NCBI GenBank assembly: GCA_018970785.1
Contig: JAGWVR010000007.1
Span: forward strand, 1 to 64,000
Direction: 5' to 3'
Source: Planctomycetota bacterium
GTDB lineage: Bacteria > Planctomycetota > Planctomycetia > Pirellulales > UBA1268
Length of the DNA stretch: 64,000 bases
A program made the position numbers and the translations under genes. Positions 1 to 64,000 of the stretch are shown here, piece after piece. The first letter of the stretch is position 1. The number at the start of each line of letters is the position of its first letter. The notes under the pieces are model-generated. The model ran no database searches, was not told the DNA's origin, and saw only the letters and a program-made list of their open reading frames with translations.

Positions 1-2
1 GC

Positions 3-368
3 CGCGTGAGCGCGGTGCTGTTCGGACCGGGCGGCGCCCACACCAACGCCGGCGGCTGGTGCCGTCCAGCCAGCGACATCCTGTTCGCCGGCTCCAACGA
101 CGCCGGGACCGTGATCCCCGGCCCGGCGATCAACCGTACCAACGGCCATGACCATGGCACCGAGAGCTATGGGACGAGTGGCTTCTCGATCTACGGGACC
201 GAGGGATCGAGTCAGCCGTACTCGTTCCATCCCGGTGGGCTCCAGGTGACGCTCGGTGACGGGTCGGTGCGGATGGTCGCGGACACCGTCGGGATCGAGG
301 TGTTCGCCGCCGCCATCACCCGCGATGGTGCGGGCGGGGAACCGATCACCAACGACCTCGGACAGTGA
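3..368 (+). CDS. DUF1559 prepilin-like protein, C-terminal part
   Basis: This is the last ~120 residues of a protein that begins before the window; the frame is open to the left edge. It ends with the DUF1559 signature: a His-Pro-Gly-Gly turn, an L-G-D-G-S-V-R strand about ten residues later, and a closing stretch of the type that precedes the terminal AGGE/ITND. DUF1559 proteins are type IV pilin-like, inner-membrane-anchored proteins that are greatly expanded in planctomycetes. Their cellular role is mostly unknown. The N-terminal prepilin helix lies outside the window, so family membership rests on the tail alone. A strong hairpin follows at 456-489. A second, complete DUF1559 gene lies at 54520-55383. 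Confidence 0.75.
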   Translation, partial: RVSAVLFGPGGAHTNAGGWCRPASDILFAGSNDAGTVIPGPAINRTNGHDHGTESYGTSGFSIYGTEGSSQPYSFHPGGLQVTLGDGSVRMVADTVGIEVFAAAITRDGAGGEPITNDLGQ

Positions 369-455
369 ACCCGCGCCGAATCGCCGCTCGTCGACTGCCG
401 CCAGCCGTCCGGGTCGATCCCGCGATGACGAACGCCTTCGTAGGACCCGAACGGT

Positions 456-489
456 CGCCCGGGGGAAACGCCATGGTTTCCCCCGGGCG
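456..489 (+). terminator. Terminator-like hairpin after DUF1559 gene
   Basis: A perfect 14-bp stem (CGCCCGGGGGAAAC with its complement) encloses a 6-nt loop. It lies 88 bases after the DUF1559 stop and before the membrane-protein gene at 635. There is only a short T run afterwards, so termination efficiency is uncertain. The rest of 369-634 shows no gene. Confidence 0.5.
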
Positions 490-634
490 CGGCGTTTCGC
501 ATCGGTGGCCATCGCGGGGTGGTGCGTGCCGCTTCCCGCGCCCCGGCGGGGCCACTTCCCCCCGGCCCCACCCCGGGCATAGGCTGATGCGCTTGTCAGC
601 CGACGACGGCCGGCCGGCGGGGCAGCCGGGGCGC

Positions 635-1981
635 ATGAGCGACGTTCTCTTCCATTATTACCGCGTCAACCCGACGACCTGGTTCTACCTGTCGTCGCTG
701 CTGACAGTCGCGCTGTTCTTCAAGTTCAGCCGCGTGTTCAGCATCCGCAACGTCGACCTGGCGGCCCTGATCCTCCTCGCTCCGGGCCTGCTCGCCCGCG
801 AATACGGTGAATTCCGCGACAGCGACGCCACCCGCCAGCTCGGCTACGTCTGGATCTTCGCCGTGTCGGCGTTCCTGATGGTGCGGATGCTCCTCGACAC
901 CCTGATGGAGCGCCGGCCGCTGCTGGAATCGAACCTCTCGCCCGGTGGCCTCGTGTTCCTCGGCGGGTCGCTGCTGGTGTTCCTCCTGGCCAACGTCGTC
1001 GTCACCCCACCGGCCCAGGAGGACCTCGCGGCCGCCGAGGCGGCGACCCGGATCGAGGCCCGCGAGCCGGGGCTCGACGCCGATCAGCTCACCCGGCTCG
1101 GGCCGGGCTACCCGCTGCTGTTCCTGCTCCCGCAGATCTCGACGCAGTCGCTGTTTTCGCCCGACGGGGCCGCGGCGGGTGCCCCGCCCGCGGCCCGGCA
1201 GGAAGTCCACGCCCTCACCGCGCGGATCATGGCGATCCTCTCGCAGGTGGCGATCGTCGTCGGGATGGTGATCGTCGGCTGGCGCCACTTCGACAACGTC
1301 CGGCTCGGCGTCGCCGCGGCGGTGCTCTACCTGCTCCTCCCCTCGACCGCGTTGTTCACCGGCCGCGTCGATCACGCGCTGCCCGGGGCGCTGATCATCC
1401 TCGCCATCGCCGCCTACCACTGGCCGATGCTCGCCGGGGCGCTGATCGGCCTGGCGATCGGCACGATCTACTACCCGCTGTTCCTCCTTCCGCTGTGGTG
1501 CAGCTTCTACTGGGAGCGCGGGATCGGCCGGTTCGTCGTCGGCGTGGCGGCGGCGCTGGCGGCGCTGGTCGCGGGGCTGTGGTTCACCGCCCCTGACGCC
1601 GCGGTGTTCGTCGACCAGCTACGGCAGATGTTCGGCTGGATCTTCCCGAGCGCCGTGTCGCTGACCGGGTTCTGGGGCCTGCCGGGCAACGACGCGGTGT
1701 TCCGACTCCCGGTGCTGGCGGCGTTCGTGGCGATGATGGCGACGCTGGCGATCTGGCCGCCGCGCAAGAACCTGGGAACGCTCCTCAGCTGCACCGCCGC
1801 CGTTCTCCTCGGCAGCCAGTTCTGGAAGGCCCACGACGGCGGCCTGTTCATGGCCTGGTTCCTGCCGCCGCTGTTGCTCACCGTGTTCCGGCCGAACCTC
1901 GAAAACCGGGTCGCCCTCAACGTCCTCGAGGACGAATGGTTCCCGCGGATCCGTCGGGCGGCCGACCCGATCGCCGCCTGA
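635..1981 (+). CDS. Polytopic membrane protein of unknown function
   Basis: The protein has 448 residues and about ten hydrophobic helices. Two to three lie in residues 15-120, a polar Glu/Asp/Arg-rich loop covers about 125-190, and seven or so helices run from about 195 to 435. A short charged tail follows. The ATG at 635 is chosen because the N-terminus becomes membrane-compatible (MSDVLFHYYR, then the first helix). The open frame extends to 365, but the extra 90 residues are Arg/Pro-rich and look like intergenic DNA read in frame. The fold resembles polytopic glycosyltransferases or mannosyltransferase-like proteins, but I see no catalytic motif to support that. It stands alone on the plus strand and ends 6 bases from the convergent HEAT-repeat gene. 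Confidence 0.75.
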   Translation: MSDVLFHYYRVNPTTWFYLSSLLTVALFFKFSRVFSIRNVDLAALILLAPGLLAREYGEFRDSDATRQLGYVWIFAVSAFLMVRMLLDTLMERRPLLESNLSPGGLVFLGGSLLVFLLANVVVTPPAQEDLAAAEAATRIEAREPGLDADQLTRLGPGYPLLFLLPQISTQSLFSPDGAAAGAPPAARQEVHALTARIMAILSQVAIVVGMVIVGWRHFDNVRLGVAAAVLYLLLPSTALFTGRVDHALPGALIILAIAAYHWPMLAGALIGLAIGTIYYPLFLLPLWCSFYWERGIGRFVVGVAAALAALVAGLWFTAPDAAVFVDQLRQMFGWIFPSAVSLTGFWGLPGNDAVFRLPVLAAFVAMMATLAIWPPRKNLGTLLSCTAAVLLGSQFWKAHDGGLFMAWFLPPLLLTVFRPNLENRVALNVLEDEWFPRIRRAADPIAA

Positions 1982-1987
1982 CGCCCG

Positions 1988-2923
1988 TCAGTCGCGGCGC
2001 AGGTCGAGATCCGGCGGGGCGTCGCGGGTCGCCAGCCAGCCGCGCCAGGCGTCGACGTTCCACTCGAAGTTGACGCCGGTGATTTCGACGAGCGCTTCGA
2101 GGACTTTGTCGTTGCGGACGCGGACCTTGCCGCGCTTCGGCCCGCCGCCGAGCGACAGCCCGCCCCCCGACGGCGTGAACGTGGCGCTCGTCTGCCCCTC
2201 GCGGCCGCCGCCGCTGACGACGACGTGCTCGGTCTCGAGCACGCCGATCAGGGCGCCGACGGCGCCCGTGGCCCGCAGCCGGCCGAGGACCTCGGCGGCC
2301 CGGTTGACGCGTGCGTTGTCGGGGCCGGCGAGCGCCGCGACCAACAGCGGGACGACCGGGCGCGGGCCGAGGGCGGCGAGCCGCTCGACGGCGCCGATCC
2401 GGGTCTCGGGATCGGGGTGGTCCAGCGCGATCGCCGCCAGCGCCGCCAACACGTCCGGGCCCGGGAGCCGGGAGAGGGTTTCGATCTCGAGGAGGCGGAC
2501 GCGGAGGACCGGCTCCTTGCCGATCGCCGCCACCAGCGCCGGCAGGGCGAGCGGATCGGCGATCCCGCGGATCTCCTCGGTGGCGCGCGCGGCGGTGGCG
2601 GGATCGTCGAGCTGGCCGCGGAGGCGCTCGAGCTTCCCCACCCACTGTTTCCGCGCCACGTCGTCGCGCTGCTCGCGCTCGATGAGGTCGATCTCCTGCC
2701 GCGTCCGCCACGCCCCGCGGTAGCGCGTCAGGCCGCGCTTGGTCATCGCCTCCTGCTGGGTGACGCGCTGCGGCTCGTCGTCGCCCGGGCTCGGCTCGTC
2801 GGCCGAAGCCAGGGCGGCAACGGCGGCGAGCGCCAGCGCCGAGAGCCACACGCTGTTGGCCACGCCCAGTCGCATCCCCCTGCCCTCCCCGTGCCCACCT
2901 GGCGATCCATCTTTCCCGTTCAT
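1988..2923 (-). CDS. Secreted HEAT-repeat protein
   Basis: The protein has 311 residues. After a signal-like segment comes a charged region (about 50-110). Roughly four to five HEAT/PBS-lyase-like helical repeats follow, with L-x-x-P-A-L-V-A-A-I and R-x-x-A-V-E-R-L-A-A-L patterns, and then a globular end. HEAT repeats are protein-binding solenoids; no catalytic residues are visible. The ATG at 2923 overlaps the gspF-like stop by four bases (ATGA), which favours coupled translation. An internal Met at 2875 would give a cleaner signal peptide (short n-region, then an Ala/Leu core ending ASA), so the true start may be either. The gspF-like neighbour suggests envelope or secretion work, but the partner is unknown. 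Confidence 0.8.
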   Translation of the reverse strand: MNGKDGSPGGHGEGRGMRLGVANSVWLSALALAAVAALASADEPSPGDDEPQRVTQQEAMTKRGLTRYRGAWRTRQEIDLIEREQRDDVARKQWVGKLERLRGQLDDPATAARATEEIRGIADPLALPALVAAIGKEPVLRVRLLEIETLSRLPGPDVLAALAAIALDHPDPETRIGAVERLAALGPRPVVPLLVAALAGPDNARVNRAAEVLGRLRATGAVGALIGVLETEHVVVSGGGREGQTSATFTPSGGGLSLGGGPKRGKVRVRNDKVLEALVEITGVNFEWNVDAWRGWLATRDAPPDLDLRRD

Positions 2924-3918
2924 CGGATCACGCCCTGGATGATCCGCACGTAACCCATGAAGAACCGGATCACGATCGCTCCCACGACGACCGCCGTGGC
3001 GGCCCAGATCCCCCAAGCCACCCCCTGGGCGGCCGCCTCGAGCGCCCGCCGGGCCTCGTCGTCGAACTCGCCCGCGTGGCGCTCGAGGACCTCGGGGACG
3101 CTGCCGGTCAGTTCGCCGACGCCGACGGCCGAGAGGATCCGCGGCGGGATCCGGCCGCTGGCCGCCAGGGCCTCGGCGAGCGTCGCACCGGACCGCAGCC
3201 GGTCCTCGAGGACGTCGCCGGGGATCGCCAGGCCGGGGGCGACGGCGCCGGCGAGCTTCACGAGCCTGCCGGCGTCGAGCCCGGCCGCGCCCGCCAGCGC
3301 CGCCGCCCGGCACCAGGCCGCCGCCTCCGCCAGCCGGGCGGCCCGTCCGACCAGCGGCACGCGCTCGAGCACCGCGCGGACGAGGCCGCGCCGCCGCCAG
3401 GCCGCCACGAGCCACCACCAACCCGCCAGCGCCGCGACCGCGACGCCGGCGAGGATCCCGAGGTACACCTGCAGCCCGTGGAAACCCTTGAGTCCGAGGC
3501 CGAGCAGGTCGCCGCCGAGGAAGATGAACCATCCCACGACGGCCGCCGCGAGGAGCAGCTGGAGGGCCGGTCGGATCAGCGCCCGGATCAGCTCGCGGCG
3601 CGTGCGCTCGGCGTGGTCGAGGACATTGGCGACATCGCGGAGCGCCTCGGCTTCGTGGCCGGTGTGGTCGCCGACGGCGGCCATCCCGAGCACCAGCGGC
3701 GGAAACGTCGCCCCCGCCCGGGCGAACGCTGCGGCGAGGCCGTCGCCGGCGTCGAGGCCGGCCTTCACCGCCTCGAGCGCTCCCCGCCACCGCGCCGGCG
3801 CCCGCTGCGTCTCCCCCTCCCATGCGCGGCGGATGCCGATCCCGGCCGCCAGCGCGATCGATACGCGCCGGAGGAGACCGGACAGGATCCGCGTCGGCAT
3901 CGGTCGGGTGAAGCGCAT
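2920..3918 (-). CDS. Type II secretion system F family protein (GspF/PilC-like)
   Basis: The protein has 332 residues, short for the usual ~400 of GspF. It has two T2SSF-like helical domains. The first covers about 15-120, ends in R-R-E-L-I-R-A-L-I-R-P and is followed by membrane helices at about 120-175. The second covers about 190-300 and is followed by a C-terminal membrane helix. T2SSF proteins are polytopic platform proteins of type II secretion or type IV pilus machines. No ATPase, secretin or pseudopilin gene adjoins it, so the assembly it serves is encoded elsewhere. ATG at 3918 is chosen; Met at 3900 is an alternative. The end overlaps the HEAT gene by ATGA. A 61-bp stretch near its 3' end is duplicated exactly just upstream of its start. 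Confidence 0.85.
   Translation of the reverse strand: MRFTRPMPTRILSGLLRRVSIALAAGIGIRRAWEGETQRAPARWRGALEAVKAGLDAGDGLAAAFARAGATFPPLVLGMAAVGDHTGHEAEALRDVANVLDHAERTRRELIRALIRPALQLLLAAAVVGWFIFLGGDLLGLGLKGFHGLQVYLGILAGVAVAALAGWWWLVAAWRRRGLVRAVLERVPLVGRAARLAEAAAWCRAAALAGAAGLDAGRLVKLAGAVAPGLAIPGDVLEDRLRSGATLAEALAASGRIPPRILSAVGVGELTGSVPEVLERHAGEFDDEARRALEAAAQGVAWGIWAATAVVVGAIVIRFFMGYVRIIQGVIR
2975..3035. repeat. 61-bp exact direct repeat, copy 1 (inside gspF-like gene)
   Basis: This copy encodes part of the last membrane helix of the gspF-like protein. It is identical over 61 bases to 3958-4018, at an offset of 983 bp and in the same orientation. The flanking base differs at each side (2974/3957 and 3036/4019), so the repeat is sharply bounded. 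Confidence 0.95.
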
Positions 3919-3957
3919 CGACGACCTCGCTGTCCTGGGACGGGGCCCTCCGGCGCC

Positions 3958-4018
3958 ATCGCTCCCACGACGACCGCCGTGGCGGCCCAGATCCCCCAAG
4001 CCACCCCCTGGGCGGCCG
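3958..4018. repeat. 61-bp exact direct repeat, copy 2 (gspF-like/tyrA intergenic)
   Basis: This copy lies 40 bases upstream of the gspF-like start, in the divergent intergenic region before tyrA. The 983-bp offset is not a multiple of three, so it does not restore the original reading frame. No transposase or target-site duplication is visible. The remainder of 3919-4179 holds no gene and no convincing promoter box. Confidence 0.95.
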
Positions 4019-4179
4019 ATCTCCCTGCCTGCGATCTGCCCGCATCGGGGCGCCGGCGGCCCCGTCTCCGACCCTAACACAGCCGTCCCGCTTCTGGTAC
4101 AACGCCCCGCTGTGCCGGTCTGGCAGGAACATCCCTCCCGCCCCGTTCGCCCCGCACTGTCCGGCCCGAATTGCGAGCC

Positions 4180-5011
4180 ATGAAGCCGCACTGGTCCTCC
4201 GTCGCGATCGTCGGCGTGGGACTGATCGGAGGATCGGTCGGCCAGGCCCTGCTCGGCCGCCGTCTGGCCGGGCGCGTGATCGGGATCGGGCGCGACCCGG
4301 CATCGCTGGCGGAAGCGAAGCGCTGCGGCGCGGTGACCGAGACGACGACCGACTTGGCGGCCGTCGCCGGCGCCGATTTCGTGCTCGTCGCCACCGGGGT
4401 CGCGGCGATCCCGGCGCTGCTCGAGCGGATCGACGGCGCCGTCCGACCCGGGACGGCGATCACCGATGCCGGCAGCACCAAGGGCCGGATCGTCGCCGGC
4501 TGGGAACGGCACCGCCGCCGGCGCCGCGGCCGGTTCGTCGGCGGCCATCCGCTGGCGGGAAGCCACCGGCGCGGGCCGGCCGCCGCCGACGCCGACCTGT
4601 TCACGGGACGGGTCGCCGTGGTGACCCCCGCGCCAGCCACGCCGGCCGACGACGTCGAGGCGGTGGCGGAATTCTGGTCGGCGCTCGGCGCGACGGTGTA
4701 CATGATGCCGCCGCGCGAACACGACCGGATCCTCGCCGCGACCAGCCACGCGCCGCATGCCATCGCGGCGGCCGTGGCAGCGGCCACCCCGGCGGCGGCG
4801 CGACGGTTCACGGCCGGGGGATGGCGCGACACGACGCGGATCGCCGCCGGCGACCCGGCACTGTGGGCCGACATCCTCCTCGACAACGCCGCCGAGGTGC
4901 AGCGCGCGCTCGGGCGCGTACTCCGCCGGGCGGCGCGGCTGCAGGAAGCGCTCGAGCGCCGCGACCGCCGCGCCGTCGAGACCCTGCTCACCCGGGCGAA
5001 GGAGGCCCGCG

Positions 5012-5028
<17 letters not shown>
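4180..5028 (+). CDS. tyrA: Prephenate dehydrogenase family protein
   Basis: The protein has 282 residues. An N-terminal Rossmann motif G12-x-G14-x-x-G17-G-S binds NAD(P). The prephenate dehydrogenase signatures follow: T-D-A-G-S-T-K, G-G-H-P-L-A-G-S-H at about 120-128, and the helical-domain S-H-A-P-H-x-x-A motif. The enzyme catalyses oxidative decarboxylation of prephenate (or arogenate) in tyrosine synthesis; which substrate is used cannot be read here. There is no ACT or chorismate mutase domain. ATG at 4180 is preferred over an in-frame TTG at 4171. The 3' end overlaps the start of purSL by 17 bases, so an aromatic amino-acid gene and two purine genes appear to form one transcript. Confidence 0.9.
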
Positions 5029-7942
<2,914 letters not shown>

Positions 7943-7968
7943 CCTTCTCCCTGGATCCGGCAGCCACC

Positions 7969-8739
7969 ATGCTCTCCCCCCGTGTCGTCGTCCTCCGCGC
8001 CCCCGGCACAAATTGCGACCGCGAGACGCTCCACGCCTTCGAGCGCGCAGGCGCCATCGGCCGCCGCGTCCACGTCCGTGCCCTCGCCCGGCGCCCCGCG
8101 CTCCTCGACGACGTGCAGATCGTCTGCATCCCGGGAGGTTTCTCCTACGGCGACGACATCGCCAGCGGCCGGATCTTCGCCCTCGAGGTGCGCACCCGGC
8201 TCGGCGACGCCCTGCGCCGCTTCCGTGACCGCGGCGGGCTCGTGCTCGGGATCTGCAACGGCTTCCAGGTCCTCCTCCAGACGGGGCTGCTCCTCGCCGA
8301 TCCCGACGGCCGGCCGCTGGCGACGCTCGCCCACAACGCGTCGGGGCGGTTCGTCGACCGCTGGGTGCGGCTGCGGCTCGATCCAGGCCCGTGCCGGTTC
8401 CTCCACGGCGTCGCGGCGGAGTTCGACCTGCCGGTGGCCCACGGCGAAGGGCGGTTCGTGACGCGGTCGCCGGCCGAGCTCGACCGGCTGGCGAACGCCG
8501 GCCAGCTCGTCCTCCGTTACACCGCCGACGACCACGGCGTGACGACCAACCCCAACGGCTCGGCGGCCGACGTCGCCGGGGTCTGCGACGAGACCGGGCG
8601 GGTGTTCGGGATGATGCCCCACCCGGAGCGGTTCGTCGACGCCACGCAGCACCCCGCCTGGACCGGCCGGCTCGACCCGGCGGCGACCGGCGCCGGGCTG
8701 GCACTGTTCGCCGCCGCCGTCCGCGCCGTCTCGGCCTGA
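7969..8739 (+). CDS. purQ: Phosphoribosylformylglycinamidine synthase glutaminase subunit
   Basis: The protein has 256 residues and is a class I glutamine amidotransferase. The start matches PurQ (hydrophobic strand, then A-P-G-T-N-C-D). The oxyanion strand I-P-G-G-F-S-Y-G-D lies at about 54-62. The nucleophile Cys96 is in G-I-C-N-G-F-Q, and the His-Pro-Glu of the catalytic triad is near residue 212. It hydrolyses glutamine and passes ammonia to PurL. ATG at 7969 gives the canonical N-terminus. A GTG at 7939, overlapping the purL stop as GTGA, is in frame and could add ten residues. The gene ends six bases from the convergent RHH gene. Confidence 0.93.
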   Translation: MLSPRVVVLRAPGTNCDRETLHAFERAGAIGRRVHVRALARRPALLDDVQIVCIPGGFSYGDDIASGRIFALEVRTRLGDALRRFRDRGGLVLGICNGFQVLLQTGLLLADPDGRPLATLAHNASGRFVDRWVRLRLDPGPCRFLHGVAAEFDLPVAHGEGRFVTRSPAELDRLANAGQLVLRYTADDHGVTTNPNGSAADVAGVCDETGRVFGMMPHPERFVDATQHPAWTGRLDPAATGAGLALFAAAVRAVSA

Positions 8740-8745
8740 GTCGAA

Positions 8746-8961
8746 TCAGCCCGCGCCGTCGCGTTTCCGGGGCGGCCTCGGCGCGCGCGGAGTCGACTCT
8801 TCGTCACTTCGCCACCTGCCGCCGTCGGCCAGCGCACGGCGAAGGAGGAACTCGATCTGGCCGTTGAGGCTGCGCAGGTCGTCGTCGGCCCAGCGGCGCA
8901 GGGCCGCTAGCACCGCCGGATCGATCCGCAGCAGGAACGCGTCGCGCTGGGCCACCGCCAC
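8746..8961 (-). CDS. Small ribbon-helix-helix (Arc-type) DNA-binding protein
   Basis: The protein has 71 residues. A short beta strand (A-F-L-L-R-I-D) is followed by two helices (P-A-V-L-A-A-L-R-R-W-A and L-N-G-Q-I-E-F-L-L-R-R-A-L), the layout of Arc/MetJ/CopG ribbon-helix-helix regulators. The C-terminal 20 residues are Arg/Pro/Ser-rich and probably disordered. It lies 50 bases downstream of the SPFH gene on the same strand, so the two are probably cotranscribed. Small RHH genes beside SPFH genes are, as I recall, also seen in actinobacteria. No toxin gene is adjacent, so a classical toxin-antitoxin role is not supported. Autoregulation through the palindrome at 10078-10089 is my inference. 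Confidence 0.8.
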   Translation of the reverse strand: MAVAQRDAFLLRIDPAVLAALRRWADDDLRSLNGQIEFLLRRALADGGRWRSDEESTPRAPRPPRKRDGAG

Positions 8962-9011
8962 ACTCCCCCCCGGTGCGCCGGCCGAGCCACCGGGCGCGCC
9001 CGGAACGACCG

Positions 9012-10028
9012 TCAGGAATAGATCGTGCCGGTGTTCACGACCGGCTGGGCATGGCGGTCGCTGCAGAGGACGACCAGCAGGTTGCTCACCATCGCCGCCT
9101 TGCGCTCGTCGTCGAGCTGCACGACACCGTCGCGCTCGAGGTGCGCGAGAGCCATCTGTACCATCCCCACCGCGCCGTCGACGATCTTGGCACGGGCCGC
9201 CACGACCGCGGCCGCCTGCTGGCGCTGGAGCATCGCGGCCGCGATCTCCTGCGCGTAGGCGAGGTGGCTGATGCGGGCCTCGATCACCTCGACGCCGGCG
9301 CGCTCGAGACGCTCCTGGATGTCGGCGCGCAGCTGCCGGCAGATCTCGTCGGTGCTGCCGCGCAGGCTCGTCTCGTGGTCCTCGCTGTCGTAGGGATAGC
9401 GCGTCGCCAGCGACCGCAGCGCCGCCTCGCTCTGGACGGCGACGAAGTCCTCGTAGTCCTGGACCTCGAAACTCGCTTCAGCGGTGTCGACGACCCGCCA
9501 GACGACGACGGCCGAGATCTCGACCGGATTGCCGTTCCTGTCGTTGACCTTCGAGGGACGGCCGTGGGTCCGCCCCTGCTGCTCGACGACCTTGCCCGCC
9601 GCGTCCTTGACCTCGGGGATCCGCGACGAGCCGGTCTCGAAGTTGCGGATCCGGAGGCTGATCGGCTTCTTGGTGTAGAAGGGATTGACCCACCAGAAGC
9701 CCGAACGCCGCGCCGTGCCCTTGTAGTCGCCGAACAACGAGAACACCAGGGCCTCGTTGGGGGCGATCGCCACCAGGCCGAACAGACAGACGAAACACAC
9801 GGCCGACACCAGGACCGCGGCGAGGAGCGCGAGTGGGGCGATCGCCGGATTCGAGGCCGATGAAAGACTCCCGAAGGCACGGCCAAGCACCGCCACCAGC
9901 GGGATCGGCAGGAGCATTCCCGCCAGCAGAACGATCAGTGCCGTCCACCCGGACGGCGGCTGGAACGCACGCTCCGCAAACATGGTCCGCGGCGGGGTGA
10001 CGGAAGCGAGACCGATGGAGTCAGACAT
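9012..10028 (-). CDS. SPFH/band 7 domain membrane protein
   Basis: The protein has 338 residues. Two membrane helices (about 28-50 and 65-90) are followed by an SPFH/prohibitin domain (about 90-290) with I-A-P-N-E-A and a V-V-W-R-V-V-D strand. A coiled, Ala/Gln-rich segment ([12 protein letters not shown]) follows. SPFH proteins oligomerise on membranes and organise microdomains or regulate membrane proteases. The Ala/Gln-rich segment before the tail is usual for the flotillin/stomatin-like branch. ATG at 10028 lies 44 bases downstream of the inferred transcription start. No NfeD or protease gene adjoins; its only partner is the downstream RHH regulator. Confidence 0.88.
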
Positions 10029-10077
10029 AGGCGAGTCCTCCGGAAGACAGCCGAGGAGACCGGCGGGACGACATCAC

Positions 10078-10089
10078 TATGATATCATA
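10078..10089. promoter_or_regulatory. Perfect 12-bp palindrome over SPFH promoter, candidate operator
   Basis: TATGATATCATA is its own reverse complement. It overlaps the -10 box of the SPFH promoter and stands out as an AT-rich patch in GC-rich DNA. Its position would let a dimeric repressor block transcription. The RHH protein encoded at the end of the same unit is the obvious candidate, by inference only. Confidence 0.5.
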
Positions 10090-10106
10090 AAGAAATCATC
10101 GTTCAA
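10079..10106 (-). promoter_or_regulatory. Sigma70-type promoter for SPFH-RHH unit
   Basis: Read on the minus strand, TTGAAC (-35) is separated by 16 bases from TATCAT (-10). Transcription would start near 10072 and leave a 44-base leader. The promoter lies in the 176-bp region shared with the divergent lipoprotein gene. Confidence 0.55.
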
Positions 10107-10204
10107 GCTTCCCGCCGCGCCCGGTGGCGTTGCCGCCCCAGGGGCCGATCCCTATCCTCCCGCCCCCGTTTCCCCCGTCGTTCACCCCGCCCGGGGCGAT
10201 TCCG

Positions 10205-11062
10205 ATGCGCCGATCCGCCATCCTCGGGCCGCTCGTCGTCGTCGCCTTCGGCTGCGCGCACCTCGCCGCGCCGCCGCCCACCGATCCGGTCGCCCCCGGT
10301 CCGCCGCGCGGCGGCGGCGCCCGCCCGCGGACGCTCGCCTGTGAGGTGTTCTTGCTGCGCGCCGCGGAAGGGGATGACCTCCGGGGCGACGGCTTGTGGC
10401 GGTTCGTCGACGAGCAGGCGTTCCCCGCCGAGCTGCGGCGGCGTCTGGCCAGCCACGGCCTCCGCGCCGGCGTGGTCTCCGATCCACCGCCGGAGTGTCT
10501 CGCCGGACGTCTCGCCCCCGCGACCACCGAGCCGGTGACCCCTGCCGATCCGTCGCGGGTCCACAGCGTGCTGCGGCTGCTGCCGGGGCAGGAAAGCGAG
10601 TTGGTGGCCGTCGCCGGCCCGCGCCGGCTGGTGATCCTCGAGCACGATGACGACGGCATCGGCGGTGGCACCTACGAAGACGCCAGCGCCGTCGTCACGC
10701 TCGTCGCCCACCCCGGTGCCGACGGGAGAACCCGTCTGGTGCTCACCCCGACGGTCAAGCACGGCGCGATCGAACGCTCATGGGAGGGCACCGACGGCGC
10801 TTTCCGGCTCGCCACCGGACAGCGGCGCCGCGGGTTCGACGGCCTGCGGATGGAAATCGAACTCGCCGACCATGAAGCGCTCGTCGTCGCCGGCACCGGA
10901 GCCCCCGCCGCGACGGTCGGCGACGCCTTCTTCCGCGACGAGAGCGGCGCCACCGCAGTTCACCGGCTGCTCGTGATCCGCCCGCTCGCCCGGGCACTCG
11001 ATCCGCGATTCGCCGCCGCCGGCACCGGCTCCGGGGACTTGGAGAGCCTGCGTCGCCGTTGA
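10205..11062 (+). CDS. Putative lipoprotein of unknown function
   Basis: The protein has 285 residues. The ATG at 10205 gives a short charged n-region, a hydrophobic core and a lipobox-like A-F-G-C, so Cys18 is the probable lipid anchor. A Pro-rich linker and a mixed alpha/beta body follow. Patterns such as V-L-T-P-T-V-K-H-G and H-R-L-L-V-I-R-P-L recall proteins found beside planctomycete pilus or secretion genes, but I cannot name a domain. The SAF-domain gene follows after 101 bases on the same strand, which suggests a common transcript and an envelope role. Confidence 0.7.
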   Translation: MRRSAILGPLVVVAFGCAHLAAPPPTDPVAPGPPRGGGARPRTLACEVFLLRAAEGDDLRGDGLWRFVDEQAFPAELRRRLASHGLRAGVVSDPPPECLAGRLAPATTEPVTPADPSRVHSVLRLLPGQESELVAVAGPRRLVILEHDDDGIGGGTYEDASAVVTLVAHPGADGRTRLVLTPTVKHGAIERSWEGTDGAFRLATGQRRRGFDGLRMEIELADHEALVVAGTGAPAATVGDAFFRDESGATAVHRLLVIRPLARALDPRFAAAGTGSGDLESLRRR

Positions 11063-11163
11063 CGGGGAGCCGTCCGGGGGACTGCGGGAACGGGGCAAGG
11101 CAAGGCGGGGGCCTGGAGCCGCTGCGACCTGACCCAGGCGGATGTGCCGATCACCACCGGCAT

Positions 11164-12678
11164 ATGGTGGCAACGAGCACTCCCGATACCGATGCTTCCC
11201 GCCGCGCGGCACGGCGATCGCGGTCGCTGACCGTGTTCGCGGCCGCCCTCGTCGCCGGCGCGGCGGTGGCCCTCGGCGTGAACCGGCTCCTCGAACTGCA
11301 TCTCGAGCGCCAGCGGCCGCAGGTGGAACGCGAGGCGATCTTCGTCGCCCTCCGCTCCCTCCCCGGCGGTTCGGCGGTGACGGTGTGGGACGTGGCGCTC
11401 AAGCCCTGGCCCCGGGCGATGATACCGACGACCGCGATCCGGTCGATCGAGTCGTACGACGGCCTCACCGCCCGCCAGCCGCTCCGCGAGGGACTCCCCC
11501 TCCTCGCCTCGCAGCTGTCGTTCGACCCCGAAGCAGCCAAGCGGACACCCGCTGCCACCACGACCGTCACCGGCAACCACGGGTCCGGCGGGGGTGATCT
11601 CTGGCTCCCCGGAGAAACCCCGGCCGGTGCCGAGCCGGTGGCCCGCGTACCGCAGGCGCCGGCGCCGGTCGCTCCGGCCGCCACGATCCCCGAGCCGACA
11701 CTTCCCGAGCCCGTGCCGGTGATCGCGCGCCAGGTGCCATCCCGTGAGGAGCCTGCGGCCGTGCCCGCGCGTCCCGGCGCGGAAGCCCGGCAACCGACGG
11801 CGGTCATTTCAACCGATTCGGATTTCGCGCCGGTCGCGGTCTCGGCCGACGTCGATCCACCGGTAGCTGCCGAGGTGCCCACCGCAGGCCCGGCGGCACC
11901 GGCCATATCGGTCGCCACCGTGCCGACCACGGCCGACGGTGGTGAAGAGCGCGCGGCGCGGCCGACCTCCTCCGCGCCGCTCACACCGCTGCTTCCGGCC
12001 AACTGGTCTCCGAGCCCGGCACGCACGATCGTCGTCCCGCATCGACGGGCCCTCCGCGGTGGGGGCGACACGGCCGCCGCCGTCGCCGCTGCCGTGGGCG
12101 CCGCGGACCGCGCGCGAATCGTGACCGACCTCGCTTCCCCGACGGCCGGTACGACCGCAGAGAATCGGGTGGTCGACACGCCCGTGGTAGCCGAGCCCGC
12201 CGTCGTCGATCCACCCGTGACGTCCATCGCCGAGCCCATCACCCATCCAGTCCTCGATCCCGTCGTCGACGATCCGGCCTCTGCTCCGGCCGCCGTGGTG
12301 ACGCGAGAATCCCCAGCGGCACCCCTGAAGCGCGTCGTCGCGCGCCTCAAGCCAGCGGCTCCGCTGTCACCCGCCCCGGTGACGGCTTCGGACGCGACGC
12401 CACCGACCAAGAAGGTCGTCGTCGGCCAACTGAAGCCCTCGGATCCCCCGGCAACGACGGCTGACGCGACGCCACCGACCAGGAAGGTCGTCGTCGCCCA
12501 GTTGAAGCCTTCAACGCCCCGGCCGACGGCAGCCGGGACGGCGCCCGAGGAAGCCGCCGCACTCCCGCGGCCTCTGCCCCCGACGACGACGCGGTCGCGT
12601 TCACCGTCCGCCGCTCGCCCGAAGCCGGCGGCGAGCCACGGATTCCGGCTGCCGTCGATCTTCGATTGGGGGCGGTGA
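11164..12678 (+). CDS. SAF-domain membrane-anchored protein (CpaB/FlgA-like N-terminus)
   Basis: The protein has 504 residues. A cytoplasmic Arg-rich stub and one membrane helix (about 20-38) are followed by an SAF-type domain (about 55-125) with the V-T-x-W-D-V, P-x-x-A-I and G-L-x-A-R-Q-P-L-R-E-G-x-P-L pattern used by CpaB/RcpC and FlgA. The remaining ~375 residues are low-complexity, rich in Pro/Ala/Val/Thr, and end with a 24-residue tandem repeat. CpaB proteins help assemble Flp/Tad pili or bind peptidoglycan; no other tad gene is near, so the role is uncertain. ATG at 11164 is chosen; a TTG at 11059 overlapping the previous stop is possible. Confidence 0.72.
   Translation: MVATSTPDTDASRRAARRSRSLTVFAAALVAGAAVALGVNRLLELHLERQRPQVEREAIFVALRSLPGGSAVTVWDVALKPWPRAMIPTTAIRSIESYDGLTARQPLREGLPLLASQLSFDPEAAKRTPAATTTVTGNHGSGGGDLWLPGETPAGAEPVARVPQAPAPVAPAATIPEPTLPEPVPVIARQVPSREEPAAVPARPGAEARQPTAVISTDSDFAPVAVSADVDPPVAAEVPTAGPAAPAISVATVPTTADGGEERAARPTSSAPLTPLLPANWSPSPARTIVVPHRRALRGGGDTAAAVAAAVGAADRARIVTDLASPTAGTTAENRVVDTPVVAEPAVVDPPVTSIAEPITHPVLDPVVDDPASAPAAVVTRESPAAPLKRVVARLKPAAPLSPAPVTASDATPPTKKVVVGQLKPSDPPATTADATPPTRKVVVAQLKPSTPRPTAAGTAPEEAAALPRPLPPTTTRSRSPSAARPKPAASHGFRLPSIFDWGR
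12319..12528 (+). repeat. 72-bp (24-residue) tandem repeat in SAF-domain gene
   Basis: Two near-identical units begin at 12391 and 12463 (ATPPT-K/R-KVVV-G/A-QLKPS). A third, degenerate unit lies before them (PLKRVVARLKP). The 72-bp period keeps the reading frame. It encodes an extended Pro/Thr-rich region with basic patches, which could bind wall polymers. Confidence 0.8.
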
Positions 12679-12725
12679 CCACGGAGCCGTCGCCCGCCGC
12701 GCCGGCCCGCGACCGCCAGGAAGCG

Positions 12726-13379
12726 TCATTCCGCCGCGTCCGGTAGCGCGAACGGATCGAGCGTCCGATGTTCCCCCCCGGTGCGCTCGCAGAGCGTCGC
12801 GAGGCGGGGCGACGGCGGGGCACCGTCGGCGGCGAAGCGGATGACGAACAGCCGGGCGCCTCCCGCGAGCCGCTCGAGTCGGCCGAGATCGGCGGCAGCG
12901 AGGTCGTCGCCGTCCTCCCCGTCGGTGAGCAGGAAAACGACGTCGGGGCGGAGGCGGAACGCGGCAGCCAACGGTTCGGCGTGGCGTGTCCCCCCGTCGG
13001 CGCGGACCGCCCCGATGAAGCGCCGGGCCTCGGCACGGTTCGCGTCGGTGGCGAATACCGCCCGCCCCTCGCGCCCCGCGGGGGCGAACAGGTGGAGCCG
13101 ATGGTTGTAAAAAATGACGTGGAACTGCTCCCCGTCGCCAAGCCGCGCGAGACTCGAGAGCAGCTCCCCTTTGGCAGCCGCGAGCGGCCGGCCCGCCATG
13201 CTCGCCGACCGGTCGAAGACGTACACGAAGCGCCGGCCGCGCGCCGCCAGCCCGAACAGCGACGTCTCCGCCATCCCGGGGGAGTCCGGTGGCGCGGAAG
13301 TGCCGGCACCCCCGAGCGCCGTGACCGTCACGGCCGCCGCGAGCCACCCGCGCCTCGACCGACGCTGCGGGGGGCTCAT
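12726..13379 (-). CDS. Secreted von Willebrand factor A domain protein
   Basis: The protein has 217 residues. A twin-arginine-like or Sec signal (about 1-28) is followed by a single VWA domain. The MIDAS motif D-R-S-A-S-M lies near residue 55, a Thr in G-G-T-R-H near 130, and an Asp in L-L-T-D-G-E-D near 155; these coordinate a metal ion for ligand binding. VWA domains mediate protein-protein contacts. The ATG overlaps the stop of the upstream quinone oxidoreductase gene (ATGA at 13376-13379), so its translation is probably coupled to an unrelated cytosolic enzyme. It is the third gene of a minus-strand operon that starts at 14904. Confidence 0.85.
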   Translation of the reverse strand: MSPPQRRSRRGWLAAAVTVTALGGAGTSAPPDSPGMAETSLFGLAARGRRFVYVFDRSASMAGRPLAAAKGELLSSLARLGDGEQFHVIFYNHRLHLFAPAGREGRAVFATDANRAEARRFIGAVRADGGTRHAEPLAAAFRLRPDVVFLLTDGEDGDDLAAADLGRLERLAGGARLFVIRFAADGAPPSPRLATLCERTGGEHRTLDPFALPDAAE

Positions 13380-14368
13380 GGTTCGATCACGATCTTTCCG
13401 GTGAGCACCCCCTGGCGCCCGATCGTCGCCGCTTCCTGCAGCGCGTGGGCCTCGGCGGTCGCCTCGAGGGGGAGGACACGGTCGATCGGCGCACGGAGCC
13501 GGCCGGCGGCGAGCCACCGCGCGATGTCGAGGCCGGCCGCGTACTGCACGGTGCTCGCGGCATTGAACATCGCGAAGCCCACCGCGCGGCAGCCCTTGAC
13601 GTAAAACGGGCCCAACGGAAACAGCGGGCGTGCCTCGCGCCCCGCCATCAACACCAGCCTCCCCCCGGGGGCGAGCAGATCGACGGCTCGCGCCAGGTCG
13701 GGCTCACGCTGTGTTTCCCACCAGACATCGACGCCACCAGGGGCCGCGGCCCGGATCCGCGCGTCGGCGTCGGCAGCTCGGTAGTCGACCACCTCGTCGG
13801 CACCGAGGCCGCGCACCAGGTCACGTTTGGCCGACGCGCCGGCCGTGCCGATCACCCGCGCTCCGAGGATCTTCGCCATCTGGACCACCGTCGAACCGAC
13901 GCCCCCCGACGCGCCGTTGACCAGCAGCGTCTCGCCGGCGCGCAGCGCCGCATGGGTGACCAGGCCGAGGTGCGCGGTGATCCCGACGAGGGCCACGGCC
14001 GCGGCCTCCCGGTCGGGGACACCGTCGGGGGTGGGAACGAGCCAGCGTGCGTCGACCGCCGCCCATTCCGAGAAGGTACCCTGCCGCCCGAGCAGCCCCT
14101 GGTTGGAGCCCCAGACCCGCGTCCCCGGCCGCAGTCCGGCGACGTCGTCGGCCACCGCCACCACCTCGCCGGCCAGATCACAGCCGACGACGAACGGCGA
14201 CGGCAGCGGCATCGCCACCGCGCCGCTGCGGACGTAGGTATCGATCGGGTTGACCGCGCAGGCGCGCACGCGCACCAGCGCCTGCCCCGGCCCGATGACC
14301 GGCTCGGGCAGCGCCCCGCAGCGGATCACCTCCGGTGGACCGGTGCGGTCGATGAACGCGGCTCTCAC
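13376..14368 (-). CDS. NAD(P)H:quinone oxidoreductase, MDR family
   Basis: The protein has 330 residues. It has a GroES-like N-terminal domain without the zinc-ligand cysteines, and a Rossmann domain with N-G-A-S-G-G-V-G-S near residue 150. These are hallmarks of zinc-independent quinone oxidoreductases (QOR/zeta-crystallin type). They reduce quinones or reactive enones with NADPH. The GTG at 14368 overlaps the stop of the upstream zinc-ribbon gene (GTGA), and a segment before it does not resemble the family, so this start is well supported. The gene is the middle one of a three-gene overlapping operon. Confidence 0.88.
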   Translation of the reverse strand: MRAAFIDRTGPPEVIRCGALPEPVIGPGQALVRVRACAVNPIDTYVRSGAVAMPLPSPFVVGCDLAGEVVAVADDVAGLRPGTRVWGSNQGLLGRQGTFSEWAAVDARWLVPTPDGVPDREAAAVALVGITAHLGLVTHAALRAGETLLVNGASGGVGSTVVQMAKILGARVIGTAGASAKRDLVRGLGADEVVDYRAADADARIRAAAPGGVDVWWETQREPDLARAVDLLAPGGRLVLMAGREARPLFPLGPFYVKGCRAVGFAMFNAASTVQYAAGLDIARWLAAGRLRAPIDRVLPLEATAEAHALQEAATIGRQGVLTGKIVIEP

Positions 14369-14904
14369 CGTGCGGCCCCCGCCCTGCCTTCCGCCGCCCG
14401 ACGGAGGACCACCGCCAACAGCCCCGTCAGCGCCAAGGCGAGCGCCGCCGCGGCGGCATACGTGAAGCGGCGGCGCCATGTCGCGTTGACCGCCTCGGCA
14501 TTGCGGTAGGCCAGCTCCTCAGGGGTCAGCGGCGGCGCGATCGGTCGATGGCGCAGTTCAGTCGCCCAGTTGCCGTAGGCGTTGACGTACGACGTGGCCT
14601 GCATCTGCCGCTCGATGTCGTGGACGTCGGCGGTGGGAGGAGGTGTCTGCGTGCGGAACACCAGCGACAGCAGGCCGCTCGTGGCCGCGAGCAGCAGCCC
14701 CACGAGGATTGCCGTATGGCCGGCCGACCAGCGCGAGGAGCGCTTCGTCACGACCGGCACCGCCTCACGCAGCTTGCCGAGATCGCGCAGCTTCGGGACC
14801 GGGACGGTCCGTCCGCAGCCAGGGCAGGACGATTCGCCGCCGGCATCGGCGGGGGTCACGGCGAGCTCGCGGCCACAACCGCACGGCAAGAGATAAGTCT
14901 TCAT
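14365..14904 (-). CDS. Zinc-ribbon membrane protein of unknown function
   Basis: The protein has 179 residues. The N-terminus carries a C-G-C...C-P-G-C zinc ribbon (residues 8-31) of the type seen on many planctomycete membrane proteins. Two membrane helices (about 65-85 and 150-170) flank a ~60-residue polar, probably periplasmic segment. ATG at 14904 starts exactly at the zinc ribbon. The stop overlaps the quinone oxidoreductase start by four bases. No enzymatic motif is visible; a metal- or nucleic-acid-binding anchor is all the sequence supports. Confidence 0.75.
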   Translation of the reverse strand: MKTYLLPCGCGRELAVTPADAGGESSCPGCGRTVPVPKLRDLGKLREAVPVVTKRSSRWSAGHTAILVGLLLAATSGLLSLVFRTQTPPPTADVHDIERQMQATSYVNAYGNWATELRHRPIAPPLTPEELAYRNAEAVNATWRRRFTYAAAAALALALTGLLAVVLRRAAEGRAGAAR

Positions 14905-15054
14905 CCAAGTGGTTCCGGGCTCGGAAGCAATCGGGAGATCCCGGCACGACGCAGCGCCGGGCCACCGGGCATGGTCGGTTCGAGGCCGCTGAACGATCCG
15001 TTGCCCGGAAGCCGTCCCACGCGACCGCCACATCGGTCGCCAACGGGGCACGAC

Positions 15055-15077
15055 AACCGCGGCGAGCGGTTTTTTTT
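15055..15077 (+). terminator. Orphan intrinsic terminator on plus strand
   Basis: AACCGC, a 5-nt loop and GCGGTT run directly into eight T residues (15070-15077). The orientation is plus. The nearest upstream plus-strand gene ends more than 3 kb away, and all genes between are on the minus strand. A short transcript antisense to the 5' end of the zinc-ribbon operon would explain it. Confidence 0.45.
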
Positions 15078-15129
15078 ACCACCGGCGGCCTCGGGACGAC
15101 GAAAATCCGCGCTCCGCCGGGAAAAAAAG

Positions 15130-15159
15130 TTGGCTTTCCGGTGGTGGCAGCGACATAAT
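15130..15159 (+). promoter_or_regulatory. Candidate sigma70 promoter for rpoD
   Basis: TTGGCT and CATAAT are 18 bases apart. A start near 15166 would give a leader of about 600 bases before the rpoD start codon. The 14905-15762 interval has no convincing gene. Besides this promoter and the upstream terminator it holds a tandem TGATCGAT pair near 15668-15683. Confidence 0.4.
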
Positions 15160-15762
15160 GTCGAGTCCGCCGCACATCCGCCCCAGAGCGACGAAGCATC
15201 ATGCTGGCCGGGGCGCGCACGCGTGCGAAAGCGGTTCGCGGTTGCGATCCTCGTCGGGGGCGATGGTCACCAAGCCAGGCCTTCCGACCATGGCTGGAGA
15301 CGACCTGCGGATTCGACGATGGCGCGGCTGCGGCAGTGGCTGTCGCGCCCATCGCACGGATCGGCTCGGTCCTTCCCGCATGGGCTACCGTCCGGACTCC
15401 ATCGTTTCCCGTTCGCTTCACCAGGGGGGGTCAGACCGCCGTGGTGAACGTGGCTTGGTGGACTGGGCAAGCCGAGCCGATCATCCGCTCCCGGCACGGT
15501 GCCGGCGGATGGGTCGGATCGCGACTGGAATCGCGGGCGCCTTGAATCACACTGTCCGCCATCCGAATCATGGTGCGACGTCCACAGCCGGGGCGGAGAC
15601 GAGCGACCGCGATCGAGCATGAGGAGTGATCGAGGCAAGCGGCGATGCCTTCACGGGCGCGTCGTGGTGATCGATTGATCGATTGGCAATGACCGGCCAC
15701 GCCCGGGGGCACTCCGCGTCCCCGATGCTGGCCGCACCTGTGGAACCCCAGGAGCCCTCATC

Positions 15763-17361
15763 TTGTACGACTCGCTGCTGGACGAACTCGAGGACGACGT
15801 CGTCTCCAATCCGCAGGAGGTCGAGGACCTCACCGTGAAGGTCGTCGATGCCGAGGAGGCCGACGCCGACCTGCTCGCCGACGACGAGACCCCGGTCCTC
15901 ACCGACGGGGAGTTGGAGGCCGAGACGGAAAACGACGCCGACACCGACACCGTCGGCGACGGCGAGGAATTGCTCGTCGAGCAGGGGGAGAACTGGTCGG
16001 ACGATCCGGTCCGCATGTACCTCACGCAGATGGGCGAGATTCCGCTGCTCACCCGGGCCCAGGAAATCCACCTCGCGCGGCAGATCGAGACGACCCGGGC
16101 GGCGTTCCGCGCCAAGCTGCTGGAATGCGAGTATGTCTGCCGGCACGCCTACAAGGTGCTGTCGCGCGTCCACCGTGGCGAGCTGCCGTTCGACCGGACC
16201 GTCCAGGTCAGCGTCACCGACCGGCTGGAGAAGGATCAGATCCTCGGACGCCTGCCCCACAACCTGCGCACGCTCGAGGTGCTTCTCCGCCAGAACAAGG
16301 CCGACTACCGCATCGCCCTGTCGAAGAAGCGGCGGATGGCGGAACGGCGCGAGGCCTGGGCACGGCTGGGGCGGCGCCGGCGGCGCTGCGTGCGCCTCGT
16401 CGAGGAACTTGGCCTGCGGACGCAGCGGATCGAGGCGATGATCCCGGCGCTCGAGGACTTCGTCCGTCAGCTGCGCGACCTGCGCGGCAAGATCGAGGCC
16501 CACAAGCGGTCGAAGCAGCCGCCGACGGGCCGCGAGAAGCTCGTCGAGGAGTACCGTGCGATCCTCAAGGCCTGCCAGGAAACCCCGGCGAGCCTCAAGC
16601 GGCGCGTCGACGAGATCCGCGTCATCTACACGCGGTACCAGAAGGCGAAGCGCGGCCTGTCGGAGGGCAACCTCCGGCTCGTGGTGTCGATCGCGAAGAA
16701 ATACCGCAACCGCGGCCTGTCGTTCCTCGACCTCATCCAGGAGGGGAATGCCGGGCTGATGCGGGCGGTCGACAAGTTCGAGTACCGCCGCGGCTTCAAG
16801 TTCTGCACCTACGCGACGTGGTGGATCCGCCAGGCGATCACGCGGGCCGTCGCCGACCAGAGCCGGACGATCCGCATCCCTGTGCACATGGTCGAGACGA
16901 TGTCGCGGGTCCGCAACGTCGCCCGGCAGCTGCTCCAGGAGTACGGCCGTGAGCCGACGATCGAGGAGATCGCGGCCCGCGCCGGGACGCCGGTGGAGGA
17001 GACCCGGCGGGTGACGGCGATGAGCCGCTACCCGATCAGCCTCGATCGACCCGTCGGCAACAGCGAGGACAGTCATTTCGGCGATCTGCTCCCCGACAGC
17101 GGCGCCGAGAACCCGGCTGTCGGTGCCGCCCAGGAGATGCTCCGCAACCGGATCGCCAAGGTCCTCAAGAGCCTCTCCTACCGGGAGCGCGAGATCATCA
17201 AGCTCCGCTACGGCCTCGGCGACGGCTACAGCTACACGCTCGAGGAGGTGGGGCACATCTTCAAGGTGACGCGCGAACGGATCCGGCAGATCGAGGCCAA
17301 GGCGGTCCGCAAGCTGCAAGCGCCGGCCCGCAGCGAGGAACTCGCCGGGTTCCTCGACTGA
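15763..17361 (+). CDS. rpoD: Principal RNA polymerase sigma factor (RpoD/SigA)
   Basis: The protein has 532 residues. An acidic N-terminus (1-80) stands where region 1.1 lies in other sigmas. Region 1.2 (80-112) contains D-P-V-R-M-Y-L. A ~170-residue basic helical non-conserved region spans about 115-285. Region 2 covers about 288-375, with the -10-melting [10 protein letters not shown]. Region 3 covers about 380-450. Region 4 covers about 455-520, with T-L-E-E-V and [10 protein letters not shown] for -35 recognition. It directs housekeeping transcription; the near-consensus promoters elsewhere in this window fit that specificity. The start is TTG, with AGGAG eight bases upstream; no ATG fits. 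A strong terminator follows. Confidence 0.95.
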
Positions 17362-17423
17362 GGCCCGGCCCACGGCCACGCCGGTGGGGCGGTTGACCAC
17401 GACAGGGCGGACGAAGATCATCC

Positions 17424-17456
17424 GGCGGGCCGCGGTTTCCGCGGCCCGCCGTTTTT
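17424..17456 (+). terminator. Intrinsic terminator of rpoD
   Basis: A perfect 12-bp GC-rich stem (GGCGGGCCGCGG with its complement) and a TTT loop are followed by GTTTTT. It lies 63 bases after the rpoD stop. Confidence 0.92.
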
Positions 17457-17485
17457 CATCCCGCGTTGCCGTGAGGACCCCCACC

Positions 17486-18028
17486 ATGCGCCGCCTGTTC
17501 ACCGCTCTTCTTCTCGCCTCGCCGCTCGTGCTCCCCGTCGCCCGGGCGGCGGATCCGGTCCCCTTCCCGTCGACGACGATCGACCTCGGCACCGTCGTCA
17601 CCGACATCGAGAAGTCGGTCCGCTTCTACACCGAGGGGATCGGGTTCAGTGAACTGCCCGGTTTCGACGTTTCGGCCGACATCGCCGCCGCGGCCGGCCT
17701 CACCGACAACAAGCCGCTGTCGATCCGGGTGCTCGTGCTCGGCAAGGGGCCGCAGGCGACGAAGCTCAAGCTCATGCAGGTCGCCGGGACACAGCCCGCC
17801 CGCAGCCCCAACGAGTTCATCCACAGCCACACCGGCTTCCGGTATTTGACGATCCTCGTTCCCGACACGACGGCGGCGCTGGCGCGCCTGGAGAAACTCG
17901 GCGTCAAGCCGATCGCCCGGTCACCCGTCGCCCTGCCGGCGACGCTCGTGCCCCCGGGGGACCAATTCTTGACCGTCGTCCGTGACCCGGACGGCAATCT
18001 GGTGGAGTTGATCGGGCCGCGGAGGTGA
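17486..18028 (+). CDS. Secreted VOC-superfamily (glyoxalase/dioxygenase fold) protein
   Basis: The protein has 180 residues with a Sec signal peptide (about 1-21, ending A-R-A). The mature part is one vicinal-oxygen-chelate unit: an opening T-V-V-T-D-I-E-K-S-V-R-F-Y strand-helix, a beta-rich middle, and the closing D-P-D-G-N-L-V-E-L-I strand with the Glu that usually binds metal. VOC proteins are metal-dependent lyases, dioxygenases or isomerases; the substrate cannot be deduced. Export is unusual for the superfamily but not rare in planctomycetes. It stands between the rpoD terminator and a hairpin at 18041-18064, so it is probably monocistronic. Confidence 0.85.
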   Translation: MRRLFTALLLASPLVLPVARAADPVPFPSTTIDLGTVVTDIEKSVRFYTEGIGFSELPGFDVSADIAAAAGLTDNKPLSIRVLVLGKGPQATKLKLMQVAGTQPARSPNEFIHSHTGFRYLTILVPDTTAALARLEKLGVKPIARSPVALPATLVPPGDQFLTVVRDPDGNLVELIGPRR

Positions 18029-18040
18029 CTGCGGATCCTG

Positions 18041-18064
18041 CCGCCCGGCCGCCTGGCCGGGCGG
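18041..18064 (+). terminator. Hairpin after VOC gene
   Basis: CCGCCCGGCC, GCCT and GGCCGGGCGG form a perfect 10-bp stem 12 bases after the VOC stop. There is no T run, so it may only stabilise the mRNA end. The stretch from here to 18270 has no gene. Confidence 0.4.
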
Positions 18065-18270
18065 CGGACGAGCCCGGTGGCGTCCAGACCGTGCGATTTG
18101 CACCGCCCGCACCCCGAGGGTACTTCCGAACCCCGGGGCAGCGGCCGACCGGCCCGCTCGACGTGGGAGAGTCTGCGGTGGGAAGTCCCGCCGATTTCCC
18201 GCTGGCTCCGGGGGCCGCCAGTCGGCATATTCCCGCCCCCCGGGTCACGGCCGGGGTGCGGAGGTGGGCG

Positions 18271-19389
18271 ATGTCACGGCGTTTCATGGGCAACTCGCTG
18301 GGAATCGCGGCGATCGCCGTCCACGAACCCGACTGGAGTCTCGACAACGGCTGGTTCGGCCCGGAGATGCCGCGGAAGTTCCGGCACCACACCGGCATCG
18401 AGGCCCGGGGTATCTCGCTCGACGACGAGCTGACGATGGCGATCGCCGCCGTGCGCCGGCTCGTCCGCCAGACCGGCTGCGACCTGGCCGATTGCCGGGG
18501 CATCCTCCTGGTGTCGCCGTCACTGATCCCGCCGAGCGTCGCGCAGCGTTATCTCGGCCCTGCCGCCGCCGCCTGCGAGCGGCCGGGGCATGCCGCCCGC
18601 GCGCTGGTCCGCCGGCTCGGCCTCGACCGCTGCCGGGCGATTGGCATCAACTGGTTCTGCAGCGGCTTCGCCCGGGCCCTCGCCCTCCTTGACGACCGCT
18701 GGGCGCCCCGCGGCCTGTTCGGTGACGACGGGTTCGCCCTGGTCGTCGTCACCAACCGCATCAGCCGGATCACCGACTACGGCTGCCGGCAGACCGGCGG
18801 TCTGTTCGGCGACATGGCGACGGCGACGCTGGTCGCCCCGGTCACGTCGTCACGGTATCCGGTCCACTTCACGATCGAGCACGCCCACGCCACCAAGGTG
18901 GGTGTCGCCCGGCCTGCGTTCGACTTCCACGTCGCCGACACCGTTCCCGTGCCGACCCCGGCCGGAGGGAGCCGCATCGACCGGCACCGGCTGGTCTACT
19001 CGCTCGACGGCATGGCGATCGCCGACGCGGCGCCCCGGGCGATGGCGGCCGCGGTCGCCGACGCCTTGGCGGCCACGGGGTTGTCGGGAGGCGACGTCGA
19101 TCACGTCGTGCCCCACCAGGCCGGCGCGGGGATCGTGCGCTTCACCGGGATGCAGCTCGAGCCGCTCGGGATCCGCTGCCCGCCGCTCAACGGCATGACG
19201 GCCCGGACCGGCAACGTCAGCGCCTGCTCGATCCCCCACGCGCTGCACCATGCCTGGGACGATCTCCACGGCCTCGTCGCCTGTCCGACGACCGCCGTCG
19301 GCAGTCCGGGACGGGCTGAAATCTCGCGCGGATGCATCATCCTCCGCTCCACGGCCGATCACGACCGGCCGAACAGCGCCGCCGCCTGA
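18271..19389 (+). CDS. 3-oxoacyl-ACP synthase III (FabH-like) condensing enzyme
   Basis: The protein has 372 residues and two thiolase-fold halves. The KAS III triad is present: Cys130 in N-W-F-C-S-G-F, His282 in V-P-H-Q-A-G, and Asn315 in T-G-N-V-S-A-C-S. The enzyme would condense an acyl-CoA with malonyl-ACP or use another acyl donor. It is somewhat longer than E. coli FabH (317 residues) and lacks the usual F-x-D-T-D-T-A-C context, so a specialised ketosynthase (BioZ-, OleA- or polyketide-initiation-like) is possible. No acyl-carrier or fab gene is near. ATG at 18271 has GAGG upstream. It converges on cysC with a 10-base gap. Confidence 0.82.
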   Translation: MSRRFMGNSLGIAAIAVHEPDWSLDNGWFGPEMPRKFRHHTGIEARGISLDDELTMAIAAVRRLVRQTGCDLADCRGILLVSPSLIPPSVAQRYLGPAAAACERPGHAARALVRRLGLDRCRAIGINWFCSGFARALALLDDRWAPRGLFGDDGFALVVVTNRISRITDYGCRQTGGLFGDMATATLVAPVTSSRYPVHFTIEHAHATKVGVARPAFDFHVADTVPVPTPAGGSRIDRHRLVYSLDGMAIADAAPRAMAAAVADALAATGLSGGDVDHVVPHQAGAGIVRFTGMQLEPLGIRCPPLNGMTARTGNVSACSIPHALHHAWDDLHGLVACPTTAVGSPGRAEISRGCIILRSTADHDRPNSAAA

Positions 19390-19399
19390 CGCCGAAGGC

Positions 19400-20068
19400 T
19401 CAGAAGACGGCTCGGGGAATCATCCCCAGATCAGCCAGCCGATCGACGACCGCGCCGGCAAGCACGTCCGCCGGAACGGCCGCGGAGTCGAGGACGAGCT
19501 CGGCGGACAGGGGCTCCTCGTAGGGATCGTCGATCCCCGTGAACCCCTTGAGCAGACCGGCCCGGGCCTTGCGGTACAGCCCCTTGGGATCGCGGGCCTC
19601 GCAGACCTCCACGGACGCCTTGACGAACACCTCGACGAAATCCCCGGGGGCGAACAGCTCCCTCACCGCTTCCCGGTCGCGACGGTAGGGACTGACGAAG
19701 GCCGTCAGCACGACGATGCCGGCCTCCACCAACAGCTCGGCCACTGCCCCGACGCGACGGATGTTCTCGGACCGGTCCTCGGGTCCGAAGCCGAGGCCGA
19801 AGCGTTCGGCGCCCGCGGCACCGAGACGGTCGCGCAGCAGCGCCGGCGAGGCACACAGGCCGTGACGGACGTTGTCGCCGTCGAGCACGAAGCTGCGGAT
19901 GCCGCGGGCGTGGAGCCGCTGGTCGACGAGATTGGCGACGGTGCTCTTGCCGCACCCCGACAACCCGGTGAACCAGACCACGCCGCCGCGGTGTCCGGCG
20001 AGCCGTTCGCGCTCCTCGCGCGACACCGCCTGCGGGTGCCAACGAATGTCGACCGGTTCGTCCGCCAT
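19400..20068 (-). CDS. cysC: Adenylyl-sulfate kinase
   Basis: The protein has 222 residues. The P-loop G-L-S-G-C-G-K-S-T lies at 35-43, D-G-D-N-V-R-H-G-L at 63-71, and the APS-binding R-x-E-N-I-R-R-V-G segment near 100-107. A K-G-L-Y-R-K-A-R-A-G segment corresponds to the family lid. It phosphorylates APS to PAPS. It is a stand-alone kinase, not fused to an ATP sulfurylase, and no sulfate-assimilation gene adjoins. PAPS could feed sulfotransferases or assimilation; the sequence does not say which. A PDZ-domain gene lies 60 bases upstream on the same strand. Confidence 0.93.
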   Translation of the reverse strand: MADEPVDIRWHPQAVSREERERLAGHRGGVVWFTGLSGCGKSTVANLVDQRLHARGIRSFVLDGDNVRHGLCASPALLRDRLGAAGAERFGLGFGPEDRSENIRRVGAVAELLVEAGIVVLTAFVSPYRRDREAVRELFAPGDFVEVFVKASVEVCEARDPKGLYRKARAGLLKGFTGIDDPYEEPLSAELVLDSAAVPADVLAGAVVDRLADLGMIPRAVF

Positions 20069-20128
20069 CGGTTTCCCCTGCTCCGGCCATGCTTGGCGGC
20101 GGACATCGGTGGCTCGCCGCGCGGCCCC

Positions 20129-21169
20129 TCAATCCCAGCCGTCGAGGACGACGCGCGTGGTGAACTTCTCGGCTCGGCCGCGGTCGACGCTGCGCTCGAC
20201 CTCGAGGACGAGCGTCTCCCCGGGGCCGTGCTTGCCCACCTTCTCGGTGAGGGCCTCGAAGTTCGGCACCGGCTGCCCGTCGATCGACAGCACGGTGTCG
20301 TTGATCTGCAGCCCGGCCTTGTCGGCAGCGGAACCGTCGACGACGTTGGTGATCTGGCAGGGTCCCACCGTCGGCCGGCCGCCGACGCCGAGCTTGCCCC
20401 CTTTGCGGACGTCGATCCGCGCCTCGGGAAACCGGCTGCGGAGCAGATCGAGGGCACCGTCACCGATGCCCGTGCCGTAGAACTCGAACCGCTCCACACC
20501 ACGGACGCGCCCCAGCGCCGCCGCCGCCGCATCGTCGAGACGGACCCCACGGACCGCGACCTGGACCACGTTGCGGACGCGCGGCACGAGGCGGAGATCG
20601 TCGGCGGTGCCGCGCCACTCGGCGCCGATGGTGACCGACAGGCCACGAGTCCCGGTGATCGGGCTGAACTCGTCGGTGAACCGGGCACCGAGCTCCTCGA
20701 GCTTCTCCAGCGACTCCTGCGACACGCCCCGATGGTGGAAATCGAGGGCCGCGATCGCGAATCCCGCCAGCGGCGCGTCGGCACGTTCGGCGACCCGACA
20801 GAGCACCTGCTCGGCGGCGGTCGCCAGTTCGAGCCGGGCCGCGGCGGCCTCGGCGTCGTCCGCTTCCTCGGCGGAGGTGCCGGTGAGGAAACCACGGACG
20901 ATCTCTGCCGCCCGGCTGGCGACCTCGAGATCGTCACCCTCCATCGCCGCCTCGAGCGGACCGAGTGCCGCCACGCCGACCGCCGCCAGCCCCCGGCTGG
21001 CGGCCTCGCGCTGGGCGAACTCATCCGCCCCCAACTGCCGGATCAGCCCGGCGACACGCGGAGGGACCTCGTCGGCGACCGTGATCCGTGCCAGCCAGCA
21101 ACCCGCGAGCGGGCCGACGACGAGGATCACCCGGAGCAGGACCGCACGGTGGCGACCGACTCGACTCAT
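20129..21169 (-). CDS. PDZ-domain exported protein with N-terminal helical repeats
   Basis: The protein has 346 residues. A membrane or signal helix (about 10-32) is followed by a helical HEAT-like region (about 38-140) starting [17 protein letters not shown] middle alpha/beta region follows, and a PDZ domain occupies about 250-340 ([19 protein letters not shown]). PDZ domains bind protein C-termini; no protease catalytic site is present, so this is a scaffold or sensor. ATG at 21169 puts the signal helix at the start; an upstream Met at 21220 adds a polar extension. 21170-21447 is the divergent region to the YgiQ gene; I see no clear site in it. Confidence 0.8.
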
Positions 21170-21447
21170 GGGGAACCGGTCCTCGGAATCCGTGCTCCGG
21201 GTCGCCCGCCGCGACGACACGGGGGACGACTGCCGGGATCACCACGACGGTGCTGCAATGCCGTCGGCTGCCGATTCTCTCCGCGCGTCCCGGTGCCGGC
21301 AACGCCGGTCCGCCGGTATCGCCGCAGGGTCTGGGCTACACTTTCCCCGCAGGGCGGCTCCCGACCGGGGCGATCGGCGGCTGGCGCGCCACCGACCGAC
21401 TCGTGCCCGGGGAGCCGACGCGTGCATCCCCCCCGCCACGAGCACCC

Positions 21448-23589
21448 ATGCCCCCATCGGCCCTTCCCGGATCCTCGCAACCGTCGCCGGCGGCGGACCC
21501 GCTGCCGCTCGGTCTGGTCGCCGGGCGTTGTGCCCTCGCGCCCTTGCCGACGTCACGGGCGGCGATGGAGGCCCGCGGCTGGGATACCGTCGACGTCGTC
21601 CTCGTCACGGGGGACGCCTACGTCGATCACCCGGCGTTTGCCAACGGGCTCATCGCCCGACTCCTCGAGGCGGCGGGATTCCGCGTCGGCGTCGTCGCCC
21701 AGCCGGAGTGGAACTCGTGCCTGCCGTGGCGCGAGTTCGGCCGTCCCAGGCTGTGCTTCGCCGTCTCGGCCGGCAACATGGATTCGATGATCAACCACTA
21801 CACCGCCAACCGCAAGGTGCGCAACGACGACGCCTACTCCCCCGACGGCGCCATCGGTCGGCGTCCCGATCGGGCGACGCTCGCCTACTGCCAACGTGCC
21901 CGCGAGGCGTTTCCGGGAGTGCCGGTCGTGGCGGGGGGCGTCGAGGCCAGCCTGCGGCGGATCGCGCACTACGACTACTGGAGCGACAAGGTCCGCCGCT
22001 CGATCCTCCTCGACGCCAAGGCCGACCTCGTCGGCTACGGCATGGGGGAGCGGACGGTGTTGGCGATCGTCCGCGGTCTCGACGCCGGCCGGACGATCCG
22101 CGATCTCCGCGACCTCCGTGGCGTCGCCTACCGCCTCGGCGCGAGCGAACCGATCCCCTCCGGCCCCGGCTCCGGGTGGCCCGGCACGCTCGAATTGCCT
22201 CCGTTCGACGCCGTGGCAACCGATCCGCTGGCGTTCTGCGAGATGACGCGCGTCGCCCATCTCGAGACCAATCCCCACAACGCGCGGCGTCTCGTCCAGC
22301 GGCACGGCCGCGAGGCCGTGGTCGTCAATCCTCCGGCGCTGCCGCTGGAGGAAGCGGAGATGGACGCGGTCTACGGTCTCCCGTTCACGCGCCTTCCCCA
22401 TCCGGCCTACGGCACCGCCCGGATCCCGGCGTTCGAGGTGGTCGAGACGAGCGTGCAGATCATGCGCGGGTGCTTCGGCGGCTGCACCTTCTGCTCGATC
22501 ACCGCCCACGAAGGCCGGATCATCCAGAGCCGCAGCCGCGAATCGATCATCGCCGAGATCACGACGATCGCCGGGCGGCCCGGTTTCTCCGGCACGATCT
22601 CCGACATCGGCGGGCCGACCGCCAACATGTACACGATGCGCTGCTCGCGCCCCGACGTCGAGGCGAAGTGCCGGCGGCTGTCGTGCGTCCATCCGACGAT
22701 CTGCAAATTGCTCGACACCAACCACGCCCCGCTCCGCGCCGTGATGCGCGAGGCGCGGACCGTTCCCGGCGTGAAACGCGTCCTCGTCGCCAGCGGCGTG
22801 CGGATGGACCTGGCGCGACGCGATCCGGAATACCTCGCCGAACTCGCCGCCCACCACGTCGGTGGCCACCTCAAGGTCGCCCCCGAGCACACCGATCCGG
22901 AGGTCCTCCGGCTGATGAAAAAGCCGGCGGCCGACGACTACGTCGAGTTCGATCGTGCGTTCCAGGCCGCCAGCCGCCGTGTCGGCAAGAAGCAGTACAC
23001 CGTTCCCTATTTCATCGCGGCGCACCCCGGCAGCGGGCTGGAGGAGATGATCGAGCTGGCGGTGTTCCTCAAACGGAACGGATACAAGCCCGACCAGGTC
23101 CAGGATTTCATCCCCAGTCCGTTCGACATCGCCGCCTGCATGTACCACACCGGGCGCGACCCGATGACCGGCCAGCCGGTGAAGATCGCCCGCGGGCTGC
23201 GCGACCGGCGCCAGCAGCGGGCCCTGCTCCAGTTCTTCAAGCCCGAGAACTGGTTCGAGGTGAAACGGGCCCTCGAGGAGGCGGGGCGCCGCGACCTGAT
23301 CGGCGGCGGCTGCGACTGCCTGATCCCCGCCGCACCGCCGCGCGAGGCCCTCGACCGCCGCCGCCGCGAGGCGACGCGAGCGCTCCGCGAGGCGGTCTCC
23401 GGGGACCACATCCGCGGCGGCCCGGAGCGGACGGACACGCCACGGTCTGGGCCGGCCGACGTTGCCGCGCAGCCGGCAGCGGAGGCATCGCCCCGGCCTC
23501 CGGGCCGCCGGCACCGCCAGCGGCGGTCGGGCCGCTCGGTCGGCTATCGACCGGGGCGGACCGGCGGCACAGGCTCGGGCAACCCCTGA
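21448..23589 (+). CDS. YgiQ family radical SAM protein
   Basis: The protein has 713 residues. An N-terminal B12-binding-like/UPF0313 domain (about 30-330) carries [10 protein letters not shown] and G-G-V-E-A-S-L-R-R. The radical SAM core has the cluster motif Cys342-x3-Cys346-x2-Cys349 (C-F-G-G-C-T-F-C). A characteristic end follows with K-V-A-P-E-H, F-x-I-A-A-H-P-G and the DUF3362-like tail. The reaction of this conserved family is not established. The last ~70 residues are Pro/Arg/Gly-rich and unlike the family. The 3' end overlaps the convergent O-antigen-ligase-like gene by 46 bases. Confidence 0.9.
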
Positions 23590-25466
23590 CAGACCGCCGA
23601 CCGGCGACGGGCTTGGCGAAACGACTCGTCGGCGCGTTCGAGCATGCCCGCCGCAGCGGCGGGATCGGCCCCGTCGGCGAGGTGCAGCAAGACTTGCCCC
23701 TCGAGGAGCGGGAGCGTGGGATTGCCCGGATCGAGGCGGCGGGCGGCGGCACCGGCCTCGAGCGCCGCCTCGAGCGTCTCCCGCGGCAGCGGCTCCGGGG
23801 GCTTGGCCTGGGCCGCCCGCCGCACGGCTACCAGTGCCTCGCGGAGTTGCCGCGCGGTGCGTTGTGAACCGACGTCACGGGCCACGAGCCCCACGCTGGT
23901 CACCGTCGCCAGGCAGAGGAGCCCGGCGAGGATCGTGGCGGATCGCCCACCGGCAGTGGCCCCGCGGCCCTCGCCGGTTCGAGCCGCCACGGCGGGAACC
24001 GCCGACAGCGCCAAGCCGACGAGGACGGCGGCGAGGAAGGCGTTGGCGGGAAGGTGCAGGTTCCAATCGAAGAACGAGTGCACGGCCAATCCCGCCAGGG
24101 CCGCGAACACCCCGGCCGTCACGCCCCAGTCCGCGGGAACGACTCGTTTCCGCCACCGCCACCACGCCATGCCGATCGCGACGCACAGCCCGATCCCGGC
24201 GGCAAGGCCGACCAGCCCGGTCTCGGCGAGCCACTGGTCGACGTCGTCGTGGGCGAAGGCCCAGTGGACCGGCAACTCGGGAAGGAGAAGGGGATACAGT
24301 CCGCGGTAGCTCCCCAGGCCCGTGCCGAGGAGCGGGGCAGCCCTGAACATCCGATTGGCGACCCGCGACGCCTCCACCCGGCCGTCGGACAGGAGCTTCG
24401 TCACGGCCGCTTCGAACCGGTCAGGCAGGAGGCGTTCGAGCCCCCGGAGTGGACCATGGAGCACCAACGTCGCCGTCAGCAGCAGAACCGCAGCGGCGGC
24501 GGCCATCGCGCCCGCCAGCCGCCGCAGCCACGTCCCCGGCAGCGCCCCCGCCAGGAACACCACCAGCGCGAACGCCATCGCCGCCGTGCCGGCGCGTGAG
24601 CCGGCCAGCCGTCCGGTGACCCAGGCGCCGCCGACCAGTGCGGCGACCGCGGCGCCGAACCGCACCGCCGCACCGATCGCCCCCGGCAACCATCGCCTCG
24701 AGGCCGCGAGCCACACGCCACACGCCACGGGGAGCGTGAGGTACACGCCGCCGGCGAACTTATTGGTGTCGATGTACGATCCGAAGCCGTCACCGGTCAC
24801 CCACTCGGGCACCTCGTACCGACGTCCCGCAGCCGTGATCCGCACCGGATAGGCGAAGGCGGCACTTGCGACCGGCTCGGGCAATGGACTCCGCCACACT
24901 TCGAACGGCCCGGCGAGCGGATAGACGCCGAGGAGCCGGACCGACCCCTCCTTCTTGTTCACGGGAAAAGCCAGGCCTGCCGCCAGGATCACGACCCCCG
25001 CCACTGCCAGCGCTCCCGCCATCCAGCGCCGCCACCGCGGCACGCGCCCGAGATCGGCGACGACCGCGATCAGCGCCAGCCCGAAGAACAACTGGCGCAG
25101 CGACAGCGCGGTGGCGTGCGGATCGACCGCGATCCGACCACTCACCCCCGGGATCCCGTCGAGCGCGACCTTCCAGCGCCCCGCCGACACCGGGGCGATC
25201 CCAAGGAGCAGGCCGTCGGGAAGGGGGACGAGTTGGAGCAAGCCGATCGCCAACGCCACCATGGGAAGGGCGAGCAGCCATGGCGAACGCCGCCCCGACA
25301 GGGCCCAGGCGAGCGTGGCGAGGGCGACGAGGGCGTCGAGCGCGAGGCGTGCCCACCCCGGTGCCCCGCCGATGGCGAGCGGCCCGGCGACACACACCAC
25401 CACCACGGCGGCGACCGCGATTCCCTCCATGATCGCGCGGGGGGAGCGGTCAACCGTGACGGTCAT
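23544..25466 (-). CDS. O-antigen ligase/polymerase-like membrane protein
   Basis: The protein has 640 residues with about 12 membrane helices. A Wzy_C-type region (about 280-470) includes a long periplasmic loop and the motif [16 protein letters not shown], then [11 protein letters not shown] near 425. Such proteins transfer or polymerise polysaccharide on undecaprenyl carriers in the inner membrane. The C-terminal ~110 residues, after the last helix, form a TPR-like helical segment ([11 protein letters not shown]). No glycan cluster adjoins. ATG at 25466 starts just before the first helix. The stop lies inside the end of the YgiQ gene. Confidence 0.82.
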
Positions 25467-25642
25467 GGACGACCTCGTGCAGGAGAGGTGGACGGACGTG
25501 GTGGCGCATCGTACCCGCGGCGCCATGCGATCGCGAGCGCGACCCGATCCCGAGGCGTGACGACGTGCCGGTGGAGCGTGGCCCGACGGCAGACGTTGGC
25601 CTATGCTTCCGGCTCTCGAAACCACCGGGCACGAGGCACATC

Positions 25643-27229
25643 GTGACAACGTCCACTCGTCCGTCGGCGTCGCCGCACGTCACCGCCGCTCCCCGCTCGC
25701 GCGCCGGGTGGCGGCAGCTGGCCGCCATGGCTCTTGTCGCGCTGTCCCCGACCGTGGCCGCGGCGCGCGAGCCCAACATCCTCCTCATCTTCTGCGACGA
25801 CCTCACGTGCCAGGCGCTGTCCTGCTACGGCGACGGCCGCCGCCTGCTCGACACCCCTTCCATCGACCGCCTCGCGAAGGAAGGGATGCGGTTCGACCGC
25901 TGCCTGGTGACCAACTCGATCTGCGGCCCGAGCCGGGCCACGATCCTGACCGGCAAGTACTCGCACGCCAACGGCTTCTACAACAACAGCAACTGCCGGT
26001 TCGACGGCGCGCAGACGACGTTTCCCAAGCTCCTCCAGGATGCCGGCTACCAGACGGCGCTGATCGGCAAGTGGCATCTGGTCAGCGAACCGACCGGCTT
26101 CGACCATTGGGAGATCCTCCCGGGACAGGGGATCTACTACAACCCGCCGATGCTCACCGCGGCAGGCAAGACCCAGCACCGCGGGTACGTCACCGACGTG
26201 ATCACCGACCTGTCGATCGCCTGGCTCGCCAACCGCGACCGGACGAAGCCCTTCCTCCTCATGAGCCAGCACAAGGCGCCGCACCGGGAATGGTCGCCGC
26301 CGCTGCGCCATCTGGGCTGGGACGGAGACCGTGTCCACCCCGAGCCGGCGACGCTGTTCGACGACTATGCCGGCCGGAGCCGGGCGGTGAGCGATCACGA
26401 CATGGGGCTCGACCGGACGTTCACCGAGCTCGACGCCAAGCTCCGCCCGCCGCCGGGGATCACGGCCGAGGAACTGGTGACCTGGAACGCCTACTATGCC
26501 CCGCGCAACGACGCCTTCCGGGCGGCACGGCCCTCCGGCCGCGACCTCGTCCGCTGGCGCTACCAGCGCTACATGCACGACTACCTGGCCTGCGTGAAGG
26601 CCGTCGACGACGCGGTCGGCCGGATGCTCGACAGCCTGGAGGCCGAGGGAATCGCCGACGAGACGGTCGTGATCCTGTCGAGCGACCAGGGCTTTTTCCT
26701 CGGCGAGCACGGCTGGTTCGACAAGCGTTGGATCTTCGAGGAGTCGCTGCGCACGCCACTGATCGTCCGCTGGCCGGGGCTGACCGAGCCGGGGAGCAGC
26801 TGCGCGCGGATCGTGTCGCTGGTCGATTTCGCCCCCACGTTCCTCGCGCTGGCGCGCGTGCCGGTGCCGGAGGGGATGCAGGGGCGCGCCTTGCAGCCGC
26901 TGCTGGCGGGCCACTCACCCGACGACTGGCGGACGAGCCTCTACTACCACTATTACGAGTATCCGGTGCCCCACCGGGTGCGGCCGCACCGTGGCGTCGT
27001 CACCGACCGCTACAAGCTCGTCCACTACTACGGGCCGGACGTCGACGACTGGGAACTCCTCGACCGCGAGGCCGACCCGCTCGAGACACGGAGTTTCCAC
27101 GACGACCCGGCCTACGCCGACCGGCTCCGCGACCTGCGGGCCGAACTCGACCGGCTCCGCCACGACCTCGGCGACACCGCCGATCCGCCGCGCGCGGCGT
27201 TCGGCGACAAGCCATTCACCGAGCGCTGA
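25643..27229 (+). CDS. Secreted arylsulfatase-family sulfatase
   Basis: The protein has 528 residues with a signal peptide (about 1-41). The formylglycine motif is C94-G-P-S-R with A-T-I-L-T-G-K following, so the catalytic Cys can be converted to formylglycine. Metal ligands include Asp52-Asp53 in I-F-C-D-D and the later S-D-Q-G-F-F-L-G-E-H-G. A K-W-H in G-K-W-H-L is also present. The enzyme hydrolyses sulfate esters, probably of algal polysaccharides, in the periplasm or outside. The start is GTG with GAGG six bases upstream; an earlier Met at 25565 would spoil the signal peptide. The SUMF1-domain protein at 37369 is probably not its maturase. Confidence 0.92.
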   Translation: MTTSTRPSASPHVTAAPRSRAGWRQLAAMALVALSPTVAAAREPNILLIFCDDLTCQALSCYGDGRRLLDTPSIDRLAKEGMRFDRCLVTNSICGPSRATILTGKYSHANGFYNNSNCRFDGAQTTFPKLLQDAGYQTALIGKWHLVSEPTGFDHWEILPGQGIYYNPPMLTAAGKTQHRGYVTDVITDLSIAWLANRDRTKPFLLMSQHKAPHREWSPPLRHLGWDGDRVHPEPATLFDDYAGRSRAVSDHDMGLDRTFTELDAKLRPPPGITAEELVTWNAYYAPRNDAFRAARPSGRDLVRWRYQRYMHDYLACVKAVDDAVGRMLDSLEAEGIADETVVILSSDQGFFLGEHGWFDKRWIFEESLRTPLIVRWPGLTEPGSSCARIVSLVDFAPTFLALARVPVPEGMQGRALQPLLAGHSPDDWRTSLYYHYYEYPVPHRVRPHRGVVTDRYKLVHYYGPDVDDWELLDREADPLETRSFHDDPAYADRLRDLRAELDRLRHDLGDTADPPRAAFGDKPFTER

Positions 27230-27276
27230 CACGGCGCTGCGGCGTTGCTCGTCGTCGGCCGATCGCGGCGGGGGGC

Positions 27277-28416
27277 TCAGGTCTGCGGTGGATCGTCCTG
27301 GTAGATCCGGTACTTCTTCGTCACGAGAGCGCCGCCGCGCTCCAGCGACCGCTTCGAGAGGTGGTTGCTCTCGAGCACCCACGAGAACTCGACCTCCTCG
27401 ATCCCCCACTGCCGCACCTGGGGAACGAGCGCCGCCAGCAGCACCAACCCGACACCCCACGCCTGGTACTCGGGGATCACGTTGGTGCTGATCGCACGCA
27501 TCCGCTTGATGGCGCGCTTGTTCCACAGCAGCCGGAGGAAGCCGAACGGGAACAGCCGGCCGTTGATCGCCTTGATCCGCGGGTTGTAGTCGAGCAGGCA
27601 GAAGACGGCCCCGATCGGCTTGCCGTCGACCTCGGCGACGAGCGCCAGCTCCGGCACGATCAGGTGCTCGAGGCTCGCCGCCATGTGGCGGACCTCGCCG
27701 TCGGTCAACGGCACGAATCCCCAGGTGCCGCCGAGGCTGGAGTTGTAGATGTCGAGGAACATCCGCACTTCGGCCGCGAACCGCCGCCGGTCGAGCGGCC
27801 GGACGGAGACGCCGAACCGCTCCTTCACTCCCTGGACCATCACGCCGAGCTTGGAGTCGAGCGTGTCGAGCATCGAGGTCGCGCCCCAGAAGGCGTACAG
27901 GTCCTCGACCTTGCCGAAGCCGTTCGCCTCGACGAGCGCCCCGTACCAGGGGCGAGCATGGGTCATCATGAAGAACGGCGGCGTGTCGAACCCCTCGATC
28001 AACAAGCCGCATTCGTAGTTGAGCGACGGATTGGTCGGCCCGCGGATGGCGGTCATCCCCTCGCCGTGGAGCCAGTCGCGCGCCGCACCGAACAGGGCCC
28101 GGGCGGCGGCGGGGTCGTCGTCACACTCGAAGAACCCGAAAAACCCTCGCTGTTCGCCATACCGTTCGACGTGTCCGGCGTTGACCAACGCCGTGATCCT
28201 CCCCACGTCCCTCCCGCCACGGACGGCCAGAAACGAACGTGTCCGTGACCGCTCGTAGAAAGGGTGGGGCCGGAAGTTGAGCAGCTCCTCCTGGGAGTGG
28301 ATCAGGGGGGGGATCCAGCACGGGTCGTCGGCGTAGATCCGCCACGGGAGCCGGACGAACCGCCGCCGCTGCGACCACGACTCCACCGGCTCGACTCTGA
28401 CGTCGGCACCGCTCAC
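27277..28416 (-). CDS. GNAT-fold N-acyltransferase family protein
   Basis: The protein has 379 residues and belongs to a conserved, YghO-like group. The N-terminal half has W-I-P-P-L-I-H-S-Q-E and G-P-T-N-P-S-L-N-Y-E-C-G. The C-terminal half has G-V-G-L-V-L-L-A-A-L in the acetyl-CoA position and the terminal T-K-K-Y-R-I-Y. Members are predicted acyltransferases, acceptor unknown. The GTG at 28416 has AGGAGG about six bases upstream; the long open frame beyond it is not family-like. It is divergent from the epimerase gene, with 288 bases between that show no clear site. It ends 47 bases from the convergent sulfatase. Confidence 0.85.
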   Translation of the reverse strand: MSGADVRVEPVESWSQRRRFVRLPWRIYADDPCWIPPLIHSQEELLNFRPHPFYERSRTRSFLAVRGGRDVGRITALVNAGHVERYGEQRGFFGFFECDDDPAAARALFGAARDWLHGEGMTAIRGPTNPSLNYECGLLIEGFDTPPFFMMTHARPWYGALVEANGFGKVEDLYAFWGATSMLDTLDSKLGVMVQGVKERFGVSVRPLDRRRFAAEVRMFLDIYNSSLGGTWGFVPLTDGEVRHMAASLEHLIVPELALVAEVDGKPIGAVFCLLDYNPRIKAINGRLFPFGFLRLLWNKRAIKRMRAISTNVIPEYQAWGVGLVLLAALVPQVRQWGIEEVEFSWVLESNHLSKRSLERGGALVTKKYRIYQDDPPQT

Positions 28417-28704
28417 CAGGCCCTCCTTGTCCCCAGCAGTGTTTCCATGGGTGCCCCGGCCTCGGAGCCGCCTCCGGCACCCGGCCGCATGGGGGCCGGG
28501 AAGGCGCAAATCCCGCCGGTGCGGCGGTTTCCAACCCGACAAACGGCATCTTCCGCGGCGTCCGCCGAACCCGTCAATCGCGTCCCCGGCCGAGGGGAGC
28601 GAAAGTACGGGGCACTGGCCGCCCGAACTACACTTCAGGGCGGTGCCGATCGATGGATCGCGTCGGCCCAGCTTGGTCTTCGACAGGCTCGAGGGCGATC
28701 CACC

Positions 28705-29796
28705 ATGCCACCCGTCCCCGACGATACTTCCTCCCGTTCCGCCCCCCGCACCACGCCGGACGTGGAGCCGGTCCCGCACTCGTCGCCCGTGGCGGCCGTC
28801 ACCGGGGCGACGGGGCTGCTCGGCAACAATCTCGTCCGCCTGCTGGTCGACCGCGGCTGGAGGGTGCGGGCCGTCGTCCGCTCCGCCACGGCGGCCTCGC
28901 GCACGCTCGCCGGCCTGCCGGTCGAACCGGTCGTGGCCGACCTTGCCGATGCCGCTGACCTGGAAGCGGCGTTCGACGGCTGCCGGGCGGTGTTCCACTC
29001 CGCCGCACACGTCCACTGCGGCTGGCGGCACTTCGACGCGATGCACGCCACCAACGTCGGCGGCACCGCCCGGGTGGCCCGCGCCGCCCGGGAAGCCGGC
29101 GCCCGGCTGGTCCACGTGTCGAGCGTCGACGCCATCGGCCTCCGCTCCGACGGCACCGTGGCCGACGAGGACACGCCCCCCGGGCTGATGCCCGAGTGCC
29201 CCTACGTGATCACGAAGCGCGAGGCCGAGGCGGCGGTGCTCGCCGAGGTGCAACGCGGACTCGACGCCGTGATCGTCAACCCGACCTACATGCTCGGGCC
29301 ATGGGACTGGAAACCGTCCAGCGGTCGGATGCTCCTCGAGGTCGGCCAGGGGCGCGGCGTGCTGGCACCGCCGGGCGGGAACGATTTCGTCGACGTCCGC
29401 GACGTCGCCGCGGGGGCGCTCGCGGCGGCCGAGCGGGGCCGCCGTGGACGCCGCTACATCCTCGGTGGCCACGGACTGTCGTACCTCGAGGCGTGGCGGA
29501 CGTTCGCCCGGATCGCCGGACGGATGCAGCCGCTCGGCACCGCTCCCCAGACGCTGCTCCGGGCCGCGGGATGGTGCGGCGACCTGGCGAGCCTGTTCAC
29601 GCGTCACGAACTCCCGGTGAACTCGGCGGCGACGGCGATGGCTGCCCTACCCCACCATTTTTCGTCGGCCCGGGCCCGCAGCGAACTGGGATACTCGTTC
29701 CGACCGTTCGAGGCCACGGTCACCGACGCCTGGCTGTGGTTCGTCGACCACGGCTTCGCCCGCGTGCTCCGCGGCCGGCCGGCGCTGGCGCGCTGA
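28705..29796 (+). CDS. NAD-dependent epimerase/dehydratase family protein
   Basis: The protein has 363 residues and is an extended SDR. The cofactor motif G34-A-T-G37-L-L-G40 lies after a ~28-residue Pro/Ser-rich tail. Catalytic Ser is in V-S-S-V-D, with Tyr167-V-I-T-Lys171 as the YxxxK pair. Closest in style to dihydroflavonol reductase/3-beta-HSD-like members (N-P-T-Y-M-L-G-P-W-D-W), which reduce carbonyls, rather than to nucleotide-sugar epimerases. The substrate is not evident. A response-regulator gene follows after 53 bases on the same strand. Confidence 0.88.
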   Translation: MPPVPDDTSSRSAPRTTPDVEPVPHSSPVAAVTGATGLLGNNLVRLLVDRGWRVRAVVRSATAASRTLAGLPVEPVVADLADAADLEAAFDGCRAVFHSAAHVHCGWRHFDAMHATNVGGTARVARAAREAGARLVHVSSVDAIGLRSDGTVADEDTPPGLMPECPYVITKREAEAAVLAEVQRGLDAVIVNPTYMLGPWDWKPSSGRMLLEVGQGRGVLAPPGGNDFVDVRDVAAGALAAAERGRRGRRYILGGHGLSYLEAWRTFARIAGRMQPLGTAPQTLLRAAGWCGDLASLFTRHELPVNSAATAMAALPHHFSSARARSELGYSFRPFEATVTDAWLWFVDHGFARVLRGRPALAR

Positions 29797-29849
29797 TCGG
29801 GCGGCATGGCCCAACGCCGTGAGCGGTGCCCCCCGCCGTGTCCCTTCCC

Positions 29850-30623
29850 ATGTCCACATCGCTGCCACACATCCTCGTCGTCGAGGACGAGGAGCACCTC
29901 GCGATCGGGATCAAGTTCAACCTCGAGGCGGAAGGCCTGCGGGTCACGGCTGTCGGCGACGGCCAGACGGCGCTCGAGACGGTCGGCCGGGAGGATCCGC
30001 CGGTCGATCTGGTGGTCCTCGACCTGATGCTTCCGGGAATGAGCGGCTACGCGGTCTGCGAAGCGCTCCGCGAGCGTGGGCATGCCCTGCCGGTGGTGAT
30101 GCTCACGGCGCGGACGCTCGTCGAGGATCGGATCCGCGGCTTCGACGCCGGAGCCGACGTGTACCTGCAGAAGCCGTTCGACCTCGACGAATTGCTGTCG
30201 ATCGTCCGCAGCCTGCTGGCCCGCCGCGGGCGCGGCGTGAGGGCGGCGGCGGTCGGCGAGCCGGGCGGTCGCGGCAGCCGCTACCGATTCGGCGACGCCG
30301 AGGTGAACTTCGACACGTTCGAGGCCCGGCTCCGCGACCAGCCGGTCCGGCTGACGAACCTGGAGATGAAACTCCTCCGCTACTTCGTCGAGCACGAGGG
30401 CTCGGTCGTGTCGCGCGAGGAGCTGCTGACGAAGGTCTGGGGGCTGGCCCGTCCCCCGGCGACCCGGACGGTCGACACGTTCGTGTTCAACCTCCGCCAG
30501 GCGTTCGAGGCCGATCCGTCGAAGCCGGTCCATTTTCTCTCCGTCCGCGGCACCGGCTACCGCTTCGTCGGCGATCGTTCACCGGAGCGGGCGGGCACCG
30601 CAGCGGCTGCCGAGCCGTGCTGA
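29850..30623 (+). CDS. OmpR/PhoB-family response regulator
   Basis: The protein has 257 residues. The receiver domain (1-125) has the acidic pocket E12-D13, the phosphoacceptor Asp58 in V-V-L-D-L-M-L-P-G-M-S-G, a Thr in M-L-T-A-R-T and a Lys in L-Q-K-P-F-D. A winged-helix effector domain (about 150-245) has T-N-L-E-M-K-L-L-R-Y-F and R-T-V-D-T-F-V-F-N-L-R-Q. It would activate or repress promoters when phosphorylated. The linker is unusually long and Arg/Gly-rich. No kinase gene is adjacent; the nearest sensor kinase is at 33462-34412, opposite strand. ATG at 29850 is chosen over 29826 because it starts at the receiver. Confidence 0.93.
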   Translation: MSTSLPHILVVEDEEHLAIGIKFNLEAEGLRVTAVGDGQTALETVGREDPPVDLVVLDLMLPGMSGYAVCEALRERGHALPVVMLTARTLVEDRIRGFDAGADVYLQKPFDLDELLSIVRSLLARRGRGVRAAAVGEPGGRGSRYRFGDAEVNFDTFEARLRDQPVRLTNLEMKLLRYFVEHEGSVVSREELLTKVWGLARPPATRTVDTFVFNLRQAFEADPSKPVHFLSVRGTGYRFVGDRSPERAGTAAAAEPC

Positions 30624-30779
30624 GGCCGACGGCAGCCGTTGCCCATGCTCCGGGCAGCGATGCTTCGCGAGGCCGGCGACCCGGCCAGTTTCCGGCGTTG
30701 TAGACAGCGCCACGAGACGGGTCACGGTCCGGCACGGAAGCTGCTGCACCGTGAGGCGGCATTCCTGAGGAGCAACGCC

Positions 30780-30869
30780 ATGAATCGTGTTTTGTTTCTG
30801 CTCGGCCGACCGGCGACGGCGAAGCGCGGGACGCTCGTCGCCGGTGCGAAGGCGGGCGGCGCGGCGTGA
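30780..30869 (+). CDS. Possible 29-residue small protein
   Basis: An ATG follows a GAGGAG motif spaced about eight bases upstream. The frame encodes a short hydrophobic start (M-N-R-V-L-F-L-L-G-R) and a basic Ala/Gly end. It lies between the response regulator and the convergent trpC, in a 265-base interval that otherwise shows nothing. It may be a chance frame; I assign no function. Confidence 0.2.
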   Translation: MNRVLFLLGRPATAKRGTLVAGAKAGGAA

Positions 30870-30888
30870 GCAGCACCGCCGTCGCGGC

Positions 30889-31683
30889 TCAGCCGTGGCC
30901 GGCGGCCGCCACCAGCCGCGCCGCGGCGGCCCCGGGGTCGGGACTGGCCAGTAGCGACTCGCCAACGAGCATCGCGTCGATCCCCTCCGCGGCGAGACGG
31001 GCGACGTCGGCGGGGGTCCGGATGCCGCTCTCCGCGACCAGGGCACATGCCTCGGGCACCTGGTGCCGGAGGCGGAGGACGTGGTCGAGATCGGTGGTCA
31101 TCGTGCGCAGATCGCGGTTGTTGACACCGATCAGCGTGGCGCCGGTGTCGACCACGCGCGGCAGGTTGGCTGCGTCGTGCAGCTCCACCAGCGGCGTCAT
31201 TCCGAGGTCGAGGATCAGGCGGTACAGGCTCCGCAGCCGGCAGTCGTCGAGACACTCGGCGATCAGCAGGACCGCGTCGGCGCCGGCGGCACGAGCCTCG
31301 ATGACCTGATACTCGTCGATCACGAACTCTTTGCGGAGCAGCGGAAGCGGGACCGCTTCCCGGGCAACGGCCAGGTCGGCGAGGTCGCCACCGAAGCCGG
31401 GACCGTCGGTGAGGATCGAGAGGGCGGCGGCCCCGGCCGCGGCGTAGGCGGCGACGACCCTCGCCACCTCGGCGCCGGGGCGGATCGGCCCGGCCGACGG
31501 GCTGCGGCGTTTGAACTCGGCGATCAGCCGAACCGCGCCCGGCGCGGTCACGGCGGCGAAGAAATCGCGCGGCGGCGATGCACTGGCGGCGGCCCGTTCG
31601 AGGTCGACGAGGGACACGCGCTGCCGTGCCGCGCGGACCTCCTCCTGCTTCCGGGCGACGATCGCGTCGAGGATCGACGGCAT
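30889..31683 (-). CDS. trpC: Indole-3-glycerol phosphate synthase
   Basis: The protein has 264 residues and is a TIM barrel. It has the IGPS motifs I-A-E-F-K-R-R-S-P-S-A-G near 55-65 (catalytic Lys), L-R-K-E-F-V-I-D near 115, L-V-E-L-H-D, I-G-V-N-N-R-D-L-R-T near 190, and V-A-E-S-G-I-R-T with the catalytic Glu. It makes indole-3-glycerol phosphate in tryptophan synthesis. It begins 19 bases after purH and is probably translated from the purH mRNA. No other trp gene is in the pair. Confidence 0.95.
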   Translation of the reverse strand: MPSILDAIVARKQEEVRAARQRVSLVDLERAAASASPPRDFFAAVTAPGAVRLIAEFKRRSPSAGPIRPGAEVARVVAAYAAAGAAALSILTDGPGFGGDLADLAVAREAVPLPLLRKEFVIDEYQVIEARAAGADAVLLIAECLDDCRLRSLYRLILDLGMTPLVELHDAANLPRVVDTGATLIGVNNRDLRTMTTDLDHVLRLRHQVPEACALVAESGIRTPADVARLAAEGIDAMLVGESLLASPDPGAAAARLVAAAGHG

Positions 31684-31702
31684 GGCTCCGGTCGCGCTTT
31701 CG

Positions 31703-33376
31703 TCAGTGCCGGAAATGGCGGTGCGAGGAGAAGACCATCGGGATTCCGGCCGCCTCGGCCGCGGCGATCACCTCGGGGTCCCGTTTCGACCCACCGGGCT
31801 GGATGATCGCCGCGATCCCCGCTGCGGCAATCGGCTCGATCGAGTCGGCGAACGGGAAGAAGGCGTCGGAGGCGAGCACCGCGCCGCGGGCCCGGGGGCC
31901 CGCCTTTGCCAGCGCCAACCGCACCGCATCGACGCGTGCCGTCTGCCCGACACCGGCCCCGATGAGCGTGGCGCCGGCGGCCGGCGATCCGGCCACTCCG
32001 CGGCAGACGGCGATCGCGTTGCTCGAAAGCCGCCGCACGATCGTGAACGCGAAGTCGAGGAGCGGGGTCAGGGCCGCCGGCGGGGCGGAACGCGTCGCCA
32101 CCCGCCAGGCCGCCGGGTCGTCGCAGCGGTCGTCGGGGCGCTGGGCGAGGAGGCCACCGGCGATGGAACGCAGTTCCAGCCCCGCCGTCGCCTCCCAGGG
32201 ATCGCCCGAGGGGACCTCGACGAGCCGCACCGACGCCTTCCAACTCGGCACGGTGGAGAGGAGCGTGAGGGCGCCGGGGGAGAACGCCGGCGCGGCGATC
32301 GCCTCGACGAACAGTCCCGGTTTGGTGAGCACGCGGGCCGCCTCGTCGTCGAACGGCCGGTTGACCGCGAGGATCGAGCCATAGGCACTGACCGGATCGG
32401 CGGCCAGCGCCTCCTCCAACGCCCCGGCCACCGTCGCCGCGGTGGCGGCCCCGCAGGGATTGGTGTGCTTGATGATCACCGCTGCCGCCGCCGGCACGAG
32501 CCCTGCCAGCCGCGTCGCGGCGTCGAGATCGAGGAGGTTGTTGTACGACAGCTCCTTGCCGTGGAGTTGGCGGAGGCCAGCCAACCCGGCCCGGGTGCCG
32601 ACGGGGGCGAACAGCGTCGCCGCCTGGTGGGGGTTCTCGCCGTAGCGCAGCGGCAGCCGGCGCTCCAGTTCCAGCGACAGCCGCGCCGGCAGCGGGGCTT
32701 CGTCGTCGGGCCCCGCCGGCGCCGCGGCCGGCGCGGCGGGAGCGACCAGACCGGCGTGAGTCGCCATCCACGAGGCGATCTGCGTGTCGTAGGCGGCGGT
32801 CCGCTCGAAGGCGCGGGCCGCCCACAGCCGCCGCTGGACGAGCGTCGTGCTTCCCGCGGCCAGCGCCGCGAGCAGATCGTCGTACTGCTCCGGATCGGTG
32901 ATCACCGCCGTGAACCCATGGTTCTTCGCCGCGGCGCGGACGAGGCTCGGACCGCCGATGTCGATCAATTCGATCGCCTCCTCGGCCCGGCAATCGGGAC
33001 GCGAGGCGACCGACGAGAACGGGTAGAGATTGACGACGACGGCATCGATCGTGCCGATGCCGTGCTCGGCGAGCGTCGACAGGTCGTCGGCGCGATCGGC
33101 ACGGCAGAGAAGCCCGGCGAAGATCCGCGGGTGGAGGGTCTTCACCCGGCCGTCGAGGATCTCCGGAAAACCGGTGACCGCCGAGACGTCGCGCACGACG
33201 AGCCCCTGCGCGGCCAGCGCCCGGGCGGTGCCCCCGGTGCTCAGCACCTCGACCCCGGCGCCGGCCAACGCCCGGCCGAGGCGATCGATGCCCGTCTTGT
33301 CGAAGACACTGACCAGCACGCGCCGCAGCGGCACGTGATCCGGCGGTGGACCTGACGGAGGAGGTGGAGCGGCCAT
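31703..33376 (-). CDS. purH: Bifunctional AICAR transformylase/IMP cyclohydrolase
   Basis: The protein has 557 residues. The N-terminal MGS-like IMP cyclohydrolase domain (about 15-210) has S-V-F-D-K-T-G, S-T-G-G-T and K-T-L-H-P-R-I. The AICAR transformylase domain (about 225-557) has L-R-Y-G-E-N-P-H-Q, I-I-K-H-T-N-P-C-G and the final S-S-H-R-H-F-R-H. It carries out the last two steps to IMP. It is slightly longer than usual because of a Pro/Ala-rich start and an Ala-rich interdomain linker near 205-225. ATG at 33376 is chosen. It leads the purH-trpC pair. Confidence 0.95.
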   Translation of the reverse strand: MAAPPPPSGPPPDHVPLRRVLVSVFDKTGIDRLGRALAGAGVEVLSTGGTARALAAQGLVVRDVSAVTGFPEILDGRVKTLHPRIFAGLLCRADRADDLSTLAEHGIGTIDAVVVNLYPFSSVASRPDCRAEEAIELIDIGGPSLVRAAAKNHGFTAVITDPEQYDDLLAALAAGSTTLVQRRLWAARAFERTAAYDTQIASWMATHAGLVAPAAPAAAPAGPDDEAPLPARLSLELERRLPLRYGENPHQAATLFAPVGTRAGLAGLRQLHGKELSYNNLLDLDAATRLAGLVPAAAAVIIKHTNPCGAATAATVAGALEEALAADPVSAYGSILAVNRPFDDEAARVLTKPGLFVEAIAAPAFSPGALTLLSTVPSWKASVRLVEVPSGDPWEATAGLELRSIAGGLLAQRPDDRCDDPAAWRVATRSAPPAALTPLLDFAFTIVRRLSSNAIAVCRGVAGSPAAGATLIGAGVGQTARVDAVRLALAKAGPRARGAVLASDAFFPFADSIEPIAAAGIAAIIQPGGSKRDPEVIAAAEAAGIPMVFSSHRHFRH

Positions 33377-33461
33377 GGAGAGCACGAATACGGCACCGGC
33401 GCCGGCGCCGCAAGGATCGTGATCGGCGCCGCGAAAAGACGGCCGTGCGGTGGGGGGCCGG

Positions 33462-34412
33462 TCAGCGGCGGACACCGGGGAGCCGGACCTCGATCACCGT
33501 GCCGGTCGCCGGCGCCCGGTCGCGCACCGTGACACGGCCGCGGAGGTGGCGGACGATCGACTGCACCAGCGACAGCCCCAGCCCCGTGCCCGGCGTCGAT
33601 CGCTCGAGCTCGCTCCCCAGCCGGACGAAGCGCCGGAAGACGTTGCGCCGCTCCGGGGCGGGGATGCCGGGACCGTTGTCGAGGACGCGGACCACGACGC
33701 CCCCCCCGGTCGCCGCCCCCGCCTCGACGCGGACGTCGGGTGTCGGCAGCGAGTATTTCACGGCATTGTCGACGAGGTTGCGGAACAGGATCTCGAGATC
33801 GGCCGGCCGCCCCCGGACGCGCAGCCCGTCGGGAAGAGCGCCACCGGTGTCGAGCGCCCCGATCGGGATCGTGTCGGTCCCGATCGAATAGCGCTTGGCG
33901 ACGGCATCGCGCGCCTGCACGAGCACCGGTTCGAGCGCGGTCGTCTCCCCGCCACGCGGTCCGCGCCGCTGGAGCGTCTTGGCCGCGTCGAGGAGGTGGT
34001 CGATGAGGGTGTCGAGGCGTTCGACGTCCTCGAGCATGAAGCGGTGGAAGTCGGCCTGCTGCTCGGCCGACACCGGCCGCCGGGTGAGGGTTTGGAGATA
34101 GAGTTTGAGGGAGGCCAGCGGGCTTTTCAGTTCGTGGGTGACGCTGTCGATGAAATTGCTCTGCCGCTGCGACAGGGCGATCGCCTTGACGGTGAGGAAG
34201 GCGTAGACGATCACACCCACCAGGACGAGCACCAGCAGCGCCACGCCGACGCCGAGGATCGCCCAGTAGAAGGCGGCGTTTTTCGAGCCGAGCGCGGCGG
34301 CGATGCTCACCAGCACCCAGCCCACACCCAGCGCGATGATCGACCCGACGAGCACGACCCCGAGCAGGATCGGCCAGCCGAGAGAGCGGCGCGGTTCCAT
34401 CGTCCGGTCCAT
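33462..34412 (-). CDS. Membrane sensor histidine kinase
   Basis: The protein has 316 residues. Two membrane helices (about 13-40 and 50-75) enclose a very short extracytoplasmic loop, so the sensed signal is probably in or near the membrane. The dimerisation domain has the phosphoacceptor His93 in S-V-T-H-E-L-K-S-P. The HATPase domain has D-N-A-V-K-Y-S (N box), D-N-G-P-G-I-P (G1) and G-T-G-L-G-L-S-L-V (G2). There is no HAMP or PAS domain. It lies 85 bases upstream of purH on the same strand; the unpaired response regulator at 29850-30623 is a plausible partner. ATG at 34412 or 34400. Confidence 0.9.
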   Translation of the reverse strand: MDRTMEPRRSLGWPILLGVVLVGSIIALGVGWVLVSIAAALGSKNAAFYWAILGVGVALLVLVLVGVIVYAFLTVKAIALSQRQSNFIDSVTHELKSPLASLKLYLQTLTRRPVSAEQQADFHRFMLEDVERLDTLIDHLLDAAKTLQRRGPRGGETTALEPVLVQARDAVAKRYSIGTDTIPIGALDTGGALPDGLRVRGRPADLEILFRNLVDNAVKYSLPTPDVRVEAGAATGGGVVVRVLDNGPGIPAPERRNVFRRFVRLGSELERSTPGTGLGLSLVQSIVRHLRGRVTVRDRAPATGTVIEVRLPGVRR

Positions 34413-34578
34413 GGTCGGGGTGCGTGCGGCGGAACCGGTCCGTTGTCCCGTGCCCGGGATGACGCCGCGATGCCGTACGCCCCCCGACTGTAGCCTGGCG
34501 GCGCGGGATCCCGGCACCCGCGCCCCCGACCGGTCGCCCGACACGGGTCCCCCGGACGTGCGGTGCCCCCGCCGCGCT

Positions 34579-34618
34579 AGCTGTCCGTGGACAAAGCCGT
34601 CCATGGCCTTTGTCAGCT
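34579..34618. other. Imperfect nested dyad symmetry in 306-bp intergenic region
   Basis: AGCTG/CAGCT outer arms and GACAAAG/CTTTGTC inner arms form an asymmetric dyad between the sensor kinase (minus) and the hypothetical gene at 34719 (plus). It could be an operator or a weak hairpin. The rest of 34413-34718 shows no gene. Confidence 0.3.
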
Positions 34619-34718
34619 CGGGCGACCGCGGGAAACGCCAAGGGTTTTCCGGGGCGCCGGCGGCCGCATCCGGCGGCCGATCACGTTTTCCACGGGCTGC
34701 TAGCGGGAGACGCGCGCG

Positions 34719-35360
34719 ATGAGCGACGGCACCGCGGCGGGTTCACCCGGGGATCGTTCACGACGCGGAGGGGCGCGCGGGTCGATCGTGATCCATGCCG
34801 CCGGCGCCAGCGCGACGTTCACACGCGCCGGTGACCGCTGGGCCCACCGGGTATCCATCGACGGCGATCCCGGCGACTGGCAGTCGCTGGAGGGAGACCA
34901 GGGCCCGGCCGCTAGCGCCCCCCCCGTGATCACCGACGTGATGGTCGTCAGCGACGGGGGGAAACCACCGGCGCTGGTCGGCGTCGGCCATGCCGGAAGC
35001 GGACATTGCTCCCTGGCGGTCACCGTCGATCCAGCCGACCCGGCGACGCTGTGCTTCGAGGTCGCCTGCCGGCTCTCGCGCCCCTGGCCTGGCCTCGGGT
35101 CGGCCTACGCCCGTGTCGCACGGGACCGTGGTCCCGGGTTCGAGCGCGGCGCCGGCGGCCAGCCGCCGCGGCCTGCCCATCCGACCGCCGGCCTGGTGCT
35201 CGTCGCTGCGGCCGCCGAGGACGTGCCGGAGCCCCCCTGCACGGTCGTCTGGCGCTACCGGATCGGTCCGAGCGGAATCGCGATCGTCTCCGGTGCCGGC
35301 CTCAGCACATGGCCCGCCGCGCCCGCTTGCACGGCCCTGGGGATTGAGGCACATTCATGA
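34719..35360 (+). CDS. Hypothetical protein
   Basis: The protein has 213 residues, and I do not recognise the family. No signal peptide or membrane helix is evident. The N-terminus is Gly/Arg/Ser-rich, and the body has alternating hydrophobic strands (V-I-T-D-V-M-V-V-S-D-G; V-V-W-R-Y-R-I-G) suggesting a beta-rich fold. Third-position GC use resembles the neighbours, and a GGGAGA lies upstream of the ATG, which supports a real gene. The next gene follows after 36 bases on the same strand. Confidence 0.6.
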   Translation: MSDGTAAGSPGDRSRRGGARGSIVIHAAGASATFTRAGDRWAHRVSIDGDPGDWQSLEGDQGPAASAPPVITDVMVVSDGGKPPALVGVGHAGSGHCSLAVTVDPADPATLCFEVACRLSRPWPGLGSAYARVARDRGPGFERGAGGQPPRPAHPTAGLVLVAAAAEDVPEPPCTVVWRYRIGPSGIAIVSGAGLSTWPAAPACTALGIEAHS

Positions 35361-35396
35361 CGTTTTTCCCGCCTCCTCCCGATTTCAGGCTGCCCC

Positions 35397-36080
35397 ATGT
35401 TCGCCCGGATCGAGCGGCTGAAGTCCGAGTGGACCGATCGCTACGTCGTCGTCGATGGCAGCGTGCCGGAACTGGCCCGGTTCGCGGCAGCGACGGGACT
35501 GGTGAAGACCGTGAACATGAACGGTCGCTGCCTGGTCGAGTTCGACCAGTTCAACAACGTCGCCTGGTACGACATCGACCCGTCGTGCCTGCGGATCGTG
35601 CCCAAGCCGGAGCCGAAGCCGGCGGGTGAGAAAGCCGCCAAGCCTGCCGCCCCCCGCGCGGCGGCCCCGAAGGCGGCAGCCCCCGCGGAGAAGGCAGCGA
35701 AACCGGCTGCGGCAAAGCCGGCCGGCAACCGCCCGTCGACCGCCGACATCCTCGCCGCCGCGCGCGCGAAGGGTACGGTGCCCGCGCCTGCATCGCCATC
35801 GACCGAGAAACCGGCCCCGGCCGCCGTAGCGAAGGAAAAACTCTCGACCGCGGAGATCCTCGCCAAGGCGCGCGGCGGCAAGGCGCCGGCAGCTCCCACG
35901 GCGCCGGCCGCCAAGGATGTTCCGCAGACGGCAGCGAGTGAAGCCGACGGCGAGGATGCGGCGCCGCCAGAACCGCCGGCACCCGCGCCGAAAGCGGCAC
36001 GACCCGCTGCCGCATCGGGACCGAAGCCGACGACGACGGCGGAAAAGATCGCCTGGTGCCGTCAACACGACGCTCGTTGA
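35397..36080 (+). CDS. Conserved planctomycete-type protein with repeated STA(D/E)ILA motifs
   Basis: The protein has 227 residues. A compact N-terminal domain (1-65) reads as a small beta-rich domain (Y-V-V-V-D, T-V-N-M-N-G-R-C-L-V-E-F, W-Y-D-I-D). A ~150-residue Ala/Pro/Lys linker follows. Three short helical motifs of one kind are spaced through it: S-T-A-D-I-L-A-A-A-R, S-T-A-E-I-L-A-K-A-R and a final T-T-A-E-K-I-A-W-C-R. They look like repeated docking peptides. It resembles proteins I associate with Pirellulaceae, but no function is known to me. Confidence 0.75.
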   Translation: MFARIERLKSEWTDRYVVVDGSVPELARFAAATGLVKTVNMNGRCLVEFDQFNNVAWYDIDPSCLRIVPKPEPKPAGEKAAKPAAPRAAAPKAAAPAEKAAKPAAAKPAGNRPSTADILAAARAKGTVPAPASPSTEKPAPAAVAKEKLSTAEILAKARGGKAPAAPTAPAAKDVPQTAASEADGEDAAPPEPPAPAPKAARPAAASGPKPTTTAEKIAWCRQHDAR

Positions 36081-36165
36081 CTGCGTCGATCCGACCGTGT
36101 CGATCAGCGCGACGGCGCACCGCCGATGTGCCGCGCACGGCGAAAACAGTTCGCGCGCGGATTAT

Positions 36166-36195
36166 TTGACTCCGCCACGAACGCTTCCATAATAC
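36166..36195 (+). promoter_or_regulatory. Near-consensus sigma70 promoter
   Basis: TTGACT (-35) and TAATAC (-10) are 18 bases apart (17 if ATAATA is used), inside a marked AT-rich patch. Transcription would start near 36202, giving a ~250-base untranslated leader before the small gene at 36452. I recognise no riboswitch in the leader. Confidence 0.7.
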
Positions 36196-36451
36196 GGCGG
36201 ACACGACGGTGAATCTCGCTGCGTCGATCCCTCCGGATCGCGTCTGCGGCGAACGGTTTTGCGGTGTCTGCGCGGGAAGCGGTGGTCGCACCGTCCGTCG
36301 CGTATCTGCGTCTGCACCGGTTGCCGTGGCGTTCAGGATCCGTCCGGGATCCAAGCGTCGTCAGACCGGTGTCGGCCGCTCGCAGGAGCCGTGGCGACGC
36401 CGGTGCGCGAAGTCGCCAATTCACACAACCAGCACGGAGTCGCTTTCTTCG

Positions 36452-36673
36452 ATGGCCCGGATCCGCAACGTGTTTGAGATCATCGAGCTCTACGGACACG
36501 ACGAGAACTTCGAGCCTCAGCCGACGGCCGAGTTCATCCCCACCCGGGCGCCAGCGGGGTCGAAGCAAAAGCTCGACATCCTCGCCGACCGGATCCAGCG
36601 CGGTATGCCGCTGTGGCATCCTGAGGATTCCACCGAGTTCGCCGGCGTGGCGTTGATCGGCCAAAACGACTGA
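36452..36673 (+). CDS. Small conserved planctomycete-type protein
   Basis: The protein has 73 residues, no signal peptide and no membrane segment. It reads as one compact acidic domain: M-A-R-I-R-N-V-F-E-I-I-E-L-Y-G, then F-E-P-Q-P-T-A-E-F-I-P-T, then a helix and P-L-W-H-P-E-D. It resembles small single-copy proteins I associate with planctomycetes, of unknown role. It sits behind one of the best promoters in the window, suggesting strong constitutive expression, and converges on smpB. Confidence 0.75.
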   Translation: MARIRNVFEIIELYGHDENFEPQPTAEFIPTRAPAGSKQKLDILADRIQRGMPLWHPEDSTEFAGVALIGQND

Positions 36674-36711
36674 CGCGGTCATCCCGCCCCGGAGGCATTC
36701 CGGTCTGACCA

Positions 36712-36750
36712 GGAAAAACGGCGTTCCTGTCGGGTTCGGCACGGCCCGAC
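36712..36750 (-). terminator. Possible terminator of smpB
   Basis: On the minus strand a GTCGGG/CCCGAC hairpin with a 10-nt loop is followed, after some bases, by GTTTTT. The spacing between stem and T run is too long for a classical terminator. Confidence 0.25.
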
Positions 36751-36758
36751 GGCCGAGA

Positions 36759-37280
36759 TCATCCCTTCCGGTCGCGCCGCAGGGCCGCGTCGATGTCGCG
36801 TTTGGCGGTCGCCGCCTTGAGCTTTTCGCGCTTGTCGTGGAGCTTCCGGCCGCGGCCGATCCCCATCAGCACCTTCACCCGACCGTCCTTGAAGTACATC
36901 TTCAAGGGCACGAGTGTCAGCCCCTTCTCGAGTGCCTGGCCCGCGAAGCGGGCGATCTCGCGCCGGTGGAGCAGCAGTTTCCGCGGCCGCTTCGGAACGT
37001 GGTTGAGCCGATTGGCCTTCTCGTATTCCGGGATGTCGCAGCCGAGCAACCAGACCTCGCGGCCGTCGACGCGGCCGTAGGCCTCGTCGAGCGACATCCG
37101 CCCCGCACGCAGGCTCTTCACCTCGCTGCCGACAAGTGCGATGCCGCATTCGAGTGTGTCGATCACCTCGTATTCGTGGCGCGCCTTGCGGTTTTCCGCG
37201 ACGACCCGTTCCGCCGGCTTCGCGTCGGCCGGGGGTGTCTTGCGCCCCTGGTTCGGCCGGGTCGGTTTGGGGTTGGCCAC
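36759..37280 (-). CDS. smpB: SsrA-binding protein SmpB
   Basis: The protein has 173 residues from the GTG at 37280. The beta-barrel core has A-R-H-E-Y-E-V-I-D-T-L-E-C-G-I-A-L, G-S-E-V-K-S-L-R, and K-R-P-R-K-L-L-L-H-R. The basic tail K-L-H-D-K-R-E-K-L-K enters the ribosomal mRNA channel. SmpB binds tmRNA and is needed for trans-translation of stalled ribosomes. An ATG at 37358 with a purine-rich upstream stretch would add 26 residues that are not family-like; the usual length is 150-165. The ssrA (tmRNA) gene is not in this window. Confidence 0.92.
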   Translation of the reverse strand: MANPKPTRPNQGRKTPPADAKPAERVVAENRKARHEYEVIDTLECGIALVGSEVKSLRAGRMSLDEAYGRVDGREVWLLGCDIPEYEKANRLNHVPKRPRKLLLHRREIARFAGQALEKGLTLVPLKMYFKDGRVKVLMGIGRGRKLHDKREKLKAATAKRDIDAALRRDRKG

Positions 37281-37368
37281 GGGTGCGGACTCGTCGCGCG
37301 GAGGTGGGCAGGGGGTTTTCCCGCAGGGTACACTGCCGGTTCCCGCCACCAAACCCATTGCTCACCCC

Positions 37369-38610
37369 ATGCATCGGTTTTCCCCCGCCGTTGATCTCCG
37401 CCGCTGCCCTGCCTGTCGCCGGGCGGCATGGCTGGCCCTGCCATCCCTCGCGCTCCTCGCCATCGGCCCGGCCGGGGTCGCAGCCGATCAGGTCACTCCC
37501 GGATTCGTCGCCGGCGACGAGAAACCGTCCGGCGACGACGCGGCCGTGCGCGTGCCCGGGGGGTGGATGGTGGCCTACGACGAGACGATCCCGGGCACCG
37601 GCGTGAGCTTCCGGATGCTGCCGGTCGCAGGGGGCACATTCCGCATGGGAAGCCCGGACGACGAGGAGGGACGCGGCCCAGAAGAAGGTCCGATCCACGA
37701 GATCCGCATCGAACCCTACTGGATGGGGCGGTGCGAGGTCACCTGGGGCGAATACAAGGCGTACATGGCCGCCTGCGATCTCTTCAAGGCGATGGAGTCG
37801 GCGCGGATCAATCCGGTCACCGCCGCCAACGAGGCCGACGCGGTCACCGCCCCGAGCAACCTGTACGACCCCACCACGACGTTCACCCATGGCGAAGAGC
37901 CGCTCCTCCCCGCCGCGACGATGACCCAATTCGCCGCGCGGCAGTACACGAAGTGGCTCAGCGGGCTGACGGGGCGGTTCCACCGGTTGCCCACCGAGGC
38001 GGAATGGGAATTCGCCTGCCGGGCCGGCACGGCGACGCCGTTTTCCGCCCCGGCCGAGGAGTTCGACGAGATCGCCTGGCACGCGGGCAACGCCGACGAC
38101 ACGACCCACGAGGTGGGGGCCAAGAAACCCAACGCCTGGGGATTCCACGACATGCACGGCAACGTCGGTGAATGGGTGATCGACGAACTCCTGCCCGACG
38201 GCTACGCGCGACAGGCCGCACTGCCGCAACCGGTGGCGGCGACGGCGGCCATCGCGTGGCCGACCCATCTCTCGCCGCGCGTGGTTCGCGGCGGTTCCTA
38301 CTACGACGAGCCGCAGCGCTGCCGCAGTGCTGCCCGGCGCGGTAGCGAGGACACGGCCTGGAAGGAAGTCGATCCCAATCTCCCCAAAAGCCCCTGGTGG
38401 TACACCGAGGAACCGGCGCTGGGGGTGGGGATGCGGATCGTGAGGCCGTTCACGGTCCCCGACGCTGCGGAGCGCCGGCGCTGGTGGGAAGCCGATATCG
38501 AGAGCATCCGGGCCGACACGGCCGACCGGCTGCTCCAAGGACGCGGCGCGCGGGGGATCGTGAGCCCGACCTTGCAGGACCAACTGAAGGCGGCCGGTCT
38601 GGCGAAGTGA
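37369..38610 (+). CDS. Secreted SUMF1/FGE-sulfatase-domain protein
   Basis: The protein has 413 residues with a signal peptide (about 1-39). A SUMF1-type C-type-lectin-like domain spans about 85-365: G-G-T-F-R-M-G-S, C-E-V-T-W-G-E-Y, F-H-R-L-P-T-E-A-E-W-E-F-A-C-R-A-G-T, and H-G-N-V-G-E-W. The segment R-G-G-S-Y-Y-D-E-P-Q-R-C-R has only one Cys where true formylglycine-generating enzymes have a redox/copper-binding pair. It is therefore probably not an active sulfatase maturase. The domain is widely reused in planctomycetes for binding or other oxidation chemistry. It heads a run of secreted genes, 39 bases before the first PQQ propeller. Confidence 0.85.
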   Translation: MHRFSPAVDLRRCPACRRAAWLALPSLALLAIGPAGVAADQVTPGFVAGDEKPSGDDAAVRVPGGWMVAYDETIPGTGVSFRMLPVAGGTFRMGSPDDEEGRGPEEGPIHEIRIEPYWMGRCEVTWGEYKAYMAACDLFKAMESARINPVTAANEADAVTAPSNLYDPTTTFTHGEEPLLPAATMTQFAARQYTKWLSGLTGRFHRLPTEAEWEFACRAGTATPFSAPAEEFDEIAWHAGNADDTTHEVGAKKPNAWGFHDMHGNVGEWVIDELLPDGYARQAALPQPVAATAAIAWPTHLSPRVVRGGSYYDEPQRCRSAARRGSEDTAWKEVDPNLPKSPWWYTEEPALGVGMRIVRPFTVPDAAERRRWWEADIESIRADTADRLLQGRGARGIVSPTLQDQLKAAGLAK

Positions 38611-38649
38611 GCCGGTTCTCACCCGACCCCGGAACGAGCGGAGGGTCCC

Positions 38650-41100
38650 ATGGCGTGTTCGACGGCGCGGCACAGTGGTGCCGTGATCCTGGCCTGTGCG
38701 ATGGCCGTGGCTGCCGGGGCGTTCCCCCGCGCGGGGGCCGATCAGTGGCCTGACTGGCGCGGTCCGGCAGCCGACCGGCACGCGCCGGGCACCGGCTACG
38801 TCGACTCGTTCGACCTCGAGAAGGGGACCAACGTCCTCTGGTCGACCCCCGAGGGGGGCGGCATCTCGACCCCCGTGATCCTCGACGGCCGGCTGTACAC
38901 GCTGGTCCGCCACCGCCCCGGAACCGCCGAGGAGGCGGAGAAGGTGCTGTGCCTCGACGCGATGACGGGGAAGAAACTCTGGGAGAACGTCTTCAACGTC
39001 TACCTCTCCGACGTGCCCAGCGAGCGCGTCGGCTGGTCGGCCGTGGTCGCCGATCCGAAGTCGAAGACGATCTTCGCCCACGGCGTCTGCGGCGCCTTTT
39101 CGGCGATCGACGCGGAAACCGGGAAGACCAAATGGCGCCGGTCGCTCCACGAGGAGTTCGGGTTCCTCTCGACGTATGGCGGCCGGACCAACATCCCCGT
39201 CGTCTTCGAGGACCTCGTGATCGCCAGTGCCGTCGTCACTGGCTGGGGTGACACGGCCCGTCCGGCACACCGCTTCCTCGGGCTCGACGCCGCCACCGGC
39301 ACGGTCCGCTGGATGAACGGCACCAAGGAACTCCCCGAAGACACGACCTACTCCACGCCGCAGATCGCCGAGTTCGGCGGTCAGGCCGCGCTCGTCTTCG
39401 GATCGAGCGACGGCAGCGTCTGGAATTTCCAGCCGCGCACCGGCCGGGCCGTGTGGAACCTGCGGCTGTCGCGGCGCGGGCTCAACGTGCCGCCGCTCGT
39501 CGACGGCACGACGATCTACATGGCGCAGGCCGAGGAGAACCTCGACAACACGACGATGGGGTCGGTGACGGCGTTCGATGGCGGCGCCGTGCCGCCACCG
39601 GCGGCGCCTCCGGCCGCCGCGCCCACCGCCGGCGCCGGCCCCCCCGCCCCGAACACCGACATCACCACCGTGGCGGTGAAGTGGCAGAAGAAGGGGGTGA
39701 TGGACGGCCGGGCGATGCCCGTGATCCTCGGGAACCGCGTCTACTTCATCGACGACGGCGCGAAGGTCTATGCCTTCGACAAGGCGACCGGAGAGCCGGT
39801 CGGCAAACCGCAGAAACTCCTCGGCACGATCGTCCGCGGCAGCCCACTGGTCGCCGACGGGAAGCTGTATGTCTGCTCCACGGGGGGCTGGCACGTGCTC
39901 GAGCCGACCGCCGAGGGGATCAAGTTCGTCAACCGGATGCGCCTCCCGGAATCCGACGAGGTCACCGCCTCGCCGATCGCCTGGAACGGCCGGATCTACC
40001 TGACGACCGGCGAGCGGCTGGTGTGCCTCGGCCGTGCCGACGCGCCGGCACCGTCCAGCAGCGCCGTGGAGACGATCGCGGAGCGCGTCGCCCGCGCGAC
40101 CTCGAGCGGCGCGGGCGAGCCGGCCTGGGTCCAGGTCGTGCCCGCCGAAGTGCAGATCGCCGCCGGTGAGAAACTGAAGCTCGAAGCCCGCCTGTTCGAC
40201 GCCGCCGGACGGTTCGTCCGCACCGCGCCCGCGGAATTCGCGACCACCTCCGGCACTGTCGCCGCCGACGGCACGTTCACCGCTCCGCCGGGTCAGCATT
40301 CGGCCGCCATCGTCACCGCCACCGTCGGCAAGCTGACGGGTCGGTCGCGGATCCGGGCGATGCCGCCGCTCCCGTGGCGTTTCGACTTCGACGACGTCGC
40401 GCTCGCCGCTCCCCCCACGGGTGGCCCGCCGCGCGGCGAGCCCCCGCTCCCCTGGATCGGGATGCGCTACCGCCACGTCGTCCGCGAGGTGGACGGCTCG
40501 AAGTGCCTCGTCAAGATCACGACGATTCCCAAGGGCACGCGCAGCCAGGGCTGGATCGGGCCGATCACGCTCCACGACTACCGGATCCGCGCCGATCTCC
40601 GGGCGGCGGAGAGCGGCGTCGGCAAACCCGGCGACCCCGCCACGCCGGTGGCCGCGACGAGCGATGCCGACGCCTTCGCCAAGGCGTTCGGCAACCCCGC
40701 CGCCCTCGAGAAGGCGCGGATGCCCGACATGGGCCTGATCGCGCAGCGCTACACGCTCGACCTGATGGGGGCCAGCCAGCAACTCCAGATCCGCACGTGG
40801 CCGCCGCAGGTCGCGACGCACTTCGCGAAGACGATTCCCTTCGCCTGGGAGGCCGGCCGCTGGTATTCGGTGATCTTCGAGGCGCGGACGGAAGGCAGCG
40901 CGGCACGTCTCCGCGGCAAGGTCTGGCCACGGGGCGAGCCGGAACCGGCGGCGTGGACGATCGAGGCTGTCCACGAGGCGGGCAACCTCCAGGGGAGCCC
41001 GGGATTCTTCGGCAATTCGAAGGATTCCGAGATCTTCATCGACAACGTCGTCGTCGAGAGCCTGGCGGGAACGGCGGCTGCGGCAGCCGGGGGAGAATGA
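38650..41100 (+). CDS. Secreted PQQ-type beta-propeller protein with C-terminal jelly-roll-like domain
   Basis: The protein has 816 residues with a signal peptide (about 1-30). A beta-propeller of PQQ-like blades covers about 35-480, with repeats such as L-D-A-M-T-G-K-K-L-W and F-D-K-A-T-G. A ~20-residue Pro/Ala linker interrupts it near 310-330. An Ig-like segment (about 500-575) and a beta-sandwich (about 590-805) follow. Absence of dehydrogenase active-site features suggests binding, not quinone chemistry. The next gene is a second propeller on the same strand 134 bases on, so a joint function is likely. Confidence 0.82.
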   Translation: MACSTARHSGAVILACAMAVAAGAFPRAGADQWPDWRGPAADRHAPGTGYVDSFDLEKGTNVLWSTPEGGGISTPVILDGRLYTLVRHRPGTAEEAEKVLCLDAMTGKKLWENVFNVYLSDVPSERVGWSAVVADPKSKTIFAHGVCGAFSAIDAETGKTKWRRSLHEEFGFLSTYGGRTNIPVVFEDLVIASAVVTGWGDTARPAHRFLGLDAATGTVRWMNGTKELPEDTTYSTPQIAEFGGQAALVFGSSDGSVWNFQPRTGRAVWNLRLSRRGLNVPPLVDGTTIYMAQAEENLDNTTMGSVTAFDGGAVPPPAAPPAAAPTAGAGPPAPNTDITTVAVKWQKKGVMDGRAMPVILGNRVYFIDDGAKVYAFDKATGEPVGKPQKLLGTIVRGSPLVADGKLYVCSTGGWHVLEPTAEGIKFVNRMRLPESDEVTASPIAWNGRIYLTTGERLVCLGRADAPAPSSSAVETIAERVARATSSGAGEPAWVQVVPAEVQIAAGEKLKLEARLFDAAGRFVRTAPAEFATTSGTVAADGTFTAPPGQHSAAIVTATVGKLTGRSRIRAMPPLPWRFDFDDVALAAPPTGGPPRGEPPLPWIGMRYRHVVREVDGSKCLVKITTIPKGTRSQGWIGPITLHDYRIRADLRAAESGVGKPGDPATPVAATSDADAFAKAFGNPAALEKARMPDMGLIAQRYTLDLMGASQQLQIRTWPPQVATHFAKTIPFAWEAGRWYSVIFEARTEGSAARLRGKVWPRGEPEPAAWTIEAVHEAGNLQGSPGFFGNSKDSEIFIDNVVVESLAGTAAAAAGGE

Positions 41101-41234
41101 CGGGCGGAGGATCGGCGACTTCCGATGCCCACCGTCGAGCGCGGCCCGTTCGTGGCGATCGGGCGGCGAGCGGGAACGAATCGAGCGCACGGGACCCGGT
41201 TGGGTCCGTGCCGGGACAGCGAGGAGACGAAGCG

Positions 41235-42944
41235 ATGAGCGATCACACCGGGCGGACGACGGGCAGGGGCGAAGGACGGTCGCCGTGGGTTCGGGCCGGG
41301 TGGCTGGCGAGCCTGCTCGCAGTGGCGATCGGCGCGTCGTCATGGGGCGCCGACGGCGGCAAGGCGCGGCCGGGCTGGAACCAGTGGGGCGGGTCGCCCG
41401 CCCGCAACAACGTCGCCGCCGCGAAGGGCCTGCCGACCGAGTGGGATCCGGGCCAGTTCGACGCCGACACCGGCGCGTGGAAGCCCGCGACGAGCCGCAA
41501 CGTCGCCTGGGTCGCGCAGCTCGGCAGCCAGACCTACGGCAATCCCGTCGTCGCCGGCGGGAAGGTGTACGTCGGCACCAACAACGGCAAGGGCTGGGTG
41601 CAGCGCTACCCGGCGAGCGTCGACCTCGGCTGCCTGCTCTGCTTCGACGACCGTGACGGCTCGTTCCTCTGGCAGGACTCGAGCGAGAAGCTCCCCACCG
41701 GGCGCGTCCACGACTGGCCGCTGCAGGGGATCTGCTGCTCGCCGCTGGTCGAGGGGGACCGGGCGTGGTACGTCACCAGCCGCGGCGAGGTGAAGTGCCT
41801 CGACACCGAAGGGTTCCGCGACGGCGAGAACGACGGCCCGTTCACCGCCGAGAAGGTCCAGGCCTCCGAGGAGGCCGACGTCGTCTGGGTGCTCGACATG
41901 ATGAAGGAGCTCGGCGTCTCGCAGCACAACATGTGCTCGTGCAGCGTGACGGCCGTCGGCGATCTGCTGTTCGTCAACACCTCCAACGGCGTCGACGAAG
42001 GGCACATCAACCTCCCCAACGCCGCCGCGCCGAGCTTCCTCTGCCTCGACAAGCGCGACGGCAAACTCCTCTGGGCCGACGGCACACCCGGCGCCAACGT
42101 CCTCCACGGCCAGTGGTCGAGCCCGTCGTACGGCGAGCTCGGCGGCGTGCCGCAGGTGATCTTCGGCGGCGGCGACGGCTGGGTGTATGGATTCGACGCC
42201 CGCGGCGACGGTGGCAAGGCAAAGCTGCTGTGGAAGTTCGACTGCAACCCCAAGGAGTCGAAGTACGTGCTCGGCGGCCGCGCCGACCGCAACCACGTCA
42301 TCGGCACGCCGGTGGTCCACGACGGTCTCGTCTACGTCGCCGTCGGCGAGGATCCCGAACACGGCGAGGGCGTCGGCCACCTGTGGTGCATCGACCCGAC
42401 GAAGCGCGGCGACACCAGCCCCGAACTGGCCGTCAGCCTCAAGGACCCGAACACCCCCCTGCCCCACCGCCGCAACCAGGCGGTCATCAAGGAAGAGGGG
42501 GAGGTGGCCCGCCCCAATCCCAACTCGGCCGCGGTCTGGCACTACCCCGGCTTCGACGCCGACGGCAACGGCAAGCTCGGCTTCGAGGAGACGATGCACC
42601 GCACCTGCGGCACGGTGGCGATCGCCGATGGGATGCTGTTCGTCGCCGACTTCAGCGGCCTGTTCCACTGCCTCGACCTGAAGACCGGCAAGCCGCTGTG
42701 GACCCACGACATGCTCGCGGCCAGCTGGGGCTCGCCGCTGATCGCCGACGGCAAGGTCTACATCGGCGACGAGGACGGCGACATCTCGGTGTTCGAGTTG
42801 AGCCGCGAGAAGAACCTGCTGTCCGAGGTCAACATGGGAAACAGCGTCTACTCGACGCCGATCGCGATCGGCGACACGCTGTACATCGCCAACAAGAGCC
42901 ACCTGTTCGCGATCCGCGAGGGGGCGAAGCCGGAAGGCCGCTGA
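41235..42944 (+). CDS. Secreted PQQ-type beta-propeller with embedded EF-hand
   Basis: The protein has 569 residues with a signal or membrane helix (about 18-38). The whole mature part is a PQQ-like propeller (W-N-Q-W-G-G-S-P start, then blades such as V-A-G-G-K-V-Y-V-G-T and C-L-D-L-K-T-G-K-P-L-W). A single EF-hand-like calcium loop, D-A-D-G-N-G-K-L-G-F-E-E, lies near residue 440 between blades, with acidic or polar residues at positions 1, 3, 5 and 12. A cluster of Cys near 130-240 may form disulfides. It follows another propeller gene and precedes the SGNH-DUF1080 gene. Confidence 0.85.
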   Translation: MSDHTGRTTGRGEGRSPWVRAGWLASLLAVAIGASSWGADGGKARPGWNQWGGSPARNNVAAAKGLPTEWDPGQFDADTGAWKPATSRNVAWVAQLGSQTYGNPVVAGGKVYVGTNNGKGWVQRYPASVDLGCLLCFDDRDGSFLWQDSSEKLPTGRVHDWPLQGICCSPLVEGDRAWYVTSRGEVKCLDTEGFRDGENDGPFTAEKVQASEEADVVWVLDMMKELGVSQHNMCSCSVTAVGDLLFVNTSNGVDEGHINLPNAAAPSFLCLDKRDGKLLWADGTPGANVLHGQWSSPSYGELGGVPQVIFGGGDGWVYGFDARGDGGKAKLLWKFDCNPKESKYVLGGRADRNHVIGTPVVHDGLVYVAVGEDPEHGEGVGHLWCIDPTKRGDTSPELAVSLKDPNTPLPHRRNQAVIKEEGEVARPNPNSAAVWHYPGFDADGNGKLGFEETMHRTCGTVAIADGMLFVADFSGLFHCLDLKTGKPLWTHDMLAASWGSPLIADGKVYIGDEDGDISVFELSREKNLLSEVNMGNSVYSTPIAIGDTLYIANKSHLFAIREGAKPEGR

Positions 42945-43015
42945 CTCTCCTCCGCCAGCCACCGCCGGATCGACCGCCGGCGTTCGACGGGCCGGCACCC
43001 CCCGAGGGTTTTCCG

Positions 43016-44725
43016 ATGCCGCGCTGCGACCGCATTCCCTCCCTGCCGGGGCGGGTTCTGTCTTCGCTCGTGGTCGCCGCCGCGATGGCCGGCGCGGTTC
43101 CACCGCTCCCGGCCGCCGACCCCGCCCCACCGGCGACCGCGCGCGAGGCGCTGGAGGGGGCGCGGCGGATCTGCGTGCTCGGCGACAGCATCACGTTCGA
43201 CGGCGGCTGGGTCGCCGGCCTGGCGGCGTGGCTCGAAGCGCGCGGATCGACGGCGACGGTCGTCAACTGCGGCCTGCCGAGCGAGACCTGCAGCGGCCTC
43301 TCCGAGGATGGCCACGCCGGCGGCAGGTTCCCCCGTCCCGACGTTCACGAGCGTCTCGACCGCGTGCTGCGGCTGGTGCGCCCCGACCTGGTGATCGCCT
43401 GCTACGGGATGAACTGCGGCATCTACGAGCCGCTCGACGAGGCCCGGTTCGCCGCCTTCCGCGCCGGCATCGAGAAACTCCACGCCGCCGTCGAGGCCGC
43501 CGGGGCGCGGATCATCCACCTCACGCCGCCGGTCTACGACGGCCGTCCCGGCCAACGCCATCCGGCCGGCGACGTCGACTACGACGCCGTGCTCGCCGCC
43601 TACTCCGACTGGCTGCTGGGCAGGCGGGCCGACGGCTGGGCGGTGATCGACGTCCACGGCCCGATGCGGACGTGGCTCGCCGAGCGCCGCGCGAAAGACC
43701 CCGCGTTCACGTTCCAGCCCGACGCGGTCCATCCCGACGAGGTGGGCCAGTGGACGATCTGCCGGGCAGTCCTCCTCGGGATCGGCGACGAGCGGACGGC
43801 GGCGGAGGCCGAGCCGGTGTCGCTGCGGCCGTTCATGCTTGACTGCCTCGCGCGGATGCGCCTCCTGCGGCAGGCCTACGTCGGGGCCGCCGGGCACCTG
43901 CGCCCCGGGATCCAGGCCGGGCTGCCGGTGGCCGAGGCCGAGGCGCAGGCCGCGAAGATCACCGACTCGCTCCGCCGGCGGCGTCCGTTCCTGATCGGCG
44001 AGAAGAAGGCCAGTGGGGAGTGGAAGACCGCGGTGGAGTGGCCGCGCCCGCCGGTCGTCGATCCGGGTCCGGCACCGGAGAAACCGGCCCCGATCCCGGC
44101 CGACGCGGTCGTCCTGTTCGACGGCCGTGACCTGACCGCCTTCGAGGGCCCTCCGTCATGGACCGTGGCCGACGGGATCGCCACGGTGAAGGGGGGCTCG
44201 ATCACGACGAGGCGTTCGTTCGGCGACTGCCATCTCCACGTCGAGTTCCGCACTCCCTCCCCGGCGACGGGCTCGGGGCAGGGGCGCGGCAATTCGGGCG
44301 TCTACCTGATGGGGCGCTACGAGATCCAGATCCTCGATTCGTTTGCCGACGGCACCGAGGCTCCCCTCACCTACCCGGACGGGCAGTGCGGCGCCCTCTA
44401 CAAGCAGCAGCCTCCGGCGGCCAACGCCAGCCGCCGCCCGGGCGAGTGGCAGTCGTTCGACATTCTCTTCACACGGCCGCGGTTCACAGCCGACGGCGCT
44501 CTGGAATCGCCAGGGCGCGTGAGCGTGATCCACAACGGCGTGGCGATCCACGCCGACACCGTGATCCTCGGCACCACCGGCTGGGCCGATCCGCCCGCCT
44601 ACCTGGCCCACCCCGACGCGCTACCGCTGTCGATCCAGGATCACGGCAACCCGGTGCAGTTCCGCTCGATCTGGATCCGCCCATACGAGCCGGCCGTCGG
44701 GACCGTGCCCGCGGCCCTGCCCTGA
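43016..44725 (+). CDS. Secreted SGNH hydrolase fused to DUF1080 (3-keto-disaccharide hydrolase-type) domain
   Basis: The protein has 569 residues with a signal peptide (about 1-34). The SGNH/GDSL esterase domain (about 50-265) has the nucleophile Ser58 in G-D-S-I-T, a Gly/Asn oxyanion site (Y-G-M-N-C-G), and Asp-x-x-His near 242-245 (D-A-V-H-P-D). A linker follows. The DUF1080 jelly-roll domain (about 365-565) starts V-V-L-F-D-G-R-D-L-T and has G-N-S-G-V-Y-L-M-G-R-Y-E-I-Q-I-L-D. DUF1080 domains are concanavalin-like sugar-binding or 3-keto-glycoside-hydrolysing modules. The pairing suggests deacylation plus cleavage or binding of a modified glycan. Confidence 0.9.
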   Translation: MPRCDRIPSLPGRVLSSLVVAAAMAGAVPPLPAADPAPPATAREALEGARRICVLGDSITFDGGWVAGLAAWLEARGSTATVVNCGLPSETCSGLSEDGHAGGRFPRPDVHERLDRVLRLVRPDLVIACYGMNCGIYEPLDEARFAAFRAGIEKLHAAVEAAGARIIHLTPPVYDGRPGQRHPAGDVDYDAVLAAYSDWLLGRRADGWAVIDVHGPMRTWLAERRAKDPAFTFQPDAVHPDEVGQWTICRAVLLGIGDERTAAEAEPVSLRPFMLDCLARMRLLRQAYVGAAGHLRPGIQAGLPVAEAEAQAAKITDSLRRRRPFLIGEKKASGEWKTAVEWPRPPVVDPGPAPEKPAPIPADAVVLFDGRDLTAFEGPPSWTVADGIATVKGGSITTRRSFGDCHLHVEFRTPSPATGSGQGRGNSGVYLMGRYEIQILDSFADGTEAPLTYPDGQCGALYKQQPPAANASRRPGEWQSFDILFTRPRFTADGALESPGRVSVIHNGVAIHADTVILGTTGWADPPAYLAHPDALPLSIQDHGNPVQFRSIWIRPYEPAVGTVPAALP

Positions 44726-44753
44726 CACGGGCGCGGACCCTGGCGGTCGCTCT

Positions 44754-46772
44754 TCAGCCACCCGAGCTCGTCGCGAACACGCGGGGAGTCGGCGCCGCCG
44801 CGGCCGGGAAGACGATCTCGCCTGGAGACGACTCCACGGGCAGCCCCTCGTGGATCACGCGGTCCTCGATGATCGTCCCGGGGACCATCGTCGGCGCCGA
44901 GCGGCTCACCGGATCGGCCCGCCGCCAGCCGGCCACGACCCAGCCGTCGCGACGGCTGGCGAGCTGATTCATCGGCAACGGGCCGGACGCGGCCAACTCT
45001 CCCTGAAGCGGCAGGTCGGGGATCTCGATCTCCGACTTGAACAGCTTGTCGAACCGCTTCTGGAGAATCCGCCGCAGGGCCGTCTCCTTGTTGGTCAGTT
45101 TCTCGGCCCCCCCCGGCTTGAACCCGGGCGGATAGATCTGCACGTCGCCGTCGCGCACCAGCCGCTGGCCCCACGGCGTCGACTCGATCCGGTAGGTGGC
45201 CCAGATGTCCATCGCGTCGAAGGAGCGATCGCCGGCGACGAATTTGTCGCCGCGGACGGTGAGCTTCACCCGGCCGTCATCGGCGGTCACGGCCACCGGC
45301 CGATGCTTGGCGAACGTGATCGCCCAGGCCTTGTCGTCGGCCTCGTTCTCCAACGAGTCGGGCATCTTCGCGTCGTTCTCACGGGCGATCCGCTCGACGT
45401 CGGCCCGGGTGAAGACACGGCCGCCGAGCTTCTCCTCGAGGATGTTGTTGACGGCCGATTCGTGGACGCGGGCGGTGATCACGTTGCCCGCCTGGGCGGC
45501 AGGTGCGGACGTGTGGGCCGCGAGCTGCCGGGGCAGGGCCTTGCGGGCCACGACCCGCAGGGCTTCGTCGGTGGTATGAAGATGGACCATCTCGGGATAC
45601 ACCCCGCGGGCCTGGAGCGGACCGCGAAGCCGGTCGCGGAGCTGCTGCCGGATCTGCTGCACGGCCGGTTCGGTCTGCTCGGCGAATTGCTCGCTGACCC
45701 GGGCGCGCGCCTTGCTTTCCGCCACGGCCTCGGCCTGCGGGCGGCTCTCGGCGACCTTGCGATTGGCGATCCGCTGGATGATCCGCCGGCCGAACCGCGC
45801 CGAGATCGCCATCCCGGTGGTCTGCGAGTCGGTGGACGCGGTCGCCTGCACCGGAGATGCCGAGACGTTCTCGCCGTCGAGCGTGATCCGGCGCCGGGCA
45901 CCGAGCTGCGTCACGCCGCGGCTGTGGACCGTGACCGGCCCTTGCGTGCCGCGCGTGGTCGAGATGTTGGTCGCGTCGAACACGAGGTCGAACACCGCCC
46001 GGTCGGGGGCGGGGACGAAGTCGAGCCGGACGGCCCCGGTGGTGCGGCCGCTGCCGCGGATCCGCGTGCCGAGGACGACGTCATCGACCGGTGCGACCTG
46101 GTCGATCGGGCGGTTCACCATCGGGGCCACGAGCCTCTCGTGGATCTCCAATTCGATGTTGGGCCGCGCCAGCGCCCCGCGGACCCCGGCCACGAGCCCG
46201 CCGGCCTGCCCCGATTCGGAGAGGCGCTCGAGGATCGTCGGCACCTCAGCCAGCGCCTCCGCGCGCCCTGTCGCCGAGGCCGACAGCAGCGCCGAGGCGA
46301 GGTCGTCGAGACGGCGCGAGAAGCGAGTGAATCCCCCGCTGCCCCGGGCGGCGTCGGCGGCCTCGGCGTAGCGTGTCACGGCCCGGCGGACGGCGACGAA
46401 CTGGGGCATGTCGAGCCCGGTCTCGGTGGCATCGAGGAGCTTCTGGAGGCGACGGAGCACCTTGGGATCGGCGGCCACGCCGCCCGACGCCTGCTCGGTG
46501 AGCGCCGGCCAGTCGAGGTAGCGGCGCCAGTCGGCACCGCTCTTGCTCCGCGCCAGGAGACGGTCGAGCGGGCCCAGCGCCGAGCGCAGGTTCGCGGCGG
46601 CCGAGTCGAGGGCGGCGTCCGACGGCGGCCGGAAGCCGCCCCCGGCAAAGGCCGCGTCGCGGGCGAGCCGCTCGAACGTCGGATCGGTCTGCTCGATCGA
46701 TTGTGCGTGGGACGCCGCAGCCAGCACGAGCGCGGCGATCACGACCAGACCGGAGGTTTTTGCCGATGGCAT
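44754..46772 (-). CDS. Large secreted protein of unknown function
   Basis: The protein has 672 residues with a signal peptide (about 1-23, ending S-H-A-Q). The mature protein is soluble-looking, with no internal membrane helix. A helical region (about 30-200) is followed by a beta-rich region (about 210-330), a long Arg/Gln-rich helical stretch (about 335-410) and a mixed C-terminal part. I recognise no domain; it resembles other large planctomycete secreted unknowns. It is 28 bases from the convergent SGNH gene and lies downstream of the ferredoxin/P-II genes on the same strand (106-base gap). Confidence 0.75.
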   Translation of the reverse strand: MPSAKTSGLVVIAALVLAAASHAQSIEQTDPTFERLARDAAFAGGGFRPPSDAALDSAAANLRSALGPLDRLLARSKSGADWRRYLDWPALTEQASGGVAADPKVLRRLQKLLDATETGLDMPQFVAVRRAVTRYAEAADAARGSGGFTRFSRRLDDLASALLSASATGRAEALAEVPTILERLSESGQAGGLVAGVRGALARPNIELEIHERLVAPMVNRPIDQVAPVDDVVLGTRIRGSGRTTGAVRLDFVPAPDRAVFDLVFDATNISTTRGTQGPVTVHSRGVTQLGARRRITLDGENVSASPVQATASTDSQTTGMAISARFGRRIIQRIANRKVAESRPQAEAVAESKARARVSEQFAEQTEPAVQQIRQQLRDRLRGPLQARGVYPEMVHLHTTDEALRVVARKALPRQLAAHTSAPAAQAGNVITARVHESAVNNILEEKLGGRVFTRADVERIARENDAKMPDSLENEADDKAWAITFAKHRPVAVTADDGRVKLTVRGDKFVAGDRSFDAMDIWATYRIESTPWGQRLVRDGDVQIYPPGFKPGGAEKLTNKETALRRILQKRFDKLFKSEIEIPDLPLQGELAASGPLPMNQLASRRDGWVVAGWRRADPVSRSAPTMVPGTIIEDRVIHEGLPVESSPGEIVFPAAAAPTPRVFATSSGG

Positions 46773-46878
46773 GGGATGTTCCGCCGGGGCAACGTGGGAA
46801 GCGTGCGGCAAGTGTAGCGGCCGCCGCTGGTTCCCCGAAGACCAGGATCCAGCCCGTGCTGGCCCTCGCCGCCGAGCC

Positions 46879-47190
46879 TCATCCTTCGGCCGAACGATCG
46901 AGCGCAGGGAGCACGAAGATCTTTCCGTCCCCCATCCGTCCGGTCCGGGCGGCGGTCGCGATCCGCTCCACCACTTCCTCGACCCGGGCGTCGTCGACCC
47001 ACACCTGGATCTCGACCTTGGGGAGGAACGCGCGGGCGTAGTCGCTGTCGCAGTAGCGGTCGAGATAGCTCTTCTGCCGGCCGTAACCCTTGACCTCGCG
47101 CACGCTGCAGGCCTCGAGCGGCGCCAACCGCAGGGCCTCGAGGACCCGCTCGGCGACGATCGGCCGGACGATCGCGATCACCTCCCGCAC
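46879..47190 (-). CDS. P-II family nitrogen regulatory protein
   Basis: The protein has 103 residues from the GTG at 47190, which has GGAG about eight bases upstream. It has the P-II ferredoxin-like fold: V-I-A-I-V-R-P, E-V-K-G-Y-G-R-Q-K, a T-loop with Tyr51 at the usual uridylylation position, then F-L-P-K and the T-G-R-M-G-D-G-K-I-F-V strand. The T-loop composition (S-Y-L-D-R-Y-C-D-S-D-Y) and the short C-terminus differ from canonical GlnB/GlnK, so it may be a divergent P-II paralogue. P-II proteins bind ATP/ADP and 2-oxoglutarate and gate partners. It lies 71 bases after a ferredoxin gene; no amtB or glnA is near. Confidence 0.85.
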   Translation of the reverse strand: MREVIAIVRPIVAERVLEALRLAPLEACSVREVKGYGRQKSYLDRYCDSDYARAFLPKVEIQVWVDDARVEEVVERIATAARTGRMGDGKIFVLPALDRSAEG

Positions 47191-47261
47191 GGCGGCGTCT
47201 CCGTTCGGGATCGAATCCCACGGTCGGGCCGAGGCCACGGCACGACCGCACCCCACCGGCT

Positions 47262-47621
47262 TCAACTGAAGAAGTTGTCGCCGAACAGGTTGAAAGGCGG
47301 GCAGGTGACCACGGTCACGTCCCCGTGGACCCGGGTCTGGCAGGCCAGACGCATCGTCGACTCGTTGCCGACGTAGGCCAGCGAGACCGCCAGCCGGGCC
47401 GACTCGAGGATCCCCTTCGGACTCGTGTTTTCCATCCCCTTGGTGATCAGCACCCGGCAGCTGCCACAGCTCCCCAGTCCGTGGCAATTGGCCACCTGGT
47501 GGATGCCGGGATAGAGCTGGACCCCGGCTCGGAGGGCCTCCTGCCGCAGGTTCGCGCCGTCGGCGACCTGGATCTCCCGCTTGTCGGCCGCCTTTTCGCT
47601 GGCAAAGGTGATCGTCGGCAT
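47262..47621 (-). CDS. [2Fe-2S] ferredoxin
   Basis: The protein has 119 residues. The cluster ligands fit the adrenodoxin/ISC pattern: Cys46-x5-Cys52-x2-Cys55 and Cys94 (A-N-C-H-G-L-G-S-C-G-S-C ... L-A-C-Q-T-R). It is a soluble one-electron carrier. The sequence after Cys94 ends in a hydrophobic F-N-L-F-G-D-N-F-F. It is upstream of the P-II gene on the same strand, suggesting coexpression with nitrogen-status sensing. It is divergent from the small gene at 47710. Confidence 0.9.
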   Translation of the reverse strand: MPTITFASEKAADKREIQVADGANLRQEALRAGVQLYPGIHQVANCHGLGSCGSCRVLITKGMENTSPKGILESARLAVSLAYVGNESTMRLACQTRVHGDVTVVTCPPFNLFGDNFFS

Positions 47622-47709
47622 GGAAAACTCTCGAATGGGGACCGGGTGGTCAGACGATACTGTAGCCGCCGCGCCACCGAGCAACCAGACGCACTTTACC
47701 GGGACCGCC

Positions 47710-48051
47710 ATGGCCGACCTGACCCGCTACCAACAGTCGATCGTCCGCAATTACTACGCCAATCTCGACACCGCCCTGCTCCAGCGGATCGGCGAGCAGG
47801 TCACCGACCTGTACCTCGCCGAGGGGAAGAAGCGGCAGAAGCTGTGGGCCTCGATCGGCACGGCCCTCGAGAAGCTCGGCGTGCCGCGGGCCCGGATCGA
47901 CCACATCACCGCTGCCGACGACGCCCGGCTGCTCGCGACGTTGCTGGAGGAGCTGCTCGCCCGCGAACCCGGGACTCCGCCCGCGGCGCGCGGGGCCGAG
48001 CCCGACGGCGGCGGCAAGGCCCCCGCACCGCGCCGCGCCAAGCGTGCCTGA
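47710..48051 (+). CDS. Small conserved planctomycete-type protein
   Basis: The protein has 113 residues. A helical domain (1-85) opens M-A-D-L-T-R-Y-Q-Q-S-I-V-R-N-Y-Y and contains D-L-Y-L-A-E-G-K-K-R-Q-K-L-W and L-G-V-P-R-A-R-I-D-H. A Pro/Ala/Lys-rich tail follows. I associate this family with planctomycetes and know no function. The basic tail could bind nucleic acid. It lies upstream of thyX with a 176-base gap. Confidence 0.75.
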   Translation: MADLTRYQQSIVRNYYANLDTALLQRIGEQVTDLYLAEGKKRQKLWASIGTALEKLGVPRARIDHITAADDARLLATLLEELLAREPGTPPAARGAEPDGGGKAPAPRRAKRA

Positions 48052-48227
48052 CGGCCCGGCGAGGGGGCCCAGCCGACGGGATCGCGGCGGACGCCCCTGA
48101 CCGCCCCCCGGCCGCGTGCCCCGCCGTTCGGTTCGTCCACCGCGCGGCAACCGGCATTCGCATGCCGGGCCTTGAGTCGGGAGCACGGCTCCACGATCCT
48201 GTGACGATCCCGCTCCCGGAATCGGCC

Positions 48228-49133
48228 GTGAACGAACCGCAGTCCCCGCCCTCCCCACAGGCCGACCGCATCGCCGCGCTCCGCTGGCGGAAGTTCCCCG
48301 TCCTCGACGACGGCTTCGTGGCGCTCGTCGACTGCATGGGGGACGACGCCGCCGTCGTCCAGGCGGCACGCGTCAGCTACGGCGAGGGCACACGCCGGGT
48401 CAGCGACGACCGCCAGCTGATCCGCTACCTGCTCCGCCACGCGCACACGACGCCGTTCGAGATGGCGGAGGTCAAGTTCCTCGTCCGCGTGCCGATGGAT
48501 TGCTGGCGGCAGTGGATCCGCCACCGGACCGCCAACGTCAACGAGTACTCGACCCGCTACTCATTGGCGATCGACTCCGCCCAGGCGACGGCCTCCGACC
48601 AGTGGCGGCTCCAGGCCACCGGCAACCGTCAGGGATCAGGCGATCCCACGACGCCCGACGTCGGCGCCCGGCTGTCGCGGGCCGAGGAGGAATTACAGGC
48701 CGTCGCGCGGCGCGTCTACCAGGAACGGCTCGACGCCGGCATCGCCCGCGAACAGGCGCGCAAGGACCTTCCGCTCTCGACCTACACCGAGGCCTACTGG
48801 AAGATCGACCTCCACAACCTCCTCCACTTCCTCGCCCTGCGGATGGATCCGCACGCCCAGCTGGAGATCCGCCGCTACGCCGAGACGATCGGCCGCGAGA
48901 TCGTGGCGCCGCTGTTTCCCCTCTGCTGGGAGGCGTTTTGCGACTACCGCCTCGACGCCCTGCGGCTCACGCGGCTCGACCAGCAGGTCATCCGCCGCCT
49001 CGCCGGACGGCTGCCGGCGAGCCATGCCGACTTCCTCGCCGCGCAGGATCCCTCGTGGGCGTCCCTCGAGCGCTGCCGGGAGCGTGACGAGTGCCTCGCC
49101 AAGCTCGTCGCCCTCGGGCTCGTCGTCGGCTGA
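48228..49133 (+). CDS. thyX: Flavin-dependent thymidylate synthase
   Basis: The protein has 301 residues. The ThyX signature R98-H-R-x7-S108 is intact (R-H-R-T-A-N-V-N-E-Y-S), with F-E-M-A-E-V-K-F before it. It is longer than the typical ~220-250 residues because of an insertion near 112-140 and an extended C-terminus. It makes dTMP from dUMP with methylene-tetrahydrofolate, NADPH and FAD. GTG at 48228 is the start; upstream frame is intergenic. Presence of thyX suggests the organism lacks, or does not rely on, ThyA. Confidence 0.95.
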   Translation: MNEPQSPPSPQADRIAALRWRKFPVLDDGFVALVDCMGDDAAVVQAARVSYGEGTRRVSDDRQLIRYLLRHAHTTPFEMAEVKFLVRVPMDCWRQWIRHRTANVNEYSTRYSLAIDSAQATASDQWRLQATGNRQGSGDPTTPDVGARLSRAEEELQAVARRVYQERLDAGIAREQARKDLPLSTYTEAYWKIDLHNLLHFLALRMDPHAQLEIRRYAETIGREIVAPLFPLCWEAFCDYRLDALRLTRLDQQVIRRLAGRLPASHADFLAAQDPSWASLERCRERDECLAKLVALGLVVG

Positions 49134-49161
49134 TCCACCCCTGACCCCGGAGACATCCCCG

Positions 49162-49560
49162 ATGCCCGATGCCGCCGCCGAACTGCTCGACCTCACCCGC
49201 CGGCTCCTCGCCGCGATCACGTCCGGCGACTGGCAGGCCTACCGGGCGCTCGTCGCCGACGACGTCACCTGTTTCGAGCCGGAGGCCCGCGGCCATCTCG
49301 TCGCGGGACTGCCGTTCCACGAGCACTATTTCAAGCTCGGCGCGGGACGCCCCGCCGCTCCGGCGTTGACGACGACGCTCGCCGCGCCGCACGTCCGCTT
49401 CCTGTCCGCCGACGCCGCGGTGGTCAGCTACGTCCGCCTGACGCAGAAACTCGACGACGCCGGCCGCCCCGTGACCACGGCCGTCGAGGAAACGCGGGTC
49501 TGGCAGCGGGGCGCGAACGGCTGGAAGCACGTCCACTTCCACCGCAGCCTGCCCGGTTGA
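49162..49560 (+). CDS. NTF2-like (CaMKII association-domain/SnoaL-like) protein
   Basis: The protein has 132 residues and a cone-shaped alpha+beta (NTF2-like) pattern: helix L-L-D-L-T-R-R-L-L-A-A-I, then D-W-Q-A-Y-R-A-L-V-A-D-D-V-T-C-F-E-P-E and the closing strand G-W-K-H-V-H-F-H. It closely resembles the calcium/calmodulin-kinase II association-domain group found as stand-alone proteins in bacteria. Such folds bind small ligands or oligomerise; none is identifiable. It starts 28 bases after thyX and may be cotranscribed. Confidence 0.85.
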   Translation: MPDAAAELLDLTRRLLAAITSGDWQAYRALVADDVTCFEPEARGHLVAGLPFHEHYFKLGAGRPAAPALTTTLAAPHVRFLSADAAVVSYVRLTQKLDDAGRPVTTAVEETRVWQRGANGWKHVHFHRSLPG

Positions 49561-49609
49561 AGCCCCGATCGCCCCCGGCACGGGCGCCGAGCGTCGGGCG
49601 ACGGGCCGC

Positions 49610-50650
49610 TCAGCGAGTGCCCGCGCCGAGCGCCTCCAGCCGCGCCGTCGCCGCCGCTTCGGCCTCGGCGAGCACGTCGGCGATCCGCACGGCGTGCCCC
49701 TCGGCGGCGCTGCGTTCGGCGGCGGCCATGAAGGCGTAGATCTCCAGCGTCTCGGCCGGCTCGACCGGAGGCACGCCGCTGGCGAAGAACTCCATGATCG
49801 CCACCAGCAGCGGCCGGTAGCCGTCGAACGCCCCGACCGGTGCGCTGCCTTTCATCCCGAAGGCGGTGCCGCCGTAGCCGGCCGAGCCGCGGCGGATGCC
49901 ACGGAACGTGCCGACCCGGCCGTCGTCCCACAGCCCCGTCGCGGCATCGTGGTCGGCCGAGTGCACGCCGACGACGGTCTGGCATCCGCGCCCCATCACG
50001 GTGAACAGCGATTCGCAGCCGTGGATGCCGTACCAGAAGAGCCGGGGATGGGTCGCCTCGAGGCTGCAGGGGGAGAAGGTGTCGCACCCGGTGACCACAC
50101 CGATCGAACCGCCGCGCACCGCCTGGCTGGCCGTGCCGAAGCGCAGCGCCGAGGCGCTGAACACCGGCACTCCGGCGCGGCCCGCCGCCCGGTAGATGGC
50201 GACTGCGTCGGCCAGCGAACCGGCCACCGGCTTGTCGATGAACAGCCGCTTGCCCGCGCGGATCACCGGGAGGGCCTGCTCGAGGTGCGGGCGGCCGTCG
50301 TTGGTCTCGAGGAGAACGGCGTCGCAGCGCTCGACGACGGCCGCGACGTCGTCGACGATCTCGACACCCAGCCCGCGGACGGTGGCGGTGTATTCCGGGA
50401 TCCGTTTCACGCTCGACTCGATGTCGGCGCTGCCGCGCGGGCAGGCGACGACGACGCGCCCCCCGGGGACATGCTGCGGATCGTCGGGGGTGTTGAGCAG
50501 CTTGGTGAACGCGGTCGCGTGCGACGTATCGAGCCCGATGATCCCGACGCGCATCCCCTTCTCCTCCGCGGCCGTGACCGCCCCGATCGCCGACCAGACG
50601 AGGATCGCCCGGCCGACCCCCGCCCACCGACCAGTGTCCCGTCGTCGCAT
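49610..50650 (-). CDS. Exported Gfo/Idh/MocA family oxidoreductase
   Basis: The protein has 346 residues. A signal-like segment (about 1-28, with a basic R-R-R start) is followed by a Rossmann domain (G-I-I-G-L-D-T-S-H, near 36) with the family E/D-K-P motif as I-D-K-P-V-A. A C-terminal alpha/beta domain lacks an obvious canonical His. Gfo/Idh/MocA enzymes oxidise or reduce sugars with NAD(P); exported forms are typical of planctomycetes and often act on 3-keto-sugars. GGGAGG lies seven bases upstream of the ATG at 50650. The SGNH-DUF1080 protein at 43016 could be a functional partner by its domain. Confidence 0.85.
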   Translation of the reverse strand: MRRRDTGRWAGVGRAILVWSAIGAVTAAEEKGMRVGIIGLDTSHATAFTKLLNTPDDPQHVPGGRVVVACPRGSADIESSVKRIPEYTATVRGLGVEIVDDVAAVVERCDAVLLETNDGRPHLEQALPVIRAGKRLFIDKPVAGSLADAVAIYRAAGRAGVPVFSASALRFGTASQAVRGGSIGVVTGCDTFSPCSLEATHPRLFWYGIHGCESLFTVMGRGCQTVVGVHSADHDAATGLWDDGRVGTFRGIRRGSAGYGGTAFGMKGSAPVGAFDGYRPLLVAIMEFFASGVPPVEPAETLEIYAFMAAAERSAAEGHAVRIADVLAEAEAAATARLEALGAGTR

Positions 50651-50690
50651 CGCCCTGCCTCCCCTGGCCACGCCGGTCTCCCGGCATCGT

Positions 50691-51938
50691 TCACCCACCG
50701 TCCCCCGTTCGGATCACCACGTCGACCTCGGTCCCCGCCGGGAGCGTGCCACTCCCCGCGGGCAGGACCATGAGCCCCTCCGCCACCGCCAGTCCCACCA
50801 GGTCCGAGGAACCGCTCCAGGCGAGCGGTTCGACGGCATACCCGGTGCCCGAGGCATGAACTCGGCACGGGGCGTAGACGGGCCGGTCACCCGCCCCGCG
50901 CGCCGCCGCCGACAGGACGCCGCGGACGCGCGGCAGGTGCCAATGCCGCGGGGCGAGCCCGCGGAGGATCGCCAACGCCGGTCGCACGAACAGCTCGAAG
51001 CACACCAGGCTGCTGGCGGGATTGCCGGGCAAGCCGAAGACGAGCGTCTGTCCGTCGCCACGCGCGCGCCTGCCGAACCAGACCGGCTTTCCCGGTTTCA
51101 TCCGCACCTTGTGGAACACCTCCGCGACCCCGCAGGCGGCGAACGCCTCCGGCACGAGGTCGAGGTCGCCGGCCGAGACGCCGCCGGAGAGCACGAGGAT
51201 GTCGGCCGCCAGCCCCATGGCGACCGCCGCGCGGATCGCCTCCGGGCGATCACCGACGCTTCCCAGCGCCACCGCCTCACCCCCCGCGGCACGGACCGCC
51301 GCCGCGATCATCGGACCGTTGGAATTGCGCGTCTGGCCGTGGGCCGGGATCGAGTCGGGGGGGACCAGCTCGCTCCCCGTGGCGAGGATCGCCACGCGCG
51401 GCGGTGCGGCGACGACGACGTGCGTCGCCCCAGCCTCGACCGCCAGCCCGATCGCCGCCGGTGAGAGCACCGTTCCCTCCGGCAGCACGACCTGACCACG
51501 GCGAAACGCCGTCCCACGGCGGGCGACGTGCTGACCCGCCCGGTAGCGCCCGTCGCGGAGCCGGACCCGGCCGCCGGCATGGGTGCCGGCGGTGCCGTCG
51601 AGGGCACACTCGACGGGGACCACGGCGTCGGCACCGGCGGGGAGCGGCGCGCCGGTCATGATCCGCGCACAGCATCCCGGAGGGATCGGCAGCGCCGTGA
51701 CGTCGCCGGCGGCGAGATCGACCACGACGTCGAGCTCGGTCACGCCGTCGGGAACGATGTCGGCGTCGCGGACCGCGAACCCGTCCATCATCGCCCGGTC
51801 CCACGGCGGCGAATCACCGTCGGCGGCGATCGCCGCGGCGAGGCGGAGGCCGTCGGCGGATGCCAGCGCCACGCGCCGCGGCCCCAGCGGCCGCGCCGCC
51901 GCCTCGACCAGCCCGATCGCCTCCGCCAGATCGATCAC
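50691..51938 (-). CDS. moeA: Molybdopterin molybdenumtransferase
   Basis: The protein has 415 residues. MoeA domains in order include M-M-D-G-F-A-V near 50, I-M-T-G-A-P-L-P-A-G-A-D-A-V, the molybdopterin-binding A-T-G-S-E-L and S-G-G-V-S-A-G-D, then G-L-P-G-N-P-A-S-S and a C-terminal domain IV. It inserts molybdate into adenylated molybdopterin. The GTG at 51938 follows GAGAGG. It starts 17 bases after the pabA/trpG stop on the same strand and precedes the Gfo/Idh/MocA gene by 40 bases, so these are probably one transcript. No other moa/moe gene is in the window. Confidence 0.93.
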   Translation of the reverse strand: MIDLAEAIGLVEAAARPLGPRRVALASADGLRLAAAIAADGDSPPWDRAMMDGFAVRDADIVPDGVTELDVVVDLAAGDVTALPIPPGCCARIMTGAPLPAGADAVVPVECALDGTAGTHAGGRVRLRDGRYRAGQHVARRGTAFRRGQVVLPEGTVLSPAAIGLAVEAGATHVVVAAPPRVAILATGSELVPPDSIPAHGQTRNSNGPMIAAAVRAAGGEAVALGSVGDRPEAIRAAVAMGLAADILVLSGGVSAGDLDLVPEAFAACGVAEVFHKVRMKPGKPVWFGRRARGDGQTLVFGLPGNPASSLVCFELFVRPALAILRGLAPRHWHLPRVRGVLSAAARGAGDRPVYAPCRVHASGTGYAVEPLAWSGSSDLVGLAVAEGLMVLPAGSGTLPAGTEVDVVIRTGDGG

Positions 51939-51955
51939 GCGCCTCTCCGCTCTGG

Positions 51956-52567
51956 TCAGGCCGGCGCCGCGCCCGGCACGGCACCCGCGGTGGCGAGAAA
52001 CCCGCGGAGGATGTCGTGGCCGGAGGGCGTGAGGAAGCTCTCGGGGTGGAACTGGACGCCGTACACCGGCAGCGAACGGTGGCGGATCGCCATGATCTCC
52101 CGCGCGCCGTCGGGCGCCGTCGACCAGGCGTCGACCTCGAAGTCGCGGGGAAGCGACGGAGGATCGATCACCAGGCTGTGGTAACGCGTCGCCTCGATCG
52201 GGCTGGCGAGACCGGCGAACAGCCCACGGCCGGCGTGCTCGATGCGATCGACCTTGCCGTGCATCAGCCGGCCGGCGCGGACGATCCGCCCACCGAACAC
52301 CTGCCCGATCGCCTGGTGACCGAGGCAGACGCCGAGGATCGGCATCCTCCCGGCGAAGCGGCGGACCGCATCGCAGGAGATTCCCGCCTCGTCGGGCGTG
52401 CACGGCCCCGGCGAGATCACCAGATGGCTCGGGGCGAGCCGGGCGATCGTCGCGCAGTCGATCTGATCGTTGCGGTGGACTTCGACCGGCAGCGCCGGGG
52501 CGACCTCACCGATCCGCTGGACGAGGTTCCAGGTGAACGAGTCGTAGTTGTCGATGAGCAGGATCAC
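51956..52567 (-). CDS. Anthranilate/aminodeoxychorismate synthase glutaminase subunit
   Basis: The protein has 203 residues and is a class I glutamine amidotransferase. It has D-N-Y-D-S-F-T-W-N-L, I-S-P-G-P-C-T-P near 51-58, the nucleophile Cys81 in G-V-C-L-G-H-Q, and His-Pro-Glu in F-H-P-E-S near 175. PabA and TrpG cannot be told apart by sequence; the enzyme may serve folate and tryptophan synthesis alike. It adjoins moeA, not a component I subunit. The trpC gene is elsewhere in the window. Confidence 0.93.
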   Translation of the reverse strand: MILLIDNYDSFTWNLVQRIGEVAPALPVEVHRNDQIDCATIARLAPSHLVISPGPCTPDEAGISCDAVRRFAGRMPILGVCLGHQAIGQVFGGRIVRAGRLMHGKVDRIEHAGRGLFAGLASPIEATRYHSLVIDPPSLPRDFEVDAWSTAPDGAREIMAIRHRSLPVYGVQFHPESFLTPSGHDILRGFLATAGAVPGAAPA

Positions 52568-52594
52568 GGCGACGGTTCCGGCTGGCGGCGGCGG

Positions 52595-52882
52595 TCAGTC
52601 GAGGAGCGTCGACGGATGGCCGTCGCGGTCGACCAGCGGCATGATCCGGGGCTTGTAGATGGTCGTGTAGGCTTTCCCATAGCGGTGGGCGTCGAGCGCG
52701 GCGTCCGATGCCCAGTGCTCGACGAGCGTGAACCGGCGCGGCTCCGTCTCCGACTGGTAGACGTCGAACCGCAGGCACCCCGGCTCGGTGCGGCTTGCCC
52801 GCAGTGCCTCGCCGAGCAGCGTGCGGACCTGGGGCACGTCGGCGGCGTCGCGGACGGTGAGCACGACGGTGAGGCAGCGCAC
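52595..52882 (-). CDS. Antibiotic biosynthesis monooxygenase (ABM) domain protein
   Basis: The protein has 95 residues and a dimeric ferredoxin-like ABM fold: V-V-L-T-V-R-D-A-A-D-V, R-T-E-P-G-C-L-R-F-D-V-Y-Q, and F-T-L-V-E-H-W-A-S-D-A-A-L-D-A-H. Small ABM proteins act as cofactor-free monooxygenases, isomerases or heme-processing enzymes; the substrate is unknown. It lies between pabA/trpG and the methyltransferase, all minus strand, and its start is 53 bases from the methyltransferase stop. Confidence 0.85.
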   Translation of the reverse strand: MRCLTVVLTVRDAADVPQVRTLLGEALRASRTEPGCLRFDVYQSETEPRRFTLVEHWASDAALDAHRYGKAYTTIYKPRIMPLVDRDGHPSTLLD

Positions 52883-52935
52883 GGCGGGGCTCCGGGGGAG
52901 TGTTCACGGCAGTGTAGCGGCGCGCGTCGGCCCGC

Positions 52936-53754
52936 TCACGCGACGACGATACCGCCGGCGGATCCGCCGCGGCGGGCGAGGATGCGGAGGTAGGGGGGCA
53001 GATAGCGCGCCCGGTGGCCGAACGCGCCCGGCGGTGCCGCGGCATCGGCATGGACGGGCTCGTGGACATCCTCGATGACGAACCCGGCCCGGCAGATGCC
53101 GCCGAGCAGGGCGTCGAGGGAATGGGCGAACTCGAGCGTGCCCGGTTCGCGGAGACGCGACGGCTCGGCGGCGGGCAGTGCGGCGGGCGAATCGAGCGGC
53201 TGGGTGAGTTCGTAATGCCCGCCGCTGCCGGGGCGCAGCCCCGCCTGCAGGCTCGCCGGGGACTTGTGCTGGCTGACGTAGCGCCCCCCCGCTCGCGTCA
53301 CCCGGGCAATCGCCGTGAACAGCCGCGTCACGTCGGGGAGATAGCAGGTGCTCACCGGGTGGACCACCAGATCGAAGCGCCCGGCGCGGAACATGCCCAG
53401 GTCGTCCATCGACGTCGCCACCAGATCGAGCGCGACGCGCCGTTCCCGCGCGACCTGGCGGTCGAGTTCGAGCATCGCCGGCGACAGATCGACGACCGTC
53501 ACCCGGGCGCCGGCCGCCGCGTACAGGGGACCGTGTTTACCCCCTCCCGCCGCCAGGCACAGGACCTCGAGACCGGAGAGCGATTCCGGCAGCCAGCGGC
53601 GGCCGCCGGCGCCGCTGGCCAGCCACGCCGCCGGGTCGGCGAACGCCTCGTCGACCGCGGGCCTGGCCAATGCCGCGCCGCCGATCGCAAGCCGATCCCA
53701 CGCCCGCGCGTTGTGGTCGAGGACAGTCTCGCGCGACGGGGGGTGGCTCGTCAT
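52936..53754 (-). CDS. SAM-dependent methyltransferase
   Basis: The protein has 272 residues and a class I Rossmann methyltransferase. SAM motif I is near 65-72 (V-L-C-L-A-A-G-G-G-K-H), with acidic V-V-D-L-S-P near 90 and D-L-V-V-H-P-V-S near 128. It lacks membrane segments. The acceptor is unknown; it is not a recognisable cobalamin-pathway methyltransferase such as CobA or CbiF. Its start overlaps the stop of the PEP-CTERM gene (ATGA at 53751-53754), so it is translated with that gene and may lie under the cobalamin riboswitch upstream of the operon. Confidence 0.85.
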   Translation of the reverse strand: MTSHPPSRETVLDHNARAWDRLAIGGAALARPAVDEAFADPAAWLASGAGGRRWLPESLSGLEVLCLAAGGGKHGPLYAAAGARVTVVDLSPAMLELDRQVARERRVALDLVATSMDDLGMFRAGRFDLVVHPVSTCYLPDVTRLFTAIARVTRAGGRYVSQHKSPASLQAGLRPGSGGHYELTQPLDSPAALPAAEPSRLREPGTLEFAHSLDALLGGICRAGFVIEDVHEPVHADAAAPPGAFGHRARYLPPYLRILARRGGSAGGIVVA

Positions 53755-54461
53755 CCTCGTTTCCGCCGCCGGGCCGCCACGGCCCAGGCGGCGATGGCAC
53801 CACCGCCGGCCAAGGCGATCGCCGACGGCTCAGGGACGGGGGACACCGGCTGCGACAGGCTCAGCGTGGCGGCGCTGCCGTCGGCCTGGACGAAGGCGTA
53901 CCAGCCCCCCGGAACCAGCGTCGTGGCGGAGATGCCCGCCGCCGACAGGTCGAACGGTGCCGTTGTCCAGACGCCACCCGAGTCGTCGCGCTGGTACTGC
54001 GCCGGGTACTCCCCGGTGTCGGGATCGTAGGGACCGATGGTCCGCACCCCGGGCGACCATCCGGCTCCGAGGCCGGTCTGGTCGTAGGCGATCTCGTTGA
54101 CGAAGTAACCCCAGTCGGCGCCGAAGTAGCTGACGTCGATCGCCAGCCGCGGGTCGGAACCTGCTACGGCGGCCGGCCCGCCGACGATGTGGCCGGCGAG
54201 GGCGAACAGAAGCGACTCGAACGTCGCGACGCCGTCCCAGCGATACCCCCAGGCGACCGCTGCCGGCTCGAGGGTCGTGCCGCCGGCGACGGTCGGGAAC
54301 TGGAGCACGAGCGCGGCCTCGTGGGCGCCGGTGCCGGCCCAGAAACCGATGTCGGAGAAATCGTCGACGGTGACGGAGGCCGCCCGCAGCGGGCCCGCCA
54401 CGTTGCCGAGCACGATCGCCAGCACGCCGACGCCGATCACCCCGCGAACCGATGCTGTCAT
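53751..54461 (-). CDS. PEP-CTERM surface protein
   Basis: The protein has 236 residues. A signal peptide (about 1-29) is followed by a soluble domain of ~175 residues, rich in aromatic and Gly residues (V-A-W-G-Y-R-W-D-G, Y-F-G-A-D-W-G-Y-F-V-N-E-I-A-Y-D). The C-terminal PEP-CTERM signal follows: V-P-E-P-S near 212, a hydrophobic helix and R-R-R-K-R-G. Exosortase would cleave at the PEP site and release or reposition the protein at the surface. I do not recognise the main domain. The start at 54461 has GGGAGGAAG upstream. It is gene 2 of the operon led by the DUF1559 gene and its stop overlaps the methyltransferase. Confidence 0.88.
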   Translation of the reverse strand: MTASVRGVIGVGVLAIVLGNVAGPLRAASVTVDDFSDIGFWAGTGAHEAALVLQFPTVAGGTTLEPAAVAWGYRWDGVATFESLLFALAGHIVGGPAAVAGSDPRLAIDVSYFGADWGYFVNEIAYDQTGLGAGWSPGVRTIGPYDPDTGEYPAQYQRDDSGGVWTTAPFDLSAAGISATTLVPGGWYAFVQADGSAATLSLSQPVSPVPEPSAIALAGGGAIAAWAVAARRRKRG

Positions 54462-54519
54462 CGCTTCCTCCCTGTCGTGCGCCACGCTCCCGCGCCGGTG
54501 ACGGACCGGCCTTGCCCCT

Positions 54520-55383
54520 TCAATCCCCGGCCGCGCGGGTCAGCAGGGCGAGCAGCGCCGTCTGCTCGATCGATTCGGCGACGAACTCCACATGACCGTC
54601 GCCGAACACCAGCCCTGCCGCGCCCGGATGGTCGCTCCAGATCTCGTTGTTCTGGCTGGCGTTGATCGGGTTGTTCCACCACTGGTCGAAGATGTTCTGC
54701 CCGTTGGCCCACTCCGACTGGAGCGTTGCGTCACGCCCGGTGCATTCCGCGATCACCACCGTGTGCGACAGGCCGTCGGCGACGTCGGCGGCGGCGGTGG
54801 AGCGCTCGTACTGCATCATCCCGGCATGTTCCGGCAACGACCGGGCCACCGGATAGGCGACACCGTACATCCCGCCGTAGTCGGTGTAGGCGAGCCCGTC
54901 GCCCGGATCCCAGCGGCCATTGCCGTTGCGGTCCCCGGTGGTCGGACCGGTGCGCCGCGTGCGCGCGGTGCTCGGGCAGAGGAACAACGGCACCACCGTC
55001 GCCGCCGCGCGGAGGTTCTCGGCGGCGCGGTAGGAACGACCGACGTCGAATGCCGCGGCGGCGCCCGGTTCCTCGACATAGGGGAGGATGAACGCGTTCC
55101 ACGCGATCTGCTTCCGCGGTGCCTTCGTCGAGCATTCGAGACAGCCGAGCGGAAACCGCCGCCGGGATGCCTCGTGGACCGAGACGGCCTGGCCGAGCCC
55201 GCGGAGATTGTTGGCACAGGCCGTCCGCCGCGCCGCCTCACGCGCGCCCTGCACCGCCGGCAAGAGCAGGCCGACGAGGAGGCCGACGATCGCGACGACG
55301 ACGAGGACCTCGACGAGCGTCATCCCGGCGAGTCTCGGGCGCGGGGCGGCCCGTCGCCACCCGCGCGGCACGAACGGATCCAT
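54520..55383 (-). CDS. DUF1559 prepilin-like protein, first gene after cobalamin riboswitch
   Basis: The protein has 287 residues. A 20-residue basic leader ends Gly20 and is followed by Met21-T-L-V-Glu25 and a ~20-residue hydrophobic helix, the class III prepilin peptidase signal. A globular domain follows with the conserved R-R-x-x-C-x-N-N-L-R-x-L-G-Q-A. A D-R-N-G-N-G-R-W-D-P-G-D stretch looks like a calcium-binding loop. The C-terminal H-P-G-A-A-G-L-V-F-G-D-G-H-V-E-F is the DUF1559 hallmark. Its untranslated leader (55384 upward) carries the cobalamin riboswitch. A PEP-CTERM gene follows after 58 bases. This pairing with B12 control is unusual. Confidence 0.9.
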   Translation of the reverse strand: MDPFVPRGWRRAAPRPRLAGMTLVEVLVVVAIVGLLVGLLLPAVQGAREAARRTACANNLRGLGQAVSVHEASRRRFPLGCLECSTKAPRKQIAWNAFILPYVEEPGAAAAFDVGRSYRAAENLRAAATVVPLFLCPSTARTRRTGPTTGDRNGNGRWDPGDGLAYTDYGGMYGVAYPVARSLPEHAGMMQYERSTAAADVADGLSHTVVIAECTGRDATLQSEWANGQNIFDQWWNNPINASQNNEIWSDHPGAAGLVFGDGHVEFVAESIEQTALLALLTRAAGD

Positions 55384-55486
55384 GGCGGCTGACTCCGGTG
55401 TGCCGGCTGCCTCGGCGACAAGGCACCGAAGCGACGCGCCACGAGGCGCATCGTCTCCGTGAACCCGACCACCGCGCGATCGAACC

Positions 55487-55502
55487 GGCCGCGATCGCGG
55501 CC
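55487..55502 (-). other. GC palindrome between riboswitch and start codon
   Basis: GGCCGCGATCGCGGCC is a perfect 16-bp palindrome about 40 bases downstream of the riboswitch and about 100 bases before the DUF1559 start. It could be part of the expression platform. There is no T run, so I favour translational control over termination, but this is inference. Confidence 0.3.
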
Positions 55503-55540
55503 GTGCCGGCCGTCCCGCCCTCGCGGTCCGTCCGACCCAT

Positions 55541-55775
55541 GATGCCGGGGAGGTCTTCTGACTCTCGGGCTCGGCTGCCGTCGGCCTTCTCGCCTCAGCG
55601 GTCGTTCGGGGTTTTCACCCCGGACCACGGCGGCAATGGATCGATGACGGCATCCTCTCTTCGCCGGGCCGAACCCGGCGAACATCGCCCGATCACAGCG
55701 GCGGGGCCGTCCCGGAGTCGCACCGGTGTTCCCTGTTTGCCCACCGACGCAGCGCGTTGGCAGGCCACCCGGATC
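55541..55775 (-). promoter_or_regulatory. Cobalamin (adenosylcobalamin-class) riboswitch
   Basis: On the minus strand: a P1 strand GATCCGGG near 55775 pairs with CCCGG-C-ATC at 55541-55550. The core GGGAA, CCGGTGCGA, TCCGG, CCCCGCCGCTGTGA lies at 55733-55693. A hairpin CGGGG-TGAAA-CCCCG lies further on. The closing B12 box AGTCAGAAGACCTCCC is at 55563-55548, close to the consensus. Binding of a cobalamin would normally repress the downstream genes: DUF1559, PEP-CTERM and methyltransferase. I recognise none of these as B12 genes. Confidence 0.9.
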
Positions 55776-55784
55776 GTTGGGGCG

Positions 55785-55812
55785 AGTCTACGGGCGATGG
55801 CGACCCTGTCAA
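55785..55812 (-). promoter_or_regulatory. Promoter of the riboswitch operon
   Basis: TTGACA (perfect -35) and TAGACT (-10) are 16 bases apart on the minus strand. Transcription would begin near 55778, within a few bases of the riboswitch P1 stem, as expected. The part of 55384-56231 upstream of this, 55813-56231, has no other gene or clear promoter; it precedes the Cys-rich gene on the plus strand. Confidence 0.75.
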
Positions 55813-56231
55813 TCACGGCGACCCTGCCGGCCGCTGCTCACCGACAGCGCCGCGCCGTGCTTCACATTGGGCCGATGGCGCGGCCGGTGCCGTCGCGACC
55901 CTGACGGTGGCAAGGGCGGGCGCGGTGCACCTTGCCCGACCGTGCCGAGCAGCATGGATTGCCTGATAGGAACCCTAAGTCGCGTCTCGAAAAATACTTC
56001 GGGCTCGCTCAAGCCTGTTTCCCCAGTCGACCGATACCCCCTTTGTCCCCCGGGGCATCACTGTGCCCGTCGGGCAACCAGGGGGCGGCAGTAACCTGCA
56101 ACGATTCGAGTCACGGACTGGCTCGACAGGCCTGCCGCGGAGCGGTCGTGGATCACAACCTCGGGGTGACACGCCTCGCGAACGGGACGAAGCACTCTCG
56201 CGTGATCCGCAAGCAAAGGAGATGTGGCTCG

Positions 56232-57044
56232 ATGAAGCGTATGTTTTTCCTCGGTGCGCTGGTCCTCAGCGTCACCGTTTGTAGTCAGTCCTATGGCTTC
56301 GAGATCCTCAACCGGATGCTCGGCCACAAGGGCTGCACGTCGTGCACCGAGCCCGCGTGCGACGCCGGCAACGGCTGTGCGGACGCCTGCGAGCCGACCT
56401 GCGCCGGTGGCGGCGGGTGCTTCGGTGGTCGGGCCGGGTGCCTCGGTGGCAAGGGTTGCGCGGAGCCGAGCTGCGACGGTGGCAACGGTTGCTGCGAGCC
56501 GGCGTGCGACGCCGGTGCGGGCAACGGCTGCTGCGAGCCGAGCTGCGGAGCGGTGGGTGGTTGCGGCAAGAAGAAGCACAACCTGTTCGGCGGCCTGAAG
56601 GGGCTGTTCGACGGGCTGAAGCGGAAGCACCACGGCTGCACGAGCAGCTGCAGTGAGCCTGCCTGCGGTGCCGGGAATGGCTGTGCGGAGCCCGCTTGCG
56701 GGGCCGGCAACGGCTGTGCCGAGCCCGCTTGCGGTGCCGGCAACGGCTGCTGCGAGCCGAGCTGCGGTGCGGTGGTCTCGAAGAAGAAGTGCCGCGGCAC
56801 GCCGATCCTCGACCTCCTCCGGTCGGTCCACTCGGCGAAGAAGCGTCACCACGGCTGCACGAGCTGCTGCGACTCCGACCCGGGCTGCGGTGCCGAGCCC
56901 GACTGTGCGGGTAACAACGGCTGCTGCGAGCCGGCCTGCGGTGCGGTGAGCCAGATGGTTCCGGCGACCCCGACGCCCGACGCGTCGGCCGCGAAGAAGA
57001 CCGGCAAGGTCGTCGCGGTCAGCCGGACCGTCTCGGCGAAGTGA
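56232..57044 (+). CDS. Secreted cysteine-rich EPxC-repeat protein
   Basis: The protein has 270 residues with a signal peptide (about 1-22). The mature part has 36 cysteines by my count and eleven EPxC units (mostly G-C-[AC]-E-P-x-C). Two basic Lys/His/Arg-rich patches (K-R-K-H-H-G-C) break the repeat. The C-terminal ~35 residues are Cys-free, Pro/Ala/Lys-rich. No domain is recognised. Cys clusters of this kind suit metal binding or disulfide cross-linked walls; planctomycete envelopes are known for cysteine-rich proteins, but a link is inference. An AAGGAGA lies ~10 bases before the ATG. A strong terminator follows. Confidence 0.85.
   Translation: MKRMFFLGALVLSVTVCSQSYGFEILNRMLGHKGCTSCTEPACDAGNGCADACEPTCAGGGGCFGGRAGCLGGKGCAEPSCDGGNGCCEPACDAGAGNGCCEPSCGAVGGCGKKKHNLFGGLKGLFDGLKRKHHGCTSSCSEPACGAGNGCAEPACGAGNGCAEPACGAGNGCCEPSCGAVVSKKKCRGTPILDLLRSVHSAKKRHHGCTSCCDSDPGCGAEPDCAGNNGCCEPACGAVSQMVPATPTPDASAAKKTGKVVAVSRTVSAK
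56672..56760 (+). repeat. 33-bp near-exact tandem repeat in the Cys-rich gene
   Basis: About three consecutive 33-bp units encode EPACGAGNGCA, an 11-residue repeat; successive copies differ at only a few bases. This suggests recent unit duplication or conversion. The other EPxC units in the gene are more diverged. Confidence 0.75.
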
Positions 57045-57096
57045 ATCTGTCGAGGTCGATGATTCGGTAGTCCATTGCCCGACTCCGGCCAGTGAG

Positions 57097-57135
57097 CTCC
57101 GCCCGGGACGAAAGTCCCGGGCGGAGTTGTTTTTT
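57097..57135 (+). terminator. Intrinsic terminator of the Cys-rich gene
   Basis: A perfect 13-bp stem (CTCCGCCCGGGAC and its complement) with a GAAA tetraloop is followed by TTGTTTTTT. Confidence 0.95.
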
Positions 57136-57160
57136 GATCGGCCGGCGTTCCCGGTCGGCC

Positions 57161-57844
57161 TCACAGCAGTTCGCCGGCCGCCCCACGGGCGACGACCCGC
57201 CCCGCCGCGAGCTGCACCACCTCGGTCGCGGCCCGGCGCGCGAAACCGTGGTCGTGGGTGACGATCACCATCGTCTGTCCCGACCGGGCGAGCTCGGCGA
57301 CCACCGCGAGCACCTCGCCGGTCATCGCCGGGTCGAGGGAGCTGGTCGGCTCGTCGAACAGCATCACCTTCGGCTGCATCGCCAGCGCGCGCGCGATCGC
57401 CACGCGCTGCTGCTGGCCGCCGGAGAGTTGGGATGGGTGCTTGCCGGCATGCTCCTCGAGGCCGACCCGCGCGAGCAGGTCGGTGGCCCGGCGCCGGGCG
57501 GCGACCGGGAGCAGGCCCAGCACCACCCGGGGGGCGAGCATCACGTTGTCGAGCGCGGTGAGGTGGGGAAACAGGTTGAACTGCTGGAACACCATCCCCA
57601 CGTCACGGCGCACGGCCTGGAGGGTGGCGACCGGCTGGGGACCGGCGTCGAGCCGGTGGCCCGCGATCAGCACCGATCCCGCGCTGAACTCCGCCAGCCC
57701 GGTGAGGCAACGCAGCAGTGTGCTCTTGCCCCCACCGGACGGTCCCACCAGGACCGTCACCGCCCCCGGCGCGACCGACAGGCTGACGTCGCGAAGGACG
57801 GGCTGGCCCGACCGCTCGGCGGAGAGGTTGTCGACTTCGATCAC
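57161..57844 (-). CDS. Polar amino-acid ABC transporter ATP-binding protein
   Basis: The protein has 227 residues. Walker A is G-P-S-G-G-G-K-S-T at 34-42, the Q-loop V-F-Q-Q-F-N-L-F-P-H near 85-94, the signature L-S-G-G-Q-Q-Q-R near 140, and Walker B V-M-L-F-D-E-P-T-S. The H-loop is V-T-H-D. It matches GlnQ/ArtP-type importers. It follows the fused substrate-binding/permease gene with a 13-base gap, and the two together make a complete importer. It is the last gene of the four-gene minus-strand operon. Confidence 0.93.
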   Translation of the reverse strand: MIEVDNLSAERSGQPVLRDVSLSVAPGAVTVLVGPSGGGKSTLLRCLTGLAEFSAGSVLIAGHRLDAGPQPVATLQAVRRDVGMVFQQFNLFPHLTALDNVMLAPRVVLGLLPVAARRRATDLLARVGLEEHAGKHPSQLSGGQQQRVAIARALAMQPKVMLFDEPTSSLDPAMTGEVLAVVAELARSGQTMVIVTHDHGFARRAATEVVQLAAGRVVARGAAGELL

Positions 57845-57857
57845 GGTGCACCGTGCC

Positions 57858-59381
57858 TCATCCTGCCGGGCCGGTTCCCGGTGGCTCGAGCCGGCGCTCG
57901 AGCCGCCGGACCCACAGCGCGAGCGGCCAGCTCATCATGAGGTAGAGGATCGCGGTCACCGCGGCCAGCTCGAAGAACCGCCCCGTGGTCAGCGAGAGGA
58001 TGTTGTAGCGTTTCGTGAGCTCCATCACGGTGATCACCGAGCAGACGCTCGTGTCCTTGAACATCGCGATGAAGTCGCTCGTCACCGGCGGCAGCGCGAT
58101 CCGGGCTGCCTGCGGCACCACCACGTGCCGCAGCGCCTGGAGGCGCGACATCCCCAGTGCCAGCGCCGCCTCGAACTGGCCGAGCGGGACCGCCTTGAGC
58201 CCGGCGCGGTAGATCTCCGACTCGTAGGCCGAGTAGTTGAGCGCCAGTCCGAGGACGGCCGAAACCAGCGGCGGGAGTTGGACACCGATCAAGGGAACCC
58301 GCGGGAGGAGGAAGAAGATCGCGTACAGCTGCAGCATCAAGGGCGTGCCGCGCAGGATCTCGACATACACCGACAGCGTCCTGTCGAGCCAGCGCGGCCC
58401 GTACTGTCGGCAGATGGCGACCACGAGCCCGACGACGATCGCCAGCGGAAACGACACGACCGCGAGGAGGATCGTCATCGCCGCCCCCTGGAGCAACGTC
58501 GGCACCACGCGCCGCAACAGTTCGCGGAACTCCGGCACGGCCGCCGGTGCGACGTCTGCGGAGTCGCGGATGAGGAGCATCTGCTGCCGCCCGCCGAGGT
58601 CCCAGCGGTCGTACAGCGCCTCGAGGCTGCCGTCGGCGACCAGGGTTCCCAGGGCCTCGTCGATCGCCGCACCGAGGGCGGGAGTGTCGCGGGCGGTGAG
58701 CACGGTGTAGACGCCGCCGTTGAACGGGCGCCCGACCATGCGCAATTCGGGGAACCGGTCGGCATAGAAGGTGAAGATGCAGTCGTCGAGAACGGCCGCG
58801 TCGAGGACGCCGCCCCGGACTTGCTCGAGCGAATCGAGCGTGCCTTCGAACGAGCGGACGAACACCGCCGCTGGATCCCGGCCACGCATCTCGGTCTCGG
58901 CGGCCGATGCCGACAGCACGCCGACCTGCCATGGACCGCGCGGCCCCGGAGCCACCAGCATCTCCGGGGTCACAAGCGCGCCGTCGCGCCGGGCGACGAT
59001 CTGCAGGGCGTAGGCGAAGTAAGGGCGCGAGCAGCCGTAGTCGCGCCGCCGCACCGGTGTCGATTCGATGCCGTTGATCACGCAGTCGGCGACGCCGCCG
59101 AGCAGCAGCGGCAAGCGGTCCCAAGCCCCCTGCTGGAACCGTGCCTTGACGCCGAGCCGTTCGGCGATCATTCCGGCCAACTCGACCTCGAAGCCGTTCA
59201 GCCGGCGGGGATCGTCGGGCGCGGGGAAGACGTGGGGCCCGCCTCCCTCCTGATCGGCGGCCCAGACGAGTTCGCCACGGCGACGGACCTCGTCGAGTTC
59301 GGCCGCCACCGCGCCTCCGGCACACGCCGCCACCGCGAGCGCGAGCCCGGTCGACATTTTCCACCACGCCACCGCGCTCAT
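57858..59381 (-). CDS. Fused amino-acid-binding and ABC permease protein
   Basis: The protein has 507 residues. A signal peptide (about 1-27) is followed by a solute-binding domain (about 30-275; G-F-E-V-E-L-A-G-M-I-A-E-R-L-G-V). A His/Glu/Met permease domain follows (about 290-500) with ~5 helices and the EAA loop (E-A-A-L-A-L-G-M-S-R-L-Q-A). This fused arrangement is known from GlnP-type importers of Gram-positive bacteria. The likely substrate class is polar amino acids (Gln/Glu/Asp/Arg); which one is not evident. The ATG overlaps the stop of the upstream GTPase gene (ATGA at 59378-59381), linking membrane GTPases and transporter. Confidence 0.9.
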   Translation of the reverse strand: MSAVAWWKMSTGLALAVAACAGGAVAAELDEVRRRGELVWAADQEGGGPHVFPAPDDPRRLNGFEVELAGMIAERLGVKARFQQGAWDRLPLLLGGVADCVINGIESTPVRRRDYGCSRPYFAYALQIVARRDGALVTPEMLVAPGPRGPWQVGVLSASAAETEMRGRDPAAVFVRSFEGTLDSLEQVRGGVLDAAVLDDCIFTFYADRFPELRMVGRPFNGGVYTVLTARDTPALGAAIDEALGTLVADGSLEALYDRWDLGGRQQMLLIRDSADVAPAAVPEFRELLRRVVPTLLQGAAMTILLAVVSFPLAIVVGLVVAICRQYGPRWLDRTLSVYVEILRGTPLMLQLYAIFFLLPRVPLIGVQLPPLVSAVLGLALNYSAYESEIYRAGLKAVPLGQFEAALALGMSRLQALRHVVVPQAARIALPPVTSDFIAMFKDTSVCSVITVMELTKRYNILSLTTGRFFELAAVTAILYLMMSWPLALWVRRLERRLEPPGTGPAG

Positions 59382-61213
59382 GGTGCCCTGCTCCGCAGCC
59401 GCCCCAGGCCCACCGCGGGTTCGTCGAGCGCCGCGGCCAGCGTGGCGCATCGTTCCGCGAGCCGCCGCTGCTCGGCGAGGTAGCCGGCCGCCCGTTCGCC
59501 GGCGGCCGTGAAATCGGCGAGGAGGGGATCGACGAGATGGGCGTCGCCGAGCCCGGCCACCAGCCGCTCGATGTCGTGGTCGAGTCCGCCGCGGAGGCGC
59601 ACCAGGAGCAGCCACCGCAGCGCCAGCCCCCACAGCAGCAGCCAGACGATCGCCTCCTGGAGGAATCCCGATCCGTTGCCCTGCTCCCCCAGCCACAACC
59701 GGCGGTAAAAGAAGTCGATGCCCTCACGGACGAGGATCAAGACCGCCAGGCCGGAGAACAGGATCTCGAACCCCCAGCGCACGGCGCGCCCGTCGAGCCG
59801 GCCGCGCCGCTCGGCGACGAGCCGGTCGATGCCGCTGGCCAGCCACAGGCCAGACCGGTCCAGCAGGGCCGTCACCGTGGATTCGACGGCGGCTTCGTCG
59901 AGGCAGGCCCGCCCCACCAGCGGTGGCTGGAGCCGGGCCCGCGCCGCCAGGCCCGAGAGCACGCTCCGCGACTGCTCGACCTCCGCTTCGGTGATTCCCA
60001 GGTCGTGGAGGTGCTGCCACGACGCCCGGCCGGCGGTGACCGGCACGGGCGCCTCGCCGGCGAGCAGCCGACCGATGACGCCGCCACCGACCCCGCGCCC
60101 GCGGGGCCAGAGATTGGCCAGCGCCGCCACGGCGTGGAGGAAGATCGCGAATGCCCCTCCCTGCCAGCGGTCGAGCAGTTCACCGGTCAGCAAGCGCTGC
60201 CAACCGGAGCGGCCGGCGCGGAGACGGACGGCGACCGCGTCGGCCAGGCGCCGCTCGAGCCGGGCGCGTTCCCCGGCCGCGCCGGCCATCAGCGCCGCCA
60301 CGCCGTCGCGGCAGGGGTCGAGGAGCCGCGACGATTCGCCGAGGAACCAGCCGGCGAGGTCGAGGCTGCCGGTGCGGCGCACGCGCCGCGCCGCCCGGCC
60401 GGCGAGTTCCTCGTCGATCGCCCTCACCAAGGCCGCGAAGCCCGGCTCCGGTGCCAATCCCGCGGCGCCGCGCCGGGCCGCGTCGAGACCGTCGACGCGG
60501 AAGATCCGCGGCACGGTGAAGCCCTCGGCCTCGAGCTCCCTCTGCCAATCGGGACGGATGTCGTGATCGCGCTGGGCATGGGTCTGGACGAACAGCAACG
60601 GACGGCCGGGCGCGAACGCCGCCACCTCGCGGGCGACGATCCACGAGCGGTACTTCTGCGCCGTCGCCACGAGAAGGAGAACGTCGCAGGCCGGGAGGAT
60701 CGCCTCGAGAAGGTCACGGTTGCGGTTGCCGTCGCTCGGGCGCGGCTCGGCGCCGGGAGGGGACGACGACTGCGTGTCGGGGTCGGGACAATCGACGAGG
60801 ACCACGTTGGCGACCGCCGGTGCGTTGCTGCGCACGACCCGGGCGCCGATCGCCTCGAGCGGGAGCCACGCGACGTCGACGTCCGGGGCCGCGACGACGA
60901 CCGGGGCCACGGTGGTCGGACGGGCGACGTCGCCGGCCGGGCTCACCTCGCCGCCGGCCAGCGCGTTGACCAGCGTGCTCTTGCCCGTGCCCGTGCCGCC
61001 GACGACTCCGACGACGAGGAGCCGCGAAAGCTCGCGCCGTGCCCGGTCGAGGCGCGGCTCGACACCGTCCCAGGCCGCCTGCACGCCGCGCGCCGGCGGC
61101 CATTCAGGAAAGCTCCCCACCCAGGCGCGGATCGAGGTCACGAGGTCGTCGAAGGCGGCGAAGTCGACCTCCGTGCCCGGGGCGGCGATCGGGTCGTCGG
61201 CAGGTCGTGCCAT
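59378..61213 (-). CDS. Dynamin-like membrane GTPase, second of pair
   Basis: The protein has 611 residues. The P-loop G-G-T-G-T-G-K-S is at 72-79. A switch region with T-T-V-A-P precedes D-C-P-D-P-D (near 136), where the usual DxxG is altered. A T-H-A-Q-R-D stretch sits in the base-specificity position. A long helical region follows, with two membrane helices at about 485-515 and 530-560. This is the plan of bacterial GTPases that act on membranes, but base specificity looks weakened. It is one base downstream of a second, related GTPase. Its exact function is unknown. Confidence 0.85.
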   Translation of the reverse strand: MARPADDPIAAPGTEVDFAAFDDLVTSIRAWVGSFPEWPPARGVQAAWDGVEPRLDRARRELSRLLVVGVVGGTGTGKSTLVNALAGGEVSPAGDVARPTTVAPVVVAAPDVDVAWLPLEAIGARVVRSNAPAVANVVLVDCPDPDTQSSSPPGAEPRPSDGNRNRDLLEAILPACDVLLLVATAQKYRSWIVAREVAAFAPGRPLLFVQTHAQRDHDIRPDWQRELEAEGFTVPRIFRVDGLDAARRGAAGLAPEPGFAALVRAIDEELAGRAARRVRRTGSLDLAGWFLGESSRLLDPCRDGVAALMAGAAGERARLERRLADAVAVRLRAGRSGWQRLLTGELLDRWQGGAFAIFLHAVAALANLWPRGRGVGGGVIGRLLAGEAPVPVTAGRASWQHLHDLGITEAEVEQSRSVLSGLAARARLQPPLVGRACLDEAAVESTVTALLDRSGLWLASGIDRLVAERRGRLDGRAVRWGFEILFSGLAVLILVREGIDFFYRRLWLGEQGNGSGFLQEAIVWLLLWGLALRWLLLVRLRGGLDHDIERLVAGLGDAHLVDPLLADFTAAGERAAGYLAEQRRLAERCATLAAALDEPAVGLGRLRSRAP

Positions 61214-61214
61214 G

Positions 61215-63101
61215 TCAGGCCAACTCCCGGGCGGCAGCGAGCAAGCGCCGGATCCGCTCCGGCTCGGGACGGGATCCAGCCGAAGCGAGGCGGTCGAGCT
61301 CGGTCAGAACGTCGCCGAGGACGACGTCGTGGATGCTGTCGGCGAGGACGCGCGAGCGCTCCATCGACCAGCCGGCGAAGAGACGCTCGACCAGCGGCTT
61401 GAGCCCGGCGGCCGTCAACCCGAGGGCCCCCTCACCGGCGAGGGTCGCCGCGGTGCCGACGACGACGTCTCCGGCGGTGTGGACCAGCGTCGACAGGCTC
61501 CCGGCGGTCGCCGCCGCGGCGGGCACGACGGCGGCCCCCGCCAGCCCGAGGCCGACGGTGATCGCCGGCCGGGCCACGGCTCCGGCGTTGAGGGCCGCGA
61601 GGATCCAACGGACCGTCGCGGGATTGTCGCGTGCGAAGCGGTCGAGCTCGGCGCGGACGAACGCGCGGTAGTCGTCGGAGATCACCGGCAGCGCCGCATG
61701 GCGGGCCTGGAGGTCGGCGAACCAGGCCGTCCGGTCGGCCCCCACCAGCCGCGGTGCGAGGACGCCGGCGAGGCGCTCGTCGGCGCGGCAGGCGTCGTCG
61801 AGCCGCTCGACGAATCCACCCAGCGCCCGCTTGAGCGCTGCCAGTTCCTCGGCGGCGAAGTCCTCGCGGCGCTCGGCGGCGTCGCGCCGCAGCCCGACGC
61901 CGCGGGCCGCCCAGGCGACTCCGCGACCGGCGAGCCTGTAGACGCCGCTGACGGCAAGATCGAACCGGCTGCGGCGCGGCTCGAGCCACGTCCAGATCTC
62001 GTTCCAGACGATCTCGCGCGGCGCCGGGGGAAGCGTCACCTCGACGTGGGCGGCATCGGCGAGGCGCTGCCGCGACGCCTGCCAGGCCCGGGCGCTGGCC
62101 GAGTATGCCTCGAGCCACCCCTCGACCCCCGCGACCGGATCGAGGACCACGGCCAGCGCCCCCGACAGCGCCTTGAGCTTGATGCGGTCGATGTCGCTGG
62201 CGGCGAGTGCGGCGATCACCTCGGGACCGGTGAGGTACGCCGGGGCGGTTCGGTCGCCCCCAGGGGTGCACTCGGGAAGGGGATGGAAGCCGATCGCGCC
62301 TCGGTCGGCGGCGGCGGGGTCGTAGGGGGCGGCGTAGACGGCGATCGGGTCGCTCCCCGTCTCGGCGCGGAACGTCGCCAGCCAGCCGGCGATGCGCTCG
62401 CGCTGACGGGGCCAATCGACCATGTTGAAAACCACGATCAGCGTCTTGCCGGCGGTCGCCGCCGGGCGGAAGAAGTCGCGCACCGCGGCGTCGTTGTATT
62501 TCTGCTGCGTCAGCACCGCGACGATCACGTCGGCGGCGTTGCGGACCAGCTCGGCACGGTGCCAGTTGTCGCGGAGCGTGCCGTCGATGTCGGGCGTGTC
62601 GAGGAGCACGACGCCGGCAGGCTGACGACCGGTGGTGTCTTCCTTCCAGACGAGGATGTCCTCGGCCTCGCCGGGCAGTGGGGAGGCGGTGATCGGATCG
62701 GCATCGGACTCCCACCGGCGCGGCACGAAGCCGGGAAACAGACCGCCGATGCCGTCGGTCGCCGCCATCCCCACCGGGAGGCTGGCGAGCGGATGGCGTG
62801 TCCGGGCGGCCTCGGGAGTGGAGCGGCTGACCGCGGCACCGGCGATCGAGTTGACCACGAGGCTCTTGCCGGTGTTGGTCCCGCCGCCGACCGCGACCAC
62901 GAGCACCGGCGGGCGCGCGAGTTGCGGCACGAGCTTGCCGAACAGCTGGCCGTGCCAGGCGGAGGTGGCGGGATCGGCCACCCCGAGCGTCGCGGCCAGC
63001 GGGATCAGACGGTCGACTTCCGCCGCCAGCGGCACGACGACGCCGGCCCACGCTGCGTGCGACCCTGCCGGCGGGGGAGATGCGTGGTTCGGTCCTGACA
63101 T
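61215..63101 (-). CDS. Dynamin-like membrane GTPase, first of pair
   Basis: The protein has 628 residues. The P-loop G-G-T-N-T-G-K-S is at 73-80, with D-T-P-D-I-D-G near 160 (G3) and N-M-V-D-W near 215 (G4). A long helical region follows, and an Ala/Gly/Val-rich membrane hairpin lies at about 520-575. It is upstream of the second GTPase, whose motifs differ (altered G3, weak G4), so the pair may act as a heterodimer with one competent and one divergent subunit. ATG at 63101 starts the family-like region. 63102-63399 separates it from the divergent MBL gene and shows no clear promoter. Confidence 0.85.
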   Translation of the reverse strand: MSGPNHASPPPAGSHAAWAGVVVPLAAEVDRLIPLAATLGVADPATSAWHGQLFGKLVPQLARPPVLVVAVGGGTNTGKSLVVNSIAGAAVSRSTPEAARTRHPLASLPVGMAATDGIGGLFPGFVPRRWESDADPITASPLPGEAEDILVWKEDTTGRQPAGVVLLDTPDIDGTLRDNWHRAELVRNAADVIVAVLTQQKYNDAAVRDFFRPAATAGKTLIVVFNMVDWPRQRERIAGWLATFRAETGSDPIAVYAAPYDPAAADRGAIGFHPLPECTPGGDRTAPAYLTGPEVIAALAASDIDRIKLKALSGALAVVLDPVAGVEGWLEAYSASARAWQASRQRLADAAHVEVTLPPAPREIVWNEIWTWLEPRRSRFDLAVSGVYRLAGRGVAWAARGVGLRRDAAERREDFAAEELAALKRALGGFVERLDDACRADERLAGVLAPRLVGADRTAWFADLQARHAALPVISDDYRAFVRAELDRFARDNPATVRWILAALNAGAVARPAITVGLGLAGAAVVPAAAATAGSLSTLVHTAGDVVVGTAATLAGEGALGLTAAGLKPLVERLFAGWSMERSRVLADSIHDVVLGDVLTELDRLASAGSRPEPERIRRLLAAARELA

Positions 63102-63399
63102 CAGGCCCCCGTTCGTGCCACGGCACCGGGGCCCCGGCGGCCCCACGTCGTTGCCCGTCACCGCCCCGCCTCCTACACTCTCCCGGTCTTCCGGCAGGTC
63201 CGCACTCGGACGACGCGGGCCGACCCGAGCTCTGGACACCGCCGAGGTCGCGTCTCGTCGGCGGGCTGCCGAGACGCTCTGATCACGGACCGTCCTGCCG
63301 CGACCGACGGCGGGCATCCCCGCCGCCCGCGTCGCCTCGGTCGTTCAGTGTGACCTCACCGGCTTCCGTTCCGCAAATCCCCGTCATCGCGTTCGCTCC

Positions 63400-64000
63400 A
63401 TGCTCCAGCGCCGTCCGCTATTTCCCGGCGTGATCGAAATGAACCACCAGGCCGGGTGGCGGATCGGCTGCAACGTCTATCTGGTCCACGACGAACGGCA
63501 ATGGCTGCTGGTCGACGTCGGCTACGAGGAGACTGTGGACGAGATCGTGGAGATGATCCGCCAACTCGACTTTCCCCTCTCGGCCTGCTCCGGGCTGGTC
63601 GCCACCCACGCCGACGTCGACCACATCCAGGGGTTCGCCAAGGCCCGGTCGATCCTCAAGGCGCCGGTGATCGCCCACCGCGCCGCGGTGGAGACGCTCG
63701 AGTCGGGAGACCGCGTGCGGACGTTCGCCGAGATCGCAGCGCAAAACGTCCATCTGCCGATGCCCCCGGTGAAGGTCGACACGACCGTCGACGACGGCGA
63801 CACGATCACTCTCGGAACACGCACCCTCGAGGTCTGGCACACCCCGGGCCACACCGACAGCCAGCTCGCCCTGCGGCTCGGCGACCTGCTGCTCTCGGGC
63901 GACAACATCTTCCGGGACGGATCGGTCGGGGCGATCGACGCCCACCATGGGAGCGACATCGAGGCCTTCATCCGCTCCCTGGAGCGGATTGCCGGCAGTG
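63400..64000 (+). CDS. Metallo-beta-lactamase fold hydrolase, N-terminal part
   Basis: The frame runs off the right edge of the window; 200 codons are visible. The zinc motif appears as [10 protein letters not shown], where the second ligand of the usual H-x-H-x-D-H is Asp. Downstream are T-P-G-H-T-D-S, L-L-S-G-D-N and A-H-H-G-S. The product is a hydrolase of the glyoxalase II/lactonase type, substrate unknown. The ATG at 63400 gives [10 protein letters not shown]; a GTG at 63430 and ATG at 63439 are alternatives. Confidence 0.88.

Follow-up and report, generated by a model that had tools for sequence, protein, structure and literature searches.

We propose that the PEP-CTERM protein encoded on the minus strand at 53751..54461 of the window, by which we mean the whole 64,000-nucleotide stretch of DNA analysed here, is quite likely anchored at the cell surface to capture corrinoids under the control of a riboswitch, with a core like the beta domain of transcobalamin, and we infer that it binds a corrinoid, is exported and hands its ligand over. 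The assignment would say which fold and function are likely for a family that is present in several phyla and unnamed in Pfam and NCBIfam. The B12 grip of animal type would then also occur in bacterial surface proteins that are under riboswitch control and whose anchors, PEP-CTERM or T9SS, differ by lineage. One of the many planctomycete DUF1559 pseudopilins gains a predicted role as well, and it becomes testable how an essential cofactor is acquired by B12-scavenging planctomycetes, some of them apparently without TonB receptors.

The operon and its riboswitch

The gene is the second of an operon that runs from a promoter-like site and a cobalamin riboswitch through a DUF1559 pseudopilin and the PEP-CTERM protein to a methyltransferase. 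The features are as follows.

55785..55812, minus strand: sigma-70-like promoter TTGACA-16-TAGACT, 10/12 consensus positions, at the riboswitch start
55531..55787, minus strand: cobalamin riboswitch RF00174, 45.6 bits against a cut-off of 31.5
54520..55383, minus strand: DUF1559 / prepilin-type (H-X9-DG) pseudopilin (PF07596 1.2e-41, PF07963, TIGR04294)
53751..54461, minus strand: PEP-CTERM protein with a predicted transcobalamin beta-domain-like core, 236 aa, operon gene 2
53847..54380, minus strand: core domain, protein residues 28-205 (approximate boundaries), the segment given to AlphaFold
53751..53840, minus strand: PEP-CTERM sorting segment through the protein end, PF07589 E 6.2e-5
52936..53754, minus strand: class I SAM-dependent methyltransferase (PF08241 2.6e-15), in an ATGA overlap with the PEP-CTERM gene

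The first-pass annotation had described a PEP-CTERM protein at 53751-54461, and the 236-aa open reading frame on the minus strand is as described. A GGAGG-type ribosome site accompanies its ATG at 54461, and its stop ends at 53751; an in-frame GTG upstream at 54485 is an alternative start. The protein has a hydrophobic segment at its N-terminus and shows the C-terminal motif, hydrophobic stretch and basic tail of PEP-CTERM substrates. PF07589 passes the Pfam cut-off (23.4 against 20.7 bits, residues 216-241 of the 244-aa reading P0001), as does TIGR02595 its own (17.4 against 16). The B12 riboswitch that the same annotation had placed upstream is real as well, though the DUF1559 gene, 58 bases from the PEP-CTERM gene, separates the two. 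It is the sole cobalamin riboswitch detected by a genome-wide search of the assembly, which is 69% complete. The promoter-like site ahead of it, a consensus match alone, was seen once where 0.1 were expected in shuffles.

Close homologues of the methyltransferase lie downstream in two other riboswitch loci, L085 (9262-10260; E 2.5e-91) and L094 (7257-8099; E 1.2e-87). Its identity as CpaM, the corrinoid-protein-associated methyltransferase, was rejected because the likeness is generic (30 bits against a cut-off of 180). A divergent gene upstream of the operon, at 56232-57044 on the plus strand, encodes a secreted-looking protein with strongly Cys-rich repeats such as CAEPACGAGNGC.

The core domain and its homologues

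The domain between the N-terminal signal and the PEP-CTERM segment had been called unassignable, and by sequence it remains so: residues ~28-205 have no match in Pfam, NCBIfam or the PDB, even at E = 10, and single-protein searches (Pfam, NCBIfam, PDB and a first scan of genome contigs) returned the PEP-CTERM tail or nothing. Our literature search, with most subscription journals outside its reach, retrieved no paper on the family.

Searching 392 planctomycete genomes with the window protein yielded seven true domain homologues. A core profile built from seven sequences matched in 20 other genomes, one of the matches being false (L060, whose frame is methyltransferase-like). When 84,980 species genomes were scanned with a tighter alignment, 68 loci came up, all 68 positive with the domain HMM. 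We discarded L002-L005, L011, L013 and L014, whose match is confined to the PEP-CTERM tail, and L015, which is partial and in an implausible frame. What the plasmid searches matched was either the sorting tail or the propeller, and they turned up no copy of the domain. The hosts are Planctomycetota, Verrucomicrobiota, Kiritimatiellia, Bacteroidota (Epilithonimonas, Soonwooa, Muribaculaceae and rumen Bacteroidales), one member of the Fimbriimonadaceae and one deltaproteobacterial MAG. The surface-sorting signal varies with them: the planctomycete and verrucomicrobial homologues have PEP-CTERM, those of Bacteroidota a T9SS tail. At L101 and L103-L128, mostly from rumen and gut Bacteroidales, the domain occurs in very large proteins with up to 5 detected tandem copies, mostly behind cobalamin riboswitches.

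The core domain is more than a chance open reading frame: its conservation extends over several phyla, and W41, G43, G45 and G72 (window protein numbering) are invariant in an alignment of 61 sequences. In the same alignment and numbering W71, R74, D103, G176 and G185 are conserved at ~90% or more. The window protein is itself a divergent member, particularly in its second half, and carries P153 where 58 of the 61 homologues have a conserved W.

Linkage to cobalamin riboswitches

The first-pass annotation had suggested surveying whether homologues also follow B12 riboswitches. We picked the loci for this count by protein similarity alone. RF00174 was found upstream on the same strand in 16/22 loci of a planctomycete set (the window and L039-L059), in 32/35 loci of a genome-wide control set and in 11/12 loci of rumen Bacteroidales. 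Among the remaining planctomycete loci, L054, L055, L057 and L058 have a below-cut-off match to the AdoCbl-type RF01482 directly upstream, and L046 and L059 have neither RF00174 nor a sub-threshold match of the cobalamin clan upstream. Pooling gives 68 loci (22 + 34 + 12, after removal of a duplicate, L093 being L046), a set that differs from the 68 loci of the 84,980-genome scan. A cobalamin riboswitch above the curated threshold lies upstream in 59/68, or 63/68 when sub-threshold cobalamin-clan matches are included; related genomes are among these loci, which thus are not 68 independent events, though they span several phyla. Chance would account for very little of this. Above-cut-off cobalamin riboswitches number 48 in the 132 Mb of the 35 control-set genomes, mostly one per genome, and the chance of one falling within 5 kb upstream is ~0.0009 per locus. 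In many loci the domain gene is the first gene, 170-360 bases behind the riboswitch.

Two other arrangements were seen among these loci. In the deltaproteobacterial MAG (L078) a cobalamin riboswitch at 4139-4364 is followed ~110 bases on by a c-di-GMP-I riboswitch at 4476-4588, both on the same strand upstream of a companion gene (described below). At L097 and L099 (genomes G423 and G425) metH, the riboswitch and the beta domain lie on one strand, with metH up to ~140 bases upstream of the riboswitch.

The domain could be co-regulated with B12 uptake while its ligand is something else, for example a precursor of B12, cobinamide, a polysaccharide or a different metal-tetrapyrrole. In Burroughs et al. 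2007 (PMC1796856) both authors and reviewers do allow for a variety of soluble ligands in the SLBB superfamily. However, the linkage is specific to riboswitches of the cobalamin clan across several phyla, and in Epilithonimonas caeni a BtuG-like propeller is joined to the domain within a btuB-btuG-like locus. That locus comprises a riboswitch, a TonB receptor, a DUF5074 (BtuG-like) protein, a PKD_3-matching protein and the fusion itself, which consists of the core domain, DUF5074 (5e-120) and a T9SS tail. We consider a different ligand very improbable.

Predicted fold

An AlphaFold and Foldseek search had also been proposed, and among the best 50 listed matches it points to the B12 binders transcobalamin and intrinsic factor. 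With an input of 61 sequences, AlphaFold modelled the window core at pLDDT 85.4 and pTM 0.85 and the homologue at L065 at pLDDT 95.4 and pTM 0.90. Each model was compared with 350,542 PDB chains and the best 50 listed matches per search were considered. Those with a Foldseek probability of at least 0.1 were exclusively transcobalamin (human, bovine and rat, including the isolated beta domain in 5no0 and 5np4), intrinsic factor (2pmv, 3kq4) and 3u7z, which we take to be a DUF4430 protein. For the single-domain targets, that is the isolated beta domain and 3u7z, the TM-score by target length is 0.62-0.73. By query length the TM-scores of the search are 0.31-0.50. In the window core model the strands that follow the helix are E62-66, E76-85 and E92-99, where an SLBB-type ligand hairpin would be expected. 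From these models we predict a beta-grasp core that resembles the beta domain at the C-terminus of transcobalamin and intrinsic factor.

With neither model did a match pass E 0.001, the E-values being 0.1 or worse. Because no single Foldseek match is significant, the fold assignment rests on the consistency of the models with each other and with the genomic context. Sequence comparison gives at most suggestive evidence for kinship with DUF4430: hhalign against planctomycete DUF4430 proteins reaches 37% probability (P 3.5e-4), in register, and 1 of 150 column shuffles scores higher. In this weak alignment WSYW is paired with WLYLIN and DGAWDGWSW with GDRVVWQY.

A fortuitous likeness, with the domain an unrelated, beta-rich, adhesin-like PEP-CTERM domain, would fit such E-values and the finding that sequence searches of Pfam and the PDB returned neither transcobalamin nor DUF4430. 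Against this, two separate models share an exclusive match set within the best 50 listed for each out of 350,542 chains, in agreement with the independent riboswitch evidence, and hhalign puts the WxYW and DGxWDGW motifs on equivalent DUF4430 strands. We give a fortuitous likeness hardly any credence.

With riboswitch linkage in 59/68 loci, against a chance of ~0.001 per locus, and a predicted transcobalamin/intrinsic factor fold, the earlier proposal that this gene is the best candidate for a corrinoid-binding surface protein gains support, with physical binding as the presumed step. The combination that would have counted against it, another known function with no riboswitch linkage in the homologues, did not arise.

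Recurrent partner genes

In 33/49 non-Bacteroidota loci a prepilin-type gene lies within 5 kb on the same strand, against 2/49 with one on the opposite strand (sign test 4e-8). In the window and at L049, L084, L085, L087, L094, L095 and L096 a prepilin-type gene sits between the riboswitch and the beta-domain gene, and the prepilin-type proteins of the latter seven loci match the window DUF1559 protein with E 1e-47 to 1e-94. A GC[LVI]xC motif is often present in this DUF1559-like subfamily.

A second partner is a companion family of ~260 residues with no Pfam match, found beside the domain or fused to it in 24/49 non-Bacteroidota loci. The fusions are in L056, L069, L079 and L123, and members include the following.

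L065, 770-1708: companion family member
L078, 4621-5580: companion family member
L085, 7121-7996: companion family member
L073, 4835-5938: companion family member

In Bacteroidota loci the members tested match weakly, and none was detected in the window.

The companion family bears on whether the window protein is a binder at all, since at those 24 loci it could be the real one. The window protein would then be a structural or docking subunit of a B12-regulated surface apparatus, itself without B12 binding. There is a precedent in BtuL of Bacteroides thetaiotaomicron, which is encoded in a B12 locus and bound no cobalamin (PMC12751083), and the loss of the conserved W in the window protein would also fit. 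Several observations speak for a binder instead. The models predict the fold of a B12-binding domain, the domain gene comes first after the riboswitch (at the distance given above) in many loci, the tandem copies in rumen Bacteroidales are what one would expect of a capture module, and the companion family went undetected in the window. We judge a non-binding role to be unlikely.

A proposed model for corrinoid capture

Returning to the reading of the protein as a corrinoid-capture protein, the host would be a B12-scavenging planctomycete. The marker for corrin synthesis, cbiC, was found in 0/31 carrier genomes examined; this absence is consistent with scavenging and does not discriminate, because the gene is rare in planctomycetes generally (present in 14/149, absent in 135/149). 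The methionine synthase gene metH is present in 22/31 carrier genomes, that of the window included. At low intracellular cobalamin the riboswitch (55787-55531) would allow expression of the operon, presumably through relief of repression. The PEP-CTERM signal would then have the product exported and anchored at the cell surface, where the beta-grasp core may grip a cobamide and concentrate it for uptake.

As for the way inward, the TonB plug PF07715 was found in none of four genomes: the window's assembly (G000, 69% complete), G361, G413 and G422. G361 is 97% complete, in one contig, with the operon order of the window. G415 has four such domains. A search for the FecCD inner-membrane permease gave weak matches only. 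Because no TonB plug was found in the window's assembly or in its near-complete relative, the co-transcribed prepilin-type protein becomes a candidate partner for presentation or uptake, speculative as this is. More broadly, planctomycetes, verrucomicrobia and their relatives might share a module of a transcobalamin beta-like binder and a dedicated prepilin that, in lineages like that of the window, brings B12 inward without a TonB-dependent BtuB, for instance in a pilus- or pseudopilus-assisted way; we hold this wider idea to be doubtful and offer it tentatively.

Comparison with known families and systems

At the level of family cut-offs we could reject membership of BtuG, BtuH, DUF4465 and DUF4430. 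The SCO2322 family (NF040672) was rejected as well: it matches 6/21 core-family members weakly (best E 2.7e-4) and the match in two further genomes falls on the YWxYWxxDxxxW...DGWxF stretch, but all stay below the 85-bit cut-off, with the best whole-genome homologues at ~20 bits and no match in the window protein.

BtuJ / DUF4465 and BtuH are surface proteins or lipoproteins that bind B12, as predicted for the core family, and like it they belong to riboswitch loci; DUF4465 (IPR027828) occurs in planctomycetes and verrucomicrobia too (PMC13398666). The core family is unlike both, DUF4465 being an augmented beta-jelly-roll and BtuH2 having its own C-terminal domain; neither DUF4465 nor BtuH gave a sequence match in Pfam or the PDB, and the BtuJ structure is absent among the Foldseek matches listed for both models. 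BtuG of Bacteroides, a DUF5074-type beta-propeller, is likewise a surface protein of riboswitch-controlled B12 loci. Its fold differs from that of the core domain, and the window protein lacks the propeller (no match of PF16819 / DUF5074 in P0001).

The predicted fold is like that of the beta domain of transcobalamin and intrinsic factor, with which the core also shares the B12-linked context and, presumably, the secreted or surface location. In defining the SLBB superfamily, Burroughs et al. 2007 recognised a transcobalamin-like clade, planctomycete proteins already among its members, and proposed B12 scavenging for extracellular members (PMC1796856). The core family differs from DUF4430 and the transcobalamin beta domain in length (~150-180 residues against ~100) and in lacking a significant match to PF14478 (DUF4430), the window protein and 20 homologues having no match at E <= 10. 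Since the sequence evidence for DUF4430 is weak and falls short of the Pfam cut-off, we call the family new and its fold transcobalamin beta-domain-like. No match to the alpha/alpha toroid partner was found in the window protein, where the signal region alone precedes the core; a stand-alone B12-gripping domain is nevertheless plausible, since cyanocobalamin is bound by the human transcobalamin beta domain on its own (PMC5599065). Unlike transcobalamin, the core family is tied to cobalamin riboswitches and to PEP-CTERM or T9SS anchors.
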